Assembly: GCA_025055115.1 (NCBI GenBank)
Contig: JANWYJ010000055.1
Span: forward strand, 1 to 64,000
Direction: 5' to 3'
From: Gemmata sp.
Lineage (GTDB): Bacteria; Planctomycetota; Planctomycetia; Gemmatales; Gemmataceae
DNA length: 64,000 nucleotides
Shown here in pieces: positions 1 to 64,000 of this stretch. The position numbers and the translations under genes are program-made. How positions within the stretch are numbered: the stretch's first letter is position 1; each line of letters begins with the position of its first letter. The notes beneath the pieces were generated by a model, which worked only from the letters and a program-made list of their open reading frames with translations, was not told the DNA's origin and made no database searches.

Positions 1-60
1 ACGAACCGGCCAGACGTGCCGGAAAGACAAGAACCGCCAGGCTTTCTGCCAACTCCCGCG

Positions 61-110
61 GTTCACTAAGCCTTCGTGACAATAAGTTCACTGAGCCTTC
101 GTGACAATAA
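61..110. repeat. 25-nt tandem duplication beside tRNA-Sec
   Basis: Two adjacent copies (61–85 and 86–110) of a 25-nt unit differ at one position. The array ends 5 nt before the 3' end of the selenocysteine tRNA. It is the first of many such duplications in the window. Confidence 0.9.
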
Positions 111-115
111 GTTGA

Positions 116-210
116 CGGGAGTGTATCGGAATCGAACCGACAGGGAGCGTTGTTCACACCCCCCACGGGTTTTGAAGACCCGGGCCAACACCAGTTGTGC
201 AAACACTCCC
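116..210 (-). tRNA. selC: tRNA-Sec (anticodon TCA)
   Basis: On the minus strand this 95-nt stretch folds as a selenocysteine tRNA, the tRNA that SelA charges with selenocysteine and SelB brings to in-frame UGA codons. The acceptor stem is a perfect 8 bp (GGGAGTGT with ACACTCCC), the length typical of bacterial tRNA-Sec rather than the usual 7. The discriminator base is G, as in E. coli selC. The anticodon arm is CGGGT-CTTCAAA-ACCCG with anticodon TCA. A long variable arm separates it from a T arm containing GGTTCGATTCC. CCA is not encoded. A possible -10 box (TACAAT) is at 221–226, but the matching -35 is poor. No selA, selB, selD or SECIS-bearing selenoprotein is visible in the window. Confidence 0.93.
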
Positions 211-479
211 AATTACCGCTATTGTAAGGCTCGCCGAGGCTTTGGGTAGCGCTCGCTTCTCGCACCGTGGGATTGGGGACTTCTCTTATCCCTGGGATAG
301 GGCACCCCCAAGGCTTTGGGTTGCACCAGCTCTTCGCGACAATTGGTGCAAGATGATCCTTTCGGGGCCACCGCATAGCCTTATTCGCCGACTCCTTATT
401 CGCCGACCGCCCCGTGGGTGTTGTTGATCCTGTGTTGCGCCCTATTCCTACACTTGCGGGACCGCGAGGAGGGCGTGTT
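211..479. other. Gene-free stretch between tRNA-Sec and hemF
   Basis: No convincing gene. It holds partial repeats around AGGCTTTGGGT (near 237 and 312), a 13-nt palindrome TATCCCTGGGATA (287–299) and a short direct repeat CTTATTCGCCGAC just before hemF. The promoters of tRNA-Sec (leftward) and hemF (rightward) must lie here. Confidence 0.6.
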
Positions 480-1364
480 ATGCACGAGCAAGCCGTGGCG
501 TTTTTTCGCGATTTGCAAGATCGCATTTGCGCGGCGTTGGAACAGGTCGATGGCGAAGCCGCGTTTCGCGAAGATAGTTGGCAGCGGCCCGGTGGTGGGG
601 GGGGGCGTACGCGTGTCATCGAAAACGGGGCGGTCTTCGAGAAAGGCGGCGTGAATTTCTCGGAAGTTTTTGGTGAATTCACACCCGAATTCGCGCGGCA
701 AATCCCGGGGGATGGCCTTGCGTTCACCGCGACAGGGGTTTCCCTGGTGATTCATCCACGCAGTCCGCTGGTGCCCACAGTGCATGCGAACTTCCGCTAT
801 CTGACCCACGGCTCCAAGGCGTGGTTTGGTGGTGGCGGCGATCTGACACCGTACTATCCGTTCCGAGAGGATGTCGTTCACTTTCACAAAGTGTGGAAGC
901 GAGTGTGCGATGCCCACCCGGCGGTGGCCAATTATGCTCAAATGAAACACGATTGCGATGAGTACTTCTTCCTCAAACATCGCAACGAAGCCCGCGGTGT
1001 CGGCGGGATTTTCTTCGACTACATGGACGCGACCGACGCCGCTTGGGCCTTCGTCCGCGATGCCGGCAACGCCTTCCTCGACTCTTATCTGCCCATCGTG
1101 CAACGCCGCAAAGGGCTGAGCTATACCCCCCAGCAGCGGTTCTTCCAGGAATACCGGCGTGGTCGCTATGTGGAGTTCAACCTCATCTACGATCGCGGTA
1201 CGGTCTTTGGCTTGAAAACCGATGGCCGTACCGAAAGCATTCTGATGAGCCTGCCCCCAGTGGTCCGCTACATCTACGACTACAAACCAGCTCCCGGCAC
1301 CCCGGAAGCGGAACTGACCGACTACTGGCTCAAGCCCCACGATTGGGCCGCGATGAGCGAATAA
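480..1364 (+). CDS. hemF: Oxygen-dependent coproporphyrinogen III oxidase
   Basis: A 294-residue protein, close to the usual 300, that decarboxylates two propionates of coproporphyrinogen III to give protoporphyrinogen IX in aerobic haem synthesis. Family signatures are present in order: GVNFSEVFG, HANFRY, WFGGGGDLTPYY near residue 117, RGVGGIFFDY near 171 and GRYVEFNLIYDRGT near 228. I chose the ATG at 480 because GAGGAGG stands 8 nt upstream; an in-frame extension to 414 has no site. The gene is monocistronic by appearance. Its last codons and stop are duplicated twice downstream. Confidence 0.96.
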   Translation: MHEQAVAFFRDLQDRICAALEQVDGEAAFREDSWQRPGGGGGRTRVIENGAVFEKGGVNFSEVFGEFTPEFARQIPGDGLAFTATGVSLVIHPRSPLVPTVHANFRYLTHGSKAWFGGGGDLTPYYPFREDVVHFHKVWKRVCDAHPAVANYAQMKHDCDEYFFLKHRNEARGVGGIFFDYMDATDAAWAFVRDAGNAFLDSYLPIVQRRKGLSYTPQQRFFQEYRRGRYVEFNLIYDRGTVFGLKTDGRTESILMSLPPVVRYIYDYKPAPGTPEAELTDYWLKPHDWAAMSE

Positions 1365-1514
1365 CGGCCTGACAAAAACGAGCGGCATCAAAACCGAGTT
1401 CGGTGCTCCGAAAGGCGGAGGGATGAGCGAATAACAGCCTGGCAACAACGAGCGCTTCAGGCGATCAACGCTTGCACGCGCCGGGAATGGGCCACGATGA
1501 ACGAATGACGGCCT
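1345..1514. repeat. hemF 3' end present in three copies
   Basis: The sequence around the hemF stop (1345–1370) recurs at 1421–1454 and 1488–1514. The unit is GATGAGCGAATAACGGCCTG with minor changes. The third copy preserves the last four codons as W-A-T-M-N-E-stop and is offset by 144 nt, a multiple of three. The second is offset by 70 nt. Confidence 0.9.
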
Positions 1515-1701
1515 TGGGCTGATGGTTCTAGTGCAATGTATACAAATGGCCATATTTGGCCATGCCGCGGTCGTAAATATGTATACTTTTGTATATTTTG
1601 CTGATCGCGTAAAATTCATGCCAAAGCTTCATTGGCCTCGGATAGTGCGATTTTCTCGAGAAATAGGCCCCTCTCGCGCCCGATATTCTAACGTTGGCTG
1701 A
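1515..1701. other. AT-rich gene-free stretch before parS
   Basis: No gene seen. It is locally AT-rich for this genome (1535–1625) and contains GTATAC repeats. Reading frames crossing it are short, and the longer minus-strand one only overlaps hemF in reverse. Confidence 0.55.
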
Positions 1702-1717
1702 CGTTCCACGTGGAACA
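1702..1717. promoter_or_regulatory. parS-like centromere site (ParB/Spo0J binding)
   Basis: CGTTCCACGTGGAACA matches the chromosomal parS consensus TGTTCCACGTGGAACA at 15 of 16 positions and contains a perfect 14-bp palindrome. Known parS sites bind ParB, usually lie within the origin-proximal part of the chromosome and nucleate chromosome segregation. Here the site sits between genes, which is typical. No second full site was found in the window, and parA and parB are not in it. Confidence 0.82.
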
Positions 1718-1883
1718 TGTGGCCCAAAGCGCCGTGGGCGGCTCTGCGGCGTGTCGCCGATGCCGGATACTTCTCCGATATTGCTCCGGAGCCGGTGGAT
1801 GTCTTGCTTCGCAGCAAGAATATGTGGCCCAAAATGTCTTGCTTCGCAGCAGGAACATGTGGCCCAAAGCGCCGTGGGCGGCT
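1712..1883. repeat. Direct repeats next to the parS site
   Basis: A 32-nt sequence beginning with the right half of parS (1712–1743) is repeated exactly at 1852–1883. Between them lies a 35-nt tandem pair (1800–1834 and 1835–1869), built on TCTTGCTTCGCAGCA. The second outer copy carries only half of the parS palindrome. Confidence 0.9.
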
Positions 1884-1892
1884 GCGCGGTGG

Positions 1893-2411
1893 CTACCCCC
1901 TCGGGTGACGTACAAAGCGCATCGCGTAATTGATAGCGGCTCCCAGACTTACCAGCGTTGTGATGGTCAAAAGCCACACCGGGGCTGAACCCTTCACAAC
2001 CAGTACAAGCAGCACGACGAACTGCGCGGCGGTGGTCGATTTCCCCCACCACGATGGCTGGAACTTGTGCCAACGCAACCACTGCGGACGCACCACAACC
2101 ACCAATAGGCCGACCATCACCGTGATGTCACGAGCGGCGATCCCCATCAACCACAGGGGATGAAGTGTGCCTTCCGCGAGCAAGGTTGCTGTAACCATCA
2201 GAACGAAGAACTTATCAGCGATCGGATCGAGCCACCGTCCTACGTCCGACTCTCCCTGCAGCCACCGGGCCGCCAAGCCATCCAACCCATCCGAAAGCAT
2301 GGCCAGCACGATGATGAACAGTCGGCCATCGTCTGATGAAAAGGGGAACGCAGCGCCCAACACGATCCGTGCGGCCGAAAGCAGGTTGGGTATCAGCAGC
2401 CGGTAGTTCAT
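1893..2411 (-). CDS. pgsA: CDP-alcohol phosphatidyltransferase (PgsA type)
   Basis: A 172-residue integral membrane enzyme that transfers a phosphatidyl group from CDP-diacylglycerol to an alcohol, probably glycerol-3-phosphate in phosphatidylglycerol synthesis. The complete family motif is visible: D41, D44, G45, A48, R49, G58, D62 and D66 in the spacing D-x2-D-G-x2-A-R-x8-G-x3-D-x3-D. About five hydrophobic segments surround it. PgsA is the best guess, but cardiolipin-synthase-type members share the motif. The start ATG at 2411 fits the conserved beginning NLLSAARI. Confidence 0.85.
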   Translation of the reverse strand: MNYRLLIPNLLSAARIVLGAAFPFSSDDGRLFIIVLAMLSDGLDGLAARWLQGESDVGRWLDPIADKFFVLMVTATLLAEGTLHPLWLMGIAARDITVMVGLLVVVVRPQWLRWHKFQPSWWGKSTTAAQFVVLLVLVVKGSAPVWLLTITTLVSLGAAINYAMRFVRHPRG

Positions 2412-2584
2412 GAAACGTAGCGCTGGTGGGGGTGGGGGGATGTCGTTGCGATCACACGAGCCAACGGCTGCGGCAATGACGGAGTCATCACAGTATCAGG
2501 ACGCCGTGGGATGATGCAATCTCCGAGGGTGGGTAGGTGGGTAGAAGTTTGTGGTGGAGGTTGTCGCACTGGCAGATATTCAAA
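2412..2584. other. Spacer between two minus-strand genes
   Basis: No gene supported. It contains the promoter region of the phosphatidyltransferase gene and a run of G/T-rich repeats (GTGGGGGTGG, GGTGGGTAGGTGGG). Confidence 0.5.
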
Positions 2585-2615
2585 GAAAAACACCCGCAGT
2601 CGTCATTTGCGGGTG
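2585..2615 (-). terminator. Rho-independent terminator
   Basis: On the minus strand CACCCGCA pairs with TGCGGGTG across a short loop and is followed by GTTTTTCTTTG. It lies 45 nt after the stop of the secreted Tyr-rich gene. Confidence 0.85.
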
Positions 2616-2639
2616 AGTGGGGAAATCGAGATTTTCAAG

Positions 2640-2669
2640 TGATATCATTTCGTCTGATATCATTTCGTC
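2640..2669. repeat. 15-nt duplication spanning a stop codon
   Basis: TGATATCATTTCGTC occurs twice in tandem (2640–2654 and 2655–2669). On the minus strand this repeats the last two codons and stop of the neighbouring gene (ACG AAA TGA) in frame, so two TGA codons stand 15 nt apart. Confidence 0.92.
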
Positions 2670-3160
2670 ATTGGCCCTTCCACCTTTTTTTCCTCTTTCT
2701 TGGGGTCTTTGTTATCTTTTTTCGTTTCGTCTTTCTTATCTTCTTTTTTGTCGGGAACGGGGAGGAGGTTTCCGATCAGCACATCATAGGCTGTAGGGCG
2801 ACCGACGACGCGGCCCTGCCATTCACCGATGTATGGTTCTGCGGGCTTCTGATGCCAGTGGTGGATGCCAGCGGGGCCATGGTGGGCGTAGCCGGCGTAA
2901 CCTTTCGTGGTGGTCCAATTGGCGTAGGGGCTGGCGTGGAAGTTGTAGTACGCATACCACGGGTAATACCAATTATAGTTGTAGGTATTGGTGTACCATC
3001 CGGACGGATGAGCCGATGCCCATGTGACCGAACTGGCGTGAGGCCCAAAACCATGATTGCCGGTTCGCGCTGGCGGCAAATACCGTGGAATGCCGTCTGC
3101 ACACGCCCATCCGACAGATACCCAAAGACCCACAGTAGCCAACAACAATCGTGCAGTCAT
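2660..3160 (-). CDS. Secreted Tyr/Trp/His-rich hypothetical protein
   Basis: A 166-residue protein with a clear signal peptide (MTARLLLATVGLWVSVGWACA). The central part, about residues 50–115, is extremely rich in Tyr, Trp, Asn and His, for example NYNWYYPWYAYYNF. The tail from about 135 is a lysine/glutamate/aspartate stretch. I chose the ATG at 3160 because TAAGGAGAG stands just upstream; an earlier in-frame ATG lacks a site. No family is recognised. The composition suggests a low-complexity envelope or extracellular protein. A terminator follows it, so it is probably transcribed alone. Confidence 0.75.
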   Translation of the reverse strand: MTARLLLATVGLWVSVGWACADGIPRYLPPARTGNHGFGPHASSVTWASAHPSGWYTNTYNYNWYYPWYAYYNFHASPYANWTTTKGYAGYAHHGPAGIHHWHQKPAEPYIGEWQGRVVGRPTAYDVLIGNLLPVPDKKEDKKDETKKDNKDPKKEEKKVEGPMTK

Positions 3161-3401
3161 TCGAACTCTCCTTAGCTGTCGATCCGTGGTGGAATCCAAC
3201 CCTTACATAGGCAAGTGTGCGCTGCGATGGCCGATAAGCAACTGATGGGAAAGCCTCTTCACGCCGTTGGGCCACCCTCTGCGCCGGGTTATGGCTATTG
3301 CGCCACTTGCGCCAAGCCGTTGCTGGAGAAACACCGATTGCGGTTAGTGTCGTGAGTGATACAACAGCTGCTCGCGGCCCAGCGCAACAGGAACACATGC
3401 C

Positions 3402-4559
3402 ATGACTCTCGCCAACCGCCTGGCTGACATTCGCGATAAAGTTTATGCCGGTGTTCGACTCACCTTCGACGATGGACTTTTCCTCGAACACCATGCTGAT
3501 TTGTTCACTTTGGGGGAACTGGCGAACTTTGTTCGGGAAAAGAAAAACGGCAACATCACCTACTACAACGTCAACCAACACCTCAACCCCACGAATGTGT
3601 GCGTTTACCGCTGTGCGTTCTGTTCCTTCCGTGCCGACTTAAAATCACCGCGCGGTTATGTGATGACCGACGAAGAGATTCTGCAACGCGCTCGGGAAGC
3701 TAGCGAAGCAGGGGCCACCGAACTGCACATTGTGGGTGGGTTGCACCATCTGCTACCGTATGAATGGTATCTGAACATCATCCGCATGATCCACAACGCC
3801 TTCCCACAGCTGCATTTGAAAGCGTGGACAGCCGTGGAATGGGATTGGTTTGAGCGGATCACCAAACGCCCCACCCAGGAACTGCTCGCGGAGATGAAAG
3901 CAGCCGGGTTGGGTTCGCTCCCCGGCGGTGGCGCAGAGATCTTCCATCCTGAAGTTCGCCGCAAAATCTGCGATTACAAAGCCGATGCCGAACAATGGCT
4001 GCGCGTGCATCGCGAATGGCACCGCATGGGTGGCCGCTCGAATGCGACCATGCTCTACGGGCACATTGAAAAGCCCGAACACCGCATCGACCACCTGTTG
4101 CGGCTGCGGGCCTTGCAAGACGAAACCGGCGGCTTCCAAACCTTCATTCCGCTGGCCTTTCATCCCTCCAACAACCCGTTGGGCCAAAATATCCCCAAAC
4201 CCAGCGGGCTGATGGACCTGAAAATGATCGCAATTTCCCGGCTGATGCTCGACAACTTCCCGCACATCAAAGCTTATTGGCAGATGCTAACGGTGAAAGT
4301 GGCCCAAGTGGCGCAAAGCTTCGGCGCCGACGACATCGACGGTACAGTGGTTCACGAAAAGATTTATCACGCCGCTGGCAGTGATTCGCCGCAACAACTC
4401 ACTGTGGCCGAACTGCGCCGCTTGATCGAAGAAGCCGGTCGCATCCCCGTCGAACGCGATACTCTTTACAACCACATCGTCCGTGAACCGGCTGACGTCA
4501 CCAAGTGGACCATTCGCCAGCCCCTGGACACACAGCCACTGCTGGAGGTCGCCAGTTGA
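3402..4559 (+). CDS. mqnE: Aminodeoxyfutalosine synthase (radical SAM)
   Basis: A 385-residue radical SAM enzyme of the futalosine route to menaquinone, joining SAM-derived adenosyl with the MqnA product to give aminodeoxyfutalosine. The [4Fe-4S] motif C67-x3-C71-x2-C74 (CVYRCAFCSF) is present. MqnE-specific stretches follow: ELHIVGGLHH, SLPGGGAEIF, NATMLYGHIE, FIPLAFHP, MLDNFPHIKAYW and FGADDIDGTVV. These separate it from MqnC, the second radical SAM enzyme of the pathway. The ATG at 3402 follows CAGGAAC. The other mqn genes are not in the window. The gene's 3' end is duplicated downstream. Confidence 0.95.
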   Translation: MTLANRLADIRDKVYAGVRLTFDDGLFLEHHADLFTLGELANFVREKKNGNITYYNVNQHLNPTNVCVYRCAFCSFRADLKSPRGYVMTDEEILQRAREASEAGATELHIVGGLHHLLPYEWYLNIIRMIHNAFPQLHLKAWTAVEWDWFERITKRPTQELLAEMKAAGLGSLPGGGAEIFHPEVRRKICDYKADAEQWLRVHREWHRMGGRSNATMLYGHIEKPEHRIDHLLRLRALQDETGGFQTFIPLAFHPSNNPLGQNIPKPSGLMDLKMIAISRLMLDNFPHIKAYWQMLTVKVAQVAQSFGADDIDGTVVHEKIYHAAGSDSPQQLTVAELRRLIEEAGRIPVERDTLYNHIVREPADVTKWTIRQPLDTQPLLEVAS

Positions 4560-4636
4560 GCAAGGAGCTGGAGAAGCTGGGTCGAAGGTGGCACGAGACT
4601 GGATACACAGCCACTGCTGGAGGTCGCCAGTTGAGC
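4524..4636. repeat. 38-nt duplication of the mqnE 3' end
   Basis: Positions 4524–4561, covering the last 11 codons and the stop of mqnE, are repeated at 4599–4636 with one mismatch. The offset of 75 nt keeps the copy in frame, so a second TGA follows in phase. An 11-nt echo TTGAGCGGTTC then occurs twice just downstream. Confidence 0.95.
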
Positions 4637-5091
4637 GGTTCTGATTGAGCGGTTCGGACATGGCGCAAGTTGCTGCAGCGATCAGTGCAGCGATCAGAAC
4701 GTCGTCTGGGTGACTTTCAGGCAGGGAGTCAGTCGAGGCGAACAAGGGCAGTGCATGGGCCAGCGGCCGAAAGGTCAATCCGAGTCACCCAGCGGCCTGG
4801 CGTGAGTCGATGTGGGCTATTGCAGTGCACCTGCTGTCTGCCGCCGTGGCAGTGACACACCATTCGGCCCGGTCATCATGGCCATCGTGCGCACAACCTT
4901 GATGCGTCGCGCCAAGGTCTGTCTTGTGGCGGCTTGTTTATCAGGGATGAATATTCAGCAGGGATGAATTTAATATTCAGCAGTGATGAATTTCGAGTGG
5001 GATTACAGATGCATGGGCGATAGAGGTTGTTCTCGGCGTGACGCGTTGAACAACTTCTATCGACGATGCGAGCAGTGTGTTGTGTTTAAGG
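4637..5091. other. Gene-free stretch between mqnE and tRNA-Ala
   Basis: No credible coding sequence. It holds short direct repeats (GCAGCGATCA near 4674–4696; a TATTCAGCAGKGATGAATTT pair near 4949–4990). I recognise no RNA family in it. Confidence 0.55.
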
Positions 5092-5164
<73 letters not shown>

Positions 5165-5176
5165 TTAGTTACTATT

Positions 5177-5205
5177 AACGTAGTGGTCGAAGGAGAGAGT
5201 GTCAA
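5177..5205 (-). promoter_or_regulatory. Sigma-70 promoter of tRNA-Ala
   Basis: On the minus strand TTGACA (5205–5200), a 17-nt spacer and TACGTT (5182–5177) stand 12 nt before the mature tRNA 5' end. The -35 is perfect and the -10 keeps the key T, A and final T. Confidence 0.75.
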
Positions 5206-5351
5206 CCCTTCTCGAAGGTTCACTTTTTCCCGCATTTTGCGGGGGAATCTTCTCGGGTAGTGTGGCGTTTTCCATCTTGGAGCCATGCCGGTTGGATCCG
5301 TGCCGGCATGGCTGCGTATCGCTGCGGACAATGAGCTTGAACTCGTCGTGC

Positions 5352-5463
5352 GGCCAGCCACCCCATCAACCCCGACGGTGTGGCTGGCCGGTCGAACAGG
5401 CGTTGCCTGTCGCATTCTGAACGACCAAGCCACCCCATCAACCCCGACGGTGTGGCTGGCCGG
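5352..5463. repeat. Two copies of a 36-nt hairpin-forming repeat
   Basis: A 36-nt sequence at 5356–5391 recurs identically at 5428–5463. The first copy forms a 10-bp stem, GGCCAGCCAC with GTGGCTGGCC, around an 18-nt loop (5352–5389). In the second copy the left arm is partly lost. It resembles a REP-like element, though no transposase is nearby. Confidence 0.85.
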
Positions 5464-5485
5464 GGCATTCCCTCAAGCCCACACG

Positions 5486-5642
5486 TTCTGATCGAGCCTG
5501 TTGTTCTTGTCGAACCTCTTTCTGATCGAACCTTTTGCCACGGAGGGGCGCATGGCTTGCTGTGACGCATCATCGGAGGGAAGTGTTCACGTTCTGATCG
5601 AACCTCTTGCAACTTCTGATCGAACCTCTTGCAACGGAGGGG
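5486..5642. repeat. Array of TTCTGATCGAACCTCTTGC repeats
   Basis: Four degenerate copies of a unit beginning TTCTGATCGAACCT are present. The last two (5592–5613 and 5614–5635) are a perfect 22-nt tandem pair. Copies two and four are followed by CGGAGGGG. They lie in the leader of the DUF1549/DUF1553 gene. Confidence 0.88.
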
Positions 5643-5731
5643 AATTCTCGCGACAATCAGCTTACCTGCCGTACAGCACGTCCGCATCTCCGCGGCGTGA
5701 CCTGCCTGACTACCCGCGAGGGTCTCATCCC

Positions 5732-8242
5732 ATGCTGAAGCTTGTCCGTTGGGGAGTGGTTGTTGGCTTCGCCCTCTTGGCTCTAGCTATTAGCGCTTCC
5801 GATGTGGCGGCCGCCGAAGTGAAGAGTTTAACCGTCTATCCGGAGAAAGTGACGCTCACGGGGGCCGACGACGCCGCACAGTTGATTGTCACCGCAACGC
5901 ACGCCAATGGCCGGCTCTCGGACCTGACGCATCGCGCCACCTATGCCGTCGCCGATGGCCGCTCGGCGGAGATTGTCGCGGGGGGCCGCGTGGTTCCCCG
6001 CGCCAACGGACAGACGGACATTGTGGTGACCTATGAGGGTCAATCGGTCCGAGTGCCGCTGGTCGTGCGGAGCATCGATGAGAACCTGCCGTTGAACTTC
6101 ACCAATCAAGTGGTGCCCGTGTTCACGAAACTGGGCTGCAATAGCGGCGGTTGCCATGGGAAATTGGCGGGTCAGAATGGCTTTCGGCTATCACTGTTAG
6201 GTTTTGAACCCGAGCTGGACTACACGACGTTGGTGAAAGAAGGCCGGGGGCGACGTCTGTTTCCGGCCAATCCCGATGCGAGCTTGTTCTTGATGAAGGC
6301 GACTGGCCGTGCCCCCCATGGGGGTGGCAAAAAGATGGACCCGGCGTCGGATGAGTACAAGCTGGTTCGCCGCTGGATTGCCGCCGGCATGCCGTGGGGC
6401 CACGAGAATGATCCGAAGGTGACGCACATTCGTGTTTATCCTGAACATCGTGTTCTGGGCCGCCAAAGCCAGCAGCAGTTTGCCGTCTACGCACATTACA
6501 GCAACGGCCAGATCGAAGACATCACCCGTCGTGCCCAATACGAAAGCAACGACACGGAAATTGCCACAGTCGATGAACGCGGCTTGATCACCACGTTGGG
6601 ACTCAGTGGCGAGGCCGCTATCATGGCTCGTTATCAGGGGATGGTTGCGGTCGTGCGCATCACGGTACCGCTGGGTGTCGAAACACCGTCGTGGAGCTTC
6701 CCCGAACAAACGATTGTCGATCGTTTCACAGCGAAAAAGTGGCAGGAACTGGGACTGGTTCCCAGCGAGCGCTGTAGCGATGAACAATTCATCCGCCGGG
6801 TGTTCATCGACATCACAGGCACACTGCCCACACCACGACAAGTCCTCGATTTTGTGGCCAACACCGACCCCGCCAAACGCGACAAACTGATCGACCAACT
6901 GCTGGATTCACCAGAATACGCTTACTACTTCGCCAACAAATGGGCGGACATTCTACGTGTCAAGCGGCGGCAGCAAACTGAGCGCGCCGCCGGAACGTTC
7001 GCCTTCCACGAATGGATTCGCGAGCAGATGGCGCAAGACACACCGTATGACCAGTTCGTCCGCGCCATCCTGACGGCTAGCGGCGATGAACGCCAATCCC
7101 CCCCCACGGTGTGGTACAAGGAAATCGAGAAAGCCGAGAACTTCGTCGACGATGTCAGCCAGGTGTTTCTAGGGCAGCGGCTGACCTGCGCCAATTGCCA
7201 CCACCACCCTTATGAGAAATGGAGCCAAGACGACTACTGGGGGATGGCGGCGTTCTTTGCCCGGGTAGGTCGGAAGGAAGTGCGGCCACGGGTTCTCGAC
7301 CCCAACCGGCCCGACAACCGCTTGCAAGTCGTTTACGTTCGCCCCATGGGCAGTTTGAACAACAAACGCACCGGTCAACCGGCAATCCCCAAACCCCTCG
7401 ATGCCGATCCTCTCACCATCCCCGCGGATGACGATCCGCGCCACAAACTGGTGGATTGGATGGTTGACCCGAAAAACCCCTTTTTCGCAAAAACCGTGGT
7501 CAACCGCTACTGGGCCCACTTCTTCGGTCGCGGTATCGTGGACCCACTCGACGACATGCGCATCACCAACCCACCTAGCAACCCGGAATTGCTCGAAGCC
7601 CTCGCCCAGGATTTTATCGCGAAGAAATTCCGCCTCAAGGAATTGATCAAAACCATCTGCAAGAGCCGGACGTATCAACTCAGTAGTACACCCAACGAGT
7701 TCAACAAGCACGATAAGCAAACCTACGCTCGCTACTATCCCAAACGGCTCGCCGCAGAGGTCCTCCTCGATGCCGTGGGGCAAGTCACCGATAGCCCCAC
7801 CCGGTTTGGTGGCCTCCCCCACGATAAAAACGCCCCCACCCGGGCCATCATGCTGCCGGATGAATCATTTGCCTCGTACTTCCTCGATGTTTTTGGCCGC
7901 CCGCAGCGGATCAGTGCGTGCGAATGCGAACGGGTCAGCGAAGCGAACCTGGCCGCGGTGCTCCACTTGCTCAACAGCGACGAAGTGCAAGGCAAAATCG
8001 CCCGGGGAGGCGGTCGTGCCGATCAACTCGCCAGGCCAGAGGATAAGCGGAGCGACTCCGAGAAAGTGACCGAACTATTTCTGTGGGCCTTCGCACGCAA
8101 ACCCACCGCCGACGATCTGGCGACAGCACTCGAACACATCCGCACGATGGAAGCCAAATCGGGCGCTGCCGGCAAGAAAATCGCCTACGAAAATATCCTC
8201 TGGGCACTCATCAACACCAAGGAGTTCGTCTTCAACCAATAA
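5732..8242 (+). CDS. DUF1549/DUF1553 cytochrome-like secreted protein
   Basis: An 837-residue exported protein of a family greatly expanded in planctomycetes. In order: signal peptide (about 1–26), a bacterial Ig-like domain, a planctomycete cytochrome-c-like domain with CNSGGCH near 140, a second Ig-like domain, DUF1549 (from about 330), a CANCHHHP haem-type motif near 490, and DUF1553 (from about 570, LVDWMVDPKNPFFAKTVVNR). The function of the family is not established; redox or polysaccharide-related roles are discussed. I chose the ATG at 5732 because the signal peptide begins there; the upstream in-frame sequence is made of repeats. The usual DUF1501 partner gene does not follow. Confidence 0.9.
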   Translation: MLKLVRWGVVVGFALLALAISASDVAAAEVKSLTVYPEKVTLTGADDAAQLIVTATHANGRLSDLTHRATYAVADGRSAEIVAGGRVVPRANGQTDIVVTYEGQSVRVPLVVRSIDENLPLNFTNQVVPVFTKLGCNSGGCHGKLAGQNGFRLSLLGFEPELDYTTLVKEGRGRRLFPANPDASLFLMKATGRAPHGGGKKMDPASDEYKLVRRWIAAGMPWGHENDPKVTHIRVYPEHRVLGRQSQQQFAVYAHYSNGQIEDITRRAQYESNDTEIATVDERGLITTLGLSGEAAIMARYQGMVAVVRITVPLGVETPSWSFPEQTIVDRFTAKKWQELGLVPSERCSDEQFIRRVFIDITGTLPTPRQVLDFVANTDPAKRDKLIDQLLDSPEYAYYFANKWADILRVKRRQQTERAAGTFAFHEWIREQMAQDTPYDQFVRAILTASGDERQSPPTVWYKEIEKAENFVDDVSQVFLGQRLTCANCHHHPYEKWSQDDYWGMAAFFARVGRKEVRPRVLDPNRPDNRLQVVYVRPMGSLNNKRTGQPAIPKPLDADPLTIPADDDPRHKLVDWMVDPKNPFFAKTVVNRYWAHFFGRGIVDPLDDMRITNPPSNPELLEALAQDFIAKKFRLKELIKTICKSRTYQLSSTPNEFNKHDKQTYARYYPKRLAAEVLLDAVGQVTDSPTRFGGLPHDKNAPTRAIMLPDESFASYFLDVFGRPQRISACECERVSEANLAAVLHLLNSDEVQGKIARGGGRADQLARPEDKRSDSEKVTELFLWAFARKPTADDLATALEHIRTMEAKSGAAGKKIAYENILWALINTKEFVFNQ

Positions 8243-8615
8243 CCGCGTCTCCGCGAACGTGTGGCCCCGCGTAGCTCAGCCTTCCTCCTTCTGCGCCCAT
8301 CGTCGGCGAACTGGCGGCCGGCGATGGGGGGAGGCTTTGCCTGCCATCAGACTTGGGCGTGACAGAATTTTTCACGACTGTGATCAAATGCTGCTCGACG
8401 GCCGACGTAGCCGTAATAGCTGAAGTTATCGGCAGATGCGCTCATTTCTGTTCGTCCACGACGAAATCACTTTGCGACTGTCGGGACATGAAGTAGGCTT
8501 CGTTATCCCTGACAATAACTCCGGTTCCGCGATTGGCGCCTGGATGTCTTTGGATGGTTATGGACCGCAGTTCGCGGGGTTGTCGATGTCAATTATCGAA
8601 GATGAGTGATGTGTG
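8243..8615. other. Spacer with no gene
   Basis: Apart from the hairpin at 8296–8328 I see nothing recognisable. It presumably holds the promoter of the hybrid kinase. Confidence 0.5.
8296..8328 (+). terminator. Hairpin terminator candidate
   Basis: CCCATCG pairs with CGATGGG, extended inward by CGGC with GCCG, 54 nt after the preceding stop. There is no strong T run, so intrinsic termination is uncertain. Confidence 0.5.
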
Positions 8616-11492
8616 ATGGTTCGGTTGAGTCCTGCGCTGCTTCGATTCTTAGGCTCGCGTCGTCCGACTCCCACTTGTGTGGTGGTTGTTTACTCGTTGC
8701 TTTTTCTGGCTTGGATTGGTTTGTCGTATCTATCGTGGCTGACGGTGGTGGGGGAAAGCTCTTGGGCGTTCTATCTGGATATGCTCAAAGGCTGTGTCTT
8801 TTTGGCGGTGTCGGCGGGATTATTGTACTGTGCGGTGCGGTGTAAAATCCGCTCGGAATGCCGTGCTTTCAACCTGCTTCAGGCTATTCTGGATCAAGCG
8901 GCAGATGCCATTTTCGTGAAGGATCGTGCGGGGAAATATTTGCTGCTCAACGCAGCGGCTGCACGTTTGGTGGGCAAACCTGTTGATGAGGTTCTCGGCC
9001 ACGACGATACGGCGATTTTCGATGCCGAGAGTGCCGCACGCATCCAAGCCAACGACCAACGCCTCTGGCAAACCGGACAAGCCCAGACTGATGAAGAGAT
9101 TCTGACAGATGGAGTGACCCGAACGTATCTGGTCACGAAATCGCCCTATCGCGATGGGCAAGGCCACATCATCGGCCTCATCGGCATCGCTCGCGACATT
9201 ACGGAACACAAACAAGCTGAGCGCGAATGCCAAACGCGGCAGAAACGCTACGAGCAGTTGGTCGCGACGGTGGATGGGATTGTTTGGGAGGCCGATGCCC
9301 AAACGTTCCAGTTCACTTTTGTCAGTCAGCAAGCCGAGCGGTTACTGGGTTATCCGGTGGAGCAATGGCTGCACGAGCCAGACTTTTGGGTGAATCATCT
9401 GCACCCCGAGGATCGTCAGGCGGCCATTGAGTTTTGCACAGCGGCCACACAGGCTTGTCAGAATCATGATTTCGAATATCGCATGGTGGCTCAGGATGGC
9501 CGGGTGGTGTGGCTCCGCGACATTGTGACATTAGTTGTCGAAAATGGTAAGCCCGTAACCCTTCGTGGGATTATGGTGGATGTCACTCAGCACAAAAAAG
9601 CCGAAGAGGCTTTGCGGCTGAGCGAGGCCCGTTACCGCGACCTGATTGAAATGTCGCCGGAAGGGATTGGGATACTGCACGATGGGAAATTTGCGTATCT
9701 CAACCGCTCGGCAGCGCAATTGCTGGGTCTGGAGCCGCACCAGCTCCTCGGGCGCTCGCTCGGCGAGTTTCTTCATCCCGATGATCGCGAAGTGAGCCAG
9801 CAGCGCCAGCAAATCGTTCTGCGGGAGCATCGTCCCGTTCCTCTGCGGCAATTCCGACTGCGCCATGCTGATGGTTCCTGGCGGATCGTCGAATCGTGCG
9901 CTGGGCCATGCCGGTTTGAGGGGCAACCCGCCGTTCAACTGATTGCCCGCGATGTGACCGAGCGGATTCGCTCCGAACAGGCTCTGCGCGAGCGCGAAGA
10001 GCAGCTCCGGATTTTTGTGGAGCATTCGTGGGCACCGATTGCTATGCTCGATCGGCAGATGCGCTATATCCATATCAGTCGTCGGTGGTTGACCGATTAC
10101 AAGTTGGGCGAGCGCAACATCATTGGCCTGTGTCATTACGATGTTTTTCCAGAAATCCCTGAGCGGTGGAAGGAAATTCACCGGCGGTGTTTAGCCGGGG
10201 CTGTCGAGCGGTGTGATGAAGACCGCTTTGAACGGGCCGATGGCAGCGTGCAATATCTCCGCTGGGAAATCCAACCCTGGCGTGGAGCCGATGGCGAAGT
10301 GAAAGGCATCGTGATATTCACAGAAGACATTACAGCGCGGAAACGCTTGGAAACGCAGTTGCAGCATTCGCAGAAGATGGAGGCGGTGGGTCGGCTCGCC
10401 GGTGGTATCGCGCATGATTTCAACAACTTGCTCACCGTGATCAATGGCTATAGCGATTTGGTCTTACGCGATATGGCCCCCACCGATCCGCACCGCGAAG
10501 CGATTGTGCAAATTCACAACGCCGGTGCTCGGGCTGCGCGGCTGACGCAACAGTTGTTGGCGTACAGCCGGAAAGCCATCGTGGAACCGAAAGTTCTTAA
10601 CCTCAATGAGCTGATCGGCGATTCCGTACGCCTTCTGGGACGCCTGATCGGCGAGGATATCGTTGTCACCACGACACTCGCGCCCACCCTCGATCCGGTC
10701 AAAGTCGATCGTGGGCAGATCGAGCAGGTGCTACTCAACCTGATGGTCAACGCCCGTGATGCCATGCCCACGGGGGGGCGAATTACGATCGAAACCCGCA
10801 ATGTTGTCTTCACAGCGGACAATTTGCCCGACGATCCTGACGTGCGTCCGGGGCGCTATGTTCAACTGACCGTCGCCGATACGGGCATTGGCATGACGGA
10901 GGAAGTGAAAGCCAAGATCTTTGAACCGTTTTTCACCACGAAAGGACCGGGCAAGGGTACAGGGCTGGGCTTGGCGGTGGTGCATGGTGCCGTCAAGCTC
11001 AACGGCGGCCACATCAGCGTGACCAGTACCTTGGGCGTCGGCACTACGTTCACGATTTGGTTCCCGGCAGCGGAGCATCTGCCACCGCCATCGTCGCTGA
11101 TTCACAAAAAGTCACGGGGTAATGAAACCATTCTGTTGGTGGAAGACGAAGACGCTGTTCGGACGATAGCGCAGATCGGTTTGGAGAATCAAGGCTACAA
11201 AGTGGTCACAGCCCATGACGCGCACGATGCGTTGCACAAGCTCGAAGAACTCCGCCAACCGATTGATCTTCTTATCACCGACGTCGTCATGCCCGAATTG
11301 GGTGGACGCGAACTGGCCGAGACACTGCGCGCCCAGCGGCCCAACCTGCGAGTGCTCTACATCAGCGGGTATAACGACGACATGGTGCTTCGTCATGGGT
11401 TAGCGGAAGCAGTGGCTAACTTTCTGCAAAAACCCTTCACTCCCGCTTCGCTGGCGCAAAAAGTTCGCGAAATTCTCGATAATCCCGCGTAA
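8616..11492 (+). CDS. PAS-rich hybrid sensor histidine kinase
   Basis: A 958-residue sensor with two N-terminal membrane segments (about 20–42 and 55–74), then four PAS domains (about 85–200, 205–330, 335–455 and 460–585). The first PAS senses something in or near the cytoplasm. A HisKA domain follows with the phospho-acceptor in GGIAHDFNN (His600), an ATPase domain with NLMVNARDAM, ADTGIGM and GTGLGLAVV, and a C-terminal receiver starting near 839 with acceptor Asp889 in LLITDVVMPE. No response regulator is adjacent, so the partner is unknown. A GTG at 8613 is an equally possible start; the site upstream is weak. Confidence 0.93.
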   Translation: MVRLSPALLRFLGSRRPTPTCVVVVYSLLFLAWIGLSYLSWLTVVGESSWAFYLDMLKGCVFLAVSAGLLYCAVRCKIRSECRAFNLLQAILDQAADAIFVKDRAGKYLLLNAAAARLVGKPVDEVLGHDDTAIFDAESAARIQANDQRLWQTGQAQTDEEILTDGVTRTYLVTKSPYRDGQGHIIGLIGIARDITEHKQAERECQTRQKRYEQLVATVDGIVWEADAQTFQFTFVSQQAERLLGYPVEQWLHEPDFWVNHLHPEDRQAAIEFCTAATQACQNHDFEYRMVAQDGRVVWLRDIVTLVVENGKPVTLRGIMVDVTQHKKAEEALRLSEARYRDLIEMSPEGIGILHDGKFAYLNRSAAQLLGLEPHQLLGRSLGEFLHPDDREVSQQRQQIVLREHRPVPLRQFRLRHADGSWRIVESCAGPCRFEGQPAVQLIARDVTERIRSEQALREREEQLRIFVEHSWAPIAMLDRQMRYIHISRRWLTDYKLGERNIIGLCHYDVFPEIPERWKEIHRRCLAGAVERCDEDRFERADGSVQYLRWEIQPWRGADGEVKGIVIFTEDITARKRLETQLQHSQKMEAVGRLAGGIAHDFNNLLTVINGYSDLVLRDMAPTDPHREAIVQIHNAGARAARLTQQLLAYSRKAIVEPKVLNLNELIGDSVRLLGRLIGEDIVVTTTLAPTLDPVKVDRGQIEQVLLNLMVNARDAMPTGGRITIETRNVVFTADNLPDDPDVRPGRYVQLTVADTGIGMTEEVKAKIFEPFFTTKGPGKGTGLGLAVVHGAVKLNGGHISVTSTLGVGTTFTIWFPAAEHLPPPSSLIHKKSRGNETILLVEDEDAVRTIAQIGLENQGYKVVTAHDAHDALHKLEELRQPIDLLITDVVMPELGGRELAETLRAQRPNLRVLYISGYNDDMVLRHGLAEAVANFLQKPFTPASLAQKVREILDNPA

Positions 11493-11655
11493 AACAGCTC
11501 ATCCGTTCACAGTGACCAGCTTGGGTGTTGGCTGTCGCCCCTTTTGATCCAGCCATAGACTAACGTTGTCAGCTCTGGCTCAAGGCGTTGATCCTGGTGT
11601 TTGCTCCACTGTTGTCCCGCGGTTACCAAACGATTGGGACTAGGGCTACACGCCG

Positions 11656-12603
11656 CTAGTGCGGTTGTTTCTCCGGGTGCAGATAGATGAAGCTTTTCCC
11701 CAAGCGCCCACCGTAGTTGCCCGCAGAAATCATCATCAAATCCGCAACGTCGCGGGAAGCTGCAATCGCTGCCTGTGTGGCACGAGCGATAGTCGCCAAA
11801 TCGCAGCCGTTGATGACAATTTCCTGAACACTGGCCACGCCATCAGGGAGTCGGGAAACAACCCCTGGCTTGCCCCGGAGTGTGGGGCAGTATTCGGCAT
11901 AGGTACTGGCGATACTGAACTTGTAACGGCTGCCGGCTTTGCTACCACTGGCCGCGACGCCGCCAGGGAAAGGCAAAATGACCCCAGGAATGGCTCGGGC
12001 TGCCGCGGCAGCCAAACTGGCGGCTTCCAAGGCCGCATCGGCCGTGCGACCCAAAAACCACAGATTGCCACCCATCAGCCCATCCGCAAAACCAATCCGC
12101 CGCTCACAGACAAATTCCCCACTCAGAATGGGCACAACATAGCACCGTCGGCCATAGCGTTCGGCCGTGTACTGGAAACCGTCACCGAAATAGGCCAACT
12201 TCCGACCCAACGGGAACCATCGACCCCCAGGGCGGGGCGGCTGTTGGCTGGCGTACCAACTCCCGCTGGCATCCAGCACGTTAAAAACCGCCGTGGTTGG
12301 GCAAGTGAGGACGTTTTGGGAAATCCGCACCAGCACGGCACGTTCGAGCCGGGCTTCGCGGTCTTTGAGAAACCGGGGCACATGGAATTGAACAATCGCC
12401 CCCGGGCGGCCGTCGGGAGTCTCCGTTTCGGGCACGTCACGATCCCAACCGGCTTCGCAGTCGCACAGGATGGTGCTACTGGCATTGCCGGTACACGCGG
12501 TGACGGCGTGTTGGAGCCAGAAGCGGTTGCGGGCGGTAATCAGAACACTGGCATAAATGCTGCGAAAGGCTTCCGCGTAGGTATCATCAATGATGGCCGG
12601 CAT
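11656..12603 (-). CDS. ftr: Formylmethanofuran:H4MPT formyltransferase
   Basis: A 315-residue protein matching the Ftr/FhcD family, which moves a formyl group between tetrahydromethanopterin and methanofuran. The N-terminus IDDTYAEAF and the stretch ETPDGRPGAIVQ are characteristic, as is the length (about 300). In methylotrophic bacteria and planctomycetes the enzyme works in formaldehyde oxidation as part of the Fhc complex. Here it stands alone, 25 kb from the H4MPT operon, with no fhcA, fhcB or fhcC beside it. GAGG upstream supports the ATG at 12603. A 6-bp inverted repeat (GCCTAA/TTAGGC, 12665–12679) lies in its upstream region. Confidence 0.92.
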   Translation of the reverse strand: MPAIIDDTYAEAFRSIYASVLITARNRFWLQHAVTACTGNASSTILCDCEAGWDRDVPETETPDGRPGAIVQFHVPRFLKDREARLERAVLVRISQNVLTCPTTAVFNVLDASGSWYASQQPPRPGGRWFPLGRKLAYFGDGFQYTAERYGRRCYVVPILSGEFVCERRIGFADGLMGGNLWFLGRTADAALEAASLAAAAARAIPGVILPFPGGVAASGSKAGSRYKFSIASTYAEYCPTLRGKPGVVSRLPDGVASVQEIVINGCDLATIARATQAAIAASRDVADLMMISAGNYGGRLGKSFIYLHPEKQPH

Positions 12604-12811
12604 CGATCGACCTCATGCAAAATCTCGAAGAGTTTGGAAATTATGAAAAAAGGCAGGGAGGTTTGCCTAAAGATTAGGCTTTTACAATGTCTGACTGCGC
12701 GCTCATGTGGCAGATGACTGAAGGCGAGTATTTTCTCATATTTCACTCAGAATGCGAAAATCTCCGGGAAAATCGCAGAGAAAACCACCATCTCGCCGCC
12801 TCGGCACGAAT

Positions 12812-12827
12812 TGGCACAGGAATCGCT
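12812..12827 (+). promoter_or_regulatory. Sigma-54-like -24/-12 promoter
   Basis: TGGCAC-AGGAA-TCGCT keeps the invariant GG and GC at the correct 12-nt distance. Only a hairpin, and no gene, lies directly downstream. One mismatch in the -12 element lowers confidence. Confidence 0.45.
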
Positions 12828-12853
12828 TATATTAAATCGGCGAGAGCCTAAAA

Positions 12854-12905
12854 CCACACGGTTGGCGGTCCGAGGGAGAGGCGGACGGTCAACCGTGTGG
12901 TTGTT
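12854..12905 (+). terminator. Long hairpin with T-rich tail
   Basis: CCACACGGTTG pairs perfectly with CAACCGTGTGG, with an inner GTCCG/CGGAC stem, and TTGTTTTAT follows. It looks like an intrinsic terminator, possibly ending a short RNA from the promoter at 12812. Confidence 0.7.
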
Positions 12906-13675
12906 TTATGAGTTTCGTTCCACTGCCGATGGCCATTCTTTCAGAGAAAGTGAAGACGTAGTACTGAAAGTAAACCATTCTTTCAGAGAAAGTGAAGACG
13001 TAGTCTTTCGCCGAGTTCTGGGAATTCGTCTCCTGGGTGGGTTGATCACTGGCGCGTCATTCACAGCTCGATTGTTATATCCAACCTCGATTGTTACGTC
13101 CAACAGTGTCCTAGATCACAGTCTGCGTTGAGCTTCAGGAACTGCTTTCTCTTTCTGCGTTGAGCTTCAGGAACTGCTTTCTCTTTCTGCGCTTGGCTTC
13201 ACGGATCAAGCAATCGTGCAACGGCCCCTCCTTAGTTTGCTCCGCGAACTCCGCATCACTTCAGGCATCAACATTCCTAAGCTGCTTCGCGATTGTCGAA
13301 CAAAACTGACGCTGCTCAGTTTGCTCCGCGAACTCCGCATCACTTCAGGCATCAACATTCCGGCTACCCGTTTGGTGTGTTAAGTTCAATTACCCGAGGG
13401 TTCAGTTACCCGAGTTACGCCCGCTCCACTTCGAGTTCGGCAGCCTGAGGGGGGAAGCATTGGAGCCGTTGGCCCATTACCCATCTCTGGGACTGTTCAA
13501 TCTCTGGGACTGTTCAATCTGAGCTACAACCCGATCGACGACAGGAGCTAGGCCCGCCGGCGCCCGCCGCCGACACTCCGCATCCTGGCTCTGGCACCGT
13601 CGAGGCCCCCTGTTGGGCTGAACTGCGGGTCAACCGCACTTCAATGAGGTATGGACGTACCGCTACAATGACCCC

Positions 13676-14497
13676 ATGAAACTTCGGGATGCATTGACGC
13701 GGTTGGCGGTTCAGCCACAAGCCCCTATCGATCTGGCCCGGGTGGCACTCCTGATCGCCCGCGACGCCTATCGTCGCCTCCGGCCACGCCACTATTTGGC
13801 GCAGATTGAACGCTTGGCCGCCACCGTGCGGCCCCGGCTGACCGGTTCACTTGCGGCACGCACCGCCGCTTTCAGCGCATTCCTTTTCGACGAGTGCGGC
13901 TTTCGCGGCAATACTCGCCATTACTACGATCCCCGCAACAGTTACCTGAATAAAGTTCTCGATCGTCAGGTCGGATTGCCGATTGCGTTGGCGGTGTTGG
14001 CGATGGCCGTGGGCGCGCGTGCCGGATTGAAGGTGGTGGGGGTGGGTTTACCGGGCCACTTTATCGCCAAAGCCATCAAGGACGACGAAGCCATCCTGTT
14101 TGATCCTTTTCACGGCGGGCGATTCCTCGATGCTGATGCCTGTGAGAAATTGGTCCGCGCGGTCACTGGGCAGCCCTTCGCGCTGACACCTGCCGCCTTG
14201 GAGCCAGCCTCGCCGAGAGCGATTGTCGCGCGGATGCTCCACAACCTCAAGGCGGCCTATGTGGCGGCTCGGGCCTACCGGTCTGCGGCCCGAGTCACCG
14301 ACCGCCTAACGCAACTATGGCCCAACGATCCTGAGCAACAGCGCGATTTAGGAGTGCTGTGGGTTCAAGCCGGCCGGTATGGTCGGGCCATCACCCCGTT
14401 GCGGCATTATCTGGCCGCACGGCCCACCGCCGAGGATGCCGACGATGCCCAGCGCTACCTTCGTCGTGCTCTGGTCGAAGTGTCGCGGTGGAATTGA
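13676..14497 (+). CDS. SirB1-type transglutaminase-like protein with TPR
   Basis: A 273-residue protein of the SirB1/transglutaminase-like family. The fold is seen in DECGFRGNTRHYYDPRNSYLNKVLDRQVGLPIAL (about 77–110) and GVGLPGHFIAK, with the family's His and acidic positions. The C-terminal 90 residues form TPR-like helices (YVAARAYRSAARVTDRLTQLWPNDPEQQRDLG). The biochemical role of the family is not settled. The ATG at 13676 is the first start after the repeat island. The last codon and stop are duplicated in tandem. Confidence 0.85.
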   Translation: MKLRDALTRLAVQPQAPIDLARVALLIARDAYRRLRPRHYLAQIERLAATVRPRLTGSLAARTAAFSAFLFDECGFRGNTRHYYDPRNSYLNKVLDRQVGLPIALAVLAMAVGARAGLKVVGVGLPGHFIAKAIKDDEAILFDPFHGGRFLDADACEKLVRAVTGQPFALTPAALEPASPRAIVARMLHNLKAAYVAARAYRSAARVTDRLTQLWPNDPEQQRDLGVLWVQAGRYGRAITPLRHYLAARPTAEDADDAQRYLRRALVEVSRWN

Positions 14498-14533
14498 GAG
14501 CACGCAACGGCGGAATTGAGAGCACGCAACGGC
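14490..14533. repeat. 22-nt perfect tandem spanning a stop codon
   Basis: GGAATTGAGAGCACGCAACG plus GC is present twice without mismatch (14490–14511 and 14512–14533). The first copy contains the final codon and TGA of the SirB1-type gene. Confidence 0.95.
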
Positions 14534-14556
14534 CTGTCATCCGTCGTTGGGCCTAT

Positions 14557-15432
14557 CTATTCAATGATCTTGCTGATGGGATACTCGACGATACCGCTGG
14601 CCCCCGCAGCCTTCAATTGGGGAATGATGTGCCGGACCGTGTCTTCGTCGATGATCGTGTTGACCGCGACCCAATCGGGGTCAGCTAATGGGGAAATCGT
14701 CGGGTTCTTCAACGCTGGCAGCTGACGGATAACACGGTCCAGATCAGTGCGCTTCACATTCATCATCAAGCCGACTTTGCTTTCTGCCGCCATCGCACCT
14801 TTGAGCATCAGGATGAGGTCATTCATCTTGTCGCGTTTCCACGGATCGTTGGCGGCCTGGGGGTTGGCGATGAAGCGCGTGGTACTGGTGAGTAAGTCAC
14901 AAACGATCCGCAGGTTGTTGGCCCGCAGAGAGCTGCCAGTCTCGGTCACTTCCACAATCGCATCGGCCAGTTTGGGCGGTTTCACCTCGGTGGCGCCCCA
15001 ACTGAACTCAACTTGCGCCGTCACCCCATGACTCGCCAGCCATTTGCGGGTGATGTTGACCACCTCTGTTGCGATCCGTTTGCCCTGCAAATCCTTCGGC
15101 TCGCGGATCGGGGAATCATTGGGCACAGCTAAGACCCAGCGCACCGGGCGACGACTGACCTTACTGAAGACCAACTCCGCCAATTCCACCACGTTTGCTT
15201 CACTTTCCACAATCCAGTCGTAGCCGGTCAGACCGCAATCGAGTGAACCATCGGCGACGTAGCGCGCCATTTCCTGGGCGCGAATGAGGGTACAGTGCAA
15301 TTCTGGGTCGTCGATCGACGGATAGTAGCTGCGATTCAAATACGTGATTTTGTAACCCGCTTTGCGGAATAACTCGGCCGTGGCCTCTTGCAGCGAACCT
15401 GCGGGTAGTCCTAGCTTCAATAGGTTGTTCAT
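14557..15432 (-). CDS. hisG: ATP phosphoribosyltransferase, long form
   Basis: The first enzyme of histidine synthesis, joining ATP and PRPP. At 291 residues it is the long form with a C-terminal regulatory ACT-like domain, which binds histidine and does not need HisZ. Signatures: [23 protein letters not shown] at the N-terminus, GLTGYDWI near 83, and [16 protein letters not shown] with the PRPP-site context near 175. I chose the ATG at 15432 because the family begins there; an upstream in-frame ATG at 15516 would add 28 unrelated residues. No other his gene is adjacent. Confidence 0.93.
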
Positions 15433-15525
15433 CGTGCGCTTCACTCGTACTGAAGAATACTGTTGTTGAACGGGTTTTGGCGGCAATGTCCATTCCCCAG
15501 GAACGAACAACCTCACTCAACGGCT

Positions 15526-15553
15526 CCACCCAAGCCCCGCGCGGCTTGGGTGG
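15526..15553 (-). terminator. Hairpin between the BBP7 gene and hisG
   Basis: CCACCCAAGC pairs perfectly with GCTTGGGTGG. It lies 25 nt after the BBP7 stop. There is little T run, so it may be a processing or attenuating structure. Confidence 0.6.
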
Positions 15554-15577
15554 GAGGGCGAACCCGTCAGGAAGGTC

Positions 15578-17329
15578 CTAGTAGGTATACTTCAGGCCAA
15601 AATTCACACCGCCAAGCAGGAAGTGATCTTGGACAAAGCTGACCCCAGGCCCACGCGGTGCGTCGGCGGCACCATAGTTCGGGGCGAAGGGAATCGCCGC
15701 ACTGCTCACCAAGGGGTTGATGATGTTGCCGGGGCGGATGACTTCGGGGATGTAGATGATGCTGACACCCACATACCCCGTCAAACCTTTGGTCAGAGCG
15801 ATCCCCACATCGAAACTGCCTTCCGGGATGTAGGAGAAGCGATCTTTGACAAAGGTTCCGATGTTGCTGGGATTGGCCAGCACACCGCCGACCGCGGCAC
15901 CAGCTCCGCCCCCGACGCCGAGGTTGAAGCCTCCCAGAGTTCCGGCACGCGTTCCGGAGCGACCGGTGGGGTCGAAGAAGGAACTGTAGCCGGTAATTTC
16001 GATCCGCTCATGCATATTACCGATGGCAATTTTGGCCGTGGTACTCGTGGTCACCATGCCGTAGCGAGTCTCACCGCGGAAGCCCAGCACGAAACCATTG
16101 AACTTGTTGGTGGCGCGGAACTGGTCGCGGATGATCACCGTGGCAGGTCCCCCCACCGTGACGCCCCCCAGGGTCGTTTGCGCCGGGGCAATGATCGCGG
16201 GCAGTTGCGTGATGATGCCAAACGGACCAGTCTGGAACACCGGCAACGCAGCACGAGCATCCAATTCCGTGCGACTGTGGACCCACAATTCTTCCTTCAA
16301 TTGCAGATATTTATAACCGGCCAGGAAGTCGAGCGACCAGCTGGCCCGGGTATCCGGTTCCGAACGGTACAAATTCCACAGCGCCACCGGTTCAACACCC
16401 CAGGTTTGCGTATTGGTCCCCACTTCGACGCTGGCGGGGCCGAAATCCGGGTTGGAAATAATGATCGTCGATTGCAGATTATCCAGATCAATGAACGGGC
16501 GGGCGAACACGGGAATGCCGGATGGCAACGCAACAGTATCACCGAAGCGTTGGATGTTGGCGGCCCGTTCCAAGATGAAGCCGGACATTTCAAATCCGAA
16601 GCGGCGGTCGGCATCGCCAAAGAAACCACTGCGCAGCCGCAAGCCGTTGATGGCGTTATAACCCAGGTCGCGTTGGCCAACGAGGACGGTCGTACTCGCC
16701 AAGCCGAGTAAGCCAGCATCGCTGGGGGCGCTAGTGGTCAGTAGTGGGAAGTTGACATTTTGACCGTTGACGAACCACAGCAGGTATTCGCCATCGAACC
16801 AGAAGCAGGGGGCCGCCCCGTAGTTCAGTTCGTTTTTCTCCATCAGTTTGTGGATCAGCCCACCGCGACCCAGGCCGAAGCGACCCGTACCACGTTTGTA
16901 GCCGGGGATGCCGTCGAGGTCGAACGGCACGTTCGGCATCGGCGGTGCCGGTTGGTAGGTTTGCGCAGCGTAAGGCCCGGGCATGGGGTACATCGGTGCC
17001 GGCGGCGGACCAAAGCCGCCGATTGGACCGACGCCCAAGGGATCGTCGGCGGGGCCATAGTTGCCGGGGGGCATGATCACCGGTTGTGGTGGGAAGCCGG
17101 CGTTGCCCGGTATTGCCCGCGACGGCGTGCCGCCGAAGCGCGGCGGACCCCCCAAGGGAGGCTGCGGCACGGCGGGAGCCTCTGTGGTGGTGGGTGGTTT
17201 GGCTGCCGGCGTGGCCGGTGCTGTTGTCGCTGGGGGCACCGTGGCACTCGGCGAAACAGACGGCTGCCCCCACGCCGCCCCAGCTCCGGCCGCCAAGGCC
17301 GCGATTGATCCGAGAAGTCCCTTTCGCAT
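15578..17329 (-). CDS. BBP7-family outer-membrane beta-barrel protein
   Basis: A 583-residue exported protein. Order: signal peptide (MRKGLLGSIAALAAGAGAAWG), a Pro/Thr/Ala linker to about 60, a Pro/Gly/Tyr-rich segment to about 135, then a beta-rich region with alternating aromatic strands (FWFDGEYLLWFVNGQ onward) ending in a typical outer-membrane C-terminus, NFGLKYTY. This is the planctomycete BBP7 pattern; a porin role is inferred, not shown. Start ATG 17329 follows AGCAGGAG; earlier in-frame starts precede the signal peptide. Confidence 0.87.
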   Translation of the reverse strand: MRKGLLGSIAALAAGAGAAWGQPSVSPSATVPPATTAPATPAAKPPTTTEAPAVPQPPLGGPPRFGGTPSRAIPGNAGFPPQPVIMPPGNYGPADDPLGVGPIGGFGPPPAPMYPMPGPYAAQTYQPAPPMPNVPFDLDGIPGYKRGTGRFGLGRGGLIHKLMEKNELNYGAAPCFWFDGEYLLWFVNGQNVNFPLLTTSAPSDAGLLGLASTTVLVGQRDLGYNAINGLRLRSGFFGDADRRFGFEMSGFILERAANIQRFGDTVALPSGIPVFARPFIDLDNLQSTIIISNPDFGPASVEVGTNTQTWGVEPVALWNLYRSEPDTRASWSLDFLAGYKYLQLKEELWVHSRTELDARAALPVFQTGPFGIITQLPAIIAPAQTTLGGVTVGGPATVIIRDQFRATNKFNGFVLGFRGETRYGMVTTSTTAKIAIGNMHERIEITGYSSFFDPTGRSGTRAGTLGGFNLGVGGGAGAAVGGVLANPSNIGTFVKDRFSYIPEGSFDVGIALTKGLTGYVGVSIIYIPEVIRPGNIINPLVSSAAIPFAPNYGAADAPRGPGVSFVQDHFLLGGVNFGLKYTY

Positions 17330-17628
17330 GGCACGCTCCTGCTCTGCCAGCCGTGACGGAAAAAACCGCGCCGACCGAGCGTTCCCCCCGATGATGGGTG
17401 CCGGATCGCCATACGCGAGCATCCCCCAATTCGATACTCCGCGCCGACCCGGACAACGCATGTCGTCCTGCTGCACGGAACAATCGGCACAATCCCCGCA
17501 TGCGCTTGAATAAGATTGCGATTTGCAGCGAATTCGCCGGGACTTCGGGGTTTAGTGATTCTCACAACCCGATAAAATGCAAAAAATACAGCAACTGGCG
17601 ACCGCGCGACAGCCCCCCGTTCCGCGCC
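17330..17628. other. Divergent promoter region
   Basis: Spacer between the leftward BBP7 gene and the rightward YdiJ-like gene. Only a possible -10 (GATAAAAT near 17570) was noticed. Frames open through it on both strands are not supported by any protein family. Confidence 0.5.
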
Positions 17629-20600
17629 ATGCGCCCAACGTCCAAAGCTGCCCCCGCGCTACCTATGGACTTTGCTACCGCTCGTCGTGATTCCCTTCTC
17701 CGCTACCTGCGCCGCCATATCCGCGGCGAAGTACGCTTCGATGCCACCTCCTGCGCCATCTACGCCACCGATGCCAGCCACTACCAGATTCGCCCCCTGG
17801 GAGTTGTGATTCCCCAATGTGTCGATGATTTGACCGTGACCGTCCAAATCGCCGCCGATCTCAACATCCCCATCACCGCACGCGGCGGTGGGACCAGCCT
17901 TTCTGGGCAAAGTATCGGCCCGGGGCTTGTCCTCGACTGCTCCAAGTACTTGCACGCCGTGGGTGAAGTGGATGTCACCAACCGGCGTGTCCGCGTTCAA
18001 CCGGGAGTTGTTCTCGACCATCTCAATCGCGCATTGGCTCCGCATGGACTGATGTTTGGCCCCGATGTGGCCACTGCAAATCGCGCCACCATTGGCGGCA
18101 TGATCGGCAACAACTCCGCCGGTGCCCGCTCTGTGGTGTACCGACAAACGGTTGATCATGTCCGGTCGCTGTCCGTGGTTCTTGCTGATGGCACACGGAC
18201 CGATTTTGGCCCACTGACGGCTCAGGAGTACGAACGCAAGTTGGAGCTACGCACGCGCGAGGGGGAAGCCTATCGCGCGGTCGATGCCGTCGTCCGGCGG
18301 CATGCCGCCGAGATTCGCGCGCGAACGCCGAAGATTCTCCGCAAGGTGAGCGGATACAACCTGGCGGGTGTGCTTCCCCCCGAGTGCGGAACTCTGACTC
18401 CCCCCAACGATCACCCCAGCGCCGCGCGCAACGGCGTGTCAGCACCATCTTTCCCGGCCGCCGCACATCCGCAGTCGTTGGTTCCCTTGTTGGTCGGTTC
18501 GGAAGGAACGCTGGCGGTGGTGGCGGAAGCCGAGTTGGCGCTGGTTCCCAAACCCAAATACCGCGGGCTATTGGTGCCCCAGTTTGCGACACTCCGTGCT
18601 GCGCTCGACACCGTGCAACTGTGTCTGGAACTGGGGCCATCGGCCGTGGAATTGATGGACCGGATGTTGATTGACCTGGCCCGGCAGCAGCGGTCGTTGA
18701 AAGACACCATGGCCGCCATCCGCGGGCGGCCCGAAGCCTTGCTGATGGTCGAATTCAGTTCCGATGATCCTGCGGACGTTTCGTACCGGGTGCATGAACT
18801 ACAACGGCGGTTGGCCCCATCGGTGGGGCTGATCGCCAGTGTGCCAGCCATCGACGCGACGCTGCGCGATCCGTTGTGGGCGTTGCGCAGTGCAGCAGTT
18901 CCGTTGCTCTATGGGATGCCCGGCGATGCCAAACCGGTGACCTTCTGCGAGGATGCCGCGGTGGCCCCAGAACGCTTACCCGAGTTTGCCGCCCGTTTCC
19001 GGGACATTTTCCATCGTTACGGTACCGATGGCGCCTTCTATGGTCATGCCAGCGTCGGTTGTTTGCATATCCGCCCGGTGCTGAACATCACGGAACGCTC
19101 TGGATTGGCCACCATGCGCAAGATCATGGAAGAAGTCACCGATCTGGTGCTGGAATTCAACGGTAGTCTCAGTGGGGAACATGGTGATGGTTTGGTGCGC
19201 AGCGAATGGAATCGCAAGATGTTCGGCCCGGTGGTGTATGAAGCTTTTCGCCGTGTGAAATACGCCTTCGATCCGGGGAATGTACTCAATCCCGGCAAGA
19301 TCGTGGATGCGCCACCGATGGAAGACAATCTGCGGGTTCCGCCCGAACGCAAGCCACTCACCGATCCGCCCACCGTGTTCGATTACTCGCAACAAGGCGG
19401 CTTTTTCCGCAGTATCGCGGTGTGTAACGGGGCTGGGGTCTGCCGCAAGACTCAGGGTGGCGCGATGTGCCCCAGCTATCGGGCCACACGCGATGAACGC
19501 GATACTACCCGCGCCCGCGCCAATGCCCTGCGCCTGACTCTCACGGGGGATTCTCCCCACGAGCGCTATCCTCCTCGCGATCCGGCTGATGTATCCCATT
19601 GCTCATCCCCGCCCACCTCCCTAGCGCAACGTTGGATTCATGAGGTCATGGACCTCTGCTTGTCGTGCAAAGCGTGTAAGAGTGAATGCCCGAGTAATGT
19701 CGATGTCGCCAAACTGAAGGCCGAGTTTCAGCACGCCTATTACACCCGCCATGTGCGACCGTTGGGGCATCTCATTGCCAAGTACATCCACCGGCTCAGC
19801 CCCTGGGCCGCTCGTTCTGCGGGTCTGAACAATTGGCTGGCCCGGCGGCCGTGGGTGCGTGCCGCTTTGGAAGGGCTTTTCGGCATTGACCGGCGACGCA
19901 GCTTGCCGCGGTGGCACGCCGACCATTTCCGCGGCTGGTTCTCGCGGCGTCCGCGGCGCGCTGCAGCGTCTAACGGCGATTCCATCACAGTCGCTGCAGA
20001 TGCGATGAACGCCGGGATAGCACGCGGTCGCGTGGTCGTCCTCGACGATTGCTTCACGACCTTTCAAGAACCGCAGATCGGCCGTGCTGCCGTCACGCTG
20101 CTGGAACGTGCCGGCTTCACTGTCGAGCTGGCTGGGGTTTGTTGTGGGCGCGCTTTGCTCTCCAAAGGGTACTTGACCGATGCCCGCCAATTGGCCCGCG
20201 AAGGCATCGCCCGACTCGAGCGCTACGCAGGCGACGGTGTGCCCATCTTGGGCCTGGAGCCGAGCTGCCTGGTCGCGTTGATCGATGAATGGCCCGAACT
20301 GGTGCCCGGGACAGCAGCTAGGCGAATCGCCGCCGTGGCCGAAATGGCCGAGGCGTGGCTGGCCCGGCAAGTGCGTGACCGCCGCTTGTCACTGGCCGTT
20401 CCCACATTCTCCGGGTCGATGGTCTTTCATCCGCATTGCCACCAGAAGGCGTTGTTAGGCTCCCAAGGCACAGTGGACGCCTTGAAACTCGCCTGCGAGC
20501 GGGACGTCACCGTGTTGGATGCGGGCTGCTGTGGCATGGCCGGCATGTTTGGCTACGAAAAAGAGCATTATGACATCAGCGTGACCATTGCGAACCTCGA

Positions 20601-20739
20601 ACTGATTCCCGCTCTGCGCTTCCACGCCAGCGCCACCCTGGTGGCTACCGGAACCTCCTGCCGGCACCAGATTCGCGACCTGACCGGGCGCACCCCGCTG
20701 CATCCTTTGGAAGTTCTCGTCGGGGACGAGGGGGTGTAA
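17629..20739 (+). CDS. YdiJ-like FAD/Fe-S 2-hydroxyacid dehydrogenase
   Basis: A 1036-residue fusion resembling E. coli YdiJ (D-2-hydroxyglutarate dehydrogenase type). The N-terminal half is a PCMH-type FAD domain (PITARGGGTSLSGQS near 82) and FAD oxidase C-terminal domain. Ferredoxin-like motifs follow: CNGAGVCRK…GAMCPSY near 605 and CLSCKACKSECPSN near 683. The C-terminus has two CCG domains (GVCCGRALLSKGY, CCGMAGMFGYE). The likely reaction is oxidation of a D-2-hydroxyacid with electrons passed to quinone or another acceptor; the exact substrate cannot be read. The start is uncertain: 17629 or 17665, with no clear ribosome site for either. Confidence 0.88.
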   Translation: MRPTSKAAPALPMDFATARRDSLLRYLRRHIRGEVRFDATSCAIYATDASHYQIRPLGVVIPQCVDDLTVTVQIAADLNIPITARGGGTSLSGQSIGPGLVLDCSKYLHAVGEVDVTNRRVRVQPGVVLDHLNRALAPHGLMFGPDVATANRATIGGMIGNNSAGARSVVYRQTVDHVRSLSVVLADGTRTDFGPLTAQEYERKLELRTREGEAYRAVDAVVRRHAAEIRARTPKILRKVSGYNLAGVLPPECGTLTPPNDHPSAARNGVSAPSFPAAAHPQSLVPLLVGSEGTLAVVAEAELALVPKPKYRGLLVPQFATLRAALDTVQLCLELGPSAVELMDRMLIDLARQQRSLKDTMAAIRGRPEALLMVEFSSDDPADVSYRVHELQRRLAPSVGLIASVPAIDATLRDPLWALRSAAVPLLYGMPGDAKPVTFCEDAAVAPERLPEFAARFRDIFHRYGTDGAFYGHASVGCLHIRPVLNITERSGLATMRKIMEEVTDLVLEFNGSLSGEHGDGLVRSEWNRKMFGPVVYEAFRRVKYAFDPGNVLNPGKIVDAPPMEDNLRVPPERKPLTDPPTVFDYSQQGGFFRSIAVCNGAGVCRKTQGGAMCPSYRATRDERDTTRARANALRLTLTGDSPHERYPPRDPADVSHCSSPPTSLAQRWIHEVMDLCLSCKACKSECPSNVDVAKLKAEFQHAYYTRHVRPLGHLIAKYIHRLSPWAARSAGLNNWLARRPWVRAALEGLFGIDRRRSLPRWHADHFRGWFSRRPRRAAASNGDSITVAADAMNAGIARGRVVVLDDCFTTFQEPQIGRAAVTLLERAGFTVELAGVCCGRALLSKGYLTDARQLAREGIARLERYAGDGVPILGLEPSCLVALIDEWPELVPGTAARRIAAVAEMAEAWLARQVRDRRLSLAVPTFSGSMVFHPHCHQKALLGSQGTVDALKLACERDVTVLDAGCCGMAGMFGYEKEHYDISVTIANLELIPALRFHASATLVATGTSCRHQIRDLTGRTPLHPLEVLVGDEGV

Positions 20740-20788
20740 TGTTAAGAGGGGCGTTGCTTTCATCGAATGTTCTCCCCAGCCAACGGTT

Positions 20789-21214
20789 ATGCTCACAGTG
20801 ACTGAAACCATCTCTATTCCCGATGACGAGCTGGAATGGAGTTTTGCCCGCGCGGGGGGGCCTGGTGGTCAGAACGTCAACAAAGTGGCGTCGAAGGCGA
20901 TTTTGCGCTGGAAGGCCGCGGCTTCGAGCGTGGCTCTACCGGTGGCGGCCTGGCAGCGCATGCGCTCACGCTTTCCCCGGCGATTCACCAGCACCGGTGA
21001 TGTGGTGATTCCATCCCAGAAATACCGCGATCAGGAACGGAACAAGCAAGACTGTTTGCTCAAACTCGCGGACATGGTCCGTAGCGCGCTGATCGAACCT
21101 GCGATCCGCAAAGCCACCAAACCCTCCAGCAGCGCCCAACAACGCCGCTTGGCGGAGAAAAAACGCCTCAGCCGGAAAAAGCAGGCTCGTCGGCAGCATC
21201 CCCCGGACGACTAG
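20789..21214 (+). CDS. arfB: Alternative ribosome-rescue factor ArfB
   Basis: A 141-residue peptidyl-tRNA hydrolase that frees ribosomes stalled without a stop codon. It has the GGQ catalytic motif (AGGPGGQNVNK near residue 22), no codon-recognition domain, and a basic, disordered C-terminal tail (RRLAEKKRLSRKKQARR) like that which enters the mRNA channel in ArfB/YaeJ. It starts 49 nt after the YdiJ-like stop and may be co-transcribed with it. Confidence 0.93.
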   Translation: MLTVTETISIPDDELEWSFARAGGPGGQNVNKVASKAILRWKAAASSVALPVAAWQRMRSRFPRRFTSTGDVVIPSQKYRDQERNKQDCLLKLADMVRSALIEPAIRKATKPSSSAQQRRLAEKKRLSRKKQARRQHPPDD

Positions 21215-21294
21215 TGGTTACTGCCTGGCCACGGGTGGCCAACTAATGTCCACTACTATTCTGCGCAATCGTTTCCTTCTTGTCAAATTCGCTG

Positions 21295-21310
21295 TGGCGT
21301 AAAATTTGCT
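21295..21310 (+). promoter_or_regulatory. Sigma-54-like promoter
   Basis: TGGCGT-AAAAT-TTGCT has the -24 GG and -12 GC at the required 12-nt spacing and an intact TTGCW element. It lies 43 nt before the start codon of the secreted prenyltransferase-fold gene, leaving a leader of about 30 nt with its GAGGAG site. Confidence 0.6.
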
Positions 21311-21352
21311 GGCAGTGGTTTGTGGTCACTTTTTCACCGAGGAGATTGTGTT

Positions 21353-22495
21353 ATGATGTTCCGGAAATGGCTGGTGATGCCACTGGGCGTGTTGGCTTTG
21401 GCAATGGCACTCTGGCCCCATCCAACGGCCGCGCAACCCCAAGCCAACGAATGGCAACAGGCGGTCGATAAAGCGGTGGCCTTTCTGAAGAAGTCACAAA
21501 ATGAGGATGGCAGTTGGTCGGCAGCCCCGCAGAATCGCGGCATTACGGGTGTAGTGGTGACCGGTCTGATCCGCTGTGGCGTCAAGCCGGAGGATGCACC
21601 GGTGGCCAAAGCGGTGAGCTTCATTGAAAGTTTAGTGAACAAGAAATCAGGGCATATCGCCGGGGATGATGCGCGTGCCACTCTCATTAACTACACCACC
21701 AGTATCAACATCATGGCGTTGAACGCCGCGAATAAAAGTGACAAGTACAAATCCGTGATCAACAACGCAGTGAAGTATCTGAAGGATTACCAATGGGATG
21801 AGGCGCGAGGCAAAACCCCGGAGAGCGATTATTATGGCGGAGCCGGCTATGCGGGCGACAAATCGCGCCCGGATTTGTCGAATACCGCGTTTTTCCTCGA
21901 AGCGCTCAAAGAAGCTGGTGTTCCCAAGGACGATCCGGCCTTCAAGAAAGCTCTGGTATTCGTCAGTCGCTGCCAGAACTTTGCCAGTGAATTCAATACC
22001 GCCCCGTGGGCCAAGAAAAACAACGATGGCAGCTTCATCTACACAGGAGCCAACGGGGGTGAAAATCGTCGGACTGATGGTGAAGGGGTCAAAACCGATA
22101 TGGGCGGCTACGGCTCGATGACCTACGCCGGCATCAAAAGCATGATCTACTGTGGCGTGAGTAAGGACGATCCCCGGGTCAAAAAAGCCCTCGAATGGAT
22201 CGCCAACAACTACACGCTCGACAGCAACCCCGGCATGCCCGAAGCCAACAGCCAACGCGGGCTGTACTACTACTACCACACGTTCGCCAAGTGCATGGAT
22301 GCTCTGGGAATCGACGAATTCACTGATGCCAAGGGTGTCAAACACAATTGGCGGGCTGACCTGGCTGCGGCTCTGATCAAACGCCAGAACCCCGATGGCA
22401 GTTGGACCAACAAGACCGACCGATGGATGGAAGGCGACCCGAATTTGGTCACAGGTTATGCGTTGATGGCCTTGAGCTATTGCCAGAAGAAGTAA
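21353..22495 (+). CDS. Secreted prenyltransferase/squalene-oxidase-fold protein
   Basis: A 380-residue exported protein with a signal peptide (MMFRKWLVMPLGVLALAMAL…) and alpha/alpha-toroid repeats of the prenyltransferase/squalene-oxidase superfamily: AVDKAVAFLKKSQNEDGSW near 37 and ALIKRQNPDGSW near 345. It lacks the DxDD motif expected of a squalene-hopene cyclase in what I can see, so a binding or polymer-related role is as likely as catalysis. Start ATG 21353 follows GAGGAG by 8 nt. A paralogue lies at 53098–54264. Confidence 0.85.
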   Translation: MMFRKWLVMPLGVLALAMALWPHPTAAQPQANEWQQAVDKAVAFLKKSQNEDGSWSAAPQNRGITGVVVTGLIRCGVKPEDAPVAKAVSFIESLVNKKSGHIAGDDARATLINYTTSINIMALNAANKSDKYKSVINNAVKYLKDYQWDEARGKTPESDYYGGAGYAGDKSRPDLSNTAFFLEALKEAGVPKDDPAFKKALVFVSRCQNFASEFNTAPWAKKNNDGSFIYTGANGGENRRTDGEGVKTDMGGYGSMTYAGIKSMIYCGVSKDDPRVKKALEWIANNYTLDSNPGMPEANSQRGLYYYYHTFAKCMDALGIDEFTDAKGVKHNWRADLAAALIKRQNPDGSWTNKTDRWMEGDPNLVTGYALMALSYCQKK

Positions 22496-22536
22496 ATGGC
22501 TGTCTGTCGCCGGCGTGGGGTTTGTAGAACAACCCC

Positions 22537-23271
22537 ATGAGCGACATATGGCTGCTCGCCGCGCTGATTTTTGGCGCGGCGTTGTTGTATTCGTCGGTGG
22601 GTCATGCGGGGGCGTCGGGCTATTTGGCCGCGATGGCGTTATTCGGACTGGAAACCAGTCAGATGCGGCCGGCGGCTTTGGTCCTCAACATCCTCGTGGC
22701 CACCATTGGGACGATCCGTTTTGCTCGGGCCGGATTGGTGAACTGGTCACTTCTGGGGCCATTTAGCCTCGGGGCGATCCCGATGGCGTGGCTGGGTGGG
22801 TTTCTCACCTTGCCGACAAGCGTCTATCGCCCTATCGTCGGTGGAATTCTGCTCGTTGCGGCTGTTCGCATCGTCGTTCCATCGTCTGCGGATCGCCCCG
22901 GGACCATCCGGCGGCCACCGGTGATGGTGGCTGTCAGTTGGGGTGCGGCGATTGGTTTGCTGTCGGGGTTGACTGGTACCGGAGGGGGGATTTTTCTCTC
23001 GCCGTTGTTGCTCCTGATGCGTTGGGCGGAGACCAAAGAGACCTCCGGGGTTGCGGCGGCGTTCATTCTGGCCAACTCCCTGGCCGGCCTGGTCGGTTTG
23101 CTGCTCCACCAGCCCACGCTTCCCAGTGGGATTGAACTCTGGGCTGTGGCGGCTGCCTGTGGCGGATGGATCGGCTCCGCACTGGGCAGCCGACGACTCG
23201 GCAATCCCACGTTGCGCAAACTCCTAGCAGTGGTTCTGGTGATCGCCGGCGGGAAAATGATCCTGGCCTGA
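22537..23271 (+). CDS. TauE/SafE-family permease
   Basis: A 244-residue membrane protein with about eight hydrophobic segments and the family's glycine-rich turns (LYSSVGHAGASGYLAAMAL near 18; AIGLLSGLTGTGGGIFLSPLLLL near 137). Members export sulfite, sulfoacetate or related organic anions, or import sulfur compounds; the substrate is unknown here. It starts 41 nt after the preceding stop on the same strand, so co-transcription is possible. The ribosome site is weak. Confidence 0.88.
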   Translation: MSDIWLLAALIFGAALLYSSVGHAGASGYLAAMALFGLETSQMRPAALVLNILVATIGTIRFARAGLVNWSLLGPFSLGAIPMAWLGGFLTLPTSVYRPIVGGILLVAAVRIVVPSSADRPGTIRRPPVMVAVSWGAAIGLLSGLTGTGGGIFLSPLLLLMRWAETKETSGVAAAFILANSLAGLVGLLLHQPTLPSGIELWAVAAACGGWIGSALGSRRLGNPTLRKLLAVVLVIAGGKMILA

Positions 23272-23313
23272 ACTTTCTGACCCTTTGGCACTGGCCAAGG
23301 TCTGGAGAGGCGG

Positions 23314-23354
23314 TTCTCCAACGCGAGAAAAACGCTTCTCCAACGCGAGAAAAA
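23314..23354. repeat. 19-nt direct repeat, 22-nt period
   Basis: TTCTCCAACGCGAGAAAAA is present at 23314–23332 and 23336–23354, between the convergent permease and glycosyltransferase genes. Confidence 0.93.
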
Positions 23355-23451
23355 GCCGAAAAATCAGCCGCATTCGGCCACTATCCGGGTGTTTGGAAAC
23401 AATGGCGAGCCACTGGGACACGCCTTGGGCGTTGTAGCGTCGTGGCCAACT

Positions 23452-24606
23452 TCAGGCGGCTTGGCGGCGTGGCGTGGCGGGGGCACGCACAATCGCATCG
23501 AGGTAAGCCAACAATTCGCGTTCGAAGCGTTCTTTGCGGAAACGCAGGGCTTGGCGGCGTGCGACGCGGGGGTCGAAACGGTCGGCGTCGCGTTCGAACT
23601 GCTCGATGGCGGCACAGAGGGCATCGGGGGTTTGTTCGTAGAAGAACACACCGGTTGGCTCGGCGGCTTGCCCCCAGGGAAGAACCGTTTCCGTCAGCCC
23701 ACCGCGGCCCAGGCCGATGACCGGGCAGCCGCAGGCTTGCGCTTCCAAAGGTACGATGCCGAAGTCTTCTTCCCCGGGAAACAGCAAGGCCTTGGCGCGG
23801 CGGAGATAATCGCGAATGACCGTGTCGGGTTGCCAGCCAAGGAACTGAACATGCGGTCCAGCCAGGGTTTGCAGCTTCGCAGCGTGCTGGCCGGTGCCGA
23901 TGACGATGAGCCGACGCCCCAACTTCCGGCAGGCTTCGATAGCCAGATCGAACCGCTTGTAGGGGGCCAGGGCCGAAACCACCAGATAAAAGTCTTCGCG
24001 GGCTGGGTGGGAAGGGGTGTAGAACTCGGTGTCGACCGGCGGGTAGATGACGGTGGCCTGGCGTTGATAACAGTCGTAAATACGTTGCCGCACAGTGTGG
24101 CTGATCGCGACAAAGTGCGTCACGCGACGAGCGGTTTGGCGATCCCAGGCCCGCAACCGGGCTAACAACAGATCGACCATCTTCGCTGTCAAGAGTCCCC
24201 AGCGATGCGTGGTGGGGAAATAGGACTGTTGCAGATGCCAGGCATAGCGCATCGGCGTGAAACAGTAGCATACATGCGGAACCCCATTCGGAGCGTGGGC
24301 CGATTTGGCGACCGCATGGCTGAAGCTGACGACCAATTCGGCATCGGCAATGCGCCAGCCGGCCGCCAGGGGCATCAGCGGCAACAGGTAGCGGTAGTAC
24401 CGATCCACCTGGGGCAGGGTATTGAGAAAGCTAGGACGAATGCGCAAGCGTTCGATGGTTGGTGCAACCGTTCCCGGCTTGTGAATCAGCGTGTAGAGGG
24501 TTGCTTGGGGCCAGCGCCGGCACACCGGTTCGAGGCATTTCTCGCCCCCCCGCATGCCCGTGAGCCAATCGTGTACCAACGCCACATGTTTTCCTTCCGC
24601 ATCCAT
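23452..24606 (-). CDS. GT4-family glycosyltransferase
   Basis: A 384-residue GT-B glycosyltransferase. The N-terminal acceptor domain begins VALVHDWLTGMRGGEKCLE. The donor domain contains SALAPYKRFDLAIEA, VIGTGQHAAKL and the E-x7-E signature in GEEDFGIVPLEAQACGCPVIG. Such enzymes add sugars to lipid carriers, polysaccharides or proteins; the product is not predictable and no other polysaccharide gene is adjacent. ATG 24606 is preceded by a strong AGGAGG at 7 nt. Confidence 0.9.
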   Translation of the reverse strand: MDAEGKHVALVHDWLTGMRGGEKCLEPVCRRWPQATLYTLIHKPGTVAPTIERLRIRPSFLNTLPQVDRYYRYLLPLMPLAAGWRIADAELVVSFSHAVAKSAHAPNGVPHVCYCFTPMRYAWHLQQSYFPTTHRWGLLTAKMVDLLLARLRAWDRQTARRVTHFVAISHTVRQRIYDCYQRQATVIYPPVDTEFYTPSHPAREDFYLVVSALAPYKRFDLAIEACRKLGRRLIVIGTGQHAAKLQTLAGPHVQFLGWQPDTVIRDYLRRAKALLFPGEEDFGIVPLEAQACGCPVIGLGRGGLTETVLPWGQAAEPTGVFFYEQTPDALCAAIEQFERDADRFDPRVARRQALRFRKERFERELLAYLDAIVRAPATPRRQAA

Positions 24607-24878
24607 GCCACATCCTCCTGGGCAGCCGCCCAACGGTGCCGCAGTGTAACGGCCCAGGGTTCGCCGCGGAAGACAGAATGCCTGCGGCCAACGATCCTGT
24701 CAGCCGGCCCCGTGGGGGCTTGATGGGGGTGGAAAACGACGATTCCTGCCGACCGCGTTGCGTGTTGTGTGTTAGCGTTGTAAGTTGAAAGCAGACGAAT
24801 TCCTGTAGCACCGCAGGCGCGGGGGGTGCTGGAATCGCGCAGTGACCAGCAGGCCGTTGCGTTTCGGGAGGCGATCAG

Positions 24879-25634
24879 ATGGGTTTTGCGTTGAATATCG
24901 GTAAATGCAGCCTGCTTGGCAATTATCGCGAAAATAATGAAGATTCGATCGATGTCAAAGTCTTCCCGGACTTAACGGTCAACATTGTGGCCGACGGCAT
25001 GGGGGGGCAGGCGGCAGGGGAAATTGCCAGCCGCAAAGCGGTCGACACCATTCCTCGGGAATTGCGGAAAAACCTCACGCCCACGATGAACGCCGAGGCG
25101 GTCAAAACCGTCATTCGCAAAGCGATTGTCCAGGCCAATGAAGAAATTATGGCGATGGGGGCGTTGGATAAGGACATGAAAAACATGGGCACCACCGTTG
25201 TCATGACGGTGTGGCGACGGGGTCCGGAAATTTTCGTGGCTGGGGTGGGGGATAGCCGTTGTTATCTGGTTCGCAACAAGCGGATTCAACAGCTGACGGT
25301 CGATCATTCGCTCGCTCAAGCTCTCGTTGAAGCGAAAACGATCACCGCGGCGGAAGCCAAAGACCACCGCTTTCGCAATGTGTTGTGGAAATACTTGGGC
25401 AGCAAGGAGGTGGGCGAAGGCCCGGAAGTGCAAGCGGTGCCCATTCAAGTGGGCGATCGCTTCTTGCTGTGTACCGATGGCCTCAGCGGTGTCGTTACCG
25501 ATGACGAATTGGCGGAAGAAATCACCGCGGCCACGGATATGCAACAACTGGCGGAGCGCCTCGGTCAACGGGCACTCGACCAGAACTCCCGCGATAATGT
25601 CTCGTGTATTGTCTTTGAGGTGGTTGAAGGTTAG
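24879..25634 (+). CDS. PP2C-family Ser/Thr phosphatase
   Basis: A 251-residue soluble PPM/PP2C phosphatase. Metal-binding and catalytic motifs are intact: R-x2-NED near 17–21, VADGMGG near 38, GDSRCYL near 126, TDGLSG near 195 and DNVSCIV near 240. It probably reverses Hanks-type kinase phosphorylation, which is abundant in planctomycetes. GGGAGG upstream supports ATG 24879. No kinase gene is adjacent. A second PP2C lies at 45254–46135. Confidence 0.93.
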   Translation: MGFALNIGKCSLLGNYRENNEDSIDVKVFPDLTVNIVADGMGGQAAGEIASRKAVDTIPRELRKNLTPTMNAEAVKTVIRKAIVQANEEIMAMGALDKDMKNMGTTVVMTVWRRGPEIFVAGVGDSRCYLVRNKRIQQLTVDHSLAQALVEAKTITAAEAKDHRFRNVLWKYLGSKEVGEGPEVQAVPIQVGDRFLLCTDGLSGVVTDDELAEEITAATDMQQLAERLGQRALDQNSRDNVSCIVFEVVEG

Positions 25635-25926
25635 CCAGTGGGGGGCAATGATGAGCGTATCGCCGACAGCAAAGGGCCTCCTTGCAGGCCTCCGCGGTCG
25701 AGCGGTTGCCGAGAGCCTTTCGGACAAGCCGTCCGAGCCGCATGGTCAAGTAACTGTTTTTGTTCGTTTCAATCCTGGTTGTGTTTAAATCTTGGTTGCC
25801 TCTAGCCTTTCGGACAAGCCTTCTTAGCTGCGGCCGATTCGCGGTGGACCACTTCGGGAAGCGTTTTCTTCGTGTTGATGGATCGGGCTGTGTTGATGGA
25901 TCGGGCTGTGATGCCGTAAGTGGAGA
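25635..25926. repeat. Spacer with direct repeats
   Basis: No gene. It contains AGCCTTTCGGACAAGCC at 25714–25730 and again at 25804–25820, and a perfect 18-nt tandem GTGTTGATGGATCGGGCT at 25872–25889 and 25890–25907. Confidence 0.88.
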
Positions 25927-26661
25927 TCACCAATACAGTTGCGTTGTCGGTTTGATGATCAGTTCCGGGATCGACACGCGCGGTGGCAACGTGGCGACAA
26001 ATAGGATCGCTTCCGCAACATCTTCTGGCTTCAGAATTTGCGCGCGATGCTCCTCGCTGACCGGTTTCGGACGTGCCGCGAGTATGGGCGTATCAATCTC
26101 GCCTGGATAAATGTTACTGACGCGAATACCGCTATCCTTTTCTTCGTTGGATAATACCAAGCCCAACCCTCCCATCCCGAACTTCGCGGCGACATACGCC
26201 GCCCCCCCCAAAGGATTGGCACGTTTGCCCGCAACACTGACGATGTTGATAATCACACCGTCTTTCCGCTGGAGCATCTGGGGGAGCACGGCGTGGGTAC
26301 AGAAAAACGCGCCATGCAGGTTGGCCCGGATCATCATCTCCCATACTTCGGGGGTCAGTTCGCGCAGCGTGCGTTCTTTGATGTTTGTTCCGGCGTTATT
26401 CACCAGAATGTCGATGTGGCCGAAGGCTTTCGTAGCGAACTGGATGAGGGCAGCACATTGCCCAGCATCACCCACATCGGTCGGTAACAGACGGAGGTTC
26501 TCTCCCGCTTTCAGTTCGTGCGCCACCGCTTCGAGCTTGGCCCCATCGCGCCCGGCGATCACGACGCGCGCTGCCTCTTTGAGGAATAGGGCAGCGGTTG
26601 CCTTGCCCACCCCCGATCCGCCACCCGTAATCACAGCTACCCGATTGGCGAGTTTCCCCAT
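25927..26661 (-). CDS. Short-chain dehydrogenase/reductase
   Basis: A 244-residue classical SDR. The NAD(P)-binding TGGGSGVG is at residues 12–19, NNAG near 90, the catalytic Ser in IVSVAG near 143 and Y-x3-K in YVAAK near 156. The Arg at the end of the second beta strand (IAGRDG) suggests NADP preference, an inference only. The substrate is unknown. It is divergent from prfB. Confidence 0.92.
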   Translation of the reverse strand: MGKLANRVAVITGGGSGVGKATAALFLKEAARVVIAGRDGAKLEAVAHELKAGENLRLLPTDVGDAGQCAALIQFATKAFGHIDILVNNAGTNIKERTLRELTPEVWEMMIRANLHGAFFCTHAVLPQMLQRKDGVIINIVSVAGKRANPLGGAAYVAAKFGMGGLGLVLSNEEKDSGIRVSNIYPGEIDTPILAARPKPVSEEHRAQILKPEDVAEAILFVATLPPRVSIPELIIKPTTQLYW

Positions 26662-26802
26662 GATTGGTCCCTACCGCGACGGCTCCGGCGATGATTGCGG
26701 TACTCCCATCGCCTGGCCTTTTGGTTCCGAACCCTCTTCGATATGCTACTCTCTAACTGAGAAAGTGGCTGTTGGGCTACAAAAAAGACCAAGGACAACG
26801 CA

Positions 26803-27931
26803 ATGAATCCGGATTTACGCCGTCGAACCCATGAACTGTGTACCCGCCTCACCCAACTGCGGGACTCTCTTTGACATTCCGGGCAAAACGGCCGCACGCA
26901 ATCAACTCGAAGCACAGCAAAGCGAACCCGACTTCTGGAACCACCCGGAGAAGGCCAAAAGCGTCATCGGGCAACTGAAAGTTCTCAACGCCCTGCTGAA
27001 GCCCTACGAAGCGCTGCAAACGGCGGTCAACGACCTGACGGCGATGGCCGAATTGGCGGAAGAAGACCCGTCGTTTGAAGCCGAAATGGAACCCGCCCTG
27101 CACAAGGCCGAAAAACAGTACGAAGCCTTCGAGCTGCAAGCCATGATGAGTGGCAAGCACGATTCGTGCTCGGCGATCGTTTCCATCAAACCTGGCGCAG
27201 GCGGTACCGATGCCTGCGATTGGGCGGAAATCCTCTTCCGCGCCTACCAACGCTGGGCGACCAATCACGGCTTTGAGATCCCCAAAGACGAAATCGACCT
27301 CGAACCGAACCTCGAAGGTGGTATCCAGAGCGTTTCGTTCAAAATCGTTGGACCTTATGCCTACGGTTACATGCAGAGCGAAATCGGTGTCCATCGCCTG
27401 GTACGCATCAGCCCCTTCGGCGCTGGCGATACCCGGCAAACGTCGTTTGCGGCAGTCGATGTGCTGCCGGACCTGCCCGACGATATTGAGATCGTCATCA
27501 AGGAGAGCGACTTAGAATGGCAGCACTTCAGCAGCGGCGGACCTGGTGGGCAACATCAAAACAAGACGCAATCCGGTGCCCGGGTCATTCACAAGCCGAC
27601 AGGTGTGCGGGCCGAAAGCCGCGTCGATAAAAGTCAACACAAAAACAAGGAGAATGCCCTCAAGTTGCTCAAAGCCCGATTGTACGCTCTCGAAGAACAA
27701 AAACGCATGGGCGACGTGATCAAGCACTACGACTCGAAAGGAGAAATCGCCTTCGGATCACAGATTCGCAGCTATGTGTTACAGCCCTATACCCTCGTTC
27801 GCGACGAACGGGAAGGCATCGATGTGAAAACACCCGCCGTCATGGATGTCCTCAACGGGGATTTCGATATGTTCATGCACGCCTACCTACGGCACAAAAC
27901 CGCGAAAGCGAATCAAGTGAAAACGAAATAA
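26803..27931 (+). CDS. prfB: Peptide chain release factor 2 (programmed +1 frameshift)
   Basis: RF2, which releases peptides at UGA and UAA. The gene starts at ATG 26803 and reads 23 codons to an in-frame TGA (26872–26874) inside the slip sequence CTTTGAC. A +1 shift at CTT then continues GAC ATT CCG to 27931, giving about 375 residues. This is the classical autoregulation: scarce RF2 lets ribosomes pause at UGA and shift. The protein has RF2's SPF tripeptide (RISPFGAGDTRQTSF) and GGPGGQHQN. The internal Shine–Dalgarno-like element is weak (CGGGA). The gene heads a same-strand run with tsaE. Confidence 0.95.
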
Positions 27932-27947
27932 TCCCGGTGAGCTGGCC

Positions 27948-28475
27948 GTGGTTCTGACGATGGACATTCCGGACCTTGCGGCCACCGAAGCGTGGGGCCG
28001 CCGACTGGGAGCGTTGCTTTTTCCCGGTGCGGTGATAGCGCTGGTGGGGCCGTTGGGGGCAGGCAAAACGCACCTGGTGCGGGCCATTGCCGAAGGCATG
28101 GAGGTGAAGAACCCAACCGCGGTCAACAGCCCGACATTCCTACTGATTCACGAATACCCAGCACGACTGCCCATCTACCACTTCGACGCCTATCGGCTGA
28201 CAGCCCCACGAGAATTCGCCGAGCTGGGGGTGGAAGAATACTTTCGCGGCGAAGGGGTTTGCTTGATCGAATGGGCGGATAAAGTTGCGTCCCTGCTTCC
28301 CGCGGAACGGTTGTGGATCGACATTCAGATCGTGGATACCACCCGTCGTCGGTTCACTGTGACCGCGACCGGCCCACGATACGAAAATCTGTTGACACTT
28401 TTAACTGCCACGAATCCCCTGCCATCCCACGCGGCGGGGGAAGCTCCGGCGTGCCCGCGGCTGGGTCCAACTTGA
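27948..28475 (+). CDS. tsaE: tRNA threonylcarbamoyladenosine ATPase TsaE
   Basis: A 175-residue P-loop ATPase that regulates the TsaBD complex making t6A37 in ANN-decoding tRNAs. Walker A is GPLGAGKTH near residue 36, followed by the TsaE signature SPTFLLIHEY near 64 and HFDAYRL near 79, then IEWADK. The C-terminal 30 residues are a variable tail. I use GTG 27948, which has GGTGAG 6 nt upstream; ATG 27960 is the alternative. It follows prfB by 16 nt. Confidence 0.93.
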   Translation: MVLTMDIPDLAATEAWGRRLGALLFPGAVIALVGPLGAGKTHLVRAIAEGMEVKNPTAVNSPTFLLIHEYPARLPIYHFDAYRLTAPREFAELGVEEYFRGEGVCLIEWADKVASLLPAERLWIDIQIVDTTRRRFTVTATGPRYENLLTLLTATNPLPSHAAGEAPACPRLGPT

Positions 28476-28547
28476 AGCCGTCGTCAGCGCCTGGTAACCT
28501 ACAATTTCATGCTCTCTTCATGAGCCACGGTGGGGCGGATCGACAGT

Positions 28548-29498
28548 ATGCCATTGACATTAGAACAGTACATCGAGCGCTTGGAGACACGAACTGATTG
28601 GCCGTGGCCGGCGGCACCGAAGATCGACCCACCCAAAGCCAAAGCCAAGATCAAGCCCATGCCCGTGCGGGCGGTCTTTTGGACCGTCTATGGCACTCTG
28701 ATAGCAGTGCCGCAGGGCGAGTTGTTGTTCGAGCATCCGCAAGAATTTGTGACCCGCGCGGCCCTCGAAAAGGTCATCAAAGAATTCAAAATGTGGCCAT
28801 CTATGACACGCAAACCGGGGGCACCGTCGGAATACATGAAAGAACTGTTCGATGGCGCTCTTATGCGGTTGAAGCTCGCCGGCAGCGGTGGCGAAAAATA
28901 CCCGGAAATTCCTACGGAAAAGATTTGGGACGACATTGTCAAAAAACTCCAACAGAAAGATTACCGCTTCGATGCGGCCACCTACGGTTCCCTCGACGAT
29001 TACACGAAAAAAATCGCCTACTTTTACCACGCCAGTATTCAGGGAGCCGGCGCCTATCCGGGCGCTAGCGACGCGCTGCGCCTGGTTGCCGATCGCGGCG
29101 TGATGCAAGGCTTGCTCGCCGACGGGCAGTGCTTCACCTGCGCTCAGTTGCAGCGCTGCCTCCACCAGCAAGACCCAAGCCTCGACATCAACCACCATCT
29201 ACCCCCCGCTTGGCGGATCATTTCCGTGGAGAAGAAAGCCCGCAAACCCTCGGATACTCTGTTCAAAGCCGCCGTGGCGGTCGCCGCCACCAAAGGCATC
29301 TCTCCCTCGGAGATTCTCCACATCGGCTCGAACTTGACACGCGATATCGCTCCGGCCAAAAAACACGGGTTCCGCACAGCGCTATTCGCGGGGGATAAGA
29401 ACAGCCTGGCCGCAACACCAGAGCAGCTCCTCGATCCGACGACACGGCCCGACGCCCTCATTACCGAGTTACCGCAGGTTGTGGAACTGATTGCGTAA
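28548..29498 (+). CDS. HAD-fold protein with degenerate active site
   Basis: A 316-residue protein with the layout of a haloacid-dehalogenase hydrolase: motif I region AVFWTVYGTLI near 42, a helical cap, a conserved Lys in EKKARKPSDTLF and motif IV region ILHIGSNLTRDIAPAKKHGF near 253. The nucleophile Asp expected before VYGTL is Thr, and the first Asp of motif IV (usually HVGD) is Ser. It is therefore probably not a phosphatase and may be a binding or scaffold protein. It lies between tsaE and the FabZ-like gene. The start is uncertain (ATG 28548 or GTG 28530). Confidence 0.78.
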   Translation: MPLTLEQYIERLETRTDWPWPAAPKIDPPKAKAKIKPMPVRAVFWTVYGTLIAVPQGELLFEHPQEFVTRAALEKVIKEFKMWPSMTRKPGAPSEYMKELFDGALMRLKLAGSGGEKYPEIPTEKIWDDIVKKLQQKDYRFDAATYGSLDDYTKKIAYFYHASIQGAGAYPGASDALRLVADRGVMQGLLADGQCFTCAQLQRCLHQQDPSLDINHHLPPAWRIISVEKKARKPSDTLFKAAVAVAATKGISPSEILHIGSNLTRDIAPAKKHGFRTALFAGDKNSLAATPEQLLDPTTRPDALITELPQVVELIA

Positions 29499-29522
29499 TC
29501 ATGGCCGCAGGAGGACATCACC

Positions 29523-30032
29523 ATGACCGCTACTGTCAGCGAACTCGATCTGACGGCTTTCGATTTTGATCATCCGCTGGCGGGCATCGAGGAAATTCGG
29601 GCGATCAATCCGCATCGTTATGAATTCGAGATGCTCACCGGCATTGTTCACATTGATCCCCAACAGCACCTGATCGTAGGTTTCAAAGACCTGAAGGACA
29701 CCGACTTCTGGGTCCGCGGTCACATGCCCGGCTTCCCCCTGTTTCCCGGGGTGTTGATGTGTGAAGCCGCAGCTCAAATGTGCGGCTACTACTTCCATCA
29801 CCAGAAAATTGGCACCCCCGGGTCGCTCTTGGGCCTGGCCGGGCTGGATGAAGCCCGTTTTGTACGGATCGTCCGTCCGGGCGAACGGCTCGTTCTGGTG
29901 GGGCGAGGCATCAAAGTTCACCGGCGGTTAACACGCTTCCGGGTCGAGGGTTTCGTCGGCACCGAAAAGGCCTTTGAAACCCTGGTGACCGGTGTTCCCC
30001 TCGGGCAGTTGGAGGAACTTCGCGGTGCGTAA
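29523..30032 (+). CDS. FabZ-like 3-hydroxyacyl-ACP dehydratase
   Basis: A 169-residue hot-dog-fold protein. The active-site helix HMPGFPLFPGVLMCEAAAQ (about residues 74–92) keeps the catalytic His and Glu of FabZ. It would dehydrate 3-hydroxyacyl-ACP in fatty-acid elongation, although the N-terminal extension and the sequence after the helix differ from typical 150-residue FabZ, so a specialised acyl substrate is possible. A strong AGGAGG precedes ATG 29523. Its end overlaps trmB by 8 nt. Confidence 0.87.
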   Translation: MTATVSELDLTAFDFDHPLAGIEEIRAINPHRYEFEMLTGIVHIDPQQHLIVGFKDLKDTDFWVRGHMPGFPLFPGVLMCEAAAQMCGYYFHHQKIGTPGSLLGLAGLDEARFVRIVRPGERLVLVGRGIKVHRRLTRFRVEGFVGTEKAFETLVTGVPLGQLEELRGA

Positions 30033-30780
30033 AACCCGCCGCCTGAGCCGCGAACAACTCGCACCGTGGGTCTGGGAGTTGCCGGGCAACACGCTCTTTC
30101 GTGCCCACAGCCTGCTGCCCCCGGCTGGCCCCGAATCCGCGCCGCAAAACCCCACGCCAGCGGTTCCTGACCCGCCCCGACCTATTGATTGGGTCGAACT
30201 ATTCGGCAATGCTCATCCGGTCGAAATCGAGGTCGGGATGGGCAAAGGGCTTTTCCTTCTCAATGCCGCAATGACACGGCCTGAGACCAACTTCTTTGGC
30301 ATTGAGATTGTTCGCAAATACCAACTGTACGCGGCGACGCGGTTTGCCATTCGCCATCTGCCGAACGTCAAAACCGCCTGTGCCGATGCCAAGCTGCTGC
30401 TGCGTGATTATGTTGCGCCTGGCAGTGTGGCGGCCGTACATGTGTATTTTCCTGATCCGTGGTGGAAGAAACGCCACAAGAAACGCCGGGTGTTTACACC
30501 CGAGTTCGCCGCGGATGTCGCGCGGAGCCTCAGTCCCGGCGGGCGGTTACTGATCGCGACCGATGTCGAAGAATACTTTGGCGTGATGACGGCGATTGTC
30601 CGTGCAATGCCGCAGTTTGTCGAACGCCCCGAGGAGGCGGATCGCGCCGCCCCCCGGACCGATGCCGGCTTCGCCACCAACTTCGAACGCAAAGCATTGG
30701 CTCGTGGTGGTGCTGTTTGGCGAGCGGTCTATGAGCGGGTGATTACCACAACTCACACAGAAGGCTTCAGTACCAAGTGA
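30025..30780 (+). CDS. trmB: tRNA (guanine-N7)-methyltransferase
   Basis: A 251-residue SAM-dependent enzyme making m7G46 in tRNA variable loops. Motifs: IEVGMGKGLFLLNAA (SAM binding), FGIEIVRKY, YFPDPWWKKRHKKRR (family signature) and the C-terminal TNFERKA. It starts with GTG at 30025, overlapping the preceding stop; GGAGGAA stands 8–9 nt upstream. A strong hairpin follows directly after the stop. Confidence 0.94.
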   Translation: MRKTRRLSREQLAPWVWELPGNTLFRAHSLLPPAGPESAPQNPTPAVPDPPRPIDWVELFGNAHPVEIEVGMGKGLFLLNAAMTRPETNFFGIEIVRKYQLYAATRFAIRHLPNVKTACADAKLLLRDYVAPGSVAAVHVYFPDPWWKKRHKKRRVFTPEFAADVARSLSPGGRLLIATDVEEYFGVMTAIVRAMPQFVERPEEADRAAPRTDAGFATNFERKALARGGAVWRAVYERVITTTHTEGFSTK

Positions 30781-30783
30781 AGA

Positions 30784-30815
30784 GCCGGTGGCCTACTCCG
30801 CCGTAGGCCACCGGC
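30784..30815. terminator. Strong hairpin after trmB
   Basis: GCCGGTGGCCTAC pairs over 13 bp with GTAGGCCACCGGC around a 6-nt loop, 3 nt after the trmB stop, between convergent genes. It has no long T run, but the position fits a bidirectional terminator. Confidence 0.75.
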
Positions 30816-30836
30816 TTGCAGAACGTCGTGGCTTGT

Positions 30837-30905
30837 AAGGCCCCTCACTTCAGGCTGATAAGGCCCCTCACTTCAGACTGATAAGGCCCCTCACTTCAGA
30901 CTGAT
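30837..30905. repeat. Three 23-nt copies of a gene 3' end
   Basis: A 23-nt unit is repeated at 30837–30859, 30860–30882 and 30883–30905. On the minus strand each copy reads ATC AGT CTG AAG TGA, or a one-base variant, which is the last four codons and stop of the Cys-rich gene. Confidence 0.96.
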
Positions 30906-31283
30906 CCCCGCCGTGGCCGCGTTGATCGCTGAGGTGGCCACCGTACTGGCGTGATCGACGCAACACTCGGCCGACTGTTCGCAGCACACTTCATTGGCCG
31001 CACAGCACGCGGACTTCGTACGCACCTGCGCCTTCACCGGAGCTTGAATCGCGCCACTGCAGCACAGTTCGCACAATTCGCAGCAATCCGGGCAAGAGGT
31101 GGCACAATCCGGGCAAGGCGTGGCGCAACACGCTAACGATTCGGCCGGCGCTTTCACACAGCAGCCGCCGGCAGGAGCGATCGGGCAATCGGCAAACGGG
31201 CAAATGCCATGGGTGGTGATGTAGTAGTAACCCACACCCGCCGACGCCATCAGACACGCTGTAATAACCGCAACGGTTTTCAT
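30891..31283 (-). CDS. Exported protein with about 21 cysteines
   Basis: A 130-residue protein. The N-terminal hydrophobic segment (MKTVAVITACLMASAGVGYYY) acts as signal or anchor. The rest carries about 20 more Cys, many as CC pairs and CPDC motifs (CPDCATSCPDCCELCELCC near 70–90). This suggests metal binding or dense disulfides, as in metallothionein-like proteins, but no family is recognised. GGGAGA 7 nt upstream favours ATG 31283 over earlier ATGs. The 3' end is triplicated. A second Cys-rich exported gene lies just upstream. Confidence 0.75.
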   Translation of the reverse strand: MKTVAVITACLMASAGVGYYYITTHGICPFADCPIAPAGGCCVKAPAESLACCATPCPDCATSCPDCCELCELCCSGAIQAPVKAQVRTKSACCAANEVCCEQSAECCVDHASTVATSAINAATAGISLK

Positions 31284-31344
31284 AACCATTCTCCCAGGGA
31301 AAATATTCCAAGAATTCATATCGGGAGTCGTCAACTCCCCCACA

Positions 31345-31392
31345 ATCAACGACAGACTGCAGACAAAGATCAACGACACACTACAGACAAAA
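31345..31392. repeat. 24-nt tandem upstream of the Cys-rich gene
   Basis: ATCAACGACAGACTGCAGAC plus AAAG (31345–31368) is followed by a copy with three changes (31369–31392), in the region between the two Cys-rich genes. Confidence 0.9.
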
Positions 31393-31417
31393 ATTGACCG
31401 TTGCAAGTCGATCGTGA

Positions 31418-31864
31418 TTAACAGCGCAGAACATGCCGGCGATGGAGAGCTTCCGAGCGGGTATCGACCTCGAAACGCTGGGGCGGATCCAAGCCGCGGC
31501 CCAGTGCGAGGTGTTCGGGGCCGCCGCGTGCAAAGGTGCCGGTCACCGGAGGAAGGCGTTCGCTGGTACGCTCGGGGTTGTCGACCGCGACGGGGGATTC
31601 CGGTTGGGTGGCATCGGGCCGATCACTCCAGCAGGCACACGGTGGCGGCGTCGGGCATGCCGGTGGGTTTTCCCGGCATGGCTCATGATGCCCATCGGAT
31701 GACGTTTTCGCGCAGCAACTTGTAGCCGGCGTGCTTCGGGCGTCATCCCCAGACTGGATGGCTACCCACACTGCATGCCAGGCTTGGCGAACGGTGCAGC
31801 AGCACGCAAGAGGGGCGAAGATGATAACCGCGGCCAGCCCAAGATGAGCCGAGATACGCAGCAT
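31418..31864 (-). CDS. Small exported Cys-containing protein
   Basis: A 148-residue protein with a signal peptide (MLRISAHLGLAAVIIFAPLA) ending in CCC, then further Cys pairs (SCCAK, CACW) and a Pro-rich middle. The lipobox-like context at the first Cys could make it a lipoprotein. No family recognised. A clear sigma-70 promoter stands upstream. It may be co-transcribed with the more Cys-rich gene downstream, 134 nt away, and act with it on a metal. Confidence 0.65.
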   Translation of the reverse strand: MLRISAHLGLAAVIIFAPLACCCTVRQAWHAVWVAIQSGDDARSTPATSCCAKTSSDGHHEPCRENPPACPTPPPCACWSDRPDATQPESPVAVDNPERTSERLPPVTGTFARGGPEHLALGRGLDPPQRFEVDTRSEALHRRHVLRC

Positions 31865-31908
31865 GACTTGCCCTGCAACGGATTATCGTCTTCACCAAAC
31901 CTATCGGA

Positions 31909-31937
31909 ATTATGCGCATATACTATACCAAAGTCAA
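31909..31937 (-). promoter_or_regulatory. Sigma-70 promoter with palindrome
   Basis: On the minus strand TTGACT (31937–31932), a 17-nt spacer and CATAAT (31914–31909). The perfect palindrome TATGCGCATA (31911–31920) overlaps the spacer and -10, as repressor operators often do. It would drive the Cys-containing exported gene. Confidence 0.7.
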
Positions 31938-32108
31938 CTAAAATTCCACAATTCCAACACTTCACCTCTCCAGGCGGCGGATGACGGACCGCAATATCTT
32001 CGTAAATAACGAATTACGACCGTCAACTGCCCGGATGAGGGGTGCATCCAACAGCCGTGGAAAGCGAACAATTCAGTGCAGTGGGTCAAAGTGTCGGAGA
32101 ACAGCCTC

Positions 32109-32801
32109 GTGAACAGGTCGTCGATTCTCATCGCGAGCTTGGGTGGGTTGTTCAGCGTGTTCGGGTTGCTACTCATCTGGGGAAACCCGGAGGGCTTTTT
32201 CATGCCAGAGCACTTTCCCAAATTGGATGTAGCGGAAATCGGTCCGGAGCCAGCGCCTTTGGGTGAGCAAGAGCAAGCCACGTTCGGCTCGGGCTGTTTT
32301 TGGTGCACCGAGGCGGTGTTTTTGCAACTGAAGGGTGTGCAGAAAGTGGAATCCGGTTATAGCGGCGGCTGGGTGAAAAATCCAACGTATCGCCAGGTGT
32401 GTTCTGGTAGCACCGGTCATGCCGAGGTCGTGCAAATCACCTACGATCCCCGGCAGATCAGTTATGCGGAATTGCTCGAAGTTTTTTGGCGGTCGCACGA
32501 TCCGACAACTAAGAATCGCCAAGGCAACGATGTCGGGCCGCAGTATCGCTCGGTGATCTTCTACCATAACGATCGGCAAAAGCAGCTTGCGGAGCGGTAC
32601 AAGCACAAGCTCGATGCCGCGGGTGTCTTTCCAGCTCCGATTGTCACCGAGATCGTCCCATTCGAAGAGTTTTTTCCAGCGGAAGACTATCACCAAAACT
32701 ATTTCGCCAATAACCCGGGCCAAGGCTACTGCCGCGTGATGATTGCCCCCAAAGTCCAGAAAATCCGCGAGGTCTTTCGTGACAAACTGAAGACCGACTG
32801 A
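32109..32801 (+). CDS. msrA: Peptide methionine sulfoxide reductase A
   Basis: A 230-residue enzyme that reduces methionine-S-sulfoxide. The catalytic GCFWCTE lies near residues 61–67, then GYSGGWVKNPTYRQVCSGSTGHAE and the C-terminal QGYCRVMIAPK. The active-site residue is encoded as Cys, not UGA, which matters because a tRNA-Sec is present. An N-terminal hydrophobic segment (ILIASLGGLFSVFGLLLIW) suggests export or membrane anchoring. I chose GTG 32109, which has GGAG nearby; 32076 or 32091 are alternatives. Confidence 0.92.
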   Translation: MNRSSILIASLGGLFSVFGLLLIWGNPEGFFMPEHFPKLDVAEIGPEPAPLGEQEQATFGSGCFWCTEAVFLQLKGVQKVESGYSGGWVKNPTYRQVCSGSTGHAEVVQITYDPRQISYAELLEVFWRSHDPTTKNRQGNDVGPQYRSVIFYHNDRQKQLAERYKHKLDAAGVFPAPIVTEIVPFEEFFPAEDYHQNYFANNPGQGYCRVMIAPKVQKIREVFRDKLKTD

Positions 32802-32897
32802 CGCGGTAATGGGGCATGGCCAGTAATGGGGCACCACGGCCAGTGGACCCCCCGTCATCGGCCGTTGACCTCGCGGTGGCGTTCTCGTGGCTGCCAG

Positions 32898-35897
32898 TCA
32901 TTCACCGCGACCGATGGGGGCCGCCGAAGCCTTGGCCGGTTGGAGTCGGCGACGGACCAGACGCACCCCCTCGCCTACCCACAACACCACTGAGGTACCC
33001 GCCAGCAGCAGCAACCATTCCTTCGCATCCAGCGGCACTGTTCGGAATACGCTGCCCCCGAATTGCACGATCAAAATCTGCCCGAGCAGAATGATACCGA
33101 CCACCAGTAGGAAGCTGGTATTGTTGAGGAGCCCCACGAACACGGATTCGGAGCGGCCCAGACACTTCGCGTTGAACAAATTCCAGAATTGTAGGAGCAC
33201 AAAGACGGTAAAGACGACCGTTCCGCCCCACGTTGGTTCGGTTGGCGATAAGTTCTCGTGACCGAGATAACCGATCAGCCCCACGATGGCCAGGACGAAG
33301 ATCGCTGCGACGCCAAAAATGGTATAAGCCATGTCGCGCGTGACGATGAAGGCATCGGGACGGCGCGGCGGGCGTTGCAAGACGGCATCATGCGGGGGTT
33401 CCGTGGCCAGCGCCAACGCCGCGAAAGTATCCATGATGAGGTTGACCCACAGCATCTGCATGACGGTCAGCGGAAGTTCGAAACCGATAAAGGGGCCGAG
33501 GAACACGATCGTCAGCGCGGCCACGTTGATGGTCAGTTGGAACAACAGGAACCGCTGAATATTCTCGTACAAGGCTCGGCCCCAGCGGACGGCGTTGATG
33601 ATGCTTTGGAAGGAATCGTCGAGCAGGATGATGTCGCTGGCTTCTTTGGCCACCGCGGTACCGGTTTTGCCCATCGCCAGGCCGACATCGGCATGATTCA
33701 AGGCCGGCCCGTCGTTCACTCCATCCCCAGTGACGGCGACCACATGGTTGCGTTGCCGCAACAGCGACACCAGGCGTAGTTTCTCCGCCGGTCGCGCCCG
33801 GGAGATGACTTTGACCCGCTCGGCCGCGGCTGGCGCTTCGGCTTCCGGAACGGCGGCGAATTCGGCGCCGGTCATATGCCGGTCGTTGCTGTCAGTAGGT
33901 TCCCACAGGCCGATTTGCCGGGCGATTTCTTTCGCTGTATCGGAGTTGTCGCCGGTGATCATTTTCAGTTCGACGCCGGCCTGCTTGCACACCGCGACGG
34001 CGGCGGCCACATCCGGGCGGATCGGGTCGGCGATGGCGACAAAGCCCAGCCACGTCAGGTTCTGCGCCAGTTCTTCGATATTTTCTGCCTCTGTGGAGGA
34101 ATGCCGGTAGGCAAACCCCAACACGCGCATGCCGCGGGCTTGGTAGCTTTGGATGGCGCCGGTAATGGTGGCGCGATCCTCGGGAGTCAGAAGACGGGTG
34201 GAGAAATCGCTGTTGACGACGTGCGTACTTCGTTCCAACAGCAGCTCGGGTGCTCCTTTCATATGCAACACTTCACCACCCCATACGGGGGAATGACCAA
34301 TCGTGGCCATGAACTTGCGTTCGGTGGTGAAGGTCCATTGGGTGCGGATATCGAAGGCTTTGCGTGCTACGATGTAATCGGCGCCGATCGCTTCGAGCCA
34401 CAGCAGAAGCGCGCCTTCCGTCGGATTGCCCACCGGGGTGACGGGGTGTCCCGGTTCGCGGCTCAAATGCGCCGTGGTATTGGCCGCGATCGCCTCAATA
34501 ACGAAATCGCGCATGCGGCCGGCTGGGGGATTTTCTGGGGAGATGCCCGGGAACTCGACGGCAAACACCCGCATTTCGTTGAGTGTCAGCGTTCCGGTTT
34601 TGTCGGCACAAATGACTGTGGCGGCACCGATGGTTTCACACGCATCCATGCGCCGAACAAGATTGTTAGTGGCGGTCATTTTCCGCATGCTGTAGGCGAG
34701 GCTGAGCGTGACACTCATGGCCAAGCCTTCGGGGACCGCGACGACAATAATGGTCACGGCGATCATGAAGTTTCTCAGGAATTCTTGGGCCGCGGCACGC
34801 GAAAGCCACTGCTCGGGAGATGTTGCGATCCATCCGCCGGCGATCCCCAGACCGACGACGAGCGCAAAGGCGGCCAATCCGGCCAGGGCGGAATACAGCC
34901 ACGGTTTGGCGGAATCCCAGAAGCGGCTGTCCGTGTCGTTGTCTTCTTCGCTGGGGGGGGGCTGCCAACCGAGAAGAGATAAGGCATCTTGAACGACCGG
35001 CAGCCAAATTTCCTTGAGGGCTATCGCGACACCGAGCAGTAAACCGGTTGCGAAGAGCCATTCTCCCTGGGTCAAATGGGCTAGCTGGCCCAACCACGCC
35101 GACCGGACGACGAGGGCGATGAAAGTGATCAGTGCCACCGTAAAGCCAACAACGCCAATGACTTTGCTCAAATCGGCCAGTTGGCGCTTCAGTGGTGCTC
35201 GACCCTTGGCTTCAACTGTCGATTCCCGGAGCGTTTGGCCGATCTCGGTGCGGTCACCCACGGCGGTAACGACATAGACCCCGTAACCATCGACAACTGT
35301 TGTGCCGCGGAGCAACTGTCCACGACCGTAGGCCGTGCCTGGTTCCGCGGGTTGCTCGCCGGTCGGCTCTTTCTTGACCGGTTTGGATTCCCCGGTGAGC
35401 TTGGCGTCGTTGACCAGAAGCGAAACGGCTTCGATCAGTTGCCCATCAGCGGGAATTTCTTCGCCCACTTCCACCAAAACGGTATCACCAACGACGATAT
35501 CCCGGCGCGGTACGGTGGTGTAAGACCCATCGCGGAGGACTTTGACCAAAACGTCGTCGCTGGTTTGGTTGAGAATGTCGAATTCGCGATTGGCGCGGTA
35601 TTCGTTCCAGAACGATAAAAAGGTGGCCAAAAAGATCGCAATGATAATCCCAACTCCTTCGGATGCTTTACCTTCCGCCAAACCGGCCACGATGGCCAAG
35701 CCGGCGGCGATCATCAAGATGCGAATGACTGGGTCGTCGAACTTGGATAAGTACAGCTTCCACCACGGCTCTCGGGGGGCCGGGGTCAGGACGTTCGGCC
35801 CGTATTTGGCCCGGCTGGCCTCAACTTCCGCCGCCGTCAGTCCGCGGCGGACGGAACCTTCGGTTTGTGGTGGATGAGTTAGGCTCGTTGGTGTCAT
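32898..35897 (-). CDS. P2B-type calcium-transporting ATPase
   Basis: A 999-residue P-type ATPase pumping Ca2+ out of the cytoplasm by phosphoenzyme cycling. Features: actuator motif LTGESKPV near 170, M4 PEGL (VVAVPEGLAMSVTLSLAYSM), phosphorylation site CADKTGTLT (Asp near 434), MKGAPE nucleotide-binding motif near 545, TGDGVNDGPAL hinge near 720, and six C-terminal membrane segments. The sequence around PEGLAMSVTL resembles plasma-membrane Ca2+ pumps (P2B) more than SERCA. No calmodulin-type tail is recognisable. Confidence 0.93.
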   Translation of the reverse strand: MTPTSLTHPPQTEGSVRRGLTAAEVEASRAKYGPNVLTPAPREPWWKLYLSKFDDPVIRILMIAAGLAIVAGLAEGKASEGVGIIIAIFLATFLSFWNEYRANREFDILNQTSDDVLVKVLRDGSYTTVPRRDIVVGDTVLVEVGEEIPADGQLIEAVSLLVNDAKLTGESKPVKKEPTGEQPAEPGTAYGRGQLLRGTTVVDGYGVYVVTAVGDRTEIGQTLRESTVEAKGRAPLKRQLADLSKVIGVVGFTVALITFIALVVRSAWLGQLAHLTQGEWLFATGLLLGVAIALKEIWLPVVQDALSLLGWQPPPSEEDNDTDSRFWDSAKPWLYSALAGLAAFALVVGLGIAGGWIATSPEQWLSRAAAQEFLRNFMIAVTIIVVAVPEGLAMSVTLSLAYSMRKMTATNNLVRRMDACETIGAATVICADKTGTLTLNEMRVFAVEFPGISPENPPAGRMRDFVIEAIAANTTAHLSREPGHPVTPVGNPTEGALLLWLEAIGADYIVARKAFDIRTQWTFTTERKFMATIGHSPVWGGEVLHMKGAPELLLERSTHVVNSDFSTRLLTPEDRATITGAIQSYQARGMRVLGFAYRHSSTEAENIEELAQNLTWLGFVAIADPIRPDVAAAVAVCKQAGVELKMITGDNSDTAKEIARQIGLWEPTDSNDRHMTGAEFAAVPEAEAPAAAERVKVISRARPAEKLRLVSLLRQRNHVVAVTGDGVNDGPALNHADVGLAMGKTGTAVAKEASDIILLDDSFQSIINAVRWGRALYENIQRFLLFQLTINVAALTIVFLGPFIGFELPLTVMQMLWVNLIMDTFAALALATEPPHDAVLQRPPRRPDAFIVTRDMAYTIFGVAAIFVLAIVGLIGYLGHENLSPTEPTWGGTVVFTVFVLLQFWNLFNAKCLGRSESVFVGLLNNTSFLLVVGIILLGQILIVQFGGSVFRTVPLDAKEWLLLLAGTSVVLWVGEGVRLVRRRLQPAKASAAPIGRGE

Positions 35898-36319
35898 AGT
35901 CCAGCAACCCTGGCTCCCTGGGGGTTGGTAAGCCCGCAGGGAAGGGGATTCTTTAGTGTGAAAATAGGGTAATGGTGGTTCGCTCGCGCCGGGCGAACAT
36001 TGCGGATAATGGGAAGGTTGCGACGGTGTTCGGAGGGATTTTCCGCCCTCAGTTCAATGATGGTTCCGCCCTCAGTTCCATGATGGTCTAGGGATTCACA
36101 ATATGGAAAATCCGTCATGGGGAGAACGTGTGGGGTGACGTGGCCAAGGTTGAGGTGGTGGCGGATGCAATGCAAGCCTAAGAAGAACCACCGCGGCACA
36201 CGGCCCCTGTGGAGCCGCCGCGGTGGGGGAGGGGATGACAGTTACCGGCCAGGCGATGGGGATCACGAGTTTCCCCAGCACTCTTTCTCGACGACGAAGG
36301 CGGGATCACTAGAAGCGGT
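35898..36319. repeat. Spacer with a 23-nt tandem and a terminator
   Basis: TTCCGCCCTCAGTTCAATGA plus TGG (36041–36063) is repeated at 36064–36086 with one change. No gene supported. A strong hairpin lies at 36188–36226. Confidence 0.85.
36188..36226 (-). terminator. Terminator of the TIM-barrel gene
   Basis: CCACCGCGGC pairs perfectly with GCCGCGGTGG. On the minus strand TTCTTCTT follows. It lies 94 nt past the stop at 36320. Confidence 0.75.
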
Positions 36320-37198
36320 CTATAATCCGAGGACTTTATCCATCGTCGCGGAGAGTTTCTTGAGGTACTCTTCGCCGCCGCCGGCGACTTCTGCTGTGGC
36401 CCAGCCGTCGTAACCGATTTCGCCCAAGGCTTTGAGAATCTCCGGCCAATTCTCGTCGCCTTCGCCGATCGGCACCCATTGTTTGGCTTGGCTATAGCCT
36501 TTGAAGTCGAACTTCAGCAAGCGGGGGCCGAGGCGGCGAATCCATTCGGCCGGCGGGACACCGTATTTGATCATGTTGGAACAGTCGAAATACGCGCCGA
36601 CCCATTCGCTTTTGAAGCTATCGACATACTCGATGAGTTGTTCGGGTTTGGTGATGAAGTCGTTCCAAACCACTTCGATGGCGATTTTGACTTTGTTTTT
36701 TTCCGCGTGGGGCAGGGCTTTTTTTACTTCAGCCTGCGAACGTTCAAAGCATTGTTCGTAGGTGACGCCACCGCGAACAACACCGGGCACGAGCAACACC
36801 GTATCGGCGCCGAAGTAGGCCGCATCGTCGATGGCTTGCAGCAGGGCCAACAATCCTTCCTCGCGAACGGTTGGGTCCGGATCGGATAGAGGTAGATTCC
36901 AGTGCACCGAGTCGATTACGCCGTGAATTTTGACGCCGGTATCGTGAGCCGCTTTCAATGCCGCCCGCCGGTTCAGCGCACTGGGGCTATCCACCTCGAC
37001 CCCAGCAAAGCCGCATTTCTTGGCCAAGTCGAACTTATCCCGCGTGGTCCGACCCCCGTGAATCATACTGTATTTCACGGCTTTCTTGAGTTTGGGTCGT
37101 TTGGTCGTATCCCCAAAAAGGTAGGCCCCGGTCATGGCCGAGGCCGTAATCGCCGCGGTGGTATGAAAGAAATCGCGCCGACCCAACGGATGATTCAT
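36320..37198 (-). CDS. Tat-exported sugar isomerase/epimerase-like protein
   Basis: A 292-residue xylose-isomerase-like TIM-barrel protein with a twin-arginine signal (GRRDFFHTTAAITASAMTGAY). Barrel features: GGRTTRDKFDLAKKCGFAGVEVD near 50, HGVIDSVHWN, IAIEVVWNDF and FDCSNMIKYG. Many such secreted proteins occur in planctomycetes and are thought to act in sugar breakdown; the substrate is unknown. ATG 37198 follows GAGGG, whereas an earlier start would bury the Tat motif. Confidence 0.85.
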   Translation of the reverse strand: MNHPLGRRDFFHTTAAITASAMTGAYLFGDTTKRPKLKKAVKYSMIHGGRTTRDKFDLAKKCGFAGVEVDSPSALNRRAALKAAHDTGVKIHGVIDSVHWNLPLSDPDPTVREEGLLALLQAIDDAAYFGADTVLLVPGVVRGGVTYEQCFERSQAEVKKALPHAEKNKVKIAIEVVWNDFITKPEQLIEYVDSFKSEWVGAYFDCSNMIKYGVPPAEWIRRLGPRLLKFDFKGYSQAKQWVPIGEGDENWPEILKALGEIGYDGWATAEVAGGGEEYLKKLSATMDKVLGL

Positions 37199-37366
37199 GG
37201 GTGTGCCCTCGTTGGAGAGAGAGGTCACACGGCACAGCGTCCGTTCTGCACCGGCGTATCCATTCGTACAAACAAGGGCGACGGGGCGTTCCATGCCAAC
37301 AAGATAAACGAATTGTGACGATCGCGCAAAGGGGATGCAAGAGGCCAGTTGCTGAATCTGTAGGCT

Positions 37367-37867
37367 TTAGCGTGAACTGGCACGCCATTCGACCGTGGCC
37401 GATTGCCCCGGGGCTTCCTCCACTTCCACTCGCAGCACCGTGGGGGTGAAATTCTCGTTGGTTTGTAGCGACGCCCATAACCGCCCGGCGATGTAGCGGG
37501 CAATCAGTTCAGCGGTGGTGTTCTCGATGGGCAACAGAACGCAATCGCCGCGTGGGAAGAGCCATTCCCGATCTTCATAGGTCACCCGCACCCGATTCGC
37601 TTCTTCCATCACCTGAATGACGGGATTCGACAGTGGCAACAGCATATGATGGTCGAGTTCGTCGGTGATTTCTTTGGTGCGTTTTTTGAGGGCAATAAAA
37701 TCGAAGACGTAATAATCCTCCTGGAGGGGGCCTTCGACTTCCACCGCAGCGCGGTAGTTGTGGCCGTGCAGGCGTTCGCATTGATGGCCGCGGTAACTGA
37801 TGAAGTGCCCGCAGCAGAAGACGAGGTGATCTTTGGTGACGCGAACTTTGAAATGCTCAGCGGGCAT
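37367..37867 (-). CDS. 6-pyruvoyl-tetrahydropterin synthase-like protein
   Basis: A 166-residue member of the PTPS/QueD family, the last gene of the H4MPT operon. Zinc ligands are seen in CCGHFISY and HGHNY, with the catalytic-type Cys in GHQCERLHGHNY, and an HDHHML-like motif (DELDHHML). QueD makes 7-deazaguanine precursors, but this position in a methanopterin operon suggests a pterin-tailoring step. PTPS-like genes are known in C1 islands of methylotrophs. It begins 3 nt after the preceding stop. Confidence 0.85.
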   Translation of the reverse strand: MPAEHFKVRVTKDHLVFCCGHFISYRGHQCERLHGHNYRAAVEVEGPLQEDYYVFDFIALKKRTKEITDELDHHMLLPLSNPVIQVMEEANRVRVTYEDREWLFPRGDCVLLPIENTTAELIARYIAGRLWASLQTNENFTPTVLRVEVEEAPGQSATVEWRASSR

Positions 37868-37870
37868 GAT

Positions 37871-38749
37871 TCACAGCCAATCGGGAACGTCCCAGTGAAA
37901 CGGTGTCGTGGGTGTTACCTTATTTTCCCGCAAGGCGACAAACAGGCAAGCCGTGATCAGGTCGGCGGTGGTACCGGGGTTGAGTGTCGAACCGGCGCTG
38001 CGTAACGAGCGGTCGAGGGCCACGGCGGCGGCACGGCCTGAGGGCGTGGCGATGCCGCCCCGCTGCAGCACCGCGGCTGCTTGGCGTTGAACCGCTTCCG
38101 CCACGGCTGGCCCGTTTTTGCGGGCAATCAGCGAATCGGGGAAACGGGCCAGCCAGTGCAATTGTGTGTCGATGATGGCGGCTTCCACCGTGCCGAATTT
38201 CGCCACAGCCTCCTGAAACGCGGGTACGCCAAAGTCGAAAACATCGGCATAACCGGTGGCGTACTGGCGGGCGATGGCGTCGCGATCAGCGGCCTGGTGC
38301 ATCGCTTCGAGCAAGCTTACGGTGGGTTCTTCGTGAACATCGTGTTCGCTGGAGCGTCCTAACCCGCCGGGGTTGGCTAGGCGGATGGCCCGGTAGGTCC
38401 ACAGGGCGTCGTCGCGGGTCAGTTTTTGCAGAATAGTCGTCACTTCGTTCCGGAGCGACGTGTCGCCACGGCAGCGGAGCAGCGGGACTAACAGTAGGAT
38501 GATCCCCAGGTTGGTATTTTGCCCCACCATCGCCTGGGTTTCGCGCACGGCCGACCAAATCATTTCCCCCAGGCTTGCGTGCTGTGTTTGGCAGAAAGCG
38601 TGATGAATCGCCGCAGCACTCAGTAGGAAATCGGTCAGATGGGTCGTGGGGAAATCCGCGTAGCGGTGAACGTTCCCGATTTTGCGGGCCACCGCTTCCC
38701 AAATACATGCGACCTGGGCCAGCGTGGCGTTGGGCCAGGGCGAGTTCAT
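37871..38749 (-). CDS. CitG/MdcB-like protein of the H4MPT operon
   Basis: A 292-residue protein of the triphosphoribosyl-dephospho-CoA synthase family. The signature TNLGIILLLVPLL near 82 and the HASLGEMIW context are present. True CitG and MdcB transfer phosphoribosyl groups to dephospho-CoA. Homologues also occur beside mch and other H4MPT genes, where a ribosyl-phosphate transfer in cofactor assembly is the natural guess. ATG 38749 overlaps the upstream stop as ATGA, which implies translational coupling. Confidence 0.85.
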   Translation of the reverse strand: MNSPWPNATLAQVACIWEAVARKIGNVHRYADFPTTHLTDFLLSAAAIHHAFCQTQHASLGEMIWSAVRETQAMVGQNTNLGIILLLVPLLRCRGDTSLRNEVTTILQKLTRDDALWTYRAIRLANPGGLGRSSEHDVHEEPTVSLLEAMHQAADRDAIARQYATGYADVFDFGVPAFQEAVAKFGTVEAAIIDTQLHWLARFPDSLIARKNGPAVAEAVQRQAAAVLQRGGIATPSGRAAAVALDRSLRSAGSTLNPGTTADLITACLFVALRENKVTPTTPFHWDVPDWL

Positions 38750-39606
38750 CGGTCTGCCTCTTGCGCGAGAAACTGCACCACTTTTTGAGCAATATCGACG
38801 CCGCAGGTCGCAGCGAGGGCTTTCCATCCCGGGACGGCGTTCACTTCGATCACATACAACGCACCGGTGATATCCGGCAGCAGATCGACACCCGCGATCC
38901 AGCACCCCACAACCTCCGCAGCGCGGCGGGCCAGTTCTTGTTCCGCGGGCTGTAGTTGAACCGGCTCGACCAGACCACCCTGAGCCACGTTGGTGCGCCA
39001 ATCGTTGCGGGCGATCCGTCGCATGGCACCGACCACACGGCCGCCGATCACAAAGGCCCGGAGATCCCAACCGGGGTGGGCGACGAATTGCTGGAGGTAG
39101 ATCACTTGCCCAGTTTGTTCCAGGACACGAAACGTCCGCCAAGCGGTTTCCCCATCCGTCAGACGGCACATGCCGCGACCCTCCGCGCCAAAGAGGGGCT
39201 TGACAACAACATCGCGACCCAAATCGGCAAATGCGCTCATCGCCTCTTCGGACCGTTGGCATACGGCGGTGGGGGGAGTGGGTATCCCAGCGCGGGCCAG
39301 CCGCGCCGTCGTGAGATACTTATCGACACAAACCTCCACGGCGCGCGGCGGATTGACCACAAGCTGCCCGCGGGCTACCGCTTCGTGGAGCAAATCCATG
39401 CGGAACACGATTTGTTCGAGCGATCCGGCGGGCATGGTGCGGACCAAAATCGCATCGAAATTCATGAGAATGTCGCGTAGGGTGTGGACCCCGGTGGCCA
39501 ATTGGCGGAAGTCGAACGCCGTGGCCTCGTGCCGCAGGTCTTTGGCCGCCCGCAGAACATCTTGCACGTGCCAACCAGTGCCGCCCGAGAGAATCGCGAT
39601 CCGCAT
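38746..39606 (-). CDS. RimK/MptN-like ATP-grasp ligase
   Basis: A 286-residue ATP-grasp enzyme. It has the RimK-type core VVNPPRAVEVCVDKYLTTARL near 82, VVVKPLFGAEGRGM near 129 and IEVNAVPGWKAL near 255. In archaea MptN of this family adds glutamate to tetrahydromethanopterin to give tetrahydrosarcinapterin; a similar ligation is inferred here from the operon. Its ATG shares one base with the mch stop (TGATG), and its own stop overlaps the next start. Confidence 0.87.
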   Translation of the reverse strand: MRIAILSGGTGWHVQDVLRAAKDLRHEATAFDFRQLATGVHTLRDILMNFDAILVRTMPAGSLEQIVFRMDLLHEAVARGQLVVNPPRAVEVCVDKYLTTARLARAGIPTPPTAVCQRSEEAMSAFADLGRDVVVKPLFGAEGRGMCRLTDGETAWRTFRVLEQTGQVIYLQQFVAHPGWDLRAFVIGGRVVGAMRRIARNDWRTNVAQGGLVEPVQLQPAEQELARRAAEVVGCWIAGVDLLPDITGALYVIEVNAVPGWKALAATCGVDIAQKVVQFLAQEADR

Positions 39607-40550
39607 CAGCCTAACCCAAACGACTGCCGCAGCAATTGTGGTTCGGTGCGGCCAAAACGGTGGCAGCGACCGGTTTTCAAATTGCGCAACTCGATCACGG
39701 CGGGCGAAAACAACAACGGATCGATCTTGTAGAAATCACCGTGGTAGCGAGCGAAAATCGCGGCGAAGGGAGCACCGTAATCACGGGAAGCACATGCGGG
39801 CACTTGGGGGCCGAGTTGTTCCAGCCGTTCGTCGTCAGCGCGCACCCACAGCGTCACTTGGCTGCCGTAGAGGATGGCGTCGTTGGTACGGCCAATGGCG
39901 GTGACAACATCTGTCGCCACAGGTGGCAGCGGCGCAACACCATAGCCACTCAGAACTTGTGTCACATCGAATTTCAGTTCATGCAGTTTATGCAGCGCGG
40001 TTTCCACCGAACGAGCCACAATTTGGGTGGTCCCGGCCAGACTGGTGGTCGGGGCCACCAGAAGCGTGAGATGTTCTACCACCGGGGGGAGCTTCCCGAC
40101 AATCGCGGCGATGACCTCTTCGGTGGGATGTTTGTGAGTTTCCAGCACGCCGACGGCCACTGTGGACTCTTCCTGGCCGGGAATGTGTTGGAACAGTTCC
40201 TCCCGCGCGGCAATCGCTCGCAGGGGGCCAGAACCCATCGCAACGAACGAACCGACCGTCACCGACATCCCAGCGTATTGCGACGCCAAACATGCTCGGA
40301 TCGGGTCATCGGTGGTCACCTGGATGGCCGGACCGCCCACTTCTGGGATAGGGCAGGGCACCAAGTCGACCTCGGCAAGGTCCGCCAGACAGACGCGGGC
40401 CATCGCAAGCCCGGCGGCCAATGAACCGGGAACCGCACCGCCGCAGTCGATCACCCGCGCCCCAGCCACCTTCGACACCGCGACACGTAGCGCCGCGGCC
40501 CGCCGTTCCATCTCATCCGCCAATGAATACGCTCGTTCGTTCAACGTCAT
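39606..40550 (-). CDS. mch: Methenyl-H4MPT cyclohydrolase
   Basis: A 314-residue enzyme interconverting methenyl- and formyl-tetrahydromethanopterin. The N-terminal region (SKVAGARVIDCGGAVPGSLAAGLAMARVCL), GPAIQVTTDDPIRACLASQYAGM near 90 and EVIAAIVGKLPP fit the family, and the length is typical (about 315). With Ftr it supplies two consecutive steps of H4MPT-dependent formaldehyde oxidation. The start overlaps the upstream stop as ATGA. Confidence 0.93.
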   Translation of the reverse strand: MTLNERAYSLADEMERRAAALRVAVSKVAGARVIDCGGAVPGSLAAGLAMARVCLADLAEVDLVPCPIPEVGGPAIQVTTDDPIRACLASQYAGMSVTVGSFVAMGSGPLRAIAAREELFQHIPGQEESTVAVGVLETHKHPTEEVIAAIVGKLPPVVEHLTLLVAPTTSLAGTTQIVARSVETALHKLHELKFDVTQVLSGYGVAPLPPVATDVVTAIGRTNDAILYGSQVTLWVRADDERLEQLGPQVPACASRDYGAPFAAIFARYHGDFYKIDPLLFSPAVIELRNLKTGRCHRFGRTEPQLLRQSFGLG

Positions 40551-41830
40551 GGGTAATTCCGGAAGAGTTGATCAAGCTGAACCGCTTGCGATTGTAACTG
40601 TTCGCGGACCTTCGCGGGGGAATTTTCCCTGACGAAAAAGCTCACAACCGGATGACCCGCGTCGATGCGGCTGCCTGCGTCGGGAATGTCCGCAAACTGC
40701 GGGCAACGCCAGGGGTCAAAGTCGCCTGACAAGTCGGCATCCCACGGTCCGTGCTCGGGAAAAATGAGTGTGTGGGGGGCGTAGTAGATAGCTTTGCCAA
40801 TCACTGGCGTAGGGGTGGAGCGGTTGTCGGGCGAAATGGAACTGCTAGCTTCAAAAGGAGAAGAGTTGCCAGCCACTGGCGTGGGAGCGGGGCGGTTGCC
40901 GAGGGGGGCAGATGGTTCATGGCCTGGGGGCGAGAAAGACGGTTCATAGCCTGGGGGCGAGAAAATGGCCCTTTGGTACGCGTGTTCCAGCACTTCGACC
41001 GACGCGGTGTAACGCGGGTTGATTTCCAGAACATAAAGCGTGCCATCGACTTGCAACAGATCGGCCCCCCACACCCCACAAACACCAACGGCCGCGAGCC
41101 GCTGGCCGAGTCGCTCCAGCCCCGCCCAAGGCTCTTCGAGCAGCCGGTTTGAGGTCGATAAATGATCTAAGTCCTTTTTGGATAATAGTTTATGGTGCGA
41201 TAAGGGCTGTGGCAGCGGCCCGATGGTGCCGCAGTAAACGAAGGGCTTGGCATGAAGCGGTGGCCAGCCAATCAGCTGCTCGGTGACGCCCCAAAGCGTG
41301 TCGTTGACAAACACGGCGGACAGAGGCTGACCGTCGTGAAATTCCTGAAAGTAGTATGATGCGGACGCCGGCTCTTGGGGGTTGGCCCAACGGATACCCC
41401 GACCGCCGCAGGAGCGGAAGGGCTTGCGCAGCCAGCGCCCGTGGACCGGGCAAGCCTCGCCGCGGCTAACGAGGCGCGGCATCATCAGCCCCACATCGGC
41501 GACCAGAGTCTGCAGAGCGAAAGGATCACGCACACGGCGGAGAACCTCGGGGGGCGTTGCTGCCAATGCGTGGTGTTCCGAGAGGCTCTGGAGAACGTCC
41601 GGCGCGTTCTCCAGCCCGCCGGTGTACAGAATCTGTGTCGCCGGACGCGAGCACGCCAGTTGCGGCAAGGCCTCGGGATAGTGTTCGAACGGGCAGCGGA
41701 TACAATCGGCCATACGTGTCAGATCGCGGTCGGCGAAAAGATCAACGGCCCACGCCGTCCAACCAGCTCGGGCCAGCGAGTGCACCGCCGCTCGGGCACT
41801 GGCGCCCACAACCCCGACCATCCAGGACAT
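40547..41830 (-). CDS. ATP-grasp protein of the H4MPT operon
   Basis: A 427-residue ATP-grasp protein of a type found in C1/H4MPT gene islands. It has an N-terminal Rossmann-like segment (GVVGASARAAVHSLARAGW), the ATP-binding WLRKPFRSCGGRGIRW near 132 and LYVLEINPRYTASVEVLE near 268. A Pro/Ser-rich insertion of about 55 residues (roughly 285–340) follows and is built of in-frame duplications, for example SPPGYEPSF / SPPGHEPSA. The exact ligation is unknown. It begins 13 nt after the MFS–SpeE stop. Confidence 0.86.
   Translation of the reverse strand: MSWMVGVVGASARAAVHSLARAGWTAWAVDLFADRDLTRMADCIRCPFEHYPEALPQLACSRPATQILYTGGLENAPDVLQSLSEHHALAATPPEVLRRVRDPFALQTLVADVGLMMPRLVSRGEACPVHGRWLRKPFRSCGGRGIRWANPQEPASASYYFQEFHDGQPLSAVFVNDTLWGVTEQLIGWPPLHAKPFVYCGTIGPLPQPLSHHKLLSKKDLDHLSTSNRLLEEPWAGLERLGQRLAAVGVCGVWGADLLQVDGTLYVLEINPRYTASVEVLEHAYQRAIFSPPGYEPSFSPPGHEPSAPLGNRPAPTPVAGNSSPFEASSSISPDNRSTPTPVIGKAIYYAPHTLIFPEHGPWDADLSGDFDPWRCPQFADIPDAGSRIDAGHPVVSFFVRENSPAKVREQLQSQAVQLDQLFRNYP
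40794..40967. repeat. In-frame duplications inside the ATP-grasp gene
   Basis: A 35-nt sequence at 40794–40828 recurs at 40866–40900 (offset 72, several changes), and a 27-nt unit is tandem at 40914–40940 and 40941–40967. Both offsets are multiples of three and keep the reading frame open. Confidence 0.88.
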
Positions 41831-41843
41831 CCGTCACACGCCC

Positions 41844-44732
41844 TTACCGTTCGACGGGTGTTGGTAAGCCGAAGAATTTGCGAATCGCTTGCAGTTCGCG
41901 AATCATCATGACACGCATGACATCGGCGTAGTCGTCGGTCCAGGCTTCAACACCGCGGAGTTTGCGCACCGGCCGGAAGCCGTAACCGGTTTCCCTGTGC
42001 AAGATTTCGCCCAAGCTGATGAACTCCGAGCGATACTTCCGCATCCATGTGGCCAACGACTGGGCTTTGGCATCGGCCGTTCGCCCCTCGAGATATTTCA
42101 ACACCGTTTCCTGCTGCTTATTGGCATCGGCTTTCTCCAATTGGGCTTTCACTTCCGGGTAAAGGTGTTTGATCAAGTCGATGAGGGGGGTATCTTCCCC
42201 GAAATCGCCTACCAGATCGCCAATGAAGGAGCAGATACGATCGCCCAACGCTTCACGGGTACGGGCCAGTAACACCCAGCTCGACGCGGTTTTGCCCGGC
42301 AACGAGCGATCCGCAGACCAGCCATACAAACCATCGCCATCGTTCCAGACACGCGCAACCAGGTTGTGATGCTCGGCAATGGCGGCGACCACCGGCTCCA
42401 AATGAACGAACTTGTTGGAAATATGCAGGGCCAGAATGCCGTCGTCGGTGAGCCGCTCTAGGTACAAGCCGACCGCTTCGTTGGTCAGCAAGTGAACTGG
42501 GATCGAATCGGAACTGAAAGCGTCCACCAGAAGCAGGGTGTACTTCCGATCGACATCTTCCTTGAGTTTCAGGCGTGCATCACCGACGCGGAAATCAATG
42601 ATCGCGCCACGATTCCGCGCATCGTGCACGTAGGTGAAAGGTCCCAATTTCGGGGGTTGCCCACCTTTCACCTCCTGGGGGTTCATCACCATCCACGGGG
42701 TTTCGACAATGCGGATGACGGCAGGGTCGATTTCGTAATAGGTCAGCCGTTGGCCCTTATTGGCATAGCACGACACGCTACCGGTGCCCAAGCCGACCAT
42801 GGCAAAGTCGGCGTTGGCATCGGCCCCACCTTTACGCAAGCGCAGTTGCGTGAAGGCCGCTCCGACCGGACCGGTGCGGTGGTAGTACGTCAGGGGTTCT
42901 TCGCGCGGGCGGAAGAGAGCCTGCGTGCAGAAAACCACAATGTTCTCCCACGGGTTGGCCACGGTGAGGCGCTGAAATTCATCCGCCCAGTGGGGAATGA
43001 ACTTTTCGTTGATCTGCGTACCGTGCAAGGTGGTGCCGTGGACCAGCCGGGTGTAATGGCCGCGTTGCTCCACTTTCAGAATGCCAAAGAAGCTCCGCTC
43101 GGTGTACACCACCTCCACCCCATCGTCATAAGCTTCTTCCCGGAAAGTCTTCAGACCCAAAATGGCGGCCACACACAAACCGAAACGGATCGGCCGATCC
43201 ACAAAAAAGAAACACGCCATCACCGGCACGGCGTAGACGATGATGTTGTGAACCATCTTCACCCCGACGGAGAGCGTCTCGGCAATGTTGGTGACGAGCT
43301 TCAAATACCACTGTTGTTCGCTGAAGTTCAACAGTTGCCAGAAGGCCACGCCCATCAACACGGGAATGGCTAAATCCAAAGCCCACGGCCAACGCCGCCG
43401 CCGCGAGGAAAGCGTGTTGAGGCTGTTCAGATTCGGTTCATTTCCGGGAGTAGGGCCATTCAATCCCGGGACCATGAAACAGGCGATCACCATCACCAGT
43501 TTGTATTCATAATCTTGAACAAAGATTACTGGGGCGATCAGCGAGTTGAAAATTCCCCCCAACACCCCACCCAACGACATGATGAGGAAGTAGGTGGTCA
43601 GGTATTTGGGCTGCGGGCGGTCCCGCGCCAGTTCATAATGACACATCAAAGCGGCGGCAAAAAAGGTCAGTAGATGCAATAGCAGCCGCGGCCCGGTGCT
43701 GATCGGCACATCGGAAATCAACACAAACACCAGTAGCAGAATCATCACAGGAGCGAGATTGCCAATCACCAGTCGGAACCAATCGGGTACCCGGCCGAAG
43801 GCGATGATGAACGTGATCAGATATAAGGCTAGCGGACCCACCCACAATAGCGGCACGCTGGCAATGTCGGTGGTCATGTGGAAGGTCACACCCAGCATCA
43901 GGCTGCTGGGCACGAAGGCCAAGAGCGTCCATTTGGCGCGGCGAAGCCAGGATGGTGGTGGTTCGTCAGTGTTGGCTGCCGGTGCCGTTGTGGGTGTAAA
44001 TTCTTTGCTGGTATGTGTTTTCGCTTTGCCGCCCGATTCGCTACCCAGCCGCGGCGCGCGGGTGGCGGCCGCGGTGGCGGTCGCCAGAGCCATCCCCGGC
44101 GGGACACCCAGAGGATTGGCCGCCATGGAGCCGCACAGGGTGATCAGCCCAAACAACGCGACGAAACCGCCGGCCCAAAACCACGTTTGCGCCCCTTGGG
44201 TCATGTTCGGTTCAATGAAAATCGGATAACCTAACAGTGAGATCAGGCTGCCGAAATTGCTGGCCGCATACAGGAAGTAAGGGTCGCGCGCCGAGGGGTG
44301 CCCCGTGTAGGTAAACCACTTCTGCAACAGTGTCGCGGAGGTCGATACCACAAAAAACGGGATGCCGATCGCAATCAGCAATATCGCCAACACGCTCGCG
44401 ATCGCGCTGGAACCTTCCGTGGGTGCCAGACTTTCCACAACGGCTATCGGCAGATGCCGCGAACTGAACAGAATGGCCATCAGGAAGACGCCTATCGGCA
44501 GCGCCATCACGCCGATATGGATGATCCACTGGTTCCGGGCACTGGGCAGCCGCGTGAGCCGGTCGGCGTACAGATACCCCAGCAGTAATAGAGCTTGGAA
44601 GAACACCATACAGGCGTTCCACACCGCCGGGCTACCGCCCAGAAGTGGCAATACGAGCTTGCCAACCATCGGTTGGACCATGAACAACAGCGAAGCACTC
44701 ACAAAGAGCGTGATGGCAAACAGAACAGGCAC
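41844..44732 (-). CDS. MFS-like membrane/spermidine-synthase-fold fusion
   Basis: A 962-residue protein. The N-terminal ~500 residues have about a dozen membrane segments with an Ala/Thr-rich cytoplasmic linker near 220. The C-terminal part is a spermidine-synthase-type Rossmann domain with FAMVGLGTGSVSCYA near 650, the acidic YYEIDPAV and LLLVDAFSSDSIPVHLLT. Such fusions are common in planctomycetes; the activity (aminopropyl transfer or methylation) is unproven. It appears to be the first gene of the H4MPT operon: the next starts 13 nt on. The repeat array at 44826 lies upstream. Confidence 0.87.
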   Translation of the reverse strand: MPVLFAITLFVSASLLFMVQPMVGKLVLPLLGGSPAVWNACMVFFQALLLLGYLYADRLTRLPSARNQWIIHIGVMALPIGVFLMAILFSSRHLPIAVVESLAPTEGSSAIASVLAILLIAIGIPFFVVSTSATLLQKWFTYTGHPSARDPYFLYAASNFGSLISLLGYPIFIEPNMTQGAQTWFWAGGFVALFGLITLCGSMAANPLGVPPGMALATATAAATRAPRLGSESGGKAKTHTSKEFTPTTAPAANTDEPPPSWLRRAKWTLLAFVPSSLMLGVTFHMTTDIASVPLLWVGPLALYLITFIIAFGRVPDWFRLVIGNLAPVMILLLVFVLISDVPISTGPRLLLHLLTFFAAALMCHYELARDRPQPKYLTTYFLIMSLGGVLGGIFNSLIAPVIFVQDYEYKLVMVIACFMVPGLNGPTPGNEPNLNSLNTLSSRRRRWPWALDLAIPVLMGVAFWQLLNFSEQQWYLKLVTNIAETLSVGVKMVHNIIVYAVPVMACFFFVDRPIRFGLCVAAILGLKTFREEAYDDGVEVVYTERSFFGILKVEQRGHYTRLVHGTTLHGTQINEKFIPHWADEFQRLTVANPWENIVVFCTQALFRPREEPLTYYHRTGPVGAAFTQLRLRKGGADANADFAMVGLGTGSVSCYANKGQRLTYYEIDPAVIRIVETPWMVMNPQEVKGGQPPKLGPFTYVHDARNRGAIIDFRVGDARLKLKEDVDRKYTLLLVDAFSSDSIPVHLLTNEAVGLYLERLTDDGILALHISNKFVHLEPVVAAIAEHHNLVARVWNDGDGLYGWSADRSLPGKTASSWVLLARTREALGDRICSFIGDLVGDFGEDTPLIDLIKHLYPEVKAQLEKADANKQQETVLKYLEGRTADAKAQSLATWMRKYRSEFISLGEILHRETGYGFRPVRKLRGVEAWTDDYADVMRVMMIRELQAIRKFFGLPTPVER

Positions 44733-44825
44733 GGGGACAACTCCGGGTGCGGATTCCGCGTGTCAGGGCAGGGCCGATTATATCGAAATGTATCGAACCC
44801 CGCGGCCGGAGTGTAGTTTCGACTC

Positions 44826-44925
44826 ATGAGAAGTGGCGGACTCATATGAGAAGTGGCGGACCCATATGAGAAGTGGCGGATGCGTATGAGAAGTGGCGGG
44901 CGCGTATGAGAAGGGGCGGACGCGT
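44826..44925. repeat. Five tandem 20-nt iteron-like repeats
   Basis: Five contiguous 20-nt units, each starting ATGAGAAGTGGCGG (the last with GGGG), fill 44826–44925 without spacers. Junctions of the first units form the palindrome CTCATATGAG. The array sits between the divergent MFS–SpeE gene (start 44732) and acylphosphatase gene (start 44956). Confidence 0.95.
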
Positions 44926-44955
44926 TTGAACCGAGGCTGCACGAGGAGCCAACCC

Positions 44956-45222
44956 ATGGCGAAGGTGGTTTACTATTCCGGAACTGTCCAGGGAGTCGGT
45001 TTTCGGGCGACGGCGGTTCACCTGGCCCGTGGGCGGCCGATTCGCGGATGGGTGCGCAACCTGCCGGATGGCCGGGTGGAACTGTTGGCCGATGGAGCCG
45101 AAAGCGACATCCAAGCCTTTCTCGCCGCAATTCGGGAACGAATGGCCGGCTACATCACCCGCGAAGACATCACCGAACGTGAGTCGGACCCCACGTTGCA
45201 GGGATTTCGTATTACCTGGTAA
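44956..45222 (+). CDS. acyP: Acylphosphatase
   Basis: An 88-residue enzyme hydrolysing carboxyl-phosphate bonds. The catalytic Arg17 in VQGVGFR and Asn35 in GWVRNLPDG are both present, and the length is typical (about 90). CGAGGAG precedes the ATG at 44956; an upstream in-frame start at 44893 lies within the repeat array and would add non-homologous residues. Confidence 0.94.
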   Translation: MAKVVYYSGTVQGVGFRATAVHLARGRPIRGWVRNLPDGRVELLADGAESDIQAFLAAIRERMAGYITREDITERESDPTLQGFRITW

Positions 45223-45253
45223 AACTGCCTCTTCGCCCCAGGAACTCTCCGCC

Positions 45254-46135
45254 CTAGGAACGTTGTACAGGGGCCAAGCCCGTAGGCGGTGTTGGATCGC
45301 TGCTGCTGAGTGTCCGTACGCGGGCTGCGACGATGGTGATGTTATCTTCGCCCCCGGCTGCGTTGGCCGCGGCCAGCAGCGTATCGACCGCCTGTTGTAC
45401 GGTCGGCGATTGCCGCAGCACGGTGGCGATGGCTGCGTCGGGAATGTGCCGGGTCAGCCCATCGGTACAAAGCAATAACTCATCGCCAGGTATTAACGTG
45501 GTGTGGTAAATGTCGGGAGTGACACCATCGCCGCCGCCGCCGATGTAGTTCCACAGCGTATGAGCCAGCACGGAACCTTCGGCCTGTTCCGGGGTCAGAA
45601 GGCCTTCGTCGATCGCTTTTTGGGCCACGGTGTGGTCGGTCGTCATTCGGGCCAGGCGGCTGCCGCGATGCAGATAACAGCGGCTATCCCCGGCGTGAAC
45701 CACATACAGCCGCGGCCAGAGGATGTAAGCCAGGGTCAGCGTGGTTCCCATGCAGCGGAAATGCGATTGGTTCGCCGCTGTGGTGATGGTGGCCTGACAC
45801 GTGGCCACGGCATTGCGTAGTTCGTTTTCCAATTCCTCTTCGCGGCCGTCTTGATAGCGAAAGAACCACGGCATCGTCCGGGCAATGTACCATGAGATGG
45901 TTTCCACAACCATTCCGCTGGCCAATTCGCCGCCGGCGGTGCCGCCCATGCCGTCGGCGACCACCAGCACATGCCCGAGAAGAGTGGAACTCAACCCCCT
46001 GAGGTGCCCGCCGCTTAAGCTGGTGTGGGTGATGCGCAACTGCTTGCACAGATCGGCGATGAGGAAGTGGTCTTCGTTATTCTTGCGCACCCGACCCACG
46101 TCGGTTGCGCCGGCGAATTCCCAAACAACGGCCAT
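45254..46135 (-). CDS. PP2C-family Ser/Thr phosphatase
   Basis: A 293-residue PPM phosphatase. Metal motifs: RKNNED near 17–22, VVADGMGG near 60, HAGDSRCYLH near 146, CTDGLTRHI near 220 and GGEDNITIV near 262. The insertion LRITHTSLSGGHLRGLSSTLLGH before the VADGMGG motif is longer than in the paralogue at 24879. ATG 46135 follows GAGGG. It lies 119 nt downstream of the radical SAM gene on the same strand and may be co-transcribed. Confidence 0.92.
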   Translation of the reverse strand: MAVVWEFAGATDVGRVRKNNEDHFLIADLCKQLRITHTSLSGGHLRGLSSTLLGHVLVVADGMGGTAGGELASGMVVETISWYIARTMPWFFRYQDGREEELENELRNAVATCQATITTAANQSHFRCMGTTLTLAYILWPRLYVVHAGDSRCYLHRGSRLARMTTDHTVAQKAIDEGLLTPEQAEGSVLAHTLWNYIGGGGDGVTPDIYHTTLIPGDELLLCTDGLTRHIPDAAIATVLRQSPTVQQAVDTLLAAANAAGGEDNITIVAARVRTLSSSDPTPPTGLAPVQRS

Positions 46136-46254
46136 TGCCGACCCTCGATCGGTTCTTCCGGAGCCAAGTCTTCGCTGTTGTTGCCCTGGGGCATGCCATG
46201 GCGAGCCGTCCGGTACAACCATCAGAATAACTCAGAATTGCTAGAATGCACGAG

Positions 46255-47367
46255 TTAGCGGCGCAAACCGAGTTGAATCAATTGGCCGGTATAGTTGGGT
46301 GTTGTACCCTGCCAGCGGCCCACTTTTCCGCCGCCCCCATTGACACCGCTGGCCAGGCCGCGCGTTAACACATACCAGCAGAAAAAGCAATGGTTGCTCG
46401 TCGCTCCAGGCAGGGCGTTCGGGTCGCGGGCCAGAATTTCGTCCCGGATGGCCGACAGTCCGCGGCGGAAGATCGTCCCCACGACCGGGTGACGACGGGC
46501 CAACGCGATGATTTCTTCAACGCTATCGGTATAGATGTTGCCGATGGTCAGTTGGTCGAGATCGGAGGCGAAGCCACAGCAGGGTTTGACCTCTCCCTTG
46601 GGGTTGACGATGAGCGCTTGCCCGGGTCCTTCGCAATAGTCTTCCTCAAACCAGGTTCCGTCCCACGGGTTGCCCGGCAGGGTTTCGGCCCGTTCCACTG
46701 GGGCGAGGTGATTCCAACAAGCTGTCATCGTAAAGTCTTCACTGACAAGAAGATAACGCCCCAATAGATCGGACCATTCCACCACCCCATCCAACGCTTG
46801 GGCCAGCCGGCGGATGGGTTCCAGACCTTGATCGACGGCCCGGCTGGCATAACTGAGCGAAAGGATGGTATCCCGAGCAAATACCTTCCGGGTCACACGG
46901 CAGAATTCGGCCAGTTTGGCGATATCCATCCCGTGGAACTTATCGACGCTCAGCCCGATTTTGCCCGTGAAGCCAGCATCGCGTAGCGAACTCAAGAGGT
47001 GTTGCGCGTGGGCGGCATCGGTATGCCAGAGGCCATTGGTCATGAGTTTGTCGAAGCGGAAGCCCAGTTGGGCGGCGCGTTGGGTGACTGCCACGAGGAA
47101 TTCGGGGTACAGAAAGGGTTCGCCCCCCGTGAAACCGAGCCATTCGATTCCCGCGGCGTGGGCTTGTTCCAAGAAACGAATCGCGGTGGCAATGTCGAGT
47201 CGGTCGGTCCATTCGATGGGTACGCAGCAATGCGGGCAGCGGAGATTGCATTGATAAGTTCCGGCAAATGACAGGTAGTTGGGGCGGAAGGTGCGGGTGC
47301 GGCGTTTCACGGGGCGCACCTCGGCCCGGGGGTTGGCGATGGGTCGGGATGGGGTTGGATCGGCCAT
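46255..47367 (-). CDS. Radical SAM protein with SPASM-like C-terminus
   Basis: A 370-residue radical SAM enzyme. C40-x3-C44-x2-C47 (CNLRCPHC) binds the SAM cluster, followed by GFTGGEPFLYPE. Further Cys in CEGPGQALIVNPKGEVKPCCGFA near 245 and HCFFCWYVL near 335 could bind auxiliary clusters, as in SPASM/twitch proteins that act on peptides or proteins. The substrate is unknown. ATG 47367 is used; TTG two codons earlier is possible. A short open frame just upstream could encode a peptide. Confidence 0.85.
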   Translation of the reverse strand: MADPTPSRPIANPRAEVRPVKRRTRTFRPNYLSFAGTYQCNLRCPHCCVPIEWTDRLDIATAIRFLEQAHAAGIEWLGFTGGEPFLYPEFLVAVTQRAAQLGFRFDKLMTNGLWHTDAAHAQHLLSSLRDAGFTGKIGLSVDKFHGMDIAKLAEFCRVTRKVFARDTILSLSYASRAVDQGLEPIRRLAQALDGVVEWSDLLGRYLLVSEDFTMTACWNHLAPVERAETLPGNPWDGTWFEEDYCEGPGQALIVNPKGEVKPCCGFASDLDQLTIGNIYTDSVEEIIALARRHPVVGTIFRRGLSAIRDEILARDPNALPGATSNHCFFCWYVLTRGLASGVNGGGGKVGRWQGTTPNYTGQLIQLGLRR

Positions 47368-47427
47368 AACCAAGCGCTCGTGACAGATGATTCGTCTAGG
47401 AATAATGTAGAAAATCGGGCGATGCGG

Positions 47428-47544
47428 TTAGAAGTGTGGCTGCGCGTCGTCGGATTCTTCAGCCGAAAGTCTGCCTTGTAACAGGCGATCGGGGCGGCCC
47501 TCGTCAATCGCGGTGGCCGGCGTAGATTTCTGCTTGTGAGCCAT
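47428..47544 (-). CDS. Possible 38-residue peptide gene
   Basis: An open frame of 38 codons on the same strand, 60 nt upstream of the radical SAM gene, encoding MAHKQKSTPATAIDEGRPDR… ending in SDDAQPHF. AAGGAG stands only 2 nt from the ATG, which is too close for a standard site. Its beginning overlaps a 17-nt tandem duplication. It could be chance or a precursor peptide; there is no homologue known to me. Confidence 0.25.
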   Translation of the reverse strand: MAHKQKSTPATAIDEGRPDRLLQGRLSAEESDDAQPHF

Positions 47545-47559
47545 TTCTCCTTGTGAGCC
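47526..47559. repeat. 17-nt tandem duplication
   Basis: ATTTCTGCTTGTGAGCC (47526–47542) and ATTTCTCCTTGTGAGCC (47543–47559) lie between the divergent radical SAM and PQQ-propeller genes. Confidence 0.92.
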
Positions 47560-47645
47560 GAGGGGAAAGGTGACACAATCGGTAGGGGAATGATCGCGTG
47601 TCGTGGCGTCAACGTCCCACCAGTTTCCGCACAATAGGAACGGCC

Positions 47646-50600
47646 ATGCCTGGCATCAAATTCCGGCTGTTGTCGTGTGTGTTTTTGGGCCTTCTTGTGG
47701 GTTGGGCGGTTTCCTCGGGTACGCCAGTCATCGGGAAACAGCAAGTGGTTCTCCCCGGCAAACCCATCCCCCCCGATCAACCGCCCAGCAAGGACGACAA
47801 GGAAGATCGCTCCGAACTCGATGCTAGCCTGCCTTTTGCGCCGCCCTACGAACGCGACCATAAACGCCGCCTCGAAGCCGTTCGTGATTATCTCAACGTC
47901 CAAGACCCCAATAACATCAAGTGGGGCGACGTCTGCAATTTCTTGCAACTGATCTTGGATTCCAAAAGCGATTCGTTTTTCGACGTCAAATACAAAGTCG
48001 GGACGAAAGTGCTGCTCAACCGCATCAGTGTGAAGACCGAAGCCAATCGGATCATCGGCTCGTTCCCGCCGGAGGGGCTGCAATTCTATCAGCAACTGCA
48101 GGGCCAGAACGCGGCGAATCTCCTCGACGACGCCATCAAAGCCAATTACGACCTGGCGATGCTGTCCGATCTGTCGCAGCGGTATTTCCACACCAAAGCG
48201 GGTGCCCAAGGCACTATCCTGCTGGCCACGATCTATCTGGAACGCGGCAATTATCTGGAAGCTGCCTATGCGTTCGAACGGCTCTTACCGCGCACCGACA
48301 TTGCCGATCTTTTCACCCCACTGACATGGTTCAAGGCCTGCTTGGCCTTCAAACGCAGCGGCGATCCGCGCCACCAAGAACTCTACGAAAAATGCCTTAC
48401 CGACCTGAGCAAAGCCGCCAAAGAGGGCATCAAGATTGGCCGGACGACCTACAGTTTGGAGAAGCTGCGGCTGGAACTGGAACGGCCTGTGTCGTTGTTG
48501 GTCACCAGCGCGGTGGTGGGCGAATGGCAGATGTGGGGTGGGAATGCGGCCCGCACCGCGGTGGTCGATGGTGGCCCCCCGTTCCTCGATCCCGTCTTCC
48601 GCACCTCACTTTTCTACCAAGGGGATGATGAAGCGAATCTTTACATCAAAGGTGAATTAGATAAACTTTTTGCCCGCGATGGGAAAGTCACCCCTAAAGG
48701 CTTCATCCCGCTGCCAGGAACCTTCCCGATCACCACCTCGGATGTTCTCGTTTTCCGCGGCTACGATGGGGTCTATGGTGTCGCGACGAAAGATCGGGTC
48801 GTTGGCGGTGGCGTTGTCCGGGCCGGCGATATTCTGTGGCGTTCCAAGACGACTGCCGGTCTGCACAATTTGCTCTCGGCCGAAGCGACCGACGATACCG
48901 ACATGAAAGATGACGTGAAACGGTGGTGGGGCACCTACTCCAGCCGCAACGTCAACGTGTCGAGTATTTTCTACGAAAATCCCCTGATCGGCATGCTTGC
49001 GCACGATGGTCAGTATGCCTATTTTGTGGATGATGTGGCTATCACGCCGCCACCGGTCATCAATCAACCGGAGTTCGGCATCGTGGGAGGTCCGCAATTC
49101 CGCCAAAGCGGGGATTTGGCCGACATGGTGCGGGCCGGGCGCCTGGCCGCTGTGGATATCCGCACGGGGAACCTGAAGTGGGAATTGGGACGTGTCAAAC
49201 CTCATCCCGACGCACCGCCACTGCCACCACGGCTCAACGAAGAAGAAGCCGACAAGACCAACGATGCCTTCCGGCTCTGTTTGGATGCTGTGTTTCTGGG
49301 TGCTCCGTTGCCCCTCAATGGCAAGTTGTATGTCCTCATCGAGCAAGCGGGTTGCATCCGCCTGCTGTGTCTGGACCCGAAGAATCTGGTCCAAGTCCCC
49401 GGCCAAACACGCAAACCCGCCTTGGTATGGAGCCAGAAGCTCGGCAAACCGAATACGACGCTGCCGGCGGACTCCGTCCGTCGGTATCAAGGGGCCAATC
49501 TGGCGGCCAGCGAAGGGATCATCGTCTGCCCGACCAACTGCGGCGTGGTCATTGGTGTGGATATCATGTCGCGTAGCCTGTTGTGGGCGCACGCTTACCG
49601 CAAACTGGAAGCTTCGACCCGTCCGCGGCAACCTCGCTTCGACCCCAACACGGGCATGCCCATCATCGACCCGCAATTGCCCAATGAACGCTGGCGGTCT
49701 GGTGGGCCGCTCATCAGCCAAGGCCGGGTCATCCTCACCGCCTACGATTCCAACGTACTCGAATGCCTCGATCTGCGGACCGGCAAGCTGCTGTGGTCGG
49801 TGCCGCGGGATGCCAACGATCTGTATGTGGGCGGAGTTGCCAATGGCCGCGTCATCGTGGTTGGGAAAAACACGGTCAAAGCCTACCAACTGTTCAATGA
49901 AGACAAATCGACGCAGCGGCCGCGTCTGGCGTGGGAAACGCCCCTGAGCGCTGGTACCGGGGCGGTTACGCCGACCGGTCACGGTGCCCTCAGCCGCGAT
50001 GCCTACTACTTACCGGTCCGCCAAGAGAGTGCGGGCAAAGATTCCTCCATCCCCGCTGGCGAAATCTGGGCCATCAGCCTCGAAACCGGACAAATCACGT
50101 CGAAAACCGCAGCTCGTAAACGCAACGACACCGCCGAAGTCGCCAAATTTGGCATCGGTAATCTGGTCTTCCAAGACGGTATGGTCTATGCTCAGTCGCC
50201 TTGGGAAGTCGCCTGCTACCCGCAGTTGCAACTGAAGATTGCCGAGATGGACCGGCGACTGAAGGAGAATCCCAACGATCCGCTGGGCCTTTTGGCCCGT
50301 GGCGAACTCCGACTTGACGATGGCAAACTCAAAGAAGCCATTGCCGACTTCAAAGCCGCCGTCCGCAACAACCTGCCACCCGAAAAAGAGCCACTGTTAC
50401 GAGAAAAACTCTACATCGCTTACACCGAACTGCTGCGGGCCGATTTTGAAGCTGGCGAAGAGTTTCTCGCTGAGTACGAGGCTTTGTGCGAAGTGCCCCC
50501 CAGCCCCAACGAAACCCCCGAAGACCGCATCCGCCGCGAAGACGAAACCAAGCGCCGCAAACGCCTCCACTACTATCTGCTAGCCCGTGGCCGCGAAAAA

Positions 50601-52667
50601 CAAGGGCGGCTCAGCGAAGCCTTCGACCATTACCTCGCCCTCGCCAACCTCGGCGAAAGCAAACAACTGCTCGACACTCCGGATGAACCGAATGTCAAGA
50701 TGCGGCCCGACGTGTGGGCCCGCGGGCGGATCGAATCCATGATTCGCCGCGCCAGCTCACCCCAGGCCCGCCAAGCGCTCGAAGTGCGGGTGAACCGAGA
50801 GTGGGAAAAAGTCAAAGACAGCAAGAATCTGCAGCAGCTGCGGGAATTTGTCGCGGTCTTCGGCCCGTACTTTGACTCGGGCCGCGAAGCCCAATTCCAA
50901 CTGGCCGACCTGCTGCTGGCCACCAACAACGATGCCGACGCCCGCGAAGCCCAAATGCACCTGGCGCAACTGCGCGTCAGTGCCGAGGATGTTCGCATTC
51001 GCGCCCGGGCCACGGAAGCTCTCGCCCAGCTGATGATCAAAAACCGCATGATGGAAGACGCCGTCGCCATGTACCTGCAACTGGGCAAAGAATTCCCCAA
51101 CGTGATCGTTCGCGATGGCAAGACCGGTGCCGACTTCCTCACCAACCTGCTCACCGATAAACGGCTCTTACCGTACCTGGAACCCACCCGCTATCCCATG
51201 CCGACGCGGATGCGCGCCGAAGAACGCCGCGGCAACCAACCCGGCATCAACTACGGGGCGCAGTTCGAAGTGGAATCGCCGCGCGACCTGTTCCCCATGT
51301 ACCGGCAATACCGCTTCGTCCTCGATCAATTCTCCTCCGGCAACGGCACCTGGAGCCTGCTGGGCTACGACCGCAACACCCAGAGTGTGCGTTTCCGCTT
51401 CTCCAATATGATCTCGCCCAACCTGTACAACAATCAGGGCAAGCCCATCCCCTACTCGCAATTCGTGCAAGGGGCCGGTCACCTCGTGCTGGTGCAACTC
51501 GGTGTCAACGTGTACTGCTTCGATCTGGCCGAGAAAAGGGAATTGTGGCAGCGGAACTTGCTGGGGGATCACACCGGAGATGTGAACCCCAACTTCCGGC
51601 AAAACCCGCCGGTGGATATTGCGGCCGACGGCACCTGCACCATCCGCTTCCCCGATGGTTACACGATGTTCCTGGGCCGCTCGGCCGTGGTGCAACCCAA
51701 CTATATTGCCCTGCTGACGCGCGACGGCCTGGAATGCGTTGAACCCCAAACCCGCCGCATCCTCTGGACGCGCAGCGGGATCGCCGATCGCACACAAATT
51801 CATGGCGATGGCCGCTACATCGTCCTCCTCGAAACCGACACCGCCAATCGCGTGACTTCCACCAAGCTGCTCCGCGCCGCCGATGGCATGGTGGTGGAGA
51901 ATTCCCCCGATTCCGGCCGCATCCTGGCGGAAGCCGCTTCCTATCAGCTCCACGGACGGTTCGCCTTGCTCACCTCCAGCCCCACGAGCAATCCACGGGT
52001 GCTCCGCCTCTACGACCTGGCCACCGGGCAAGACGTGTGGAAGAAGGAAGCTCCCGAAAAATCCGTTGTGATTACCTCGCCGTTGAACTCGGAATGGACC
52101 GGCTTGCTCAAAGCCGATGGCACCGCGGAAATCTATGCGGTCCGCACTGGGGAACTCGTGACGACCCTCAAAATCGACGAGAAAAACGTCGCCGATCACG
52201 TCAAACCCTGTGTCGGGGCCCAGTTGCTGGCCGATGCCGACAAATACTACCTCATTCTCGATCGCGACCCGAACGCCCCCGCGGCCAACGGCAACCGGGC
52301 GGTTCCTGTGTACAACAATGTGATGCTCCGGTCGCAGAAGGTCCACGGCCCCATCTACGCCTTCGACCGTGCAACCCAAAAGCGGCTGTGGATGTATGCC
52401 GATTTGCTCGACCACCAATGGATCGTGCTGGAGCAATTCGCCGATCTGCCGGTCATCATTGCCGCGGCTCCGGTCATCACGCCCAATAACGTCTACAACT
52501 ACGCCGTGGTGGTGATCGAAAAAGACCGCGGACGCATCATCTTCAACAAGATGCTGCAAAATAACGGGTTATTCATGAATATGACGGTCGATCACAAAAA
52601 CGGCACCATCAGCCTCAACCGTTACGACACCCGCGTGGTCATCCAACCCGACGAAACGAAGAAGTAG
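47646..52667 (+). CDS. Giant secreted PQQ-like beta-propeller/TPR protein
   Basis: A 1673-residue exported protein. Order: signal peptide (MPGIKFRLLSCVFLGLLVGWAV), helical region to about 280, a first PQQ/BamB-like propeller (about 290–820; blades such as VDIRTGNLKWELG, LDLRTGKLLWSVPRD), a TPR-like stretch (about 860–1150; ARGELRLDDGKLKEAIADF), and a second propeller (about 1200–1670; CFDLAEKRELWQRNLL, YDLATGQDVWKKEAP, FDRATQKRLWMYADLL). It is probably a periplasmic scaffold or binding protein; no enzyme motif is seen. Start ATG 47646 follows AGGAAC. Three in-frame TAG codons end it. Confidence 0.85.
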   Translation: MPGIKFRLLSCVFLGLLVGWAVSSGTPVIGKQQVVLPGKPIPPDQPPSKDDKEDRSELDASLPFAPPYERDHKRRLEAVRDYLNVQDPNNIKWGDVCNFLQLILDSKSDSFFDVKYKVGTKVLLNRISVKTEANRIIGSFPPEGLQFYQQLQGQNAANLLDDAIKANYDLAMLSDLSQRYFHTKAGAQGTILLATIYLERGNYLEAAYAFERLLPRTDIADLFTPLTWFKACLAFKRSGDPRHQELYEKCLTDLSKAAKEGIKIGRTTYSLEKLRLELERPVSLLVTSAVVGEWQMWGGNAARTAVVDGGPPFLDPVFRTSLFYQGDDEANLYIKGELDKLFARDGKVTPKGFIPLPGTFPITTSDVLVFRGYDGVYGVATKDRVVGGGVVRAGDILWRSKTTAGLHNLLSAEATDDTDMKDDVKRWWGTYSSRNVNVSSIFYENPLIGMLAHDGQYAYFVDDVAITPPPVINQPEFGIVGGPQFRQSGDLADMVRAGRLAAVDIRTGNLKWELGRVKPHPDAPPLPPRLNEEEADKTNDAFRLCLDAVFLGAPLPLNGKLYVLIEQAGCIRLLCLDPKNLVQVPGQTRKPALVWSQKLGKPNTTLPADSVRRYQGANLAASEGIIVCPTNCGVVIGVDIMSRSLLWAHAYRKLEASTRPRQPRFDPNTGMPIIDPQLPNERWRSGGPLISQGRVILTAYDSNVLECLDLRTGKLLWSVPRDANDLYVGGVANGRVIVVGKNTVKAYQLFNEDKSTQRPRLAWETPLSAGTGAVTPTGHGALSRDAYYLPVRQESAGKDSSIPAGEIWAISLETGQITSKTAARKRNDTAEVAKFGIGNLVFQDGMVYAQSPWEVACYPQLQLKIAEMDRRLKENPNDPLGLLARGELRLDDGKLKEAIADFKAAVRNNLPPEKEPLLREKLYIAYTELLRADFEAGEEFLAEYEALCEVPPSPNETPEDRIRREDETKRRKRLHYYLLARGREKQGRLSEAFDHYLALANLGESKQLLDTPDEPNVKMRPDVWARGRIESMIRRASSPQARQALEVRVNREWEKVKDSKNLQQLREFVAVFGPYFDSGREAQFQLADLLLATNNDADAREAQMHLAQLRVSAEDVRIRARATEALAQLMIKNRMMEDAVAMYLQLGKEFPNVIVRDGKTGADFLTNLLTDKRLLPYLEPTRYPMPTRMRAEERRGNQPGINYGAQFEVESPRDLFPMYRQYRFVLDQFSSGNGTWSLLGYDRNTQSVRFRFSNMISPNLYNNQGKPIPYSQFVQGAGHLVLVQLGVNVYCFDLAEKRELWQRNLLGDHTGDVNPNFRQNPPVDIAADGTCTIRFPDGYTMFLGRSAVVQPNYIALLTRDGLECVEPQTRRILWTRSGIADRTQIHGDGRYIVLLETDTANRVTSTKLLRAADGMVVENSPDSGRILAEAASYQLHGRFALLTSSPTSNPRVLRLYDLATGQDVWKKEAPEKSVVITSPLNSEWTGLLKADGTAEIYAVRTGELVTTLKIDEKNVADHVKPCVGAQLLADADKYYLILDRDPNAPAANGNRAVPVYNNVMLRSQKVHGPIYAFDRATQKRLWMYADLLDHQWIVLEQFADLPVIIAAAPVITPNNVYNYAVVVIEKDRGRIIFNKMLQNNGLFMNMTVDHKNGTISLNRYDTRVVIQPDETKK

Positions 52668-52703
52668 CTCATGAAGAAGTAGTTCATGAAGAAGTAGCTC
52701 ACG
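52659..52703. repeat. 15-nt unit in three copies at a stop codon
   Basis: AAGAAGTAGCTCATG is repeated at 52659, 52674 and 52689 with one change in each later copy. The period is 15 nt, so three TAG codons follow one another in frame at the end of the PQQ-propeller gene. Confidence 0.95.
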
Positions 52704-52732
52704 CGGTCGGGCGATGGCCCCCCCGGACGACC

Positions 52733-52758
52733 GCCGCCGGTGCTGTAGCGCCGGCGGC
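52733..52758 (+). terminator. Hairpin after the PQQ-propeller gene
   Basis: GCCGCCGGTGC pairs with GCGCCGGCGGC (11 bp, one G·T) around TGTA, 65 nt past the stop. TCCTCTCC follows, so the tail is weak. Confidence 0.65.
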
Positions 52759-53030
52759 TCCTCTCCACTTTCAGACGGGACCTGGAAACTCGGAATCATC
52801 GCGGGGCGCAGTCCTTAGGACTACGCCGGCGGGGAGAAACTGTTCCTCACGAGCTGCCCCAAGCAAGGAAAATTGGCAGGTGCGAGGAATTGGGGGGCGC
52901 GAGGAGTTGGGGGGCGATTTCTCCCCACGAACCGTGCCAGGCGCCGGGCCGTCGCTGGTCACAACTGGCTCGCCGCTGGTCAAAATGTGACCGGATGGTG
53001 TTAAAGTTGGCCCGGTCGGTCGTCTTAACC

Positions 53031-53056
53031 TTACATCCCGTTACATCACAGTTACA
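53031..53056 (+). promoter_or_regulatory. Spaced TTACA direct repeats
   Basis: TTACAT, TTACAT and TTACAA occur with starts 10 and 11 nt apart, 42–67 nt before the start codon. The spacing resembles tandem half-sites of OmpR/PhoP-type regulators. The regulator is not identified. Confidence 0.4.
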
Positions 53057-53097
53057 AATGCTGGGGTCAACGGGAACAACCCCTTGGGAGATTGCCT

Positions 53098-54264
53098 ATG
53101 CGCCGGAGTTGGTTCCTGGCGGCTGCCACAGCGATTCTGCCCGCCTGGGTTTTGGTTCTTCCCACAGGGCCATCGGTCCACGGGGCTGATGGCCGCGATA
53201 ATAAGAAGTGGGATGTGGAAGGGGCCGTCGAACGGGGCTTGGAGTTTCTCAAAAAGCAACAGGCTCAAGACGGTTCCTACTCCGCCCAAGGCGGTCAATA
53301 TCCCACGACGATGACCGCGCTGGCTGGCATGTGCTTTCTCATGGAAGGCAGTACCCTTAAGGAAGGGAAATACTCCGAACAGATCGCCAAGGCGGTCAAT
53401 TGGTTTCTCGCCCCTGCGCGGCAGCAGCCCAACGGGATGATCGGGGATGTCCGCAATCCCTCGGAATCGACCCGCTATATGTATGGTCAAGGGTTTGGCA
53501 CACTCTTTTTGGCCAGCGTTTATGGGGAAGAAGAAGACAAAGATCAGCGGGAAAAACTCGAAAAGCTGTTGAAAAAATCGGTCGAGTTTATTTGCAAAGC
53601 CCAAACGTCCAAAAAGCACCGCAAACCCGAAGGCAAGGAAGTGGAGATCGGCGGCTGGGGCTATGTCAGCGCCGCCGACGGCGGGAACTTCGACGAAGGT
53701 TCGGTGACCATCACCGCGCTGCAAGCGCTGCGGGCGGCCAAAAACGCCGGGATTCCCGTTCCCAAAGAGAATATCGACAAAGCCATCAATTACCTGGAAG
53801 CCTGCACCACGCCCGATGGCGGAGTGATTTATAGCTACGCGGGTGGCGGGGTCGCGGCCCGGGGGCAAGGCCGCCCGCCGATCACCGCGGCGGCCATCTG
53901 TTGCGGCTTTAGCGCTGGGCAATACGACGGCGAACTACCCAAACGGTGGATCAAATATTGTCGCGATAACATCCCCCTGGGCAAAGGCCGCCAAGCGCAC
54001 GACGAATACCAAACCTACTACTTCGCCCAAGCGGTCTATGCCCTCGGCGACGATAAATACGGCAAAATGTTCCCCAACGAACCGAAGGAATCGTGGCTGA
54101 CCTGGAGCAAGTTCAAGGAAACCGTCTTCCCGCAAATTCTCGACAATCAGGATAAAACCACCGGGGGATGGAGCCAAGGCTACATCGGTCCGGTATTCGT
54201 CACCAGTGTCAACCTGACGATCCTGCAGTTGGAGAAGGGCATTCTGCCGATTTATCAGAAGTAG
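53098..54264 (+). CDS. Secreted prenyltransferase/squalene-oxidase-fold protein
   Basis: A 388-residue exported protein, paralogue of 21353–22495. Signal peptide MRRSWFLAAATAILPAWVLVL, then toroid repeats VERGLEFLKKQQAQDGSYS near 44, WGYVSAADGGNFDEGSVTITALQAL near 195, INYLEACTTPDGGVIYSY near 230 and WSQGYIGPVFVTSVNLTILQLE near the end. No DxDD cyclase motif is visible. GGGAG 8 nt upstream supports ATG 53098; TTG at 53092 is rejected. It lies directly before the MoxR cluster on the same strand. Confidence 0.85.
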   Translation: MRRSWFLAAATAILPAWVLVLPTGPSVHGADGRDNKKWDVEGAVERGLEFLKKQQAQDGSYSAQGGQYPTTMTALAGMCFLMEGSTLKEGKYSEQIAKAVNWFLAPARQQPNGMIGDVRNPSESTRYMYGQGFGTLFLASVYGEEEDKDQREKLEKLLKKSVEFICKAQTSKKHRKPEGKEVEIGGWGYVSAADGGNFDEGSVTITALQALRAAKNAGIPVPKENIDKAINYLEACTTPDGGVIYSYAGGGVAARGQGRPPITAAAICCGFSAGQYDGELPKRWIKYCRDNIPLGKGRQAHDEYQTYYFAQAVYALGDDKYGKMFPNEPKESWLTWSKFKETVFPQILDNQDKTTGGWSQGYIGPVFVTSVNLTILQLEKGILPIYQK

Positions 54265-54427
54265 CCACGCGGAAGGACCGGCTGGTCGGGTTATGCCGAC
54301 CCCACCGGCCGGTCCGCGTTGCTGGTGTCGCGATTTCCGCGTTGTGTTCGCGACAAATGGACCCCGCAGCGCCTATCTCAATCCCTACCACCCAGTTTCC
54401 TGACCCCAATTTCCGAGACTGCCACCG

Positions 54428-55486
54428 ATGAGTAACACGGTTGAAATGGCGCAATCCGACATTGACGCCATCCAAAAACTGAAAAGCGCGTTCGATAACA
54501 TCAAAAAACAACTGACCCGCGTGATTGTCGGTCAGGATCAAGTCATCGAAGAACTGTTGATCGCCCTGTTCAGCCGCGGTCACTGCATGCTGGAAGGTGT
54601 GCCGGGCCTGGCGAAAACCCTCATGATCAGCACGCTGTCGCGTTGTTTGTCGCTGGAATTCAGTCGGATTCAGTTCACCCCCGACCTCATGCCGGCCGAC
54701 ATCACGGGCACCGACTTCATCGAGAAAAACCCCGCCACGGGCACGTTTGAACTGCTCTTCCGCCCCGGTCCGTTGTTCGCCAACATGGTGTTGGCCGACG
54801 AAATCAACCGCACGCCGCCGCGCACGCAAGCGGCGCTGCTGGAAGCCATGCAAGAGCGGCAGGTGTCGGTGGGCCGTGTGCGCCACAAACTCGCCAATCC
54901 CTTCTTCGTTTTGGCGACACAAAACCCCATCGAACAAGAAGGCACCTATCCATTGCCGGAAGCGCAACAAGACCGCTTCATGTTCAAGGTGTATGTCAAG
55001 TACCCCTCCTTCAACGAAGAATTCGAGATTGCCCGCCGCACGACGGGTGTCCAGGTGGAAGAAATCACCCCGGTTCTCAATGGCGAGCAAATTCAGGAAA
55101 TCCAAACGCTGGTCCGCAAAGTGCCAGTGACGGATCACGTCATCCACTATTGCCTGGCGCTGGTGCGGCAAACCCGCGTTGGCGAACCGGGGGTGCCCAA
55201 GTTCGTGAAAGATTGGCTCAGCTGGGGGGCGGGGCCGCGCGCTGTGCAGAACCTCGTCTTGGGGGGCAAAGCCCGGGCACTGCTGTATGGTCGGGCCCAT
55301 GTGACCACCGAAGACATCAAAGCCCTGGCCTACCCGGTGCTGCGCCATCGCATCCTGACCAACTTCACCGCGGCCTCGGAAGGCGTCAACAGCGACATGG
55401 TCATCAAGAAACTGTTGGAAGAGACTCCGGAGAAGGAGGGCACGCTGTTGAGCGATCCGCGCTTCCAGAAGATTTTTGCATCCTAG
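54428..55486 (+). CDS. MoxR-family AAA+ ATPase
   Basis: A 352-residue AAA+ ATPase thought to act as a chaperone for maturing VWA proteins. Walker [10 protein letters not shown] near 58, Walker [12 protein letters not shown] near 122, sensor-1 [22 protein letters not shown] near 160 and the MoxR lid domain to the end. It heads the DUF58–VWA cluster. The ATG at 54428 starts the conserved N-terminus. Confidence 0.95.
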
Positions 55487-55506
55487 ACGATTTTTGCATC
55501 CTCGAC
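55471..55506. repeat. 18-nt tandem spanning the moxR stop codon
   Basis: GATTTTTGCATCCTAGAC (55471–55488) is followed by GATTTTTGCATCCTCGAC (55489–55506). In the second copy the in-frame TAG has become TCG. Confidence 0.95.
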
Positions 55507-55516
55507 GCACCGACCG

Positions 55517-55557
55517 CGACCCGAGTTCCTCGATTGAGGGGCGAGGACCTCGGGTCG
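55517..55557 (+). terminator. Hairpin between moxR and the DUF58 gene
   Basis: CGACCCGAG pairs with CTCGGGTCG, and CCTCG with CGAGG inside it. It stands between two genes expected to be co-transcribed, so it may attenuate or stabilise rather than terminate; there is no T tail. Confidence 0.5.
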
Positions 55558-55609
55558 CCCCCGCGTGACCATTGCCCGGGGCAACTGTGAAACTACGAAA
55601 GATTTTCTC

Positions 55610-56557
55610 ATGGCCAAGCGAATCGACTGGAACGACCCGCGGCGCTTTCTGGACCCGAAAGTCATTGCTCGTATCTCCCAATTGGATTTACGGGCCCGCC
55701 AGGTGGTGGAAGGTTTCTTGTCGGGCATGCACAAAAGCCCCGTGTATGGGCAGAGTGTGGAGTTCGTTCAGCACCGCGAATACATGCCCGGCGATGATCT
55801 GCGCCGCATCGACTGGAAAGTCTGGCAGCGTTCCGACAAATTCGTGGTCAAGCAGTACGAAGCCGAAACCAATCTGCGCGCCTATGTGGTCGTCGATGCC
55901 AGCGAATCGATGCTCTATGGCATCGAGAAACACCAACGCGCCGGAACCCTCTACAAGTACGACTATGTCGCCACAGCCGCGGCCTGCCTGGCCTATCTGA
56001 CCGTCAAACAGCAGGATTCCTGTGGGCTGATCACCTTCGATGCCGATGTCCGCGAGTCGATCCCGCCACGCAGCTCGATTCGGCATATGGATGCGGTCAC
56101 CAAAGCGCTACAAATCTCGCAACCCCGGGAGAAAACCGATATTCTGAAGATCCTCCGCCAAGTCGCGGAGTCGATGCCCAATCGCGGCCTGGTGTTGATC
56201 TTCTCCGATTTATTGTGCGATCGCGAACCGCTCTTCAAAGGGCTGGAAATGCTCCGGCACCGGCGGCACGATGTGATGGTCTTTCACATTCTCGACGACG
56301 ATGAGCTGCTGTTCCCCTTCTCAGGGATGACGAAATTCGAGGGCCTTGAAGAGCAACCCCACTTATTGTGCGACCCACGCTCGCTCCGTGAAGGCTACCT
56401 GGAAGAACTCGAACTGTACCTGACCGAGGTTCGCCGCGGTTGCACCCGCATCGGTATCGACTATACCCTGCTCCGCACAAGCGATTATATGGACGCGGTT
56501 TTGTCGAAGTTCCTCTATCAGCGGATGTCGGCCCGGGCCAACCCGACGCGACGCTGA
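55610..56557 (+). CDS. DUF58 (BatB/YeaD-type) VWA-related protein
   Basis: A 315-residue soluble protein. The DUF58 core YMPGDDLRRIDWKVWQRSDKFVVKQYEAE lies near 65–92, followed by a VWA fold with the MIDAS motif DASES (VVVDASESMLYG near 103). The family is encoded with MoxR ATPases and is presumed to be their client or partner. The ribosome site is weak (GAAAGA), which may imply coupling to moxR translation, though a 123-nt gap separates them. Confidence 0.92.
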   Translation: MAKRIDWNDPRRFLDPKVIARISQLDLRARQVVEGFLSGMHKSPVYGQSVEFVQHREYMPGDDLRRIDWKVWQRSDKFVVKQYEAETNLRAYVVVDASESMLYGIEKHQRAGTLYKYDYVATAAACLAYLTVKQQDSCGLITFDADVRESIPPRSSIRHMDAVTKALQISQPREKTDILKILRQVAESMPNRGLVLIFSDLLCDREPLFKGLEMLRHRRHDVMVFHILDDDELLFPFSGMTKFEGLEEQPHLLCDPRSLREGYLEELELYLTEVRRGCTRIGIDYTLLRTSDYMDAVLSKFLYQRMSARANPTRR

Positions 56558-56686
56558 CAGGGACAGCCCCCGGAACGTCATTCGACTACCCCTGCAGACC
56601 CCGCGGGCCGCCCACAGCCACGATCCCGCATCCGGCCCGTCCGGTTTGGGCCTGCGAAACACTGAATGGCCTAGAGATTTGCACCG

Positions 56687-59600
56687 ATGATGTCGTTGTT
56701 CCTCAACCCGTGGACGTTTGTCGCTGGCGCACTTCTGGTCAGCACGCCGATTATCATTCACCTGATCAATCGCATCCGCTTCCGCCGCATCCGTTGGGCG
56801 GCCATGGAGTTTCTGCTCAAAGCTCAAAAGCGGATGCGGCGGCGCAAGATTCTCGAACAACTGTTATTGCTTTTGCTGCGCTGTTTGCTTGTGTTCTTGG
56901 CCGGCGTGCTTCTGGCTCGCTACATCGGTTGTGGTACCGGCGAAGGCCAAGAAACCCGGCCCACCACGCACGTTGTCATTCTCGACGACTCCCCCAGCAT
57001 GGCCGATGCCGGTCGCCGCGAGGATGGTGGGGAAGTCGAAGCCTTCGCCGAAGCCAAGCGGCTGGTGTACGAAAAACTCATGCCGGCCATGAACGAAGCC
57101 ACCACGCCGCAGACGCTTTTCCTCGTGCGCTTGTCGGACGTTGATCGGCCCTATCCCGAACCGACCAAACAGATCGATGGCAAAACCGTACCCAAAAGCC
57201 CCGACGAACTGCGTGACGAAGCCCGGGTCAGTGGCGAACACATTCTCGCCATGCAAAGCTATCTGAGCCAATTTGCCAAACCTGCGGATGTTCGCCGTAG
57301 CCTCGTCGAGGGGCTGGCCAAAGCCCAGAAAATCCTCGACGCGGCACCAGCCAACGATGCCCGCGTCGTCCACATCATTTCCGACCTGCGCGCAGTCGAT
57401 TGGACTGTCGATGGCCCGGCGATCCAGGAATTCATCCGCAAATTCAAGGAAAATGGCATTACCGTCAACATTGTCGATGTCGTGCATCCGGTGCGCAAAG
57501 TCGATACGAAATCCCCCCGCTTCAACGACAATCTCGCCATCGTCGAACTGCGCCCGCGCAACCGGGTCGTGTCGGTCAATCAGCAAACGGAAATTGAAGT
57601 CCGTGTCAAAAACTTCGGCAATACCGACATGCCCAACGTCCGCATCGATTTCTACCGCAACGAAGAACCGGATGTCATCCCGACTATTCAAATTCCGAAC
57701 CTTCCCGCCAACCAAGAGCGAACGGAAATCACCACCGCCACCTTCCACCGCACCGGGACCAAAGAAAAACCCTGGGAACGGTTCAATGTGGTCACCGCCG
57801 TACTGGCCTCCGGAGAACCAGGCGGATTGAAGATCGACAATGTGCGCCGAACTGTCGTTGAAGTCCGCAATACGCTCAAGGTGTTGATGGTCGATGGCCG
57901 CACGATGGAAGGAGGAGTCGATATTCGCAACCGCCCTGAGGCCGATAGTGCCTATCTGCGGGCGATGCTGCTCAACCCGAAGTTGGAAATGAAGCGGCAC
58001 ATCGGCGATATCGAAGTCATCAATGGGGAATACGGCCAACTGGAGAAGATCGACCTGCGGCCGTTCACGACGGTCTACCTGGTCAATGTGCCAACGTTGA
58101 GCGAAGCCGCGGTAGCCAATCTTGAAAAGTTCATCCGCAATGGCGGCGGCGTGGGAGTTTTCCTTGGCCCCAATGTCAAACCGGAAGATTACAACCTGCG
58201 GATGTACCGGGGTTCCGCGGGCTTCTTCCCCTTCCCGCTGCCAGCCAATTACAGCAACGAGCTGACGCCGCAGCAAAAAGAACTGCGGGCCTTCTCCTTC
58301 ACCCCGCGACTGATGGTCCGTGACCCGGCCATGCGCGAACACCCGGCTCTCAAGGGCGTCTATTCCGACGAAAACGGCCGGCCTGTCAAACCCGAAGTGA
58401 TCGAACGTTACTTCCGTTTCCCGATCATTGAACACCATTGGGAAGTATCACGCCGCGGTATTTGGCGTGACGATAAATCCGTTCAGGAACTCTACTGCTT
58501 GCCCAATGAAGCCCCGATTGCGGAATTTGAAAGCCGTGTCGAGGCCTTGGTCAGTGAAATTCGCAAACGCTACAACGAGCCGAAATTCGAGCGCGCTCGC
58601 CAGGTGCTCGATGGCCCCCGCAATTCCCGTCGCTCCCAGCTCGAAGAGTTGCGGCTGTTGCCCAAGGAAGCCAATCCGCTGTCGGAATTAGCCCGCTTAC
58701 TCGATGAGCTGCTTTGCGACCAAACCAACACCGGCGACGAAAGTGAGCCGATTCTCCGCGAATTCTGGAGCCAACCGGAAATGGCGGAAGTGCGTCAACA
58801 AGCCATGCTGCTGCGCGATGAGGCCAAATATGGTGATCCGCTTTATGTCGTCAAGCAATTCGGCCGCGGCCGCGTCGCCGTGATGACGACGGATGCTGGC
58901 GGAACTTATCCCGGCAAGAAAATCTGGAACGATTGGCCTTCGCTCAGCGGTGCCGCCGGGTGGGTGGTGGTCGCGGCGGAAATGCAAAAATACCTCTCCG
59001 GCGGGGGCGAAGACCTCAACCGTGCCGTCGGCCACGAGTTCTTCGCCGAGTTCGATGCCCAACGCTATGAGCCGAAAGTGGAGGCGCTACTGCTTCTGAG
59101 TAGCCCTGTCGAGGAAGCGGGTAAACGCGAAGTCCGCATCTTGGAGAAAAAGTTGGAAGAAATCACGATGGATTCGCCGCCTCAGCCCCCCGAAACGCCC
59201 GCCGATGCTCCACCGCGGCCCTTCCAGCTCAAATTCGCCAACACGCGCGAGATGGGAACCTACATTTTCATGCTCAAGCGCAAGAAAGACGAAGTTCGCC
59301 CCGGAACACCCCTGACCCCAGACCCCCTCGGCGACCTCGATTTCGTCGGAGTCTCCTACAACGTCGAGGCGCTCATCGAAGGCGATTTACGCCGGGAATC
59401 CACCGAAGAACTCGAAAAACACACCGATAAGGTCCCCATTTACAACACCGACGACCTCACATGGATCGATAAGCTCAAGCAGAAACCCTCGGATATGTCG
59501 AGCCGACGATGGATTTATCTTCTGATTCTGCTTGTTCTTATGGCTGAACAAGCCTGGGCGGTGCGGATGAGCTATCACAGCAAACCCGACGACTTGGAAA

Positions 59601-59704
59601 CCCTCGCCCCCTCCGCCGCAGCCGCCTTCGCCCACACTACCGTCCCGGTACCATCAGCCAATGGCGAAACCGCCGAAAGTCCAACCGTGGCCCGTTCCGC
59701 GTAA
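56687..59704 (+). CDS. BatA-like VWA membrane protein, very large
   Basis: A 1005-residue protein. The N-terminal ~90 residues are the BatA/aerotolerance-type anchor (LNPWTFVAGALLVSTPIIIHLINRIRFRRIRWAAMEFL, then LLLLLLRCLLVFLAGVLLA). A VWA domain follows with MIDAS DDSPS near 101. The middle resembles class-I glutamine-amidotransferase-like/ThuA folds (TVYLVNVPTLSEAAVANLEKFIRNGGGVGVFLGP near 465). A last membrane segment lies near 945 (IYLLILLVLMAEQAWAV). It is much longer than classical BatA. A role in the envelope with MoxR is inferred. Confidence 0.88.
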   Translation: MMSLFLNPWTFVAGALLVSTPIIIHLINRIRFRRIRWAAMEFLLKAQKRMRRRKILEQLLLLLLRCLLVFLAGVLLARYIGCGTGEGQETRPTTHVVILDDSPSMADAGRREDGGEVEAFAEAKRLVYEKLMPAMNEATTPQTLFLVRLSDVDRPYPEPTKQIDGKTVPKSPDELRDEARVSGEHILAMQSYLSQFAKPADVRRSLVEGLAKAQKILDAAPANDARVVHIISDLRAVDWTVDGPAIQEFIRKFKENGITVNIVDVVHPVRKVDTKSPRFNDNLAIVELRPRNRVVSVNQQTEIEVRVKNFGNTDMPNVRIDFYRNEEPDVIPTIQIPNLPANQERTEITTATFHRTGTKEKPWERFNVVTAVLASGEPGGLKIDNVRRTVVEVRNTLKVLMVDGRTMEGGVDIRNRPEADSAYLRAMLLNPKLEMKRHIGDIEVINGEYGQLEKIDLRPFTTVYLVNVPTLSEAAVANLEKFIRNGGGVGVFLGPNVKPEDYNLRMYRGSAGFFPFPLPANYSNELTPQQKELRAFSFTPRLMVRDPAMREHPALKGVYSDENGRPVKPEVIERYFRFPIIEHHWEVSRRGIWRDDKSVQELYCLPNEAPIAEFESRVEALVSEIRKRYNEPKFERARQVLDGPRNSRRSQLEELRLLPKEANPLSELARLLDELLCDQTNTGDESEPILREFWSQPEMAEVRQQAMLLRDEAKYGDPLYVVKQFGRGRVAVMTTDAGGTYPGKKIWNDWPSLSGAAGWVVVAAEMQKYLSGGGEDLNRAVGHEFFAEFDAQRYEPKVEALLLLSSPVEEAGKREVRILEKKLEEITMDSPPQPPETPADAPPRPFQLKFANTREMGTYIFMLKRKKDEVRPGTPLTPDPLGDLDFVGVSYNVEALIEGDLRRESTEELEKHTDKVPIYNTDDLTWIDKLKQKPSDMSSRRWIYLLILLVLMAEQAWAVRMSYHSKPDDLETLAPSAAAAFAHTTVPVPSANGETAESPTVARSA

Positions 59705-59826
59705 GCGGTGCCAGTGGCAATGATGATCGTAAGTTCAGATATTGTAAAAGCTTCTATCAACTACCGGGGCCGATTCTTCCCCCGGACCAACCGGATACCA
59801 CCGAGCCTGACACCCGCGATGTGGCG

Positions 59827-62800
59827 ATGAACGACATTCAACTACAACCGCAAACGACGCAACAAAGCGAATTCATTTTCCGGCGCACGGTCGATTCCTT
59901 CGACCAATTCTCGGGAGATTTTCTCCATGCCCTGATGGGGCATCCGATCGCCAAAGTGTTGTTGGCGCTGGCGCTTCTGACTCTGGTCGCCCGGGTGGTG
60001 TACCGTTATGCCCACCCCGCGGCCCGAACGTTAGGCCCCAAAGCCCCGGTGGCCCGCGCCTTGCGCATCGCCTCGTGGGTCGCGGTCGCCGCGGTGATCC
60101 TCTGGACCCTCGTGGCGTTCTACAATCGCGACCTCGAACAGGGGCGGGAAGTCGTTGAAACGGTGCCGACTTTCGGCTCCACCAACGACATCAAATGGTA
60201 TTCGTTCACCATCGGCTTGTTCATCTTAGGATGCTTCTTTGTCGGCCTGATGTACTACAAAGACTCCCAATCAGTCCGCTGGTATTGGGCTGTGCCATTG
60301 GCGCTATTACGCATCAGCGTCTATGCGATTCTCTGCTTCATTTTCCTGCTGCCGGCCATCCAAACCTGGGAAGATACCCAGAAACAGTCCCGGGTCGTCA
60401 TCTTGTTGGATATCAGCCACAGTATCACCTCCGACAAAGCGACTGACGATGTAGTGACCAAACCTGGGCAGAAGGCCAAACGCCGCATCGACTACATCAT
60501 AGACTTTCTGACGGATAAGGACGTTGCGTTTTTGCAAAAGCTTCTGGAGAAAAACCCGGTCGCGGTCTATGCCTTTGGCAGCCGGTTGGATGAAGCCCCT
60601 CAGCTGATCGCCTCTGAAGGCCCGGTGTGGAGCCGCGAGGAATGGGAAGCCTTCGCCACTTACAATTTCCGCCCGCATCTGATCCGCAACATCAGCCGTG
60701 AAGGCCAAACGAAGATCGAGCAATCCGATGATTGGCAACCGACGATGCGCGGCGATGCCGATTGGGCGACGACGTGGGCCGCGCGCTTGGCGATGATCCG
60801 CGCGGCCGCGGCTCTCAAACAAGGCCGCGCCGAACCGGGTCAGAGCCTCGAAAAATTCCGCGAACAGTACCCGACTGGAACGTGGTTGCTGGAGATGACC
60901 GGTAATGACCTCGATCAACTGGCCCAGAACCTGGAACGGTTGGAAAAACGCATCGATGTGGCCCGTACGATCATGCGTGGAACCAACGTTCCCGATGCGA
61001 TCACCGCGGCCATCAATCGCGAATCGGCCAATATGGTTCAGGGTATCATCGTCATCTCGGATGGCCGTAGTAACCTTGGTTCAGAAGCCAGTTATGTGGA
61101 ACTGCGCGAGCGGGCACGCCGCGAGAAGATCCCCATTTTCACAATTGTGGTGGGGGAAGATCGACAGACTTCGGCGATTGTCATCAGCGATGTTTTGGCA
61201 CCCGATAGCGCTCCTGTGGATGAGGCTTGGGAAATCAATGTCGAGGCCGATGGGGTGAATTTGGCCAACAAAACCGTGGAGGTGGAACTGCACCTGTTCA
61301 AACCCGGCTCGGATTTCGAGCGTGTCGATGCCCAAGGCTATCCTCTCAGCGATTACAAGATGACGCAACCGATGACCTTCGCCCCGGGCGATCCGCCACG
61401 CGGGCAGGTGAAGTTCGTCATCGACCCGGCCGACCCCAAACTGCCCGACGATCTGACCACCGAATCGAAGGATGCCGCCATCAAGAAGCGCATTCTCAAA
61501 GAAGGCAAGTGGGGTGTAAAAGCCGTTATCGCCAAACACCCCGACGAGGCCGCAGCCGATGCCTTCCACGTCCGCGCCCGCCCGAACATCAACGTGGTGC
61601 AACAAAAACTGCGGATTCTGCTGGTCACCGGGGCACCCGGACGGGAGTTCAGCTTCCTCCGCACACTGCTGGTTCGTGAAATGCAGGATCAGCGGGCGAC
61701 TCTGACCACCTATGTGCAGAACGAAGCCGGGACCAAAGGCCAACTGACCCCTGAAATCGGGGAAACCGTGATCTTACGCTTCCCCAACCGGCTCGATTTG
61801 AGCAACAAAGATTACGGCCCCGATGAAAAACCCCTCAATCTCAATGAATACGACGTGATTATCGCCTTTGATCCCGATTGGAGCGAACTGTCGCGGTTGC
61901 AGGTCGACGATCTGGCCCGTTGGGTGCGCGAAGGCGGTGGTGGGCTGATTTTCGTCGCCGGTCCAATCAATACCTTCCAGCTGGCACGCGTCGAAATACC
62001 CAATGGCAACCTCGTCAATCTGCTAGAAATTCTGCCGGTTATCCCGGCGGACATCGTCGCCCAGCGCATCCGCCCCACACCAACGACCCCGCGCCGCTTG
62101 CGGTTGTACCCCGAACGCATTCCCGGCTCTGAGTTATTAAAATTGGATGAGAGCGTCCCCAACGACCCGATTGCTGGATGGGAACCGTTTTTCACGGATC
62201 GCGACAAATACATCCCTGATCCCGATTGGCGCAAGGAACTTTTCCCGCGGCGCGGTTTCTTCTCGGCCTATCCGGTCACGGAAGTCAAACCAGGTAGCGC
62301 TGTGTTGGCGGAATTTCTCGACGTGTCGGATACCAACGAACCGGTGCCCATTCCGTGGATTGTGACCAATAATCCCTCTGCCTCCTATCGCACGGCGTAT
62401 CTGGGCAACTCCGAACTGTATCGGCTGCGGCCCTACCGCGCGACGGAAGGCATTGGCCGCCAATACTTTGAGCGCTTTTGGATCAAGCTCATCAAGTACA
62501 TGGCGGCCAAGCGGAACTTCAAAGCGCCCCGCGGCCGGGTCCTTGTCAGTAAGGAGGGCATTTCCGGCATGCCGCTGCGGGTGCAAGCGCGGATTTTGAA
62601 TGAATCTGCCAAGCCGTACACTCCGGCCGACATCGGCGCCAAATTCAAAATTGTGCAAGAGAAAAACGGCGAAAGACGTGAATTCGGCCCCTACAACTTG
62701 AAGCCCAAAGAAGGTGTCGATGGGACCTTCGAAGGCTACTACGACGGTCAAGTGCTGCTGGAACCCAGTAAGTTCCCCCCGGATGATTCGATCTATCGGG

Positions 62801-63585
62801 TCGTGGTCGACGTTCCTGATTCCCAAGAAACTCTCACGGGGGAATTCCGCATCCGGCAATCCGATCCGGAAATGGATAACCGCCGCCCGGACATTGCGGC
62901 GATGATTCGTATGGCCAGCGAGTTCAACAAAGAATTCCAAGAAAGCCGCCTGGCCGACAAAGCCTCCGTCAAACTCGCACTGGGTAAATATCTGCCCAAA
63001 GAAGCTGGCGTGCAACGCTTGGCCTTCCGGCTCAACGACAAAGAAGAACTCAAACTCATCCCCGAATGCATGCTGACGCTCAAGATGCAAAATCAGAACC
63101 GCGGACCGATCCACGACTTGTGGGATACACCGGTGATGCTGGATTTGTCGCGGTCCAATGTCTTCAACGGGCTGTGGGTGCTGATCGGCTCGTCGCTGCT
63201 GTTGCTGCTGGCACGGATCGGTTGGCACTACGGCGCTGGTCAGCTATCCGCAGCCCTGCGCGGATTGATTATTGCCCTCTGGGTGCTGGCGAATCTGGTC
63301 ATATTCATCGGCGGCGCGGTGGCGGTCGCTTTCGATCCTCTCTATGTGCTGCCGTGGTTGGCGGCGATGCTCGTTTTTGGCTTGGCCATCTTCGCTTTCC
63401 GGGCCGAATTGGGAGCCGGACTGACGATGCTGGGCATCCTCCTGGCCAGTGGAGTGACGCTGGCCGTGGCCTGCCAAATGGGCGACTACACCGGCATGAC
63501 GGTGCCCATCAGCATTGCCTTACTTGTGATCGTGCTGCTGTTGGGGTGTGAATGGGCAACGCGGAAATTGCTCCGGTTGGCGTAA
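59827..63585 (+). CDS. Giant VWA/GATase-like membrane protein
   Basis: A 1252-residue protein with three to four N-terminal membrane segments (about 40–62, 80–98, 125–143, 155–178), a VWA domain with MIDAS DISHS near 197 and VISDGRSN near 400, a beta-rich domain, and a GATase-like segment (DVIIAFDPDWSELSRLQVDDLARWVREGGGGLIFVAGP near 680–715). Five further membrane segments close it (about 1115–1245). It is a paralogue in layout of the preceding protein. ATG 59827 is chosen; GTG 59821 is possible. Confidence 0.87.
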   Translation: MNDIQLQPQTTQQSEFIFRRTVDSFDQFSGDFLHALMGHPIAKVLLALALLTLVARVVYRYAHPAARTLGPKAPVARALRIASWVAVAAVILWTLVAFYNRDLEQGREVVETVPTFGSTNDIKWYSFTIGLFILGCFFVGLMYYKDSQSVRWYWAVPLALLRISVYAILCFIFLLPAIQTWEDTQKQSRVVILLDISHSITSDKATDDVVTKPGQKAKRRIDYIIDFLTDKDVAFLQKLLEKNPVAVYAFGSRLDEAPQLIASEGPVWSREEWEAFATYNFRPHLIRNISREGQTKIEQSDDWQPTMRGDADWATTWAARLAMIRAAAALKQGRAEPGQSLEKFREQYPTGTWLLEMTGNDLDQLAQNLERLEKRIDVARTIMRGTNVPDAITAAINRESANMVQGIIVISDGRSNLGSEASYVELRERARREKIPIFTIVVGEDRQTSAIVISDVLAPDSAPVDEAWEINVEADGVNLANKTVEVELHLFKPGSDFERVDAQGYPLSDYKMTQPMTFAPGDPPRGQVKFVIDPADPKLPDDLTTESKDAAIKKRILKEGKWGVKAVIAKHPDEAAADAFHVRARPNINVVQQKLRILLVTGAPGREFSFLRTLLVREMQDQRATLTTYVQNEAGTKGQLTPEIGETVILRFPNRLDLSNKDYGPDEKPLNLNEYDVIIAFDPDWSELSRLQVDDLARWVREGGGGLIFVAGPINTFQLARVEIPNGNLVNLLEILPVIPADIVAQRIRPTPTTPRRLRLYPERIPGSELLKLDESVPNDPIAGWEPFFTDRDKYIPDPDWRKELFPRRGFFSAYPVTEVKPGSAVLAEFLDVSDTNEPVPIPWIVTNNPSASYRTAYLGNSELYRLRPYRATEGIGRQYFERFWIKLIKYMAAKRNFKAPRGRVLVSKEGISGMPLRVQARILNESAKPYTPADIGAKFKIVQEKNGERREFGPYNLKPKEGVDGTFEGYYDGQVLLEPSKFPPDDSIYRVVVDVPDSQETLTGEFRIRQSDPEMDNRRPDIAAMIRMASEFNKEFQESRLADKASVKLALGKYLPKEAGVQRLAFRLNDKEELKLIPECMLTLKMQNQNRGPIHDLWDTPVMLDLSRSNVFNGLWVLIGSSLLLLLARIGWHYGAGQLSAALRGLIIALWVLANLVIFIGGAVAVAFDPLYVLPWLAAMLVFGLAIFAFRAELGAGLTMLGILLASGVTLAVACQMGDYTGMTVPISIALLVIVLLLGCEWATRKLLRLA

Positions 63586-63728
63586 CGGCTGTGCGGCCGC
63601 ACCCTTCCCAAAACGCTCTGAGGGGAAGGGGAGAAGCTGTTCCAAAAAACTGTGCAGATGACGCCACCGGTTTGTGAAAAATTGTTCAAAAATTGGACAC
63701 ACTCTGGTTCTCAACTTGGTAATGGTGT

Positions 63729-64000
63729 ATGGCAACCGTTCACGAGCGTCCTTCGGGCCGACCCTCCCTGCCGCCGTTGGCGGACCGCGATCCGCAAATG
63801 TATCATCCCCTCGATCGGCTGCGGGGCATCATTCGCCGCTATGTCGTCATCGAAGGCCTGTTGCTGGCGATTCTCTTTGTGGCGTTGTGGTTGGCCGTCG
63901 GCCTGATCCTCGACTTTGGTCTCTTCAAAGTCACCGGGTGGGATTGGGTGCAAGACGGGGCTTGGTGGGTACGCCTGATGGGGCTACTCATAGCGCTGGG
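63729..64000 (+). CDS. Membrane protein, truncated by the window edge
   Basis: An open frame beginning ATGGCAACCG and still open at 64000, giving 90 codons so far. The visible part has a Pro/Arg-rich start, then RLRGIIRRYVVIEGLLLAIL and VALWLAVGLILDF, a membrane segment at about 45–65, with a second beginning at the edge. It continues the MoxR–VWA cluster on the same strand and is likely its next large membrane component. The family cannot be named from this fragment. Confidence 0.75.
   Translation, partial: MATVHERPSGRPSLPPLADRDPQMYHPLDRLRGIIRRYVVIEGLLLAILFVALWLAVGLILDFGLFKVTGWDWVQDGAWWVRLMGLLIAL

Follow-up and report, generated by a model that had tools for sequence, protein, structure and literature searches.

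Selenocysteine (Sec) insertion has already been described in planctomycetes: strains P1 and P2 from Porphyra carry full sets of Sec-insertion genes (PMC4807772, 2016), and P2, a Rhodopirellula-type planctomycete, encodes a Sec-containing FmdB within an fmdD-fmdB-fmdA-fmdC operon. The same study found Sec-insertion genes in Gemmata obscuriglobus and reported FmdB homologues of the glycine form in that species, S. paludicola and Z. formosa (PMC4807772). Among the prokaryotic selenoprotein families on record is FwdB, with a UHxP motif (review PMC13188914), and SelW-like and Prx-like UxxC families are also known (PMC2398784).

Here we analyse a 64-kb stretch of DNA (C73:1-64000, hereafter the window) from a 4.93-Mb Gemmata-like assembly of 100 contigs that is 98% complete; judged by FwdB, its nearest named genomes include metagenome-assembled genomes (MAGs) labelled Gemmata and Gemmataceae. 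We conclude, with a probability of roughly 0.96, that the window carries near its start a functional bacterial selC and that the genome is equipped to decode UGA as Sec, with FwdB/FmdB, a SelL-related protein and a SelW-like protein as predicted clients. The finding is an ordinary one: a selC of the standard type, accompanied by the partners one would expect, in which all parts are of known kinds.

The tRNA-Sec gene and its structure

ARAGORN calls a tRNA-Sec(TCA) at the start of the window, and Infernal matches the same minus-strand segment (117-210) to RF01852 over the full length of the model (1-91) with 72.9 bits (E 5e-13), compared with a curated cut-off of 47 bits. The RNA folds with an 8-bp acceptor stem and a 5-bp T stem (the 8+5 architecture), a D stem of 6 bp that carries one bulged base and closes a 4-nt loop, and a 5-bp anticodon stem presenting UCA. 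A preliminary description, made from the sequence, had recognized a tRNA-Sec by its 8-bp acceptor stem, TCA anticodon, G discriminator and long variable arm, and had proposed a covariance-model search as a check; the fold, the ARAGORN call and the RF01852 score all agree with that identification. Together, the covariance score, the 8+5 stems, the long D stem and variable arm, UCA and G73 place the gene in the bacterial tRNA-Sec family (Table 1). It is the only tRNA-Sec in the genome: other RF01852 matches are all weaker and, where read, proved to be tRNA-Ser, tRNA-Leu or tRNA-Tyr, including an apparent second match above the cut-off, which is a tRNA-Ser.

Table 1 Coordinates of the tRNA-Sec gene and its parts within the window
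Feature	Position	Strand	Evidence
tRNA-Sec (selC), anticodon TCA, G73 at 116, CCA not encoded	116..210	-	ARAGORN, RF01852 and covariation
Acceptor stem 5' strand, 8 bp, GGGAGTGT, partner 117-124	203..210	-	Fold; alignment pairs 1-94 to 8-87
Variable arm, long (8-9 bp), with covariation in relatives	142..164	-	Covariation, helix 4

We aligned 29 tRNA-Sec orthologues (27 distinct) from the same order and used 500 shuffles as a control. The structure is paired in 97.1% of cells, compared with 83.5% in the shuffles, and the covariation score is 0.366, compared with 0.099 in the shuffles and at most 0.067 when the partner strand is slid; sliding by 1-3 columns also lowers pairing to 42-59%. None of the 500 shuffles attained the observed values of pairing or covariation. 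Changes on both sides occur in 18 of the 33 pairs, and the variable arm (helix 4) is changed on both sides in eight of its nine pairs in some sequences; the UCA anticodon and G73 are invariant. Because pairing and covariation lie above both the shuffled and the slid controls, chance is excluded as a source of this structure.

All 29 sequences have the bulged base, which lies in the D stem (5' strand) between the second and third pairs. The RF01852 consensus lacks it, a point against the reading as an ordinary selC. As a bulged D-stem base (position 13a) has been described in the tRNA-Sec of Clostridiales (PMC5330540), we regard the bulge as a trait of the lineage and of minor interest.

The fold also bears on whether the gene could be something else that resembles selC. 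A TCA anticodon by itself could serve general UGA suppression, and a serine or other tRNA might be misread as tRNA-Sec (of the allo-tRNA type), given that a long variable arm is also found in tRNA-Ser, which gives weak RF01852 matches. Against both ideas stand the 8+5 architecture, G73, the D stem of 6 bp and the complete sel machinery described below, and suppression conflicts further with the stop codons of the window, past which no convincing coding continuation was found; we consider this pair of readings highly improbable.

The tRNA-Sec gene lies near the contig edge, as the window begins at a contig end. Its nearest neighbour is hemF (oxygen-dependent coproporphyrinogen oxidase), on the opposite strand. 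Relative to a close relative (G023), the tRNA-Sec and a few flanking bases align (95% over 123 columns), and the remaining intergenic DNA around it gave no alignment with that genome. The window also holds an ordinary tRNA-Ala (GGC) at 5090-5164 (-), which scores 69.4 bits with RF00005.

Sec machinery and predicted selenoproteins

The preliminary description had predicted SelA, SelB and SelD, along with genes containing UGA, outside the window; all were found, and each of the three sel genes scores far above its cut-off. selA (C14, 563.9 bits) scores above the cut-off of its NCBIfam equivalog; selB (C30) scores 401.7 bits over both pieces, with both domains within one 676-amino-acid frame; and selD (C22) scores 390 bits. 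The three sel genes of the bacterial Sec-decoding trait thus occur together in one genome, with these genes and selC all on different contigs. SelD itself was considered as a selenoprotein and rejected, as its active site (AGCAAK, for the motif AGCxxK) is the cysteine form.

Clients were sought family by family and in limited stretches of the genome, and three genes of known selenoprotein families have an in-frame UGA at a redox or metal-ligand position. The first appeared as a weak formate dehydrogenase match with one internal TGA and proved to be FwdB/FmdB, subunit B of formylmethanofuran dehydrogenase. Its only in-frame UGA (C70:76094) is codon 127 of 464, in the context DSHTSL-U-HGPTE, and U aligns with the conserved metal-ligand cysteine of a solved FwdB. 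Read through the UGA, the protein scores 490 bits with TIGR03129 (equivalog, cut-off 327.8). The D, A and C subunits adjoin it in an fmdDBAC operon; A and C score above cut-off, and D (66 bits) falls below the cut-off of its narrow model.

The second client, an AhpC/TSA protein related to SelL, has its UGA (C66:41861) at codon 40 of 192, in HLA-U-IPC. It scores 199.5 bits with NF040769 (cut-off 120), with the active-site motif UIPC. SelL itself has UxxU, and the protein here is UxxC. An AhpC/TSA gene with an inner TGA was present in four of the five genomes searched, and among 30 loci read, U occurs in 27, almost always followed by the hairpin sequence, TGC in two, and the motif is missing in one. 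The third, a SelW-like protein on the minus strand, has its UGA (C43:69910) at codon 11 of 78, in CSV-U (CxxU), and scores 68.6 bits with TIGR02174 (cut-off 34.2); the hairpin predicted after the UGA pairs GCUGUCA with UGGCAGC. The preliminary description had also suggested looking for SECIS-like hairpins after in-frame UGA codons, and one is predicted about 12-21 nt after the UGA in each of the three clients.

Other families gave less. No Sec formate dehydrogenase was found in this genome; Sec-FdhA occurs in two relatives (G071 and G057). The single AhpD-like (PF02627) gene of the genome has no UGA. A UGA candidate at position 3579 of locus L024 was rejected for its weak hairpin and the absence of a redox motif.

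The surroundings of the FwdB UGA are conserved. All 80 of the closest FwdB loci in the named genome set have UGA, an AGUU loop and a TTG leucine codon within that loop, a codon that makes up 22% of leucine codons in a set of window genes, and the hairpin is paired in 98% of cells, compared with 29-57% when slid. Peptide conservation accounts for part of this pattern. At one locus (L084), a Gly-to-Ser change in the hairpin is matched by a compensating base in the opposite arm.

In one relative, Sec- and Cys-type FwdB genes lie in tandem (L067 and L141), and in the Cys copy the codons are TGC and CTC, and the hairpin sequence is missing. By analogy, this arrangement suggests a possible selenium-dependent switch like that of Methanopyrus. 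Separately, five loci from MAGs labelled Acidobacteria (L174, L177, L187, L197 and L201) encode a Sec-FwdB that is 76-80% identical to planctomycete FwdB, through either gene transfer or mis-binning.

From the tRNA, the three sel genes, the predicted hairpins and the UGA codons in place of conserved redox or metal-ligand residues, we infer that UGA is recoded in FwdB, the SelL-related thioredoxin-fold protein and the SelW-like protein, the clients found so far in this Gemmataceae genome; their functions are predictions from family membership. SerRS would charge tRNA-Sec with serine, SelA would convert Ser-tRNA into Sec-tRNA using selenophosphate from SelD, and SelB would deliver Sec-tRNA to the ribosome wherever a UGA codon precedes a SECIS hairpin. 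The idea that the tRNA is decayed, or an orphan that outlived the Sec trait, could draw on its place at a contig edge and on the 64-kb window, where no selenoprotein or sel gene was seen; it is already refuted by intact, covarying stems, intact selA, selB and selD, and three UGA-containing clients.

UGA codons in the window and the trait across the order

Codon bias indicated 40 putative genes in the window; those with a TGA stop were examined, and none continues into a convincing coding extension. Only two extensions scored above zero, one of 4 codons (1.0) and one of 242 codons (4.9), and the longer one overlaps a likely gene on the opposite strand. A wider codon-bias scan, for UGA codons with coding sequence before and after them, returned frames at 26758 and 31685, which are very short and weak. 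The one strong junction that it left, 37873(-), was rejected as read-through: the continuation is a separate ATG-led gene, which we take to resemble 6-pyruvoyl-tetrahydropterin synthase, so these are two adjacent genes. The UGA-terminated frame abuts this gene within 37367-39262 (-). A codon-position scan against G023 yielded 45 candidates; these we interpreted as shadow frames lying opposite real genes, and they were rejected.

As the UGA-terminated genes of the window lack a convincing continuation, UGA is not generally read through. The scans of codon bias and UGA-terminated frames detected no selenoprotein or sel gene in the 64-kb window, with the qualification that short selenoproteins without codon bias could escape them; the users of the tRNA are scattered in the genome, which explains their absence here. 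The earlier statement that no selenoprotein was in view therefore holds for the window and fails for the genome, which has three clients. The preliminary description proved correct both in what it identified and in what it predicted.

Across the order, tRNA-Sec is present in 81 of 102 genomes and UGA-form FwdB in 46; 38 genomes have both, 43 only the tRNA and 8 only Sec-FwdB, most of these 8 being fragmented assemblies without a tRNA-Sec match. The two are not significantly coupled over the order (Fisher p 0.62), because other clients exist. When the SelL-related protein and FdhA are added, a client read at codon level, or UGA-form FwdB, accounts for 48 of the 81 tRNA-Sec genomes; counting SelL-related matches that contain TGA but were left unread raises this to 61. 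About 20 relatives with tRNA-Sec have none of the Sec genes sought (FwdB, SelL-related and FdhA); these relatives and the 8 genomes with Sec-FwdB alone are points against the main reading. Genomes with the tRNA and no confirmed client among those sought include G004, G011, G022, G031, G051, G095 and G098; as some of the client-less assemblies are complete, other selenoproteins are likely in these relatives.

Comparison with known Sec systems

Because this lineage has the full equipment to decode UGA as Sec in selected genes, automatic annotation will truncate or split at least three genes of this genome. The part most worth following is the spread of Sec-FwdB in Planctomycetota, which is wider than the single described strain, and the conserved hairpin in its coding region offers a ready set for studying recognition by SelB. 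More speculatively, and at somewhat less than even odds, Sec-FwdB across Gemmataceae and other Planctomycetota might act as a genuine formyl-methanofuran dehydrogenase that depends on Mo/W, in contrast to the formyltransferase/hydrolase complex found in proteobacterial methylotrophs; C1 oxidation in these bacteria would then be controlled by the supply of selenium, and the tandem Cys copies of some genomes would serve as a low-selenium backup.

The tRNA shares with bacterial tRNA-Sec (RF01852) the 8+5 fold, the 6-bp D stem with its 4-nt loop, UCA, the long variable arm and G73. Sel genes are dispersed here, as in strain P1, in which the full Sec-insertion set is likewise not co-localized, and the order of the fmd operon is that of P2 (PMC4807772). 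In contrast to the glycine FmdB forms reported in that study, the UGA form occurs here in a Gemmata-like genome and in many relatives of the order. The two smaller clients match established families, NF040769 for the SelL-related UxxC protein and TIGR02174/PF10262 for the SelW-type CxxU protein. With the archaeal Sec-FwdB of Methanopyrus kandleri, the protein described here shares Sec, predicted in this case, at the metal-ligand position and the UHxP motif (PMC13188914); unlike that system, it belongs to a bacterial host, and its hairpin lies inside the coding sequence directly after the UGA, as in bacteria.
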